A DNA stretch of 64,000 nt, taken from positions 6,381,246 through 6,445,245 of the forward strand of contig NC_087081.1 of assembly GCF_026151205.1 (NCBI RefSeq), read 5' to 3'. Origin of the DNA: Bolinopsis microptera. Its lineage: Eukaryota; Ctenophora; Tentaculata; Lobata; Bolinopsidae. Position 1 is the stretch's first letter; each line of letters starts with the position of its first letter. Positions 1-64,000 of the stretch are shown in pieces. Under the pieces are notes generated by a model that worked only from the letters and a program-made list of their open reading frames with translations, was not told the origin of the DNA and ran no database searches. The position numbers and the translations under genes are program-made.

Positions 1-99
1 ATAACATATAGCCTATAGGTCGCATATTAACCTTGTGTTCTGTATATTGTATGAATATGATATCTCCCAATCAAACCTGTCAATATGCAATTCTCCTAG

Positions 100-3000
100 G
101 CCAGCGGGATAACGGCCTCCTACTTTTAAGACTTGTATCAGAGATCACAGAACCGAAATTGGTAAACCAGGATTCGACTCATGTCAATTTTACGGTGTAC
201 GTCAGAGATACTCCCGGCAGGGGTAAATACGGAAATGTTAGTTACACCTGGCAAATCGAGGAAAACAACCAAGACGGTGAGTACCAATTTACAAGGCACT
301 TCTAGTGAAATGCAAACAATTTAAGAATACTATTATAATATACTGTTGAGAGTAAAATACAAATAATTTGAAGCAAGTTACGACAGCTGTCATGTATCAT
401 GAAACATAATACATACATTGTTATATCCATATCCATATTAATTATAATTGTTATGAAACTATGGTTTTTCTCTTTTCAGTGGATCTTAACGTCGACGATT
501 ATCCCAATCTCCAGCTTTCCAACCATGGCCGAACTCTGACTGTTACCGATATCGTTGAGCATCGAGAACACAAGTTCCAATGCAAGGTTTTACTTCTCGA
601 TCTTTCCGTATTCAATATCTTGATGCATTTAAAAATAAAAGTAAAATAAATAATATATATTTGTTGTATTTATAATTTTAAATTTTTGCCTAGGTTTTAA
701 TTCGGTTTAAGTTTTTCAATCTAGCTGAAACAATTTAAAGCTCTACAAAAATGTTACTCGGAATGTTTCCCCAGCTTTGTTGCAGGATCATTTCATAATC
801 CTGATTTAACCTATTAAATTTATTTATTTATTTATTTATTATTATTATTATTACTAATTAATTAATTAATTAGCCTGAACGTACTCTAGATCAGAAGAAC
901 GACTGACGGATCAACGCAAGATGTAACAAGCCGTCAATTTGGAGTAGGAGAGACTACACTCGTCATAGCACCTAGGGTACATAATAAAATGAAATTTTTT
1001 TTTTTTCAAGATGTAGGGACATTATGTAGCGGTAAAATGCTATTTAATTTATTATATAGCTAATCATTTATAAATTTCCACCCCTATGAGATTTCAACTC
1101 ACTTTATTATCAAATCCTCCTAATTGTGACCAATATAAACTAAAACTGTCACTTGTAGACGCTATCTGTACCGTTGACATCGCGGAAGTGTGTGAACCAT
1201 GGAGATGATTTAAAATCAGCACCCAACAAAGCCTACATGATGTCTACCACAGCGTTAGCAGGAGATAAGCCACAACAGGTGCGTTGTTATGGAAACAAAC
1301 AAACAAACAAACAAACAAACAAACAAACAAACAAACAAACAAACAAACAAACAAACAAACAAACAAACAAACAAACAAACAAACAAACAAACAAACAAAC
1401 AAACAAACAAACAAACTACATGATGTCTACCACAGCGTTAGCAGGAGATAAGTCACAACAGGTGCGTTGTTATGGAATGCAATTATTATGTAGACTTAGG
1501 ACACATTATCATTTTGTGTGATAATGATAGCGCAGAAACTAAAATTGTTCCTCCGTGATACCTTTGGTAAGCTCACACTGAAGCCGTCAAACATCATGTT
1601 GATATATAAGATCATATTGTGTAATGAAAGAATTAAAGGTTGACCCAGGCCTGACTTACACAATTTCAGATTCTGTTGAAAGCAGACAACTGGAAATTCT
1701 ACCTTAACGATTACAGAATCCAATTCATTTCTGACACTGATCAGAATTTTGACTATGAAGATAGGGCAGGTATAGATCAAAATCAATATGAAAGGAAACT
1801 TTCGCCGGCGAATCATAAAACAAGGTAATTTTTATATTACTTTTGGGGGCAGGTGAATACGAATAGGTTGCCAATCTCAATTAAGCTAGCAGTGGGTTAT
1901 ATTCAATTTTGAGTTAAGCCTGGATCCAGACAAAATATTTTAGCGTAGTCACTAAGGTATCATAATATTATAGTCTCATATCTATAATATAATCTATAAG
2001 TACAATACTTATTTTATGTATTATGTATAATATAAATTATGTATAATATAATCCAGGTGTGTTTACTGGCAATACATGAGGTCGTACGGACGGCAGTATC
2101 AGTTATTTGAAGTCATGAAAACGGAGAGATTCGAGAATGCTGGTAAGCCATCCTTGATTAAACTTTGTTAATGATATTTAGTTCTTAAAACAGCTTGGGA
2201 GTTTTCAGTCGTATCATGATATCTTGGCATGTTGTTTTTTACAATCATTTTAAAGTTAGGTCTATTCAGCTCGCTTATATTTTTTGTATTCTTTCTTACC
2301 GCGCACAACAAACAAACAAACAAACAAACAAACAAACAAACAAACAAACAAACAAACAAACAAACAAACAAACAAACAAACAAACAAACAAACAAACAAA
2401 CAAACAAACAAACAAACAAACAAACAAACAAACAAACAAACAAACAAACAAACAAACAAACAAACAAACAAACAAACAAACAAACAAACAAACAAACAAA
2501 CAAACAAACAAACAAACAAACAAACAAACAAACAAACAAACAAACAAACAAACAAACAAACAAACAAACAAACAAACAAACAAACAAACAAACAAACAAA
2601 CAAACAAACAAACAAACAAACAAACAAACAAACAAACAAACAAACAAACAAACAAACAAACAAACAAACAAACAAACAAACAAACAAACAAACAAACAAA
2701 CAAACAAACAAACAAACAAACAAACAAACAAACAAACAAACAAACAAACAAACAAACAAACAAACAAACAAACAAACATCTTAACGAACATCTTCGAATC
2801 AGGTTTAAAAAGCATCGATTTCCAGTCCACAGTTTGCACCAATACAAACATTGTAAGGGACGCTCATAAGGTAAGTTTGACATTCAAAGAAGGAACATCA
2901 ACAGCTCAGTGTCTTAAAGCAGAACTGGTTGATTCTAATAATAAAACCTTGGTTACGAAAAGACTTCGTACGACCGCCGATTCGTGTAAGTGTTAATATT

Positions 3001-4152
3001 CCTTTTCTGTTTACTTTTCATTTTATTATTCAAGATGCATTTTTTCATTATTATAAATATTTATATGTTATATACTGTCTGTTTGACAGTAGATTTGGTT
3101 ACTGTTCGCTATCTGGAAACAATCATTATTCCCTTTAGGTGCTATATGGACAACACAAACTTACGAATTTACGGATGTCCCTGAACAGAAAGGTCTGAAA
3201 ATAAAGATTTCCTCAGAGTCCTGCGGAGGTAACTCGTTTGCAAGTGGTAGCTGCATCATAGATGTTGATCCCGATCTCAGTAAGTAGCTTTCCAATTGCA
3301 TGATCATGAATTGGTCTCACCATTGATTTTATAGTCCCTAAACTTATAGTTATATCTGTTTACACTTTGTTAAAATATCTTTGGGGAGGTTGGTTTTGCA
3401 TTTGGACTCTCGCCGTTATTTTGAGTTGGGATAGGGACAGTGGTATAAGCTATAGAAGTTGGGCTCTTGTTGCATAAGTTTAACAGCAGTTTAGCGCATA
3501 CATACTACTATAGTGCCAAATAAATGCCACAAATGTCTCACCTTAATTCGGCAGTGCCAAATATCATGATAGTTTCTTAACGGGTAATACTCGTAAAATA
3601 TCTGTTCCATCGACGAGTCCAACTCGGCGCGCGTCCTGGTAGGTTGTAAATCCTACAAGATAGTTTCGCAAGTGACACACAACAATGCTGTAAGTGTTTT
3701 ACTTAAGTGCCGAAAATGCCGCAAGTACGTAATAAAGTCGGCTCATCCAAATTCCAAAACTACTCAGTACTCATTGACTTGTGACTAGACTTTGGAATTT
3801 GAAGACCCTAAATCATATAATTGTATTGTCTCACGCGTCCTGCGAGGCAATAATTTTAACACATAATAATTGTAATACATTAAATAGCAATACCGTAACA
3901 AAACTATTACTATTAGGCTGTTATACAGACTACCAGCAGATTGTTGGTATGCTTCCAGACTCCCAGAAATTAGCACAGAGACAGTTCAGGAGTGATGAGA
4001 GTTGTCAGGAATGGTGTGATGCCAATCCCCGCTGTGAAGGAGTAGCCGTGAGTCCCGAGTATTGGACTTACCGAGAATGCTTTCTGGTCATGGGCACTAC
4101 GCACATAACAGCAAAACGGGGCTGGGCAGCGGCGACTAAAACTAAATGTTAA
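100..4152 (+). CDS. Secreted/surface protein, Ig-like segment plus C-terminal PAN/apple-like domain (5' partial)
   Basis: Eight exons join with consistent phase: 100-276, 480-586, 1159-1278, 1670-1824, 2057-2142, 2803-2985, 3139-3279, 3917-4152 (stop TAA 4150-4152), giving about 400 residues. The true start lies upstream of the window. Exons 1-2 contain an Ig-like pattern (SYTWQIEE ... HKFQC) with N-glycosylation sites (NFT, NVS). The middle exons encode a cysteine-poor extracellular-looking stretch that I cannot assign. The last exon has six cysteines (SCYTDY, SCQEWC, RCEG, ECFL, final TKC), resembling PAN/apple or WSC-like modules; this is family inference only. There is no C-terminal membrane helix, so secretion is likely if a signal peptide lies upstream. 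The intron before exon 6 contains a 470-bp AAAC array. Exon 3 has a duplicated splice donor, described separately. Confidence 0.72.
1234..1477 (+). repeat. 61-bp direct duplication of an exon end and its donor, flanking an AAAC array
   Basis: Copy 1 (1234-1294) and copy 2 (1417-1477) differ at one base. Each contains the last codons of exon 3 (YMMSTTALAGDK) and the donor CAG|GTGCGT. Between them is a pure AAAC array (about 1293-1415). The copies are 183 nt apart, a multiple of three, and the interval is open in the exon frame, reading NKQT repeats. Either donor therefore preserves the reading frame. Confidence 0.9.
2308..2777. repeat. (AAAC)n microsatellite, about 117 copies
   Basis: This is an uninterrupted tetranucleotide array of about 470 bp in the intron between exons 2057-2142 and 2803-2985 of the Ig/PAN gene. 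The long open frames on both strands (NKQT on +, CLFV on -) are artefacts of a stop-free 4-bp repeat. Confidence 0.97.
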
Positions 4153-6443
4153 GGTTAAACTTCCACTTAATTTTTACTTAGACTTTTATTCTTACGTTTG
4201 TCGATCCCTGATCCTAACAGATAATGGACTGTATAAATGAGATAATATAACTTTAAGCTAACAAGATAACTATGAACTAAGAATTTCTATTTCAGGTGAT
4301 AACCGGAATTGAAAATGATGTAGGTGCATGTTCATCGTAGTCGATCATTGTTCAGTCGTACAACCGTCAAAAAATATGGGGAAAATGAAGAAAACTGTTC
4401 AAATTTTATATTTATGATTTTAAAACTTACTTTTAAGTTTTTAAATTGCATGACAAAAATTGGCATCTGATTTAACACTTTTGTGGCGGCATTGTAGTGA
4501 CATTATTGTAGTGACATTATTGCATATTGGCTTATGTCTTTTTGCTATCTTAAGTTATGTCTTATAGTTATTGCTTATCGTATTTTTCTTATAGCTAAAA
4601 TATTTACTCACTCATCATTTATCGTTTTTAATTCTGTGAGTCTACTGTTAATTATTGGAAAGATAAAATGCTGACATTATGCAACAGACAGTTAGTTAGT
4701 TTGCTAATTATAGGATAATATGAAATAGAAAACTTGGCAAGGATCAACAATTAATTACAAATAAGTAATGTGGGTTATTGAATCCTCGAGTCTGGTAATT
4801 GTCCCGAAATACTAGGTATCAACTCGAAAGCAACCCAAAAAGATTTTACAGCAATTCATGGATATAATCAGATACTCCGTAAGCATGACACATTCCTGCG
4901 GCGAACTTTAATACAGCACCACAGACACCCCCATGCAATCTCATGCATTGGTTTGAGGGATACTGGGAGGTAGTAGTAATACGGTGAACTAACAAATACT
5001 GATACTCCGTCATCGTTTAACCGTTTGTATGGCATCATTTCGCGGGTAATGCCCCCAGGCCCCCTATTGAAGACGGTTAGCATACCTTTCCGGCGTGTTT
5101 TCCCGTGCCCAAATGTGTTCTTCCTCTGTTTCCCAGGATCCTACTACGTACCTGAGATGCCATGCTGTATACTCAAAGAATGGCCAGAACAGCACATCTT
5201 CTTCAATCTTGAGTCTTCACTCCATCTCATGGTAGCGTAGTTGGTTAATCATCGGATTTGTAATCGTGAGATTGCGAGTTCGAAACCCACTGCCTGCCTA
5301 GTCGTGGGGTGAGTGTCGTCGACATTCAGCTAAAGATCCTGAGTGGTCTATGCAGCCCCCCGGTCTACTCAGCCGAATATTCGAGAAATCGTGTGTGAGG
5401 GTTAAATGAGAAGCTGTCCATTGCAGCGAAGTCTCGGGCGAAGAAAGTATGGTACACACTACCTTAACCGTCACTGGCCTAATTAAATCCTTCGGCTTCC
5501 TGTAATTGGCTAGTTACACTTGTGTAACAATGTGGCTGTTGGAATACTCCGAAGTAAAATAAGTGTGAGATAAAAAATGTAGGTCTGGTACCTTGCCTCC
5601 CAGTCGATCATGTTTCTTCCGACAGCGCTGGCGCGTATTTTGTGTGCAAATTTCTTAAAAACCTCCAAATATAAACTATTTCTTATTCCTGTCATCTTTA
5701 ACATTTAATTTTAATGTTTTGAGCTTAAAATATGTCTGCTAAACGACTTCTGATGAGTCTTAATACCTGCAAAAACAGTAAAGAGGTATACTAGTGAAGG
5801 GGGGTATAATAGTATGGATGGTATACTGGCGACGGTCGTGCTTGCCAGCACTGTGATACAAGTAAAAATGAAATGGTTCTTTAGTTTTAAACGATTTCAA
5901 ATGACATTTTCATTTCCATTATGGTAAATAAGTTTGACCAGTCACCATTCAGTTTCTGATCCAATAATGTAATCGGTGATTGTTACCCGCAATCAATCTA
6001 ACACTTAAAGATTATAATAAACGAGTTATAAAAACCAAATAAATAAAAACCCCTTAAAGCAGATATTAGATCTAAAACGGCTTTGGTTTATTGTTTTAGT
6101 TTTAGGTGTTTAGATCCTAATAGCAAATGAAGATTCAGAACAGTTACTCTATCTTTGGTGTCTTCTAATCAGTCTTATACTCTTATAGTTCAACTGTTAA
6201 TCTTTGAAGTGGTCTTCTTTGACCTGATATTGAATGTAGTGGAAAACAAAATATTACTTCAGAAGAGTCTCCTGACCTCTGTAAAGCTATAAGACCACTG
6301 AGATTAAAAACAATCTTTAACCATCGTCCCATACTGCAATTGTTCTGTGAACAATGATAACGGTAAAAAAACAGTTTCAATCATTATACTCATAAAGCAC
6401 TGTCCTTTTTTCGTATTTACACTTGCTCAATATGAATCCACAT
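4153..6443. other. Intergenic stretch, mostly featureless apart from one SINE
   Basis: This separates the 3' ends of the converging Ig/PAN gene (+) and the three-helix membrane protein gene (-). Apart from the SINE at 5222-5558, I see only AT-rich sequence with short ORFs of no recognisable content. Confidence 0.6.
5222..5558 (+). mobile_element. tRNA-derived SINE, copy A
   Basis: The head resembles a tRNA gene, with a box A-like GGTAGCGTAGTTGG and a box B-like GCGAGTTCGAAACCC. It is followed by a body of about 270 bp ending in GGAATACTCCGAAGTAA. The same head-body-tail order and near-identical length occur inverted at 57373-57709, so the unit is a dispersed element and not a tRNA gene. The body carries CCTGAGTGGTCTATGCAG and TAAATCCTTCGGCTTCCTG in both copies. 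Confidence 0.85.
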
Positions 6444-6776
6444 GACCAACACATGACCAACACATGACCCACATGTGACCAACACATGACCCACATGTGA
6501 CCAACATGTGACCAACATGAGACCCACATGTGACCCACATGTGACCAACATGAGACCAACATGAGACCCACATGTGACCAACATGAGACCCACATGTGAC
6601 CAACACATGACCAACACATGACCCACATGTGACCAACACATGACCAACATGTGACCAACATGAGACCAACATGTGACCAACATGTGACCAACATGTGACC
6701 AACATGAGACCAACATGAGACCAACATGTGACCAACATGAGACCAACATGAGACCAACATGTGACCAACATGAGAC
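6444..6776. repeat. 11-bp minisatellite (ATGTGACCAAC variants), about 30 copies
   Basis: Units alternate between ATGTGACCAAC, ATGAGACCAAC, ACATGACCAAC and ACATGACCCAC. The array abuts the last coding exon of the minus-strand membrane-protein gene, so it lies in or just past its 3' UTR. The overlapping minus-strand ORFs reading MLVSCWSHVGH are artefacts of the 11-bp period. Confidence 0.95.
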
Positions 6777-6785
6777 CCACTGCTT

Positions 6786-9361
6786 CTATCCGGGTTTATG
6801 GGATCTGGTCTTGAGCAGTGCGGTGATTCCCACTACCATGAGAAGTACAGCGGAGGTAACGATGAGGAAGCCGCTGAAACCAGGCTCCACGTTTACTGGC
6901 TGGATCTGGGTGAACTTTAAGCCTGGGGTAATAAAGGGTAATAAAGGGTAATAAAGGGTAATAAAGGGTAATACATGGTAATAAAGGGTAATTAAGGGAT
7001 TATATTAGCGGGTTTAGTTACGGTATTGGAAGTTTAAAGAAAAGATAGTATAAAGTAAGATTCTCGAGTGTAATAATCGTGAAAAATACAATTGCTAAAT
7101 TCCGTATTCATCGATAACACAATGGTTGGAAACGATTGGTTGAACATAACACCAGTGTATAATAGTGTATAGTGTATAGTGTATAGTGTATATATACACT
7201 ATAGTGTATAGTGTATAGTGTATAGTGTATAGTGTATAGTGTATAGTGTATAGTGTATAGTGTATAGTGTATAGTGTATAGTGTATAGTGTATAGTGTAT
7301 AGTGTATAGTGTATAGTATATACGGTTAGTGTTCATTGCTTGTCCGATAGTCCTGACAAAGACTCAAGTTTAACTGCGACAATATTACAGTTCGCAAACA
7401 TGCCGCTGCTTTAACGCTTACCTCCAAGCTTCTCTATGAGGTCTATGTTGATACCCATATTCTCTACAGAGGTCCTTACTGATTTCATAATCTGAGGGAG
7501 CTTTGTGTTAGTTTATAGAATATGCGTGGATAAAATATGTTATATCATAACAAAACTTATAATCCGAAGTCATGAACAAGAAAATGTTGTATCATGTGAG
7601 CTTGTGAGGATACGATGCTTACGAGTTGACGAGCATATTTTACAATTAATAACTTTTGGCTACGTACACAAAAATTGATGTCGATTTGAACTTGCCTCTA
7701 AGTTAAGATAATCTTTAGTCATTGGCCGAAGAGTCATCGATACCAAAAGTGATGACACCAGAAATGTGACTGAAAATAAAGAATTTCATGAATTTTAATT
7801 CATCTATAACTAATAAGACTTGACTATTTAATATGACTATTAACTCCGTAATTACCCAGAACAGTCGGTACTGATCACAATTTTCACCAACCTGATACAG
7901 AAGCACTGATACCAGTAATAACTTTACTAAGATGCCGTCCAGCAACCAGGACTAAGATAACAAACATCCACGTGATCAGGACGGAGCTTAGTCCCATGAA
8001 CATTAGGATCTTGCCGGTGCGGGTCGTGTCTTTCATGTGCTGTGGTTGATTCTCTGTCTCGATAACTGCAGGAAGAGTTTATAAGTGATTTTATGCTTTG
8101 TAATTGTATAACTTCGGAGTTGGAACTGGAAAAAAACAAACCCGCAGTGCTTATAAATACTTTGGATCAGTTAAAGATGATACATGCGATTATAAATGTT
8201 TGAAGCGAACTTTTATTTCATTTTTGGATAAAGGTGACCTTATGACCTAGGACAGTAAATCCATAACCCTAGAGCTCTAGAAGACACCAAGGCAATGTGT
8301 GTACAGACCTTTATGACACCTTTTAGAGAAGTCCAGTTTCATCCCTCCCTCATTTTCAGGCATCTCTCCATCACCAAATTCCATTGCTTTTGTAATTATT
8401 TCCATAAAATCTTCAGAAAAACAGAATCTGTGGGAGGAATTTCAAAATCTGCTGTGGTTTTTGCTCAAAGTTTTAAAACAGTATTTCAACTTGTGTTCCG
8501 TCAATAATCATTTGATGTGCATAACCTCAGAAAGTTTGTGTGACTAGTGGGCCCTAAAAGAGTGTGATTCTGCAATCTAATATAAAATACTGATCATACT
8601 GATCATATTATGAATTTAATTTCAGCTCATCCAGTTAAAAATTTAAAACATGCAAAAGCTAAAAAATAACCTGAAAAGACCAAAGTCGGCCATTTTGAGT
8701 ACATCAGGAACATCTCTGTCCAAAGACAAGAAAGATTTGATGGTGGCCTTGTAGGGACCGACATCTATATCTCCAGACATGTAGTTGGGCGAGAGCAGCC
8801 CGACCAGTCCTATCACAAAGCCTGGGACATTTTATAGAACGTTAAACACAAGGATATATTTTATAAACTTAGCATTGACACAGTCCAAAAACCGTTCATA
8901 ATCACTGATAAAAAACCGAGATATTGATATGATAAAATACCTGAGAGACTGATAATAAAGAGAGCCAGCCAGAGGTTTGTATCAGGAGGCGGGGGAGCCA
9001 ATAGAGTTGTGTCTATTGTTTCCTGTCTAGATAACCTGTTATAAATTATCTGATATCAAACAAACCCAAACAAACCCAAACAAACCCAAACAAACCCAAA
9101 CAAACCCAAACAAACCCAAACAAACACTAACAAACACTATAACACATAAAAAGTATAAACAAACCCAAAAACTCGGCAGTCAATTTAAGTGATATTAATT
9201 TCGAAGCTGATGTAAAATTGCATTATATTTAATAATTTTGATGATAATTCAGTTAATCAAGAACTAATTTTACAACTTAAAAGCAACTCTTACTGCATTT
9301 GAATCTTCCTGTCCATTGGTATTTCCTCATACTTATTTACTGGAGGCTTCTTCATGCCCAT
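6786..9361 (-). CDS. Three-helix membrane protein, 263 residues, function unknown
   Basis: Seven exons in transcript order: 9361-9294, 9026-8941, 8821-8671, 8427-8309, 8065-7892, 7478-7422, 6922-6786 (stop). All junctions agree in phase, giving 792 nt. For exon 6 I chose the internal acceptor at 7479, because the more upstream one at 7492 breaks the frame. The N-terminus (MGMKKPPVNKYEEIPMDRK) is hydrophilic and likely cytosolic. TM1 is about residues 41-61 (NLWLALFIISLSGFVIGLVG). A loop of about 100 residues with two cysteines (104 and 139) follows, then TM2 at about 161-183 (LITWMFVILVLVAG), a linker, and TM3 at about 234-255 (FLIVTSAVLLMVVGITALL). The tail is short and basic. I do not recognise the family. 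The second ATG, two codons in, could also start translation. Confidence 0.72.
6926..6998. repeat. 10-bp tandem repeat (GGTAATAAAG)
   Basis: About seven near-identical units lie immediately upstream (in transcript sense) of the last exon of the membrane-protein gene, within its final intron. Confidence 0.9.
7155..7320. repeat. 7-bp tandem repeat (AGTGTAT)n
   Basis: About 22 copies in the last intron of the minus-strand membrane-protein gene. Near its start the array switches orientation around GTATATATACAC, so the first units can pair with the rest. Confidence 0.95.
9058..9135. repeat. 10-bp tandem repeat (AAACAAACCC)
   Basis: About seven to eight units lie in the first intron of the minus-strand membrane-protein gene. 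Confidence 0.9.
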
Positions 9362-10236
9362 CCTTAAATTGTATTAAATGTGAAACATGCACCTAGACAA
9401 GTTACAGAGAGTATAGGGACTCCTTCACAAATAAGTACTGAAATGTAGTCATGGTTACAATCACTGGTTCTTGAGTACAAGTTATTAGATAGATAAGATA
9501 AGGTTTATAATTATAAACTTTCTAATCTTAACTATTTGGAAATATAACTTTGAGTATCACAATCGTGTCTTGTGCTATCCTCAGTGACCTTGCTATATGA
9601 CCTTATATAATGGTCATTCGTTAAAAATTCGGTCAAATTTGGGTGATCGCGTAAAGCTGAAATTTGAAAATGTCCTACCGAATACCGCCACGGTTCAAAA
9701 TGTTCATAGCATCAAAGTCTTCACAGACAATTATAGTGTGGCGATATAGGGTCAATACTAATAGAGTAATAGTGAGATTCCGCGCCAGCACCGCACTTGT
9801 ATGTTGCCATTGTGAACTATATGCAACAACAAATCGTGAACAATCGGAGTGTTTACAACAGACGAAAAATAAAAGAGGAACGATCTGCAGATGAAAACAA
9901 TAAGATCTGATATGTTAAATAGGAAGTAGAATCTACGATAAAAAGGTATGTTAAAGTGTACTTTATAAATTAAAGCTATTAAATCATTACAGGGTCATGA
10001 TATCAAGTAACAATATTGGAAATCAGAATCAGGTGACAATCAGTATAGTTCACATAAAACATCATAGAATGCAAGCCTCGACTCTAATGTGTTAAAGTAT
10101 AAGAGCCTCAAGGGAATTTGTTAACTGGTTGTATAAATCCATTAATACCAGATCCTAATAAGGTGTAACCTATTATATAATTCTTAAATGCTATAAACTT
10201 TGAAATATCTAACTTAGTCCTTACTTCTTTAGCACA
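9362..10236. other. Presumed upstream region of the membrane-protein gene, nothing recognised
   Basis: AT-rich sequence upstream of the minus-strand start codon at 9361. I see no convincing TATA box, CpG island or second gene. The short plus-strand ORF at 9664-9894 has no recognisable content. Confidence 0.4.
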
Positions 10237-10333
10237 TATGATTTTTGGGAATCGGTCACGAGGACGGAGGTCGCGAGGGCGAAAGACGCAAGGGCGAAGG
10301 ACTCAAGGGCGGAAGTTTCCTAAAAGATTGGAC

Positions 10334-10465
10334 TCGAGGGCGAAAGACGCAAGGGCGAAAGTCGATCACTTTATCATGGAAATACACACCGTCCTAAATG
10401 TTGGACTGATAATAATATCGATATATAATGTGATCGACTTTCGCCCTTGCGTCTTTCGCCCTCGA
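10334..10465. repeat. Perfect 36-bp inverted repeat with 60-bp loop
   Basis: Left arm 10334-10369 and right arm 10430-10465 are exact reverse complements, built from GGGCGAAAGACGCAAGGGCG. Further direct copies of the GGGCGAA motif lie just upstream (about 10268-10312). The structure sits between TTTCCTAAAAGATTGG and CCAACCTTGGGG, which match the two sides of a junction in the repeat at about 18.5 kb. It may therefore be an insertion in that repeat family. Confidence 0.85.
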
Positions 10466-10476
10466 TCTCCAACCTT

Positions 10477-10570
10477 GGGGGGGGGGGGGGGGTCCAACCC
10501 GATGTTTCCGATCGATTCCGATCCCGATTTTGGCCTCATCAACCCTCATATCGGAAAAATCGGGAAAATT
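10477..10570. repeat. G-homopolymer-linked dispersed repeat, copy 1
   Basis: A run of about 16 G is followed by TCCAACCCGATG and then by CGATTTTGGCCTCATCAACC. The same modules occur at 18421-18500, but there the TCCAACCCGATG block is inverted relative to the GATTTTGGCC block. The two copies are therefore rearranged versions of one family. Confidence 0.75.
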
Positions 10571-11160
10571 TAAATCTTTCCTCTGAGGTTTCTAGGCGAT
10601 ATAGGTAGCTACTTCTGTACTTAAATATGACAAGAAATCGATTGGTGGTGGTCCCAGAACCCCAAAATGGTTTCTAGTTCCAAACAGGAATCGTTTCGTC
10701 CGAAAAACGACACACTGTCGTATCAACTCTTGTTTGACAGAAACATCCACCCCGGTCCACATTTGAAAGAGGTACGGTTGGTAATAACAATCGTAACAAA
10801 TAGGGAACGCTTTAGTAACTTTTGATTTAAATTGTCTCCACAATTTGTAACAGGCTATCTGCAGAAATTGGTAGCACGGTTAATGACCATTGACCATGGT
10901 CCTTTCTCAAACTTCCAACCCTCAGTTAGATACAAAGAATAGTCTACACAATTTTAAATAACATTAAAAGAGATGAAAATCACTTTATTCATCAAAATCT
11001 TTATTTATCATGTAACAACTTTTCCATAGTACTGGAGAGTAAAATTCTGTTAAACAAAAAAATTCTCGAGCACATTTTGAGTCAGTAACAGTAACATGTC
11101 AATATGTTACAGACTCAAATGCGTTTAAAAACATTTTAGTAAGTACAATAAATTGTGTAA
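10571..11160. other. Non-coding stretch, nothing recognised
   Basis: No coding, splice-consistent or repeat structure recognised. The minus-strand ORF at 10592-10843 has no recognisable motif. Confidence 0.4.
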
Positions 11161-11167
11161 ACTGATG

Positions 11168-11861
11168 AGGAGGAGGAGGAGTACTGAAGAGTAGGACTGA
11201 GGAGAAGGAGGAGGACTAAGGAGAAGGATGAGGAGGATGAGACTCATGAGGAGGAGGAGGAGGACTGAGGAGGAAGACTAAGGAGGACGAGGACTAAGGA
11301 CGAGGACTAGGAGGATGAGGAAAAGGGTTAAGGAAGAGGAGGAGGACGACTGAGGAGGAGGACTGATTAGGAGAAGAAGGAAGAGGAGGATGAGGAGGAG
11401 GACTGAGGAGGATAAGGAGGATAAGGAGGAGAATGAAGAGGAGCATGAGGAGGACTGAGGAGGAGGAGGATAAGGAGGAGAATGTGGAGGAGGAGGAGGA
11501 TGACTCAGGAGGAGGACTCAGGAGGTGGAGGAGGATAAGGAGGAGGACTCAGGAGGAGGAGGAGGACTGATGAGGAGGAGGAGGAGGACTCAGGAGGAGG
11601 AGGAGGAGGAGGACGGGGAGGAGGAGGAGGAGGACTAAGAGGACGCGAGGACTAAGGACGAGGAGGACTGAGGAGGAGGACGAGAGCGAGGACGAGGAGG
11701 AGGACTGAGGAAGAGGACTGATAAGAAGGAGAAGGAGGAGGAGGAGGACTGAGGAGGAGGACTGAGGATGAGGATAAGGAGAAGGAGGACCGGGGGAGGA
11801 CTGATGAGGAGGAGGAGGAGCAGGACTGAGGAGGAAGACTGAGGAGGATAAGGACGAGGAC
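11168..11861. repeat. Polypurine GGA/GAGGAN tract, left part
   Basis: About 700 bp of almost pure purine on the + strand, built from AGG/GAGGA units broken by GGACTGAGG and GGACTAAGG. It resumes at 16308 in the same style, so one tract appears to have been split by the 4.4-kb insertion. Confidence 0.95.
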
Positions 11862-12114
11862 TAAGGTTTTTTTTTTACAAATGTCTCAGACCCATAGCTA
11901 GATCTGTGAATTTTAGGCAGACCCACTCGACAGCGGCCAAATTTTGCGCATTATGAGCCCCAAGCCCGATACCCACTTTGCCTCCCAATTATATTATCAT
12001 CTCGTAACTTCATAATGAAGGTTCCGTTATTCATTTAAAGATTAAGTTTTTTCGATTCTGGGCACGTAGCCCGACACGACACGTAGCCGGGGCGAAGCTC
12101 CTTTGGTTGGCTAG

Positions 12115-13380
12115 GGAGGGGGGAAGGCGCAGCCCCCAGAAAATTTTTCAGAAATTATGTGTTTTAGACGACATTTGGCATTAAAGAAATTTGTAGGACA
12201 GTAATAATCAGACATTACAATAATACAAAATTGGGGGGCTAGGGGGGCGCAGCCCTGGCCTTCGGAAAATTTTTGAGAAATAGGGTGATTCAGACGACAT
12301 TTGGCATTAAAGAAATTTGTAGGACAGCAATAATCATACATCAGAATAATATAAAGTTGGTGGCAGGTGGGCTAGGGGAGCGAACCCCCAGGAAAATTTT
12401 TGAGAATTAGGGTGATTAAAACGGCATTTGGCATTAAAGAAATTTGGGGACAGTAATAATCAAACATCACAATAATATAAAGTTGGGGGGCCGGGGGCCG
12501 GGGGGCGCAGCCCCCCATAAAATTTTTGAGAAATAATGTGTTTTAGACGACATTTGGCATTAAAGAAATTTGTAGGACAGTAATAATCAGACATCACAAT
12601 AATACAAAGTTGGGAGGCTAGGGGGGGGCGCACCCCCCGGAAAATTTTTGAGAAATAGGGTGATTCAGACGACATTAGGCATTAAAGAAATTTGTAGGAC
12701 AGTAATAATCAGACATCACAATAATACAAAGTTGGGAGGCTAGGGGGGCGCACCCCCGGAAAGTTTTTGAGAAATAGGGTGATTCAGACGACATTAGGCA
12801 TTAAAGAAATTAGTAGGGCAGTAATAATCAGACATCACAATAATATAAAGTTGGTTGGCTAGGGAGGGGGGGCGCAGCCAATCAGAAATTTTTTGAGAAA
12901 TTATGTGTTTTAGACGACATTTGGCATTAAAGAAATTTGTAGGACAGTAATTATAATCAGACATCACAATAATACAAAGTTGGAGGGCTAGGCAGGCGCA
13001 GCCCTGGCCTTCGGAAAATTTTTGAGAAATAGGGTGTTCCAGACGACATTTGTGGGACAGCAATAATCAGACATTACAATAATACAAGGTTGGTGGGCTG
13101 GGGGGGGGCGCAGTAATAATCAGACATCACAATAATATAAAGTTGGGGTGCTGGGGGGGGGGGCGCAGCCCCCAAGAAAATTTTTAGAAATTATTTGTTT
13201 TAGACGACATTAGGCATTAAAGAAATTTGTAGGACGGCGATAATACAAAGTTGGGGGTGCAGCCCCCGGAAAATTTTTGAGAAATAGGGTGTTTCAGACG
13301 ACATTTGGCATTAGAAATTTGTAATTTCAGACATCACAATAATACAAAGTTGGGGGCTAGGGGGGAACTCAGTACTTGTC
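12115..13380. repeat. About 125-bp tandem repeat, about ten copies
   Basis: Each unit contains GACGACATTTGGCATTAAAG, then GTAGGACAGTAATAATCAGACATC, then a G-rich near-palindrome (GGGGGCGCAGCCCCC) and AAAATTTTTGAGAAAT. Spacing is about 120-135 bp with internal deletions. The short minus-strand ORFs here are products of the repeat. Confidence 0.92.
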
Positions 13381-13559
13381 ACATTGAATGGAATAAGTAC
13401 ATATTGTATAGTGGGATTTGGGAATAATTTACGAAATGCTAAAGTCGATTGCCTGTCGTGTCGTTTAATCAAACAGTCATAACCACAGCCCACTTACCAG
13501 GCGACCATGGGGACTAGGGGGCTTATTTGGGGTTCAATTTTATTCCGGGGGTCTTCCCC

Positions 13560-16095
13560 TTGGCTACGTGTCTGCATTCTAGTTGCCAGACCCACTCTAT
13601 TAGAGTGCAGACTCAACATTTTGGTTGCCAGACCCACTATTCTAGAGTCCAGACCCACAATTCTGGTTGTCATATCTCCTATATTCTAGTTCATAGACCC
13701 CCAATTCTGGTTGACAGAGTGAAGAATTACCATTCTGGTTGCCAGATTCACTCTTCTAGAGAGGAGACCCACTCTTCTAGTAGGTATAGAGTCAAGACCC
13801 ACTATTCTAAAATGCAGACCCACCATTCTGGTTGCCAGCCCCACTCTTCTAGAGTGTAGACGCACTATTCCGATTGCCAGACCCACTATTCTTGAGTGAA
13901 GACCCACCTTTCGGGTTGCCGGACCCACTATTCTAGACTCTAGACTCCAGACGCACAATTCTGGTTGCCATATATCCTATATTCTAGTTTAGACCCCCAA
14001 TTCTGGTTGACACTTGACAGAGTGTAGACTTACCATTCTTGTTGCCAGACCCACTCTTAGCTAGAGTGAAGACCCACTATTCAAGAATTCTGACCCACCA
14101 TTCTTGTTTCCAGACCCACTACCCTAAGGTGCAGACCCACCATTCTGATTGCCAGACTCACTCATCTTCATTCCCTTGATTGCAGACCCACTATTCTGGT
14201 TGCCAGACCCACTCTTATAGATTGCAGACACACCATTCTAGTTGCCAGACCCACTCTTCTAAAGTGTAGACCCACCAGACCTATTATTCTAGAGTGAAGA
14301 CCCACCATTCGGGTTGTCCAAACCCACAATTCTGGTAGCCATATCTCCTATATTCTAGTTTATAGACCCCCAAATCTGGTTGACAGAGTGTAGACTTACC
14401 ATTCTGGTTGCCAGGCCCACTCTTCTAGAGTGAAGATCCACTATTCTAGAATGCAGACCCGCAATTCTGGTTGCCAGACCCACTATTCCAGATTGTAGAC
14501 CCACCTTTCTGGTTTCCAGACTCACCCTTCTAGAGCGAAAATCCACCATTCTGGTTGCCAGACCCACTCTTCTAGAGTGTAGACGTACCATTCTGATTGC
14601 CAGACCCACTCTTCAAGGGTGCAGACCCACATTCATGTTGCAAGACCCACTTCTAGATTTCAGACCCACTATTCTAGCTGCCAGACTCACTTATAGATTG
14701 CAGACCCACCATTCCAGCTGACAGACCCACTCTTCTCAAGTGCAGACCCACCATTCTGGTTGCCAGACCAACTTCTAGATTGCAGACCCACCATTCCAGC
14801 TGCCAGTCCCACACTTCTCAAGTGCAGATCTACCACTCTGGTTGTCAGACCCACTCTTTAAGCCTGAAGGGTGCAGACCCACCATTCATGTTGCCAGACC
14901 CACGTCTAGATTGCAGACCCACCATTCTAACTGCCAGACCCACTTCTAGATTGCAGACCCACCATTCTAGCTGCCAGACCCACTCTTCTCAAGTGCAAAC
15001 CCACCACTCTGGTTGTCAGACCCACACTTCAAGAATGCAAACCCACCATTCTGGTTGCAAGACCCACTTTTAGATCGCAGACCCACCATTCTAGCTGCCA
15101 GACCAACTCTTCTCAAGTGTAGACCCACCACCCTGGTTGTCAGACCCACTCTTCAAGGGTGCAGACCCACCACTCTGGTTGTCAGACCCACTCTTCAAGG
15201 GTGTACGTACACCCACCATTCTGGTTGCCGGACCCACTTCTAGATTGCAGACCCACCATTCCAGCTGCCAGACCCACTCTTCTCAAGTCCAGACCCACCA
15301 CTCGGGTTGTCAGACCCACTCTTCAAGGGTGTACGTACACCCACCATTCTGGTTGCCAGACCAACTTCTAGATTGCAGACCCACCATTCCAGCTGCCAGA
15401 CCCACTCTTCTCAAGTCCAGACCCACCACTCTGGTTGTCAGACCCACTCTTAAAGGGTGCAGACTCACCATTTAGCGGCCAGACCCACGCTTCTCAAGTG
15501 CAGACCCACCACTCTGGTTGCCGGACCCACTCTTCTAGAGTGAAGACTCATTATTCTCGAATGTAGATCCACAATTCTGTTGCTAGACCAACTTCTAGAT
15601 TGCAGACCCACCATTCCAGCCGCCAGACCCACTCTTCTCAAGTGCAGACCCACCATTCTGGTTGTCAGACCCACTCTTCTAGAGTGAAGACTCATTATTC
15701 TCGAATGCAGATCCACAATTCTGGTTGCTAGACCAACTTCTAGATTGCAGACCCACCATTCCAGCCGCAAGAACCACTCTTCTCAAGTGCAGACCCACCA
15801 TTCTGGTTGTCAGACCCACTCTTCAAGGGTGTAGACCCACAATTCTGGTTAACAGACCCACTTCTAGATTGCATACCCACCATTCTAGCTGCCAGACCCA
15901 CTATTCTCAAGTGCACACCCACCACTCTGGTTGTCAGACCACTCTTAAAGGGTACAGACCCATCATTCTGGTTGCCAGACCCACTTCTAGATTGCAGACC
16001 CACCATTCTGGTTGCCAGACCCACTTCTAGATTGCAGACCCACCATTCTAGCGGCCAGACCCACTCTTCTCAAGTGCAGACCCACCACTCTAGGC
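13560..16095. repeat. 42-bp dimeric satellite (two 21-bp half units), about 2.5 kb
   Basis: Half units follow CAGACCCACTCTTCTAGAGTG and CAGACCCACCATTCTGGTTGC. In the right part (from about 14640) a longer higher-order pattern appears with CTTCTAGATTG and CATTCTAGCTGC. The period is a multiple of three, so long reading frames are open on both strands (about 60-110 codons). These are not genes. Confidence 0.93.
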
Positions 16096-16307
16096 AACAG
16101 GGGTGAATAATATCAACAAATAAAGATTGTTTAATTTTTGCAAAAAATTTCTCGTCATGTGACAACCCTTCCCAACCCCCCTCAACCCCCTACCCCTCCC
16201 CCCTAAAAAACTCATCGGATTTTTGCTTCCCGCGAACATGATTTTTTCTGAAAATTTTTGTCAAGCCAGATCTGTAAATCTATCAAATATGTAAAAAAAA
16301 AACCTTA

Positions 16308-17920
16308 ACGAGGACTAAGGACGAGGACTATATACTAGGAGGATAATAACAGAATAACGAGGGCTAAAGAAGAGGACTGATTAGGAGGAGAAGGAAGAGG
16401 AAAAGGAGGAGGAGAAGGAGGAGGACTGAGGAGGAGGAGGATAAGGAGGAGAAGGGGAGAATGAGGAGGAGGAGGAGGAGGAGAAGGCCTGTTGAGGAGG
16501 AGGAGGAGGATGATGAGGAGGAGGACTGAAGAGGACTGAGGAGGAAGACTGAGGAGGACGAGGACGAGGACTAAGGACGAGGAGGAGGAGAAGGACTGAT
16601 TAGGAGAAGAAGAAAGCGGAGAAGGAGGAGGAGGATGAGGCAAGGATGAGGAGAAGGAGGAGAATGAGGAGGAGGACTGGGGGAGAACTGAGGAGGAAGA
16701 GGATAAGGAGGAGGAGGACTAAGGATGAGGATGAGGACGAGGACGATTATGAGGAGGACAGAGGATGAGGACTGATGAGGAGGAGAAGGAGGAGGACGAG
16801 GATGAGGACGAGGACTAAGGAAGAGGACTAGGAGGATGATAACGAGGGCTAAAGAAGAGGACTGATTAGGAGGAGAAGGAAGAGGAAAAGGAGGAGGAGA
16901 AGGAGGAGGACTGAGGAGGAGGAGGACTGAGGAGGAGGAGGATAAGGAGGAGAATGAGGAGGAGGAGGAGGAGGAGGATAAGGAGAAGATTGAGGAGGAG
17001 GAGGATGACTCAGGAGGAGGACTCAGAAGGTGGAGGAGGACTCAGGAGGACTCAGGAGGAGGACTGAAGAGGAGGAGGAGGACTGATGAGGAGGAGGAGG
17101 AAGACTCAGGAGGAGGAAGAGGAGGAGGACGAGGACTAAGGACGAGGACGACTAGTGTAGGACTGAGGATGAGGACTGATGAGAAGAAGGAGGAGGAGGA
17201 CTGATGAGGAGGAGGAGACTGAGGAGGAGGAGGAGGAGTGAGGACTGTTGAGGAGGAGGAGGAGGATGATGAGGAGGAGGACTGAGGAGGACTGAGGAGG
17301 AAGACTGAGGAGGACGAGGACGAGGACTAAGGACGAGGAGGAGGAGAAGGACTGATTAGGAGAAGAAGAAAGCGGAGAAGGAGGAGGGGGATGAGGCTAG
17401 GAGGAGGAGAAGGAGGAGAATGAGGAGGAGGACTAGGGGAGGACTGAGGAGGAGGATAAGGAGTAGGAGGACTAAGGATGAGGATGAGGACGAGGACGAT
17501 TATGAGGAGGACAGAGGATGAGGACTGATGAGGAGGAGAAGGAGGAGGATGAGGAGGAGGAGGACTGGGGAGGACTGAGGAGGAAGAGGAGGATGACTGA
17601 GGAGGAGGATGAGGAGGAGGACTCAGGAGGTGGAGGAGGATGAGGAGGAGGACTCAGGAGGAGGAGGACGACTATGAGGAGGACTCAGTAGGACTGATTG
17701 GGAGGAGAAGGAGGAGGAGGATGAGGGGGAGAAATGAGGAGGAGGAGGAGGAGAAGGAGAAGGAGGAGGACTGGGAGTAGGACTAGGAGTAGGACTGAGG
17801 AGGAGGAGGGGACTGAGGAGCAGGGTGAGGAGGACTGAGGAGAAGGACGAGGACGAGGACGAGGAGTCAGGAAGAGGACTGATGAGAAGGAGGAGGAAGA
17901 CTAGGGAGGAGGAGGAGGAC
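16308..17920. repeat. Polypurine GGA tract, right part, with higher-order duplication
   Basis: About 1.6 kb of purine-only DNA on the + strand. Larger blocks recur: the segment ending GAGGACGATTATGAGGAGG occurs near 16738 and again near 17493 (offset about 755 bp), and a GGGCTAAAGAAGAGG block near 16350 recurs near 16850. The serine/proline-rich minus-strand ORFs are artefacts. Confidence 0.92.
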
Positions 17921-18420
17921 ATGTAAATGTTTTGTCTGTTTTTGTCTGTTTTTGTCCGTTTTTGTTCGCCCTACTTTTTGTCCGTTTTGAAAATATAGGG
18001 TACCGAACGGACACAACGTACATGATCCCCCAGCCAAGCATGTGTTACGATACAAATGTACTTGACTATACATTTAAGGTGCAGTGTACTAGAGATATTA
18101 TGGTATGTTTAAAGACCGGACCACAAAATATAACCCGGTACTAGTGTTGTACTAATACATAATAACAATTAGTAACAGGGATAAAATTAATGAGCAGAAA
18201 CAATCGATCTCACGCCAAAAGGCCAAAGCACTCGGGTCTGGGAGTACATGACAACTCCAACTGCAGTAGAAAAACACATAAAACATACTATTGGAATGTC
18301 CAATTGGATCGTTTTCTCATAACAATATAGCATATGTAGGGGTTCTGGTTGAATTATATCACTTCTGAGAGGTTTTAGAGATCGATTCTGTAAATTTCTC
18401 AATTTTCCGATTTTTCCGAT
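17921..18420. other. Non-coding stretch, nothing recognised beyond short TTTTTGTCTG repeats
   Basis: A few TGTCTGTTTT units stand at 17930-17990. No gene signal is seen. Confidence 0.4.
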
Positions 18421-18500
18421 TCCGATTTTGGCCTCATCAACCCTCATATCGGACATCGGGTTGGACCCCCCCCCCCCCCCCCCCCCCCCCCCCAACCTTT
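18421..18500. repeat. C-homopolymer-linked dispersed repeat, copy 2
   Basis: GATTTTGGCCTCATCAACCC, then CATCGGGTTGGA, then a run of about 28 C (18466-18493), then CAACCTTTTAGGAAACC. It is related to 10477-10570 by a partial inversion. Confidence 0.75.
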
Positions 18501-18578
18501 TAGGAAACCACCGCTGCATATTATAAGTGTCCTATACCCATGTTTTTTATATCTGTATTAATATACTGTCTTATTAGT

Positions 18579-18679
18579 GGCATACTTATGTCATTTTATG
18601 GTATATAAAGCTACCAACTACTGCATAACTTATGCAGTAGTTGGTAGCTTTATATACCATAAAATGACATAAGTATGCC
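18579..18679. repeat. Perfect 50-bp palindrome with a 1-nt centre
   Basis: Left arm 18579-18628 and right arm 18630-18679 are exact reverse complements across all 50 bases. Only the C at 18629 is unpaired. The arms include GGTATATAAAGCTACCAAC. It could form a cruciform, or be a fold-back artefact of sequencing or assembly. Confidence 0.9.
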
Positions 18680-21582
18680 ATAAGTATTTTTGTGACCATT
18701 ACAGCATCACATAAATATAGTATTATAATACATATACTACAGTAAATGTTGCACTGGCAATTGGCATGAATGAAATTGGTGACGTTTCCGGCCGGCTATA
18801 TTCCTGTGACAAACACCAAACATGGAACCAAGAAGAAATTTTGCTCGAAATTTGACCAATTTACCGGAAAACATATGTAGAAATAGCAATCTGCGGAGTT
18901 ATTGCATTATTAGTAAATTTTCCCCCTTTGAACAAATATCATTTTATCTACTCATTATTCATGACGAAACTCTTGACGGTTTGGCACAGTCGAACAATAC
19001 AATTCTGACGAGAAGTGTTAATTCAATGAAAGTTGTCAATAGCAATAGATATTGGCAGTCGCAGACTGTATACGTACTGATATCATCTATATATTGTTGG
19101 CCACCTCCCACAATCACACTCAATACTCATACGGATTCGTACCATTGTACAGTATGAATGGTATACTGTCTTGTGTAATATCTCATGGCTACAGCGAGCC
19201 TACACCAATCATATAACTATCATATAGTTTATAACTGTAGCCTATATATATAGGGTCTATCTAATGATTTAGCCATTGATTGCGACCATCATAAACCTTT
19301 CAACTGGTATTGGTAAGCGGAAAACTATAACATTCGGATGAAAACTTACAGTTTTAAAAAGTAATGATCTTATAATTCAAGAAGAATAAAAGCCATAAAA
19401 CAGTCGTGTTTCATCTATAACATTTTTGCTATTTACTAATGCTGGGCCACTATATAATTGCCACCCAACATTCAGTCTGTAAACCACACATTGAACAAAA
19501 CAGTCTAGCCAGCAAAACGATAAGAACTAACACGGAGAAATGACACCCGGGCAATTAGGATACGAGATAAAACCGCGGATAAAGAAATTATAAAACTGAT
19601 ACAGGTCACTCGAGAGGACGGCAGAGCTGAAACGTAACACCGAGTTTAGAAAGAGCAAATGTACAGCCCTGCTTATTACCTTGTGTACAATGTGATAATG
19701 TATATACCATGTTGTAGAAGATGTGTCTCATGTGTTATGTCACGTGAGGAACACGTGGGCGTCACGCGCGGTGGCACGTGCAGCGGATATCATAACAAAA
19801 CAGCACGCTGTATTGGGCACGTGATCGTTTAGTTACACTTTATACTGTCATGTGTGATGTTGCTACATGAAGAGCGGTGCAGCATGATGAGGTTTTGTTA
19901 TTGCCAAGGTGGTCACGTGGTACACTTTTTGTCACGTGATTGTTATTGTCTACATAGTTAATGTCACGTGATTAGTCTTCTGACTAAAATGTTGTGACCA
20001 TGACTGGTATAATTGTAAACACTGCATGTCTACCGCTGCTACTTCCTGCAAGCTAGGGGCGAACTAATAATAATATCGGCTGATGGTTACAGTGGTGATA
20101 TACAGGAGCACACATTTGTAACAATACCCATTTGCATTTCGACCAGGAACTGTAATTTTTGTCATATTTTTACACTAGTCTAAACATATAAGTATTATTG
20201 CATCGATTTCAGATTTGGTTTTTGTCCATTGTACAAATCTGTATGTTGATATATGATTAATTTCATTTTCATAGACTAAGTAAAACACGGTATATTTGTA
20301 ATCTGTCAGAAAATAGACAACTTTTAAATATTTATTTGAATCATACATGTAATTTGTAAATCAGTATTTCCAACTATGTAGTAGAAATGGTTAAGGTGAA
20401 GAAACCCGTACTACACATTTAACTTCCACAAAAAGATGCAGTGTCCGCAACACTAATACAACTAAAATATGTAATCGAGAAATAGCTTAAATTATTTTAT
20501 ACAGGCTTTATACATGAAATGATGTGTTGCCAACTTGAGTAACGAGTATATTAATTTAATGACGAGGTCAATGATATGAAAATTACAATTTATAGATTCA
20601 TAGGACACAGTACAATTTGAAGGATAAATCATTCATGCAGAAACATTATTCGTCCATCCGACCAAAAAAGCCAATCCAATAAAAATTGCTGAACCTAAAG
20701 AAACACCGCCGAGATATCAGATTAACAGTGCCCATTATGATATGACATGCAATATGGGATTTTCTCACAAATAAATTAGCAAATACATAATAAGACAAGC
20801 CGCCGCTGCCCAGAACTTCGCGTTTTGCTCTCTGTTATATTCAGATTTTGATCAAATTCCAACCGAATATTGTTGAGTAGTCTACGCATCTAGATGTCTG
20901 ATAATCCATTAATATGATCTAGGATATTCTAGTCGTGCAATTCGGAAACAAGTCCTGGGTTTGTAGCACTTTCCCGATTGAGATTTTGTCAGAATTGCGT
21001 TTCCTTGCTTTTTAAAACTTCAGTCGAGAATGTCATAATAATCATTATAATGGTTCAGTATCAAAAAATCATTCCAATTCCATAAAGATCAGATTTGCAA
21101 GTTAGCCGGCAATACCTGATCTTTCGACGATAAAAAGTGAAATTTGGAGAAGGTTGATGAATCTAAGAAGATCGTTCTGGACAGCCCTAACTGAATGATA
21201 GATCCTCACTGAAAATGTAAGGAGAAGTGACTGAACTATGACACGCATAATATATGTACAAAACATCAACAATTTACAAGCTATGTAAAGCATATAACCA
21301 TAATAAGTTAACCAACTTATGAATCAATCAATTAAGTACTTAATTAATTGATCAAATGTTTGATTAAATACAGCTCAATTTCAAAGACACCCTCGGTCCA
21401 ATCTGATCAAATATTTCCCATACACTTGCACTGCACCGTTCACTATTGTCTATATATTGACTGTCGATGTTTTCAATCCCCACGGAATCAATCTTGATTT
21501 AATCCGATTCCTAGAGAAGATTTCCTGGCTTGGTACCACTTTTCCCTCTTGGATGATAGTGGTAGTTGCTATGTTAGATACA
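18680..21582. other. Intergenic region downstream of the phosphatase gene
   Basis: Apart from the CACGTG cluster at 19741-19970, this is AT-rich unique-looking sequence. The ORF at 18822-19157 starts with MEPRRNFARNL but has no recognisable domain. I call no gene here. Confidence 0.45.
19741..19970. promoter_or_regulatory. Cluster of seven CACGTG E-boxes
   Basis: CACGTG occurs at 19741, 19752, 19775, 19818, 19914, 19933 and 19965, four of them in the fuller context GTCACGTG. This is the site class bound by bHLH-Zip factors (USF, MYC/MAX, MITF/TFE) and is far denser here than elsewhere in the window. No gene start is recognised next to it; the closest coding end is the phosphatase stop at 21583. 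Confidence 0.55.
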
Positions 21583-35785
<14,203 letters not shown>

Positions 35786-35791
35786 GGTCAC

Positions 35792-35895
35792 TAGGGGAGT
35801 TACTACTAGAGTTACTGTGGTTACTAGCCAAGTTACTGTGGTTACTAATAAAGTAACTGTGGTTACTACTAGAGTTACTGTGGTTACTGAGCAGG
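35792..35895. repeat. Tandem GTTACTGTGGTTACTACTAG repeat directly upstream of the phosphatase start
   Basis: About five imperfect copies of AGTTACTGTGGTTACTA lie within 110 bp 5' of the start codon at 35785, so in the 5' UTR or proximal promoter. The minus-strand frame through it is open and in frame with MGQTLSEP. However, MGQ matches the normal family start, so I do not extend the protein. Confidence 0.7.
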
Positions 35896-37035
35896 GGGTG
35901 GTTTGGAGTGTGACTGAGCTGCTGCAGAAGGGCAACTTTCTTTCTCATCTTCTGTACCTCATCCTACGGCAGATAATTGGTTTAATTGGAAGACAATTGA
36001 TTTATAGTTGGTGTAAATAATCAATTGTAACATATGGTTACAAGCTTCATCTTGATGATTGGAAGTTTGTGTGATAGTTTATTATTTAAATTACGAACAA
36101 AAGCATATCTGTAATTTGTGGTCGCGTGGAAAGACTGTACTGTAATTTACCGATAGGCGGCACGTAGGCGGCACATACGTTGTTCATTGTACAGTCGTGT
36201 TGAAACTTAAAAGTATTACAACTTTCAACACTATTGTATGATATTATATTAAATTAGTCGTTAAGCTAACAAAGGAAGAACATCATTTAACGGTTTAGCT
36301 ATTATATAATATCAATACTATCTATTGCTCTTTAAATAATATAAGGTGACAATTAGGGATAATCAAAGCAATTTAGATCAATAATTTCAACACCCTAGTA
36401 ATTGACAACTGTTTACCAATTGGCCAATTAGCTAATTGAAAATTAAGAGTGTCAAATAAAATTTCTTTTCTAGTACAGCTTTATTCTAGTCCTTGAGGGA
36501 AGTCAATAACTAGACAATGATACCAATAAACTGTAGTCAAACGCTTTAAAATACGGGAATAAAAACATTCGCTCGAGCAAATTATACAGTATGTATCCAC
36601 ACAAAACTACAACTCCATCGTCAATCAAACAAAATTGATTTTGAAATCACAATATCATTTAACACTTAATAAAAAATTGGGGAAATCATAACAATTCTTC
36701 AAGGGTATTAACATTTTATTTTTTTACCCACTTTTCTGATCCTGATCAGAAATATCATAAAATGTTATAATAATGTTGAAAATAATAGCGAAGAAAAACT
36801 CAAGCCAAGCTAAAGAAAAATGTCTTTATACGTAATTACTAACAAATTATTGACAAATCACAACAATCACAACTTAACAGACGCGGACGTGAAATATGAA
36901 TCGTGAAACTTAACTCAAATCAAAATTGCTTACTTGCAGGAAACGAAACGCTAACATAAACTATACTCTTTATATATTCATTTCTAAAGTAATTTTCAGG
37001 TCTCCTTCCCTAGCTCAGGTTGCCACTGGTTTGCT
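35896..37035. other. Region upstream of the phosphatase gene, nothing recognised
   Basis: AT-rich. It probably contains the phosphatase promoter, but no clear core element is visible. Confidence 0.4.
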
Positions 37036-37039
37036 ACCA

Positions 37040-38125
37040 TATTACCAGCAGGTTACTTCACCAAACATTCCCAACATACTACATATAATCAACATGTTGC
37101 CTGAATCCCGGTATTTCACTTACGTAATTACTTCACCAAACATTCCCAACATACTATAATGAACATGTTGCCTGAATCCCGGTATTTTACTTACGTAATT
37201 ACTTCACCAAACATTCCCAACATACTATAATGAACATGTTGCCTGAATCCCGGTATTTTACTTACGTAATTACTTCACCAAACATTTCCAACATACTATA
37301 ATGAACATGTTGCCTGAATCCCGGTATTTTACTTACGTAATTACTTCACCAAACATTCCCAACATACTATAATGAACATGTTGCCTGAATCCCGGTATTT
37401 TACTTACGTAATTACTTCACCAAACATTCCCAACATACTATAATGAACATGTTGCCTGAATCCCGGTATTTTACTTACGTAATTACTTCACCAAACATTC
37501 CCAACATACTATAATCAACATGTTGCCTGAATCCCGGTATTTTACTTACGTAATTACTTCACCAAACATTCCCAACATACTATAATGAACATGTTGCCTG
37601 AATCCCGGTATTATACTTACGTAATTACTTCACCAAACATTCCCAACATACTATAATGAACATGTTGCCTGAATCCCGGTATTTTACTTACGTAATTACT
37701 TCACCAAACATTCCCAACATACTACAATGATCATGTTGCTTGAATCCCGGTATTTTACTTACGTAATTACTTCACCAAACATTCCCAACATACTACAATG
37801 AACATGTTGCCTGAATCCCAGTATTTTACTTACGTAATTACTTCACCAAACATTCCCAACATAATATAATGATCATGTTGCCTGAATCCCGGTATTTTAC
37901 TTACGTAATTACTTCACCAAACATTCCCAACATACTACAATGAACATGTTGCCTGAATCCCGGTATTTTACTTACGTAATTACTTCACCAAACATTCCCA
38001 ACATACTATAATGATCATGTTGCCTGAATCCCGGTATTTTACTTCCGTAATTACTTCACCAAACATTCCCAACATACTACAAATGAACATGTTGCCTGAA
38101 TCCCGGTATTTCACTTACGTAATTG
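37040..38125. repeat. About 72-bp tandem repeat, about 15 copies
   Basis: Units read TACTTCACCAAACATTCCCA, ACATACTATAATGAACATG, TTGCCTGAATCCCGGTATTT, then TACTTACGTAAT. Copies are more than 95% alike, with single-base variants (TATAATGATC, TACAATG). TTACGTAA is a palindrome in every unit. Confidence 0.96.
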
Positions 38126-39096
38126 TGGCCAGGTTGTGAGTTGACTACCACAATCATTATAAACAATAATTTAAAAGATGAACTAAGAGCTTGCTTTAAA
38201 AACGTAAAGAAATCAGAAAAAAATTGAAAGAAATCACACCCAGTGCAGCTAGGCTACGTTTCACTTTAGAGATTATTTAATTTTGTACGAGGTGTGTACT
38301 ACTACAGAAGGTGCGGTACCAACTTGAAAAACATGACGTCACTCTGCTGTACTGGCTACCTTATTTTCAGACTTTCAGAAGCATTCTAATCTAATCAGAT
38401 GTATGTCTACCCCCCAAACAGTACATACATAAGTTATCATCCAAATGTATTTTTGTGTTTAGTGAACAAAGTTGGAGTAAAACACTGGTCGCTCTTAGCC
38501 CAGGCTCCTCTTTCCTAGCTGAATTAGAATCTTGAAATAAGGTCATTATCAAGCAAACATTGCAATCATACCAAATATTGCAATCATACCAAACATTGCA
38601 ATCATACCAAGTATATGCACGACAAAAAAGCAATAAACAATCCGTCTGCAAGTACAATGTAGACTCTACTGTATCAGGAAATAGTGGTGAACCTTCAGTT
38701 ATATATAGCAAGTCAGTGACTCAGTAATGGTGAGTAGCTGAACAGACTGTAAAACAATGTATGAATATCGTCACAGTGATGATGGCAAGTTACCAAGTCA
38801 CATGTGCAATATGCATTACATCTCCCACCTAAATATAGTATTATGTTTTAAAGTAACTGCGAGCAGGTCATCACAATTTTATTGTGATTAATGTAACAAA
38901 TTACAGAGTGAAGAACTGGAACTTGGAAGAGCCCGGAAGAGAATTAACAGAAGACAAACTTTTACTTCAACGATATGTATAATTATTATATCATATAATA
39001 TAAAGGAAGCATCTGAGACAGATAATCAACACCTATTGGCCTACGGTTATCAGTAACGAGAACTTATATAAGAGATGTAATGTCAGTCCCCTTACT
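38126..39096. other. Intergenic, nothing recognised
   Basis: It lies between the 72-bp array and the LINE fragment. A minus-strand ORF (38391-38711) contains a threefold WYDCN repeat from a 19-bp duplication but no known domain. Confidence 0.4.
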
Positions 39097-39372
39097 GAAA
39101 TGATCAAGAAAGCACGATGGAAGATGCTTGGGCACGTTCTCAGAAGCGGTGACGACACTCCCGCTTTCTTATCTTTTAGATTTGCATGTTTAGGATGTCT
39201 TGACTACAAAGGAAGGAGGGGCAGACCTCGTTCAAATTTATTTGATTTATTATTAAAAGTCATTATGACAAAGAATATTATTGTGATTGTAAATAAAAGA
39301 TTTAGTTTAAGTAATTTCAACGATTTAGTGTACAAAGCTCATGATAGACGCTTATGGAGAAGCTATGGGTGA
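39097..39372 (+). mobile_element. LINE ORF2 C-terminal fragment
   Basis: The translation carries KKARWKMLGHVLRSGDD and GRRGRPRSNLFDLLLK, then AHDRRLWRSYG. This is the pattern found C-terminal to the reverse transcriptase in many non-LTR retrotransposons. Only about 90 residues survive, with no reverse transcriptase or endonuclease domain attached, and the fragment ends at a stop at 39370. It lies about 240 bp beyond the TMEM192 stop. Confidence 0.75.
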
Positions 39373-39609
39373 GTCGAGACTACTCGGCCACTCGATTTTA
39401 TGATTTATTTCCTATTATCTTGTGTTTGCTGTATATAGTTGATTAATAATATAATATATCAAACTAAAGAATACATATTAGTATCTTAATCTTTTTACTG
39501 TTCATTCCTTGTAATGAACTTGAAGCGGTTAGGAAAACTAATGATAAAATTTCTACGAATCCTTTTTACTCCCGCCGGACAAACGTTCAACCAAAACATT
39601 TCCTTGTGT

Positions 39610-42358
39610 TTAAGCTTTTATCTGTTTGTGTAAGGACATGATCCGTCTTGCTAGGACCTGATTGTGATGTTGCAGGCTCTGGATTATCTCTGCTTGCTTA
39701 TCTATTGTTATCTCTAGTTCTTGATGTGACCTGTTGATAAGATGTTCAGGTTAGAGTTTATTTTTAGAATTAAAAGCCATTAAAGTGTTAGATTGTACTA
39801 CTCAAAATAGTGTTCTATATTCATTATAATGTGTATTTTAATAAGAGAAACTCATCTCAACCGCCAATTTCAAACTTTTTTCACTGTAGAATGTAGATAC
39901 TGTAAAAATGAAATTGAAAAATCATCTATTAAAGTATTAACAATCTAATAACACCATTCGAATGCTGAATATCCGCCAGATATTAACTGAGAATCAACGT
40001 TCCATCTTTGGAGCCACAGTACTCAAAAATTATCAACAACTCCATATTAAACATAAATTTGCGTTTTGTAACTCCATCGTGTTCAACCTCAACACACATT
40101 TCACTGCTCTAAAGAAGCTTACAATTAATTTCAGAATGCATGCTCACATGGCGCTATAGTACACAGTGGGTTTCTCTTCATTGTCATTTCTTTGGAAGGT
40201 AATGCTCGGAGTTGTCATTATGTGTTGCCGTAATATAATAGCTATATTACAATTAATGTAATAGTAACATTACGAAATGTTATAGTTCTCTATAATATAA
40301 TTACAACACTACAAATCTATTACATTTATTGAGAATACGAGTATGACGTAGAAATGTCGATACATTTATTCAGCTATACATTTCCATTAGAATCTGTCTT
40401 CACTGAGTCTATTCAGAAACAATCAGAAATTTGAATGAAAGAACTATCAAATCATAAGACACAATAACACGACACCACCAGTTCTCTGTAATAGAGATTA
40501 TATTGGAGTTTGGTGGATCACAGATCACCCTTTCTCCTCAGACAATACAGGCTCATTATATGATATGTACTTATAAGGCCATTACTCAATACAAATATTA
40601 TGTGTAACGTTCCGAGTTATTATTGAAGCATTTTTAATGATAAGTTTTTAACTAATATTCTGACTTCTGAGTTTAATTTTTAGAAATAATGTGGGAAATG
40701 GCGGGAAAGTGACATTTCATAGGCCTATGATATTATATTAATACTATACTGCTTCATTTCATCAACACCCTCGTTTTAAGCTCTCTGCCTTGACAAATGG
40801 GCAAAGAATGAATAACCCACCTACCATCACCCATTACTCTATTCTATAATCATGTTATAAAATTTAAACTGAGGACGAGTAGTTTTTAATATGAGATATG
40901 ATAATTGATATAATAATATTAATTAATTAATCAATATGATATGAAAGGTATTGCGTTTTACTGACCTGCTGAGACCAACTTGTATCTGTATTGGAGACGC
41001 ACTCTCTTTCAGGTACCTCTCCATATCGGGAAGAATGTGAGATTTGTTGAACTTAATAACGGTGGTGACATAATAAAACACTACTGGTAGTATGATTACT
41101 GTCTGTACCACTGAGATTATTACCTGCAGTAAGTTACCATGTTACAGGTCATACTGAGGTTTTAAACATATTGATCCAAAATTAATGGAAATGTTAACCC
41201 CAACATTTAGGAATCTAAACCATCATCATTAGAATCAATTATAAGCTGGTCGAAAATTCATTGTCAAATTACCACAAATGGATCTAGAATATTAAATATA
41301 AATCTTACCATGAAGAGTTGAGGAGTAACTTTTTTCCAGGGCGGTGAGGTATCACCCCAGAAACCAGCCACTAACAGACTAATTGCACAACCTGCAGTAG
41401 AATTTAGTTATTATATTGTCAATACCATAAATTTCACAGAAAAGTTGAAAAAAATTAAATTACCACAGCACAGTATGGTAAGTTATGTTTGAGTTTTACA
41501 AGTGAGGGTAAAGAAGGAAAGGTCACCTGAAGACATAACATAGCTAGGCAGCCGTCTCATGAACTTTGTGCCGGTATAAAATGAGACATAACCATGTCTT
41601 TTATGCTTGCTTGACATGCGGTGTATTATCCTGAAAGAAAACTGTCTCTGCTTACCTGCTTTTAAATGTTCAAAATTAAAGTTTAAGCATTAAAACAGAC
41701 AAACTGTGATGCATGATGAATTATGCACAGAAGTTTGATTGCCAAGCACTGCACTTTGCAGTAAATTAAACATTGCAAATTGCAGAATCAGGAGAAAAAA
41801 CATGTTTAAGTTTCAAGGACCAGCCAGGTGCCACTGCTACAAAAATCTTCTCAGTTTTACCATTACCCCATATTATGAGAGAGTCAGATAGATACAAGTA
41901 CAAAGAAATTATAATTCACAAACCTGTCTAAAATTGCAGTTACAAGCCAACAAAAGCTCTGCAGTACCAGGAGAAAGTGGAAGGGTAGAAAATGAGCTGA
42001 CTTTATTGGAGCGATACTTATATTGAAGTCAATGATATCAACTTGTACTAATACAGTAATAGTACACTGGCAAACCTGGAAGGTATTTCTGCTAAAGTGA
42101 TCGAAGATCAAATTATGTGAGAATGTTTTTTCTTGATGTTCATTGTTCATTTTAATTACAACATTCTAATTCGAGTTGCAAACAATCAATTAGAAACCGT
42201 TAAGGTCTTACCACTAACACCATGATAAACAGAGAGGCAATGTAACCATGTAGTTTTCTAAATTCTTTTCCTTTTCCAATCAGAGAGAGATCTAATGTTG
42301 AACCAGTTTGAGAGCTCTCAAGCTGGGCCTCAATGTTTTCCACTAAACTAGCATCCAT
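39610..42358 (-). CDS. TMEM192: TMEM192 homologue (lysosomal membrane protein), 254 residues
   Basis: Six exons with matching phases: 42358-42212, 42075-41924, 41630-41527, 41391-41309, 41123-40966, 39730-39610 (stop TAA). TMEM192 is a four-helix protein of the late endosome/lysosome membrane with cytosolic N- and C-termini. Here the helices are at about 38-61, 76-97, 131-147 and 163-184. Three features identify it: the block after TM2 (KHKRHGYVSFYTGTKFMRRL ... SYVMSSG), the KFNKSHILPD motif after TM4 (187-195; vertebrate form RFNKAKPEPD), and the C-terminal coiled coil (ITIDKQAEIIQSLQHHNQVL) at 219-250. The length is close to the vertebrate 271. Identity is based on motif order recalled from the family, not on an alignment. 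Confidence 0.88.
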
Positions 42359-42840
42359 GATTGCTGCCTAATCAATGATGATTTCTCATGAATACGGTTT
42401 ATTCAAAAACATAATTCTATAACAACTACATTTTCTATCGAATGGATTGAAGGTATCTTAATTTGAGCAGTCAAATTGATTAAAAAATGTATACCAGTCA
42501 CCACTATTTATTTGCAACATACAATTAAAGAATTAAGCACTAGGTGACTGAGCTAATATGGCCAACGTATGCACACTGACTTTAGGCCCACCCTGTATTG
42601 AAGCATCTTTTGAGATCAGATAAACCTCAACTTTCGTGTTTTGCAAGGACAAATTGGCAACTTCGTGAGACTAGGACATGACATGAAACTTGGCACAGGT
42701 TTTTTAGGATGAATACTCAAAATTGTTCTGAGACACCGCTTTTTGTGTTGAGGCAAAAGGAGTACTAAATGCAACATCCTTATACTAATAAAATTCCAAG
42801 ATATTCTTGTGAAAAGATAACAATATTTGCTTCAGCGCTC
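42359..42840. other. Upstream region of the TMEM192 homologue
   Basis: It presumably contains the promoter. No clear motif is visible. Confidence 0.4.
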
Positions 42841-42937
42841 GATTTTCATACGACGGTGTAAATTGATGATAAAATGAGCGGCGCCGCGCACCTAAAATTT
42901 AATTTTTTTTCTGCGTTTAATTCATTCTCTACCGATC

Positions 42938-43672
42938 ATGTCACAGCCTACCGCACACTCAAAAACAATCACTCCAAGTTACTTCGAAAGAAACCCGAGT
43001 ATCGCAAAACCACCAAAAGAGGACTTTCTTATTCACAACGGTTTCAAGAAACGAATTCCTCCTCAATCAACACAACCCATCGGGAGTAAAATATTCACAC
43101 CACACGTCATTACTAAAACTTTGAAATGTAACTTTAGAGAATATTGGGGGTCCTGTATCAACACTTCTCGGAAATTAGAATTTTATCGTGACCTAAAATC
43201 CAAATTTAACAAAGAGTATTACCTAGATAGTGTCATTAAATATGCAGACCGTGCTAATATCACAAGACTGCGGATCAGTGCACATCGACTCGAAATTGAA
43301 CTTGGCCGATATAATCAAACTCCTCGTGACGAGCGAATATGCTCCTGGTGCAATATAGTCTTAGGTTCTGGTATTATTGAGAATGAAGATCACTTCCTTA
43401 ACCATTGTGATCTTAACGCTGCATCGAGGCGAAAAGTCCTAGACAAGATCCAGTCACTCATATCAAATCCAATCAAACCGTCTGCGACATCTTATTCTGT
43501 TCACAATGTCATCCCTGGAGCAAACGTCCTCAAATTCATCAGCAACAACAGTGAAATCATTGAACTTATCACGAACGAAAGTCAAGTCCACCTCACGAGA
43601 GTCGTTGCTAGGTTTGCCACTACGTGTTTTAACAACCGCAAGAAATTTGTTGACTCTCTGGCCAGTACATGA
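42938..43672 (+). mobile_element. LINE ORF2 C-terminal fragment with CCHC zinc knuckle
   Basis: An open frame of about 244 codons ends at a stop at 43670. It includes ITRLRISAHRLEIELGRYN and RDERICSWCN, then EDHFLNHC, giving a C-x2-C ... H-x4-C zinc-binding arrangement. This is the conserved tail of non-LTR retrotransposon ORF2 proteins after the reverse transcriptase. No YADD-type polymerase motif lies upstream, so it is a 5'-truncated, dead copy, as expected from LINE insertion. Confidence 0.85.
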
Positions 43673-43899
43673 ACAGTGAACACTGAAAATCACTGTACCC
43701 GCTTTTGTTTCTTTTCGCGCAACGACGAGTGCAAACTGCAAAGTGACCTGGCTCAAGCATTACAGCATTACCAAGGCGACTGAAAACAAAATATTCTATG
43801 TCAAATCTTTATTTTTCACTTTAGTTAAGTTATATTAATATAATAAATTCAAATCTTATGATATTGTTATTATCTTAACAGTTACTAGTACTATTGTAG

Positions 43900-43955
43900 C
43901 TCAAGATTTTAAATTTGTATTCCTTGTATTCCTTGTATTCCTTGTATTCCTTTGT
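43900..43955. repeat. TTGTATTCC short tandem repeat
   Basis: About four to five units of 10 bp, TATTCCTTGT. Confidence 0.85.
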
Positions 43956-44077
43956 ATTATTTCCACATTTCACAGTAAAAGGTATTCGAAAATATTTGCC
44001 CGTGTTAAATAGCATTAAATTACCTTGTATCACGTCGTGACCCCGGCCCCATTGCGCAGGGAGACTAAAGTGCAAAG

Positions 44078-44180
44078 AAACTGCTGCTAACTGCTGCTAA
44101 CTGCTAGCAGTTAGCAGCTGCTAACTGCTCATGCTGCTGACTGCTGCAGGCTGCTATAACTGCTGGTAACTGCTGCAAAT
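44078..44180. repeat. CTGCTAACTG repeat with inverted centre
   Basis: GCTAACTGCTGCTAACTGC is followed by the palindrome GCTAACTGCTAGCAGTTAGC, then by further CTGCTGAC units. It can fold back on itself. Confidence 0.85.
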
Positions 44181-46898
44181 GGCGCGCACGTGACAGCAGA
44201 TTGTGCGCACGCGCAGAAATCTTAAATTTAGAACAATTTTTTAAATTTTCATGAACCAACGTGAAACTTGTCATACGTTGTATCCAAAAAACCTTACCGC
44301 CTGCTGGGCTTGCTAAAGGTGATAGATTTTCAACAGCACGTTTGGCGTCGCGCGTCACATCGAGTTTACCTTTCACACGCTGCATTTAGTTTAGTTCGGT
44401 TTAATTCAGAATCTAAGTTGTCCCCAATTGTGCTCCTGGGGAGCCTCCTTTAAATTTACGGGACGGACATTTTGTTGAAAACCGGAAGGTTCTATTTATT
44501 TTACTTTTGGAGATATTCTCCGGCCGGTAGGGTTTGCTGGGTATGACCCGCCGCGCACGTGTGCGCGGCTCCCCCTGTATCGTAGAAACTCTACAGTGAA
44601 GCGACAGTGGGGGTCACCACGTGATACAACGTGAAACAAATTTATATTTATACATTCCAAAATTACTAAACTCTCGGAGAGAAGCTTATATTCATTACTT
44701 CGTATATATTATACTATTTATATTTGTTACCTCGTTTTTACTATTCTGAAACTAAACTCTGATCTCGTCAAGATCTGCTAGGCAGGTCAGGCCTTCGATC
44801 GACTTTGTCTATAATACTGAAATGTTACCTGAGGACCCCAGGCTATTATGTTCATTAACATAATAATGTAATAACGCCGAATAAAGATTTGGCGGAATGA
44901 CAGGCTGAGCGCGGCCCAGTAAACTGAAATGTTATTGTAACTTATATACTAAGAGGTATTGCAATCAAGATTTTTAGCAATCAATCCCACTGCGAGCTCT
45001 TCACTTGTGACGTCACATGCGCGTCTACTAAAACATTCTCGCGCGATACATTTTGATGACGAGTTATTTCCTTCTGTTTGTCACAATTTCGGCCGCGCGC
45101 TGCACAACATTACCCGAAACCGCGCATCAAGTAATGAATTAATTCATATCGTTTAATAAATTAAAGATAACAGCTAATGAATAAAATATTCGAAACGCTT
45201 TTCAGGTTCAAATTATACTAAAATTCGAGTAAAATGTTGATTGTTTTGTGTCCCATTGAAAATACTATTTTAAAATTTAAAATTATTGTAACTTTCTCAC
45301 TGCTGAGCGGTATTTAGCCTTTTGTTCCGCCATACCTTTATTTTTAATGTTCATGTTGAATGTGTTTATAATTTTTGACAACTCAAGGCTCAGATCACTA
45401 CCGAGGTCTTTAGGTAATAATTAACAAATACTGAATATCGAAGAGTTTATTTTTTATATTACTTTTCGACCCGCCAATAATCGTTTAAAAAATAAAAACT
45501 GTTTATATATTATAAGGAATTTTGACCATTATATATTAACGTGGGTCATCGCCATTTTAAAAGTGTTTTAAATTGTAAATTAAAGTTACCTGGTTTAAAA
45601 TCTTTTTGACATTCAAATGGTTCATGGATCTCAATTTTAAATGCTTATTTTTCTTTCACATTTCAAGGTTTCAGGCAATTTCGGCAAGTAAATATGAAGA
45701 AAAGCCTCACATATAATGCATTTTAATACATTACAATATGTAGAACTTTTTATAATCAAAATCTTTTTATAATAATATCATAAGAAATCACAAACCATTT
45801 CTAAAAATTTTCTCAGTATACATTTAAAAATTTACAAACAATAGATTTTCGCGCGCAAACATTTAAAGGTATTTCATGGTCGCATTTGGAAATATTTTTA
45901 CCCAAAAATACTGTTCGATAAAATTTATTAGCATTTTCAGTGAGAAGAAAGTTTTGAATTTAACAAGAGTAGCACATTTTGGTGGTGAAAAACACTCTGA
46001 CAATTGGCGTGTGCAGTGCGCGCGGTTAAAGGCATAACAGATCGAGCGCTAGCATTAGCAAAGCATTTCATTACACAAATGTGAGAGACCATGTTCCGAT
46101 ATCCTTTCTGTTTTGTTCGTAATTTACTTTTATCTCCCGTAATGTTATTTAAAGTAGCTATCTAACCATGTAATTTAACAGGTCTCATCAATGTTTAATT
46201 TGATACAGCAGTTTTTTCATGGGATCTTGTTATCCTAACTATTTTGTTTTCCTACTCGTTTTTTACTTTCAGTATTGGTTTTCCGATTTGGAACTGCACA
46301 ATTGTACAACTGACCACTTAACTCATCATCCAATGGAAGTGTGAACACATTTACCCACTACGGATAATTAATTTATGGTTCAAACATATTTATGGTTTAT
46401 GCACTATTTTAACGTGTCCTAAGGGTACTCATTTTAGATAACAGTCATTTCAGTACCTCTGCTAAAAAAATTTGTGTTTAATCTCTTGCTTGATATATAC
46501 ATGCATTTTTATCGCTCTACCCTTTATTATTTTCCTGAACTATTAATTCCGAACTATATATTTCAGCTTGTAAAGAGGATGTTATTGCCCACGTTAAGGG
46601 GCCTGTTAATAATTAACTAAATTATTAGATATTTTAGATTAGATAATAATAATAATATTATAACTTTACTATCACCACAAGAAGCTGACATGTTTATAGA
46701 TCCAGACTATGCTTAGAAAGAGTTGCCAAGATCACCCCAAAGATCTTCTAATCAAAGATGCTCTCACAGGATGCAGATGGTTTGTCTAGCGAGACTTAAT
46801 TTTGGATTATAACATATACAAGCTTTTCACATGATTTTGATTGGTACAATTATAGATAAGCGTAAATATAATGACAATCAAATTCAGCCTGAAACGAA
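44181..46898. other. Gene-poor stretch with CpG-rich patches
   Basis: CpG-rich patches stand at 44180-44220, 44545-44575 (CCGCGCACGTGTGCGCGG, a hairpin with a 2-nt loop) and 45000-45125. The 46-bp repeat at 44882 lies here. No coding exon is supported; 45200-46890 is AT-rich without visible features. Confidence 0.45.
44882..44927 (+). repeat. 46-bp dispersed repeat, copy 1
   Basis: Core GATTTGGCGGAATGACAGGC then TGAGCGCGGCCCAG. It recurs as an exact inverted copy at 58320-58366 and as a shorter copy at 60090-60117. It is preceded by TGAGGACCCCAGGCTATTAT, as is the 60-kb copy. Confidence 0.85.
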
Positions 46899-48126
46899 AT
46901 GAATGAGAAAGAACGCCCTGTTCACCGAAACAACATTAATGAACTTGTCAACTATGCAGGTAACTGTGCTATTTTTACTATTTATTGACAATCTCTCAAT
47001 TGAACAAAAAATTCAATTTAACAATTATTTAAATGTCAATTGGGAGTCCTATGACTTAATGCACCTATTTAGAAGGTGAATAAATTATTGTTTGTGGTTT
47101 TTGATACAGCCTACTAAGGACATGTGTTTTAAATGACACTAAAATGACGTGTCCTGACACTTGACAGTGAAAGTGAAATGACTAGTAAGTAGAAAGTTTT
47201 GCACAGCAATGTTAACTGCTTTTGTTAGGAAAATCCTTTTGCGCTTAGGAAAAACGCTTATCTTTGTCATCAGAACGGTCAGAATCATTGAAGGCAGGAC
47301 CTTTGCCAGATTCTCGAGTATTAACTAAGCCCACTAAGATTTATATCTGCAACAGGAACAATTCGGTGGTTAGAATCTTAGATGATTGGTAATGCTGATA
47401 TTGACATAAAAAATTAGTAGCTCTTATGTTGAGTGCGGTGTGGCAGTCACAACAGCTCCATTAGTAGCACTCCAATATTATTATTTGTTTTGACCCTTAT
47501 ATGAACGTAAATAAATGCTTAAACTAAGGCTAACATTCCCATGGATAAAGAAATAGACGCTTAAATTGCTCACAACCATTTAAATTGCTTAAAATTTAAA
47601 TGGTTGTTAACTTGGATATTTTGTGCAGTTGAGAAGTTATCCCGAAGTTAATTTCGTAAGCTTTTAAATTCTCCAATTAACTAAACCTTTAATTTAAATT
47701 ATCTTAACCGCAGGGTTTTAGAAGAAACAAGACGTAGAAATCTTTCAAGCGAAGATCAACTATGCTAAAATGAAGCACAAATCCAGTGTGGTGGAATTGG
47801 ATCGTTTGAAGGAAAAATATCTTATGCCTGGTAATTATTATAATTGATAGCCAATTAAATCGATTTTTAATTCATTTATGCACCTTCTTCGCTTTATCTG
47901 AATCTAGATCACTACATCTGGTCTCAGTGGTAAATTACCCTAATGTATTGTCTCAATAACGTTTATAATTTCGAACCATATTCGGAGGAGAAATTTGGGG
48001 CAGTTTTTTGCTTGTACTGATTTTATCGAATTGTAACCACCAGACTTTACATCATGCCGTATGTACCTTGAAGAACTTACAGAAATCACGTATCTAAAAG
48101 AGAATGATGTAGAGGGGGATGATTAG
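46899..48126 (+). CDS. Small coiled-coil protein gene, incompletely resolved
   Basis: Three candidate exons are visible: 46899-46959 (MNEKERPVHRNNINELVNYA, donor GCAG|GTAACT, phase 1), 47722-47830 (KKQDVEIFQAKINYAKMKHK onward, donor phase 1) and 48044-48126 (YLEELTEITYLKENDVEGDD, stop TAG). Exons two and three join in phase. Exon one to exon two does not (phase 1 to 0), so an exon between 46960 and 47720 is missing or the start exon is wrong. The sequence is charged, rich in K, E and L, and helix-prone. I do not recognise the protein. Confidence 0.4.
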
Positions 48127-49054
48127 TAGTTAGAAATCGGATCGCTGTAGCGGAAAAAAGCTAACCCTAGCAAAGAGTGATTTTATAACCAAATTCAGAC
48201 AATTGTCTCGCCCATCTCCTGACATTTTAGGGTTCTTAACCCCTATCACCCATGAACCGGGTGCTTCCGGATTTATACCGAAACCCATATTGGAAGAAAA
48301 CACCCGATCTACAACTGCAAAGCACATTTTAATAACTTGAGCACAAAACTTGTTAAAAAAAGACCAACAATTGTTCCCCAATTTGGTATTTTTCCTCACG
48401 CCGCGCGTGCAACCAAAATGACCGATTTTTGTCAATATCTTAACGAATAAGCATTAAAAGGCTTATATTGCTTTATAAGTTGTATATAAATATGATGTTT
48501 GCGGTCATTTTAAGCTAGAATTCAAGTCTCTACGACCTTCCTAGTTCAAGTTACCAAAATTCAGTGCCATTTTTGGTTCGCTGAGCCAAAAAATAGTTTT
48601 TTGCCAATGTCTATAAAATGAAGCACTGGAGACCTTATGTTGCTTTATAACTTGTGTCCATTAGTACAAATGACCCTCTACCATACCAGATCGATTTCAA
48701 GTCAGTCAAGGCAATAGGCATAAATGCGGCTACAAGGGCATGTTTCCAAAACGGACACAAATGTTTCCACGAGCTCAACTACTCTGACACCAAAATGGAA
48801 ACATTGCCCAGAGCCCTTTCTGAACATGCTAGACCCACCAAACTTCTCAGGGACACTCGTGGTATCAACATAAATCGATCCCAATCGGTTTCAGTTCATT
48901 TTAGGCGATTCTAGGAGAATGTTCATTTTTTGTTCATTTCGTTCATTCTATGAACCATAGAAATATTTCACAGGAAGCTTAAAATGTTAGTACTCAAGCC
49001 ACTGTATTATACCAGGGCAAATCCAACTCTGTTTACGGACATATACGGGTAAAC
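48127..49054. other. Unassigned repeat-like sequence
   Basis: Contains GGACACAAATGTTTCCACGA preceded by CATGTTTCCAAA at about 48740-48775, which recurs in direct orientation near 53785-53818. It also contains a weak internal duplication around TTGCTTTATAA (48470 and 48640). The sequence probably belongs to older mobile elements. The ORFs at 48130-48435 (-) and 48654-48914 (+) have no recognisable domains. Confidence 0.45.
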
Positions 49055-50134
49055 CCCCCCCCCCCCCTAAAATGTCACCCACCCCTTAGACGCCACTCTT
49101 GATTGATTGGATCCCATCTTCTTAGAAAGTATCTTACCTAATCATTTGTAACTCCTAAACATAAAAAATATCATTCAGACCCTGCCACATCCTGAAATTG
49201 AATCTAAATGATGCCATAAGGGCATTTTTTTCACTTTGTACGAATTTTTTACTTTTGAAAAAAAGCGCACAATTTTATAACTCTGGAATTCATTAATATT
49301 AACTCAGTTTTGGTCTAGGATAGTGATAATTACATATTTTAGCAACTTTGTACATATGACTGGAGATATGGAAAGTTATACATTACTCAATATTACTACC
49401 CTCCCCTAAAATGTCAACTGGCCGCCCCCTAAAATGTCATTTTATCAGATTCTGGCTTTGAGACTACAAGCACCATAAAATGGAGGTACCAGCCTATTAA
49501 ACATCATATTTAGCATCTAATGGTAATATTGGAAAGCTTTGGCAGCTCAAGGAATTAGTTTTATTTTATTAATCGCAATAAAAATCCCCTAAAATGTCTA
49601 ATTATCCCCCCTAAAATGTCATTTTAACCTGATCAAATTACTCAGGCTTTTCCTAAGATGCAATGGGGGGGTACCAATGGCATAAATGGCATAATGGAGA
49701 ATTGGCCAAGCAAAATTTCCATTTATGCCATGAAATTTCTATGCCATTTGACGATTTTTATGCCATTTGTCTCCATTTTATGCCATTCGAAATATGAAAT
49801 TTTAAAACTTTGAACTGAGAATTTAATAACGAATAGTCTGCACCCCACTAGTACTGTCCACCTTTATCTCTATTTGTTGTACTGACCCTGGTCATTAGAA
49901 ACACCCCTAAAAGTTCGTTTTTTGACAAAAAATTTAAAACTTCTGTAATTTCATTTCTGTTTTAGTTACGCATTTGATTTTTGGTATGCGTATAGAAAAT
50001 CGATACGGCTTTAAAATGAGATGTTCGGCGACCTCCTAGCTCACTCACTAGACTCAGTAGGAGTGATTTAACTGCGAGGGACAATTGAGGCTAACAAATT
50101 AGCCTCACCACTTTCAAAAAAGAACTTTCTCATG

Positions 50135-51065
50135 TTACGTCCATGATATCCAAGTTGCAAGTATAATCCATAGTGATTATACTTGATCGAGATCTAAGCT
50201 TTAAATATTCGAGGTGAAAATGAGGCTAACCACCTTTTGAGAGGGTGAAATGAGGCTAACAAGTATACTTTTGTGTATATTTTCGAGTTGGTTCGGTATT
50301 GTGACTATCTAATATGTCAACAATAAAGATTGATTCATCCTCTTCAAACTCAACATTTCAGAAATCGCCGAGTCTACTTGTAGGAGGCCAAAATGAGGCT
50401 AATAAATAATTCGACCGCATTTTAACTTTAATGTACGGAAACAGGTTAACAGCTCACACGTACCGTTACTTGATATCCATGTTGCACATGAAATTCCTTG
50501 GGATTATATTTAATCGGTATTTAAGCTTCAAATATTCGAGGTGAAAATGAGGCTAACCACCTTTTGAGAGGGTGAAATGAGGCTAACAAGTATACTTTTG
50601 TGTATATTTTCGAGTTGGTTCGGTATTGTGACTATCTAATACGTCAACAATAAAGATTGATTCATCCTCTTCAAACTCAACATTTCAGAAATCGCCGAGT
50701 CTACTTGTAGGAGGCCAAAATGAGGCTAATACAAAAATTCGACCGCATTTTAACTTTAATGTACGGAAACAGGTTAACAACTCACAAGTTACTTGATATC
50801 TATGTTGCACATGAAATTCCGTCTGATTATAGCTTCAAATTTTCGAGGTGAAAATGAGGCTAACCACCTTGTGAGAGGGTGAAATGAGGCTAACAAGTAT
50901 ACTTTTGTGTATATTTTCGAGTATGTTCGGTATTGTGACTATCTAATGTGTCAACAATAAAAATGTATTCATCCTCTTCAAGCTCAACATTTCAGAAATC
51001 GCAGAGGCCAAAATGAGGCTAATAAATGATTCGACCGCATTTTAAGTTTTAACTTTAATGTACGG
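50135..51065. repeat. About 310-325-bp tandem repeat inside the 3.2-kb transposon, about three copies
   Basis: Each unit has GTGAAAATGAGGCTAACCAC, GGGTGAAATGAGGCTAACAA, a TTTCGAGTTGGTTCGGTATT block and GGCCAAAATGAGGCTAATA. Units begin near 50203, 50529 and 50836. The motif ATGAGGCTAA occurs about ten times and also at 50089 and 51185 in variant form, which would fit multiple protein-binding sites. Confidence 0.88.
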
Positions 51066-51556
51066 AAACATGTTATAGCCCACTATAGAACTTATAATTG
51101 TAGCCCGAAGGTTATTGACTATTGAGACTTTATCGAAACTTATGTGAGGTTGGATTGAGGCTACTTTCCCTCCTTGAGGCAAAATTGAGGCTAACAGATA
51201 CACTACGCAGACAATTGTCACTGTGCCAGCTGTCAAGTAGTTGCTGAGCAGCAGCAGCAGTTAGATGAAGAAAATGAAGTTGAGGAAGGAAATGTATTAG
51301 AGCTGTTGGCTAGAGTAGGCCCCTTACTTCTATGGAGCTCTCTGGCCAATTGCTCTGGCAATGCTCTCCATGGGGCCATGTAATATCACATGATCTGATA
51401 TCAAGCCAAATTAGACTCTAAACTATAAAGTATAATAAAAATGGAACTGTTTGAGAAAAAACATTTTTCGTTACTTGGCAAGAGAATACTTACTCAGCTG
51501 TCAGCATAACGAATCAGACGTACCTTGATCTTATATGTACTTGTGACGGTCTTGTT

Positions 51557-52201
51557 TTGTATTTAACTCTGCTGAAGAAGCAATTCCCTAATGCTGAAAT
51601 CGTCACTTATTACCTTGGAAGTGATCAGAATGAGCAGCTGTTTGCATTTATTCGGGTTTCTTTTTCATCTGGTCGCTCAAGAAATATGGATGCGATAACT
51701 ATGGCCCATGGAATGGAGAGAAAGAATGTGTACAGTGCTTTATCATTACATGAAGACACATTTGCAATTGCACATGCACGTGAAAGTACAGTTTTGTATC
51801 CTACAGTTCACCTCAAAAAGGTTAAATCTACAGGCCAGAAAGCAGAACGAGTGAAATGGACTGGTGGTATGATAAGCCTAGGCAAGTTGGCAAAAACGCT
51901 GGACAGGGCATCGAGGGACTGCATTCGAGAAGGGAAAAGAAACAATTTCCCTGTGTTCGCCGCAGTCGCAGATCCTGAAGAACGGAGTGGGAAGCCAATC
52001 GTCCATGGCCAAGAACTTTCTTGGGAAGCTGTAGATGATGAAGCTGGATGCCTCGAGGATGAGGACGACTTAGCTTATGAGGTAGAACCTGGAGTTGATG
52101 ATTGTGATGATGGAGAAACGATATCAACAGATAAATATGGAACACTATCCTTCCGGTCTTTTGAGACACTCACGCTCAATGGAGGAAGAAGCACTTTATA
52201 G
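51557..52201 (+). pseudogene. Probable transposase fragment of the 3.2-kb element
   Basis: A frame of about 214 codons with AEIVTYYLGSDQNEQLFAFI and GRSRNMDAITMAHGMERKN, followed by an acidic tail. The GSD..EQLFAFIR pattern resembles the region near the last catalytic residue in DDE transposases that carry an E-x-x-F-x-x-x-R motif; this is family resemblance, not proof. No full catalytic domain is present. Downstream, other frames carry on (EEEALYSFINKISSFK at about 52180, then VRIYNQPECGCST from 52260), suggesting frameshift decay. The element is probably not autonomous now. Confidence 0.5.
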
Positions 52202-54153
52202 CTTTATCAACAAAATCTCGTCTTTCAAGATTCAAGGGGGACGCGTTTGGAGTGTCTTCTGATGTTCGCATATACAATCAACCTGAATGCGGATGTTCAA
52301 CAGTTTTGAAAGCTGGCAGTACAGAAACTCTTAAAGTCTTCAAATCTCAGCAGGACTTTGCAACAGGAGTGGTTAGATTTATTTCTTACAAGTCATGCCC
52401 GATGAAGTACTACTGCCAGGAACATAGCCTAATCAATGGATCTCCTAATGTTTGGCTACTCGTCGAAGACAAATACATCAGATGCATTGTTCCTTGACAT
52501 TCAAAATCGTTGTGTTGTCAATGTTTGTATTCTTGAATAGTGAAATGTTTGGTATATATTTGATATAATACATTTCTATTTTCTTTATTTAGTTATTTGT
52601 CATATGAATCTTTGACTTTAACGATCATTCCAAGCGTTATAAAGCATGAAACATGTCTCTTATTCAAGTACTAATAGTATTTGCGAATCTAAAGTCATCC
52701 TAAAGGTCAAATATGAAGACCTAAATTAATGGCATAAATTGGCATAAATGGAGAATTGGCCAAGCTAAATTTCCATTTATGCCATGAAATTTCTATGCCA
52801 TTTGACGATTTTTATGCCATTTGTCTCCATTTTATGCCATTGGTACCCCCCCGATGCAATGCATACTCACATTTCGTTAATAGTTGATGTTAATAATTAA
52901 CAAGTGCCAAAACAAGAGCTATTATCGCACACCATGCGAACAAAATATAAATTTGACATTTTAGGGGAGAAAAAAAAGACATTTTAGGGGGCATATCATA
53001 GGTTTACCATAAACTAGTAAGTACCAAAAACCGTAGTTTTTGACATTCAATTTTGCTAAAAGCAGTCAAATCTAGTCTATAGAGAAGGTCAGATCGATTA
53101 CTGGGTTGGCTTAGTTAACTACAGGTCACTAAAATTGCCAAAATGCAGGATGATGTTAAAAATCCCAAAAAATGCAATTAAAACATGCAATTTGCACAAG
53201 GTTAAAATCACATTGAATCCATTTCTTTTGTGCCAATTGTTAGTTTATAACTAGATAATCTAACTCTAGATATCTACAGGTGTTAATTTTGTTGACTGAG
53301 TTACTGTTTTGCCGTAAGTTCTGGGTATTCAAAAAAAAGTCCCCAAAATGTCACAAAAAGTAAATTGACTAAATTCCACCATTTTTTTCAACAGAGAGAA
53401 ATTCTAGTCTACACAACCTGTTTTACCTGAAGTTTTAGGGGTGGTGCACGTGACATTTTAGGGGGTGATTACGGTTTTGAGGTACTTCCTTTAGTGAGTG
53501 AATGTTTTCAAGTAGCTTAATGTTTTAATAAGACAAAACAAATAGTTCTAGTGACAAAAGATAAATCAGGCCTCCTGTACATTTTGTAATTATCACACAT
53601 ATAGAAATGACATTTTAGGGGTGGTGTTTTAAAACGAACTCCATTTCAACGTCAAAAAAATTGTACCTTATTCTATTTTCAAATTTCCAAATCTTGGCAG
53701 GCTAGAAAAAGATTTAGATATTATTCCTAGACACTTCAGAACCCTGTAAATTTAGCCCTAACTCTGCAATCTGGGCCCCAAAAACATGTTTCCAAATCGG
53801 ACACAAATGTTTCCACGAACACGGATTAATCTTATGCGGCGAGCGCGATCTGTTTATACTGATAAAACCCCTAAGTGTCAACAACTTTGAAAGATTTTTA
53901 GCGCCGCGCGGTAATACACGCATTTACAAATTTTTACCCCCCTCCCCCCTTCCGTAATCAACCGTTATCAAGACCCAACCCCCCCTCCTGACAGCAAAAG
54001 TACGTAATCATGGCCTGACCCCCCCCCCCCCCTTGATTATTTTCCTAGAAAACACTTTATCTACGTTTCATGCTACCCTGATCATGCTATGATGATGAGC
54101 CGAAATCATTGTTATGATATCCGGCCAAGCAACTTCTAAACTACTTACTACTG

Positions 54154-54823
54154 CAGGGTGTCAGAATTATTGGCGTGTTTGAAATTTTATGTGTATTTTA
54201 TGACGAAATCAATATTTTTCGCCGGGTCATAACTTTACTTCTGAATATCTAAATTACCAAATTCAAAAACTGGTCTGTAGATAATCGTCTGAACTATTTC
54301 TTAATTTCAGAATTTTGTGTTGATGTACCTCAAAACCCATAATTTAGGCCGTTATTTAAAGGGTCGATTCCATACTTGGTTAGATTTACGAAGGAGTAAG
54401 AGATTTTGTGTAATTTTTTTTCGGTGAATTTTTTCTGAAATTATTCTTTAGACTAAAGTGCACAGCTCTTCAGGCGATAGCGAAACATATAGAAAACTAT
54501 AGATTTTATAAAAGCTTTCTTTCTCCTCTAACTGACGCAATAAAATATAGTCAGGCGGACTCATCCCGGAATTCAGGGTAAGCAGCCGAAGGCTTTAAGT
54601 CCAGTAATCCAAATTTTTCTCTTTCGTCGTGATTATCGACAAAATTAAAATTCTTTCGGACTTCATTTTTAGACTGAACTGTAGTATGAAGGATTATTCC
54701 TTGAATGATCAAGACTCCATAGGAAACTGACACTCAGAAGTCAAGTAATGATCGTTTCTAAAAGCTTGGGTAAGCTAAAATTTTACGCAAAATTGTCTAC
54801 GCGCCAATAATTATGACACCCTG
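54154..54823. mobile_element. 670-bp MITE, PIF/Harbinger-like
   Basis: The ends are CAGGGTGTCAGAATTATTGG and the inverse CCAATAATTATGACACCCTG (one mismatch), with a GCG following. CTG flanks both sides (54151-54153 and 54824-54826), fitting a 3-bp CWG-type target. A second inverted pair, GATATCCGGC (54117) and GCCGGATAT (54835), lies outside. No coding region is recognised inside. A Tc1/mariner origin is the alternative. Confidence 0.6.
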
Positions 54824-55144
54824 CTGCTATTATAGCCGGATATTCGATAAATTTCTAAATTTTATCACTATCAGAGTGAAATTGAGTGGATTTTGAATTA
54901 AAATATTGTCAAATTGTTATTATTCTAGAGGGTAAAAAAGAAAATGTTGATTACGTAATCAACGACCAAACCCCCCTCTATGTGTTATGATTCATGTTTG
55001 ACTATTAATAATAATAATTTTCCTCAGGAGACGTACGTGCGAAAGACAAAATTTGCCGTTACGGCAGTAGACAGTTCTAGCTAAGAAAGCAGAGTTCAGA
55101 GCAGAATTGAAGCAGAAAGCTGCCGACCAACATAAACACCTCTC

Positions 55145-55977
55145 AGCGCAGCAATACAAAACAAAAAAAGGTGGCACCCAATCTATTCACCCAACTCCTG
55201 ACAGTACATGGAATCACCCCAGACAATTACAGACTTCCTCTGGCGTTTGGTCTTCTCCCTGGAAAGCGGCAAGAACACTACACAAACCTACTAGAAGAAC
55301 TGGATCGCTTTGGACCTTTCCATCCAGACACCGCCCTTTGCGATTATGAAGCTGGGCTACGGAACAGTGTCACTGCTGTCTGGCCCGGGACTACTCTACA
55401 TGGCTGCTACTTCCACTTCAAACAGGCTCTATGGAGGAACTTCGCTCGCTCCGACCTTGTTCCGGAGTATCAGGTGGTTGGATCCGACATCCGGAAAGCC
55501 TTCCAACGGATCGGAGCTCTACCTTTCATCCCTCCTGGTGACGTCCACTACGCATGGCAGACCCTTAGAGTTAGACCTATCCTCTCCGCAGATATGGATG
55601 TCTTTACATTATACTTTGAGTCCACGTGGATGGGAACACCAAACAGACCTGCTCGCTTCGATCACCTGTCCTGGAACCAGTACGATTGCTGTCTAACTGG
55701 TCTCCCACGCTCTTTGAACCTTGCAGAAGGATGACATAATGGTTTCCGCAGCCTCGTCCAGTGTTCAAATCCTACCATCTGGAAATTCCTTGAAGCCCTC
55801 AAACTAGAGCAAGGACTAACAGACCAGAAGATCACGGATAGGCTGATGAGAAGACCTCCACCCCAGAGAGCTGCCAAGTGGATAAGGTACGACTCCCTTC
55901 TGGAATCCTTCATGCAAGCCTACAATAACCAGGAGTACGAAGTCATTGATTATCTCTCTGCTGTTTTTGCTGCACTA
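55145..55977 (+). pseudogene. MULE-type transposase pseudogene, nonsense-mutated and 5'-truncated
   Basis: The frame from about 55145 reads VAPNLFTQLLTVHG, then TALCDYEAGLRNSV (second catalytic Asp), GCYFHFKQALWRN, WNQYD and SLNLAEG. It is then stopped by TGA at 55732, exactly where MULE/FLYWCH-associated transposases have Trp after the catalytic Glu (E-G-W-H-N). The same frame continues past the stop (HNGFRSLVQCSNPTIWKFL) to a natural stop at 55975-55977. The N-terminal part with the first catalytic Asp is missing. No terminal inverted repeats were found. Confidence 0.85.
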
Positions 55978-57372
55978 TGAATTCGACATTTGATTATTGA
56001 TATTAACGGTTTTATGATATTGGTATTTAGTTATACTTTCGATTGTACTATATTTCAACCTTACTGCTAGGTTATTTGATCATTGTTGAACTGTGTTTCA
56101 ACGATCAATGCTTAAATTATTAGAATCTTCAATTATGTTAGGCTTGAACTACTGAACACAATAGAGAATTAGATAGTCAGCCAGGTCTGTAATGATTCCA
56201 TTTTATCTGCATCATCCGAAAGTATTTTGTACCTTTTATTTGTGATCTTCATTGACACAATATTTGTATATCCATAACCCTGTAACACGAACAGTTTTAA
56301 TATCAAAACCGAGTCTTAACTGTTAGGTTATTTAAAATAGCTGACATCGCTTTCGTAATTGGTGCATCGTGTGACCACCCAGACCACGGAGAGGAGATCT
56401 CTGTCATTCCTCTAGCAAAGCAGCCAGTTTATATTGAGAAGAGTAGCCCCTGATGGGTGGTTACAGGTTATCAGGAAGAGAGAGAGCATGAACTGGACGA
56501 GTTTTGATTTAAGATGGTGTAATTCAGATATTATAGGCTAGGGCATTGCATTCAACAATTTTGGGCCTGCACTTGCAGATGAATCTTCGTACAGCGACGG
56601 ATTCGCTGCCAAGCTGTGTCTGCAGATCGAATGACTGCAAGGTTTCTAAAACATGGCCAGGAGACGAACTGCAATGTTGACAACCGTTTACTTAAAGATT
56701 TTAGAGTAAGCATTTCATTGGATGTTTCGACTGTAATCTTGAATATGACTGAAATGAATTATTGATAGAATAAAATGTGTTTGAATTCTTGTCTTGCTGT
56801 AACAAGGAACCCACTCAATTTGACCGAGATTATTCAATAAATCTAAAGAACTTTATCAATCTAACTATTAATTAATAGACATTTTGTAGAACTGATAATC
56901 GCATGTCATACTCATAGTAACATTTGAGCAGTACTCTAATTATAGTCTAAAACAATTTATTGCGCTGGTCTGTGAATTGTACTGGTTGGTAAAATAGCCG
57001 AGAGCTTGCTGAAACCATGCAAACGCCCCCGTAGGTATAGTGGTTGTATGTGAAGACATGTACCACGAGATCAAGTTCAACAATAATCTCACGAAAAGAG
57101 AGATAAAACATACCAATACCATTATCAATGACACTGGCTGAATCAAATGATTCTTATTATATGGCCATTTGTATGTCAAACAATACGAAAAAATTAAAGT
57201 TTGGCAAGGAATAAGTTTTGGGCCAGCAAGTTGCAAGTGCGAATTGGTAATCAGAACTAATGGTACAAATAATCATACGATAATTGATATGGTATAGTCG
57301 GTTAAGTTGATCGACTACAGTATATATGATATAGTACATGACAGTAATTTTGTATCAAGACACTTATACATA
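55978..57372. other. Intergenic, nothing recognised
   Basis: AT-rich with no coding, splice-consistent or tandem structure that I can support. Confidence 0.4.
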
Positions 57373-57709
57373 TTACTTCGAAGTATTCCAACAGCTACAT
57401 TGTTACACACGTGCAACCAGCCAATTGCAGGAAGCCGAAGGATTTATTTTGGCCAGTGACTGTTAAACTTAAAGTAGTGTGTACCATACTTACTTCGCCC
57501 GAGACTGCTGCAATGTGCAGCTCCTCATTTAACCCTCACACCCGATTTCCCGAGTATTCGGCTGAGTATACCGGGGGGCTGCATAGACCACTCAGGATCC
57601 TTAGCTGAACGTCAACGACGCTCACCCCACAACCAGGCAGACATTGGGATTCGAACTCGCAACCTCGCGGTTGCAAAGCTGGTGTTCTAACCAACTGCGC
57701 TACCTCGCC
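57373..57709 (-). mobile_element. tRNA-derived SINE, copy B
   Basis: Read on the minus strand it begins GGCGAGGTAGCGCAGTTGG, has an anticodon-loop-like CTTTGCAA and a box B of GCGAGTTCGAATCCC. It continues with the same body as copy A and ends TGGAATACTTCGAAGTAA. Its length equals copy A (337 bp). The anticodon region (TGC-like) differs from copy A (TGT-like). Confidence 0.87.
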
Positions 57710-59765
57710 GTTGCGAGAAAGGAGCCTTCCCCTCATTTCCAAATATAGTCATTTGTGACGTCATAACCATAGTAACGCCATAACCATAGTAACGCCTAGC
57801 GATACATAATAGCGACGCGCATGTTATTTTGATATTCGTTTGTTTTATTTGCTGCGCGGTGTAAATATTTATTTTGACCAGTTATTTAGTCATAACTTTT
57901 TATAGGAACCTGCGCTAGGTTTCGCTTTTCTTGCGACATCCGATTTGGCGTTTTTCCTATCGGATGGTATATAATTTGGCCACAGCGCAAATATCGCACG
58001 ATAATCTTATTCCTATGAACAGCTTGAGCCGGGATATCATGAAAAGTTTCATTTTGGGCTTGTAGCGCGATGCGTTACTGTGCCGCACCGCGCACTCAAT
58101 GAGGCTTCTCTCGCTAGATCGGCGAAACGCGCTACTGTGCCTTGCCGAGCTGTGATGAATTGACATCGTCAATTAAATTTTGGGCCAAATAAAATTTCAC
58201 AACTTTAACTTTGCATATTTTTGTTTTTGGTTGGCTAAATTGTGTCACGTGACGAATTTCAAAGAAAAATGACATTTGTTACACGAGCAAGGTTTAATTG
58301 ACGATGTCAAATAAGTCATTACTGGGCCGCGCTCAGCCTGTCATTCCGCCAAATCTTTATTCGGGCTGAGTGATTTACGACCTCCATCGCCTCAGAAAAA
58401 ATGGCAGTACGCTCATTGGAAGTTGATGTGCGCGTGACCAGCATTCACGTGATCATTTAGAACCAATTGGGGCCTCAGAAAAGACACGTGCACGCAAACT
58501 GCCAATTGGAGAAAAGTAACGTATTAGCTAGAGGAGCCGCGCGATGAGTTAGATTGTAAAATTTGATTATTGGATTGTAAAATCGAGCGATATGAGTGTC
58601 ATCAGTGATGTGCTGCTCACTGCACCTCGTGTTATCACACTGCACAGTTACATCGGTACCTCCTTCATGTTTATGTTGTTCCTGTAGTTAAAATATATTT
58701 TGATGACCTTTTCTTGCTCGTACGACATTTTAAAAAAATCGTCCAGTTGTCTACACTTGTTTATATTTAGCTGCCCGACATTTACTTCGTTTAAAGACCC
58801 TAGCGAAAGATGTTAGCTTTACTTAATATCAAAGTAACATGGTCCTGTCATGACTACCACTCTGATGAAGGATGGTTTAGTTTGTCAATCAGTTTGCAGT
58901 TATATCTGAAGATTTTCTTTTATATACTCATGCTATGCATTTGAATTAAATTTCCGAACTAAGGTCGTGTTACTTAAATCCAAATCAAGAGGTTCAGGGT
59001 ACTAGAAGGAACAAAATATGTCAGATTGATGTTGACCATTATACTGTCTGTTTGTTATAGTTTTTATTTCTTTCGGACTGCCTGTTCGGGCCCGGCTACT
59101 TTTTGTCGTTTTCAAAGAAGGCCTGTGATCGAAAGAAATCTATAGATTAGTTCTGCCCTGCACCTTTTTCCTTGACAGTTAGTGTCAAAATTCTGAATTG
59201 GATCGTAGAAAAACACTTTAATGGTCTGATATTCATACTGTACAATCTTTGATGATGGATTAAGATATTTAATCCTAGTTATTACTTATTTAATAGATTG
59301 CATTGTGATGGAAATCATGTGTTCTCGTACTCTATATTAGTCACTTTGTCCTTAATCCTAGATGTTGTAAAATATTTAGTTTGTTTTAACATTTTTGCAA
59401 GAATAGATTAGTCTCCCTGAATTGAAATCGGGAGTTAATCTATATTATACATTATCCTTTATTGTGAAATGCTTTGAGAGCGTCATAATTTGTTGTGTCT
59501 GATCTCACATATCAGTAGTGTGGATCAAACCAAACGTTTGATTTGTTTCTGTTAGTATCTGTGCTTTGTTTAACCACAGGATACTTTTTTTCCCAAATTT
59601 TACAGTCATCCTCCCAGACAATTACATTCTATATTATGTTATCTTTTACAGAGTATTGTATAGCTCATCTAAATGGGCTTGTGTAAAAATCTCAAATTTA
59701 ATAAATAACATTTTCTAATTGATGTATAGCCAAGACGAGTTCGTTAGTGTTCTCCTTGGTAATTT
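57710..59765. other. Gene-poor stretch with CpG-rich patches
   Basis: Contains the inverted 46-bp repeat at 58320-58366 and duplicated ATAACCATAGTAACGCC near 57765. No gene is supported. Confidence 0.45.
58320..58366 (-). repeat. 46-bp dispersed repeat, copy 2 (inverted)
   Basis: Exact reverse complement of 44882-44927; see that entry. Confidence 0.85.
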
Positions 59766-59767
59766 CA

Positions 59768-59856
59768 TCTTAAATTCCTGTTTAATTCTTGTTTAATTCC
59801 TGTTTAATTCCTGTTTAATTCCTCTTTAATTCCTCTTTAATTCCTCTTTAATTCCG
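59768..59856. repeat. 11-bp tandem repeat (TTCCTGTTTAA / TTCCTCTTTAA)
   Basis: About eight units. The first half has CCTGTTTAA and the second half CCTCTTTAA, as if a variant had spread along the array. Confidence 0.92.
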
Positions 59857-60046
59857 TGTGTTATTGTCTAATGTCTCTTGACCCCACCTTAAAGAAACAC
59901 CGGTTACTGCTAGTGTTAGTAATTTCACACAATGGGAGTCAAGAGGCTTATTTCATCAACCATCTAGTCTGTTAGCACTTGTTTTGGTCAACGGAACAAC
60001 ACAAGTGAAATATGATTCTTTGTTTCTGTTATCAGTGCTTGCTTTT

Positions 60047-60118
60047 ACCTGAGGACCCCAGGCTATTATGTTCATTAATAGAGATTAGGCGGAATGACAG
60101 GCTGAGCGCGGCCCAGTT
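60047..60118 (+). repeat. 46-bp dispersed repeat, copy 3, with upstream module
   Basis: TGAGGACCCCAGGCTATTAT followed by GGCGGAATGACAGGCTGAGC. This has the same module order as 44828-44925, with the intervening spacer shortened. Confidence 0.8.
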
Positions 60119-63100
60119 AGTGCGATTCTTTCAATTTTGCCTAGGTCTAACTTCCATATCAGTTCAGATCGCCTTTGTGTGTTGTGCACTTGTGCCGTTC
60201 TTTTATGATATTCAACGATCACTCTGTGGTCTATAGTTCATAATTCGTTCTTTATCTATCCGTCTGCCAATCAAATATTTTTGTAGTTTGTACAGTGTTG
60301 GTGGACAAGTTTTTAGCGTAGGTGTAAAATGATTTGAACGTTCAATATATCTGTTATTGCATCCGGATCACGTATACTTTCAACTTTTACTTTTATGACG
60401 AAGCCTCTTGTAGTGAAGGTTTGATCTCAGAGTCAACTAAACCATAAACAGTCTTCTAAGAATAATTAGTTAAAATATAGCTTCACTCATTTGTACTGGT
60501 TCCGGCTATCTCGTGTGTTTTAAGTTTCAAATCCCCGTGTTCTGTTCTCAGGAAGCTGCCGTTAAATATTTTGTCTCGGAATTTAATAAACTTCATCTTT
60601 CAGTCGTACAATCCACAATATATTTCGATAGTGATACTGACTCTGAGATATATGCTGAGAGCTCGCATTATTTCTTACTATCTAGTACCTGATTATATAT
60701 TGATATTTACCTGGGATAGGACAGGCGTTTGTGATCACTGACACAATTTATATCGTGTAATATCATAACTTTAGAAATCCTTGTATATCCCCTTGCCTGT
60801 TCTTTGTCACAAATTTTAGGCAAACAACTGTTTAATCCAAATTTATTGTTTCGAATTCGAATTTGCCACTCTTGCAACTCCTGTAACTCATAAATTTAAT
60901 GAGGGACACCTGCCAATTTATCAATATCGATAAAAAAATATAACATTTGTTTGCTCGCATTATTTCTTAAGTTCTTTATCTTACTATCTCATGCCTGATT
61001 ATAGACTTTGCCACCTAATAGTCCTGTTTTTTACACCTGTTGTTTTTGTACGGCACCACCGTAAAGTTTTCCACCGTAGAGTCTTACGCCATAGATTCCC
61101 AGACCCACTTACATTCACCGTGTAGATCTCCTGTAAGACTAAGACTAAGAGTAAGAACATTTTAAACTCTGTTACCATTGAGACAGTTTCAAGTAGAACG
61201 AGTCACCGTGTAAAATAAACCGTACTATTATAGCTGATCATTGGCTGTTTATGACATAGAATACTATTCACCGACGTTTTTAGCAAACTTCGGTAAAATC
61301 ATTAACCATTGCAAAACCCACCCTAACCGCTGCCGCTCTTCTTCCCTCGTTGCTATGGCAACAGACCCCTGACCCAGGAAGAAGGTGAGGGATATCGTTT
61401 ACTGGCGTGCACATTACTTCAGTTATTTAGTGGTCCTTCGTTGTTCTTTGTTGTAGCGCAGCCCTGGCTGCTTGGCTGATCGTCTAGGGGTCTAGGTGTT
61501 TGCTAATTTATTTAATTCCATTATTAGCTAATGTTTCGTCATGAGTTTGTTATTACGAGCTGGACGGCTACATTAGAGTGGGAGGGAAATCCCCTCGAAT
61601 TAAAGGTCTCGAGAGTATTATGGAAATACGTGCACTCAGATTCATAGATTTGACCAAAACACAAGCTGGTCTATAAAATGATTCTACATGAACGACACTC
61701 AAGAGTGAGCCGATGAACCTCTAAAATATCTCTGTTGTGACCTGAGTACAAAGTAAATGGCCCTGTCCAAATGCTCCACTACACGGATATTTCACGAGTA
61801 TTTGACGATTCATAACTATGAACCAATTAACTCACTAGTTCATGTGGAGAATTAAACGGGAGTAAACTTGGAATCATTAGATCTACAGAACAACTAATAG
61901 GCTTTTAATTTCGAGGTTTGCAAAAAATCAATAGTGAAAGTAGTCATGTACAGAAATCCAAAGATATCTTTTCTAATCTTCTATTTCGACAAATAACTAG
62001 AAAATTCCTAAACCCTAAATCACTAAGGAAACCAAACCGGTCCATACCGGGATAATCTGTCCCGACTCCCGACCACGTTCAAAATCCAATTCCCAGGATG
62101 CAACTTTCACGTGATACAAAAAATAGCTGAGACTGTCAACGAGCTTATAGACGGCTGGGTCGAAACAGAAAACAAAAACCTTAGTTTTTGTACCATTTCA
62201 CGGCATGTTTTAGTATTTTCACTCCACGAAAACGGCCGTTTCGCCCGCAGTTCGATGACAGTCCCAGCCTGTTTCCCAGGCAAACTAGTAGGCGAGGACA
62301 TTTTAATCAATTTACAGTATGCAGTAATACTAAGGTATCTTTAAAATATTTTAGTCTACGAAAATGTTATGTAATCTAAGATAAATATTTAATTTCCCGA
62401 TCAATTTTTAAGAATTTAAGACTTATTATTCACTGACCCTACATTGTTAACAGTAACTATTAGTCGAAAACCGCTATAGTGAATCAAGAGACGCCAGATC
62501 TCATTGCCCTCTGGTTTATAAGAATACCTGATACAGATAATAATAATATATTTTCCAAATATCTGCACAGTGTTTGGTGATCAAACACCTCTTTCGAGGA
62601 TTTGCCATCACTTTTAGTTTTCGACTTATGGTACGGTAACTTTGTTCAAATCACTCACTTCCCCGCCTGTTTACGAAGGGCCGTTTTTTGCTTTGTTTAA
62701 TCAAAAAATGGTTTAATTTGTATCATTATGATCTCTAACACCCTATAACTACTGATGAATGTTTATTATTATTGACAATATATGTAGGGTGAATGGTTGC
62801 CGAGCGTGCTAAATCACTCTACAGTCAACCTTCAAGATTTTTCTAAAAAGCCCCCCGACAGTTGGAACGCTGATTCCGAATCACCCCTCATGACATTAAA
62901 ATGCTCCCCTGGCGAGATATTGGCGAATAGCTGTCTTGATCACGTGATATGTCCATTATATAAGGAAATTGGTCAAATATCTCGCTCTAAAGGGTTAGGG
63001 TTTTGGCATATGCTTTTGTTAGAGATTGGGTTGGATTAGGGTTGGAATCAGATTATAGGGTTATTCATGGCCACCTAGAGAACAGGTTTCAAAAGTCACG

Positions 63101-63720
63101 TGACAGTCGAGTGTAGAGTGATTAATCATCATCCAATGATTTCAGCCATCTACATATTATTTGGAGATCCCCAGGGTGCCTGTATCCATCTAAACGATGG
63201 TACCGGTTACCGGTACTCTTATAGGGTGTGAGACTCAACGACGTAAGACTCTACGGCGGCGCAGTAGAGACTAGGACTCTACGGCGGGAAATATTTGTTT
63301 CATATTTTCGATCAAAATAGATAGAATTCCATATCAAATTAGGGTGCCCATGGTTACAGGAAATGTTCTTCGAAAGTAAGCTTTTATCACATCAAGAAAT
63401 ATTTATCTTGACCTATGATACAGCCGATGAAATGAAACACTGATTTGAACACATATCAGCGGGTTGAACTTATCTGAAAACGATAGTTATACTGTACTAT
63501 ACATTATAGATATTCCCGGGTCGTTAATATCCTATGAGTATTGCTGAAAGCACAGTGTAAGGCCTACACGGACCGCCTCTAACTAGCCAATCCCTGTTTA
63601 CATGCCGTGTAGCAGGGGACTAGAAAGAGCTAAACTAGTAAGCGGGGCATAGCCAACACACTATACTCCCATCATTGAGTATATTACCAACCACGAGGAA
63701 AATTTCCTTGTGTTTGGAAT
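60119..63720. other. Gene-poor stretch, possible old element with inverted ends
   Basis: CCGTAGAGTCTTACG at about 61073 and its inverse CGTAAGACTCTACGG at about 63242 may be degenerate ends of a roughly 2.2-kb element. Otherwise no gene or clear repeat is seen. ORFs at 62111-62344 and 62797-63039 have no recognised domain. Confidence 0.4.
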
Positions 63721-63981
63721 CTACCAAGACGAAAGTTGTACAATCCAGCGAAATTCCGAAGAATCATTCCAGTAGACTAGGCGCATTGCAACCACAGCCA
63801 CGGAAATACTTATGAGTAAGATCCCATAACACTGCACTAAGTCACTGGCAAGTAGCTCAGGATGTTTAATGCAGTGTCCCGCCATTTCTAATCTCCTGAT
63901 TCGTTGCTTGTTTGACAGGCTTGGTAGGCTACCATACAAAGTTATATTGCTGACCTTGTATTGCCCTTCCAAAAGATACAC
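63721..63981 (-). mobile_element. LINE ORF2 C-terminal fragment (may continue past the window)
   Basis: The translation YGSLPSLSNKQRIRRLEMAG, then HCIKHPELLASDLV, is the conserved block found after the reverse transcriptase in many invertebrate non-LTR elements. The reading frame degrades after QCYG. The upstream part may lie beyond the window end. Confidence 0.8.
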
Positions 63982-64000
63982 AGCACCATCGGCCAGCCAG

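Follow-up and report, generated by a model that had tools for sequence, protein, structure and literature searches.

A recently moved, internally deleted DNA transposon with G-run ends in the ctenophore Bolinopsis microptera, and its candidate P-like relatives

The element described here lies in a stretch of 64,000 nucleotides from the genome of Bolinopsis microptera (NCBI RefSeq assembly GCF_026151205.1, contig NC_087081.1, positions 6,381,246 to 6,445,245 of the forward strand), which we call the window and whose own numbering is used throughout. It has ends of the cut-and-paste type, a target site duplication, an empty site and dispersed copies, and it has lost most of its transposase. We consider it probable that this is a non-autonomous copy produced by internal deletion and that its transposase is of a distant P-like (P/THAP9) lineage or a sister of that lineage, membership being unproven.

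The element spans positions 49665-52852 of the window (3188 bp; Table 1). A preliminary description had recognized a DNA transposon with an exact 8-bp duplication and 22-bp terminal inverted repeats (TIRs) that open with seven G. Both features are as described: GATGCAAT stands on either side of the element, and the exact reverse complement of the left TIR GGGGGGGTACCAATGGCATAAA is present at the right end. The direct block reported inside each end at roughly 105 bp is also there, although it measures 95 nt, with 99% identity between the two copies. It is an imperfect palindrome with GGCATAA motifs on either strand. The foldable ends that had been proposed were recovered fairly well on the right (DNA fold z -3.9 relative to shuffles, and -3.1 for the other strand), whereas the left end folds weakly (z -1.9). 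The interior holds a 266-nt sequence present in three direct copies, and a disrupted reading frame. Between 50076 and 51199, a 24-nt unit containing ATGAGGCTAA or TTGAGGCTAA occurs eleven times, and the copy number of the repeats in this region varies among copies of the element. The 266-nt repeats and the 24-nt units (GAGG...TGAGGCTAA) occupy the place where the upstream part of a transposase would be expected.

Table 1. Features of the element and its flanks, in window coordinates.
Feature	Positions	Strand	Basis
Left flank, within a high-copy host repeat	49391..49664	.	Joined-flank search
Left 8-bp target site duplication GATGCAAT	49657..49664	.	Sequence inspection; one copy in the joined-flank query
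Left TIR GGGGGGGTACCAATGGCATAAA	49665..49686	+	Core found 210 times genome-wide
Left subterminal block	49693..49787	+	95-nt direct repeat, motif counts, fold
Three 266-nt direct repeats	50144..51043	.	Self-comparison; large indels between copies here
7-bp insertion ATTGACT adjoining ATTGAGA, resembling an excision footprint	51114..51120	+	Copy alignment
Remaining frame, C-terminal part of transposase, 248 aa	51455..52201	+	E motif SDQNEQLFAFIR kept
Coding region continued past the frameshift, 110-aa frame	52165..52497	+	ORF list
8-bp insertion CTTTATAG ahead of CTTTATCA, frame-breaking, resembling a hairpin-type footprint	52194..52201	+	Copy alignment
Right subterminal block, in the same orientation as the left	52747..52841	+	Self-comparison
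Right TIR	52831..52852	-	Sequence inspection, self-comparison
Right 8-bp target site duplication GATGCAAT	52853..52860	.	Sequence inspection
Right flank, continuing the host repeat of the left flank	52861..53036	.	Joined-flank search

Copies of the element are dispersed in the genome. Besides the window element, at least six places match nearly its entire length at 94-98%, and there are many partial matches; these counts are lower bounds because 40 of 512 candidates were scored. The TIR core GGTACCAATGGCATAAA occurs at 106 + 104 = 210 exact sites in the 264.65-Mb genome, against 0 + 1 sites for the reversed control in the same genome, and its recurrence is not due to chance. Among 24 end pairs (the window included, and loci that duplicate the same place excluded), exact duplications of at least 8 bp flank 21, one is flanked by 7 bp (L016), and two were scored as having none (L004 and L028), with letters of the G/C runs counted in where the scored duplication was 9-10 bp, or was 8 bp and included a run letter. 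At L028, the 8-bp GCTACTAC is present, but with one extra base. The left G run is seven long in 17 of the 24 pairs, and single ends reach 29. Terminal runs of 24-29 G at single ends of five loci (L002, L003, L008, L024, and L054) resemble mononucleotide slippage after insertion. The genome also holds MITEs of ∼318 bp that are assembled from the element's own ends (five sequences compared). Within the listed part of the 210 sites, 24 TIR pairs span 299-353 bp by an eye count, and the six MITE pairs that were read closely (L025, L027, L029, L030, L031, and L032) have a core-to-core length of 318 bp.

The insertion site could be recognized without the element. When the two flanks were joined with one GATGCAAT (450 nt), the sequence aligned in one piece at 97-99% at 40 places in the match table (plus one 36-base scrap), of which 36 cover all 450 nt and the rest 444-449, over genomic spans of 444-460 bases; given that 40 of 85 candidates were scored, the copies number at least 40. 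Most simply, this would mean that the element entered a single member of an abundant repeat family and generated the 8-bp duplication. CCCCTAAAATGTC motifs occur several times in the repeat itself, and those on the right side are inverted. Ten element-type copies, including the internally deleted L016 and L052, differ pairwise by 0.8-2.1% (gaps uncounted). The preliminary description had suggested fairly recent movement and proposed a search for the TIRs in the same genome and for an empty site with a single duplication; both searches succeeded, and the low divergence and the empty sites agree with its suggestion. The window copy is recently moved, and because its family looks young, activity tests are realistic.

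An open reading frame had been noted at 51557-52201, with a product unlike any transposase that could be named. The frame is real, although it starts earlier and is broken: it has 248 aa in the window and 344 aa in intact copies, relative to which it is interrupted by the 8-bp insertion listed in Table 1. Frames of the 344-aa type match residues ∼604-762 of L017, a related locus whose frame has 766 aa, with 37%-39% identity, and copies of the same family retain more of the upstream protein (L053 to L017 residue ∼564, and L054, which has TIRs at either end and a target duplication, to ∼549). For these two reasons, we read the window frame as the C-terminal part of a larger transposase. The proposed profile search listed no Pfam transposase model for the product at the E limits given below; its relatives identify it as a transposase fragment. 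Of the catalytic motifs described below, the window copy has the E motif SDQNEQLFAFIR only, without either catalytic D and without D-x2-H. An AlphaFold model of the window frame alone was discarded (mean pLDDT 36.7). In a genome search in which 59 of 146 candidates were scored, no full-length transposase of the exact window family was found. The window copy itself has no complete transposase, and this, together with TIRs flanked by a target site duplication, multiple dispersed copies and empty sites, is what defines a non-autonomous cut-and-paste transposon.

It could be argued that the 344-aa frame was retained as a protein in its own right, for example as a repressor or end-binding factor, given that it is open for 344-349 aa at nine places and that there are several cysteines and one histidine at its C-terminus. 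The substitution counts make this improbable. Among 123 unique substitutions in 20 copies (some of them partly covered), 87 are nonsynonymous, 30 synonymous and six stops, that is, 70.7%, 24.4% and 4.9%, compared with 70.5%, 25.2% and 4.3% expected without selection. This shows that the frame has overall evolved neutrally across copies, without constraint, and on these counts we rejected it as a selected protein. Substitutions common to at least two copies (n = 24) are less extreme, with 13 nonsynonymous, 11 synonymous and no stop, and therefore there may have been weak constraint on the source copies. Capture of a host gene fragment, with which the absence of a Pfam transposase match would agree, is hardly credible. 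Several relatives of the frame lie within repeats that bear the direct subterminal block and G-run ends, and same-family copies extend further into the upstream part of the transposase. The preliminary description had named membership in a host gene family as an outcome that would count against a transposon; the relatives just mentioned sit in transposon-like repeats instead.

Some of the short differences among copies look like excision footprints. Among the ten aligned copies, short insertions number 21, of which 15 have lengths of 5-8 bp; nine of these 15 duplicate neighbouring bases more closely than expected by chance (p < 0.05). Junctions were typed for 12 of the 15 (an L006 variant at a shared site, CGTAC and TTATG were left out). 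Four are plain duplications. Of the remaining eight, six carry on the left the complement of the replaced base, and six carry the complement of the first base to the right, with about one in four expected by chance (a figure taken without a shuffled control). Such junction complements are the pattern left when hAT elements excise by way of hairpins. From the insertions, it seems that elements making 8-bp duplications have come and gone in these copies. We do not attribute them to the window family, because L008 carries an unrelated insertion of ∼98 bp that also duplicates 8 bp. That insertion (alignment columns 522-628) starts with TTACCTGGGG, ends with CCCAGTAA and is flanked by the 8-bp AATCCATA, and it is another small 8-bp-duplicating element, of an unrelated kind. 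Among 23 target site duplications (20 of the window family and three of the L018 family described below, without L004, L008, L016, and L028, and with some borrowed G/C letters), Y is found at position 3 in 17 and R at position 6 in 20; by eye, the footprint sites do not have this preference.

The window family is probably part of a group whose members combine a direct subterminal block with a G run at one end or at both. Four other families do so; with the window family included, five families of this genome have TIR elements that bear the block in the same orientation at both ends. The clearest is the L018 family, with the TIR GGGGGTRATGCAACGACCATTAATG (31 exact sites), a 106-bp direct block at either end (95%) and clear 8-bp duplications in three of five copies (L018, L041, and L047; L040 and L046 are less clear). 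At L017, the ends form a matching inverted repeat with nine G on the right and two on the left, and the direct block measures 79 bp (94%); no clear duplication was found in the L017 flanks. Its copy is interrupted at 5097-6224 (minus strand) by a frame that is LINE-like by eye, and frames that look like LINE reverse transcriptase or RNase H occur within the transposon copies L013 (292-3390) and L014 (2098-3525). L039 and L038 have common terminal sequence at either end, direct blocks of 50 and 46 bp, and 7 and 6 matching bases in the flanks, respectively; for their relative L037, the right end was found and the left end was not. L019, which encodes a protein fragment 47% identical to the window protein, has 17 G on the left and no run on the right, with a 103-bp direct block containing GGCATAAAAT motifs; its flanks showed no clear duplication. 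L021 and L022 have a G run at the start, and a search for their right ends found none. No matching ends were found for L044. Elsewhere in the genome, glutamate-receptor frames form clusters at C12:11782391-11809362 and C3:15860547-15936263, and several in the C12 cluster exceed 900 aa, each as a single open frame.

Read by eye, the relatives have a common residue order, D, D, D-x2-H, E, within the longer pattern D ... DGD-x2-[LM]-R ... D-x2-H-x2-KK-x2-N ... S-D-x-N-E-Q-x-F-A. The first D (in IDAT, IDST or VDAT), the second ([DG]DGD-x2-[LM]R) and D-x2-H are present in L017, L056 and L044, and the E motif in L017 and L056, L044 being broken ahead of it. In L017, the residues are D301, DGD at 438-440, D486-x2-H489 and E663, and the N-terminus has, by eye, C-x2-C ... 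H-x5-H. L056 keeps all conserved residues, split over two frames. Pfam scans at E limits of 1, 5, 10, and 10, in which the HMMER filters discard most weak matches, listed no transposase model for any of the proteins. A PDB sequence search listed no chain, P transposase included. Nor did a PDB profile search with alignment A2 return anything; that profile was weakened by a partial misalignment of the first piece of L056. The P RNase-H_N model found no match in the genome itself, and the control likewise had none. Among the titles and opening lines of abstracts listed in a literature search, none concerned the element's family, and a Repbase entry may exist. A transposase group missed by standard family models would stay unclassified, and relatives whose enzyme matched no catalogued protein family in these searches point the way to a little-explored branch of DNA transposons.

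As for the mechanism, we envisage that a DDE transposase acts in trans on the deletion copy, and that it would be supplied by the families with the common direct subterminal block and G-run termini. The enzyme may bind the repeated ∼10-bp subterminal motif (ATGGCATAAA in the window family) together with the G-run TIR, excise the element and insert it with an 8-bp stagger. The same orientation of the block at the two ends makes for a testable claim about how the transposase distinguishes left from right.

The superfamily was not obvious from the preliminary description, which suspected a poorly described family and pointed out that an 8-bp duplication would fit P, hAT or KDZ. The duplication is compatible with all three and Pfam supports none of them; the suspicion gains from the lack of any listed transposase model. 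We place the group as P-like with moderate confidence, from motif order in predicted proteins, and stop short of calling it a P element. P elements make 8-bp duplications, and so do the window and L018 families. The order D, D, [C/D](2)H, E can be followed by eye in L017 and L056, and in L044 as far as D-x2-H. The P-like assignment is made because D-x2-H and the spacing between the second D and E resemble P, though the distance between the first two D differs. According to PMC8230255, the catalytic residues of the fly P transposase are D230, D303, D339 ([C/D](2)H) and E531. The second D is accordingly 36 residues from D-x2-H in P and ∼46 in L017, and 228 from E in P and ∼223 in L017, whereas the spacing of the first two D, ∼139 in L017, is nearly double the 73 of P. 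The group also differs from P in its G-run termini, in that no THAP finger was seen, and in the Pfam scans, which at the limits given above listed no P-type RNase-H or GTP-binding model.

A very divergent hAT lineage is an unlikely alternative to the P-like placement, but one with several points of likeness. hAT transposases use flank hairpins, short TIRs, subterminal repeats and an N-terminal zinc finger. The group shares with Ac, Hermes, and Tol2 short TIRs and subterminal repeats, a C2H2-type finger read by eye at the N-terminus of L017, and the 8-bp duplication (window and L018 families); the 5-8-bp insertions with hairpin-type junctions would also fit, but may stem from elements of another family, such as the unrelated 8-bp-duplicating insertion carried by L008. 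Against hAT are the G-run termini, the D-type motif (D-x2-H) that follows the second D, and the absence of any hAT model among those listed for the scanned proteins at the same E limits and with the same loss of weak matches. hAT elements share their 8-bp duplications with Zisupton and Dileera (PMC12730594). That likeness is all that speaks for membership in KDZ (Kyakuja-Dileera-Zisupton), for which no Pfam model was listed under those limits either, and we regard it as very improbable. Tentative, too, is an undescribed ctenophore group at the level of a superfamily, with a DDE transposase outside Pfam, G-run termini of variable length, 8-bp duplications and an asymmetric end design in which one motif block of ∼50-106 bp is repeated directly at the two ends. 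The window element is like MITEs and internal-deletion derivatives (Ds, KP-type) in keeping both ends and having lost the transposase, with no notable difference.
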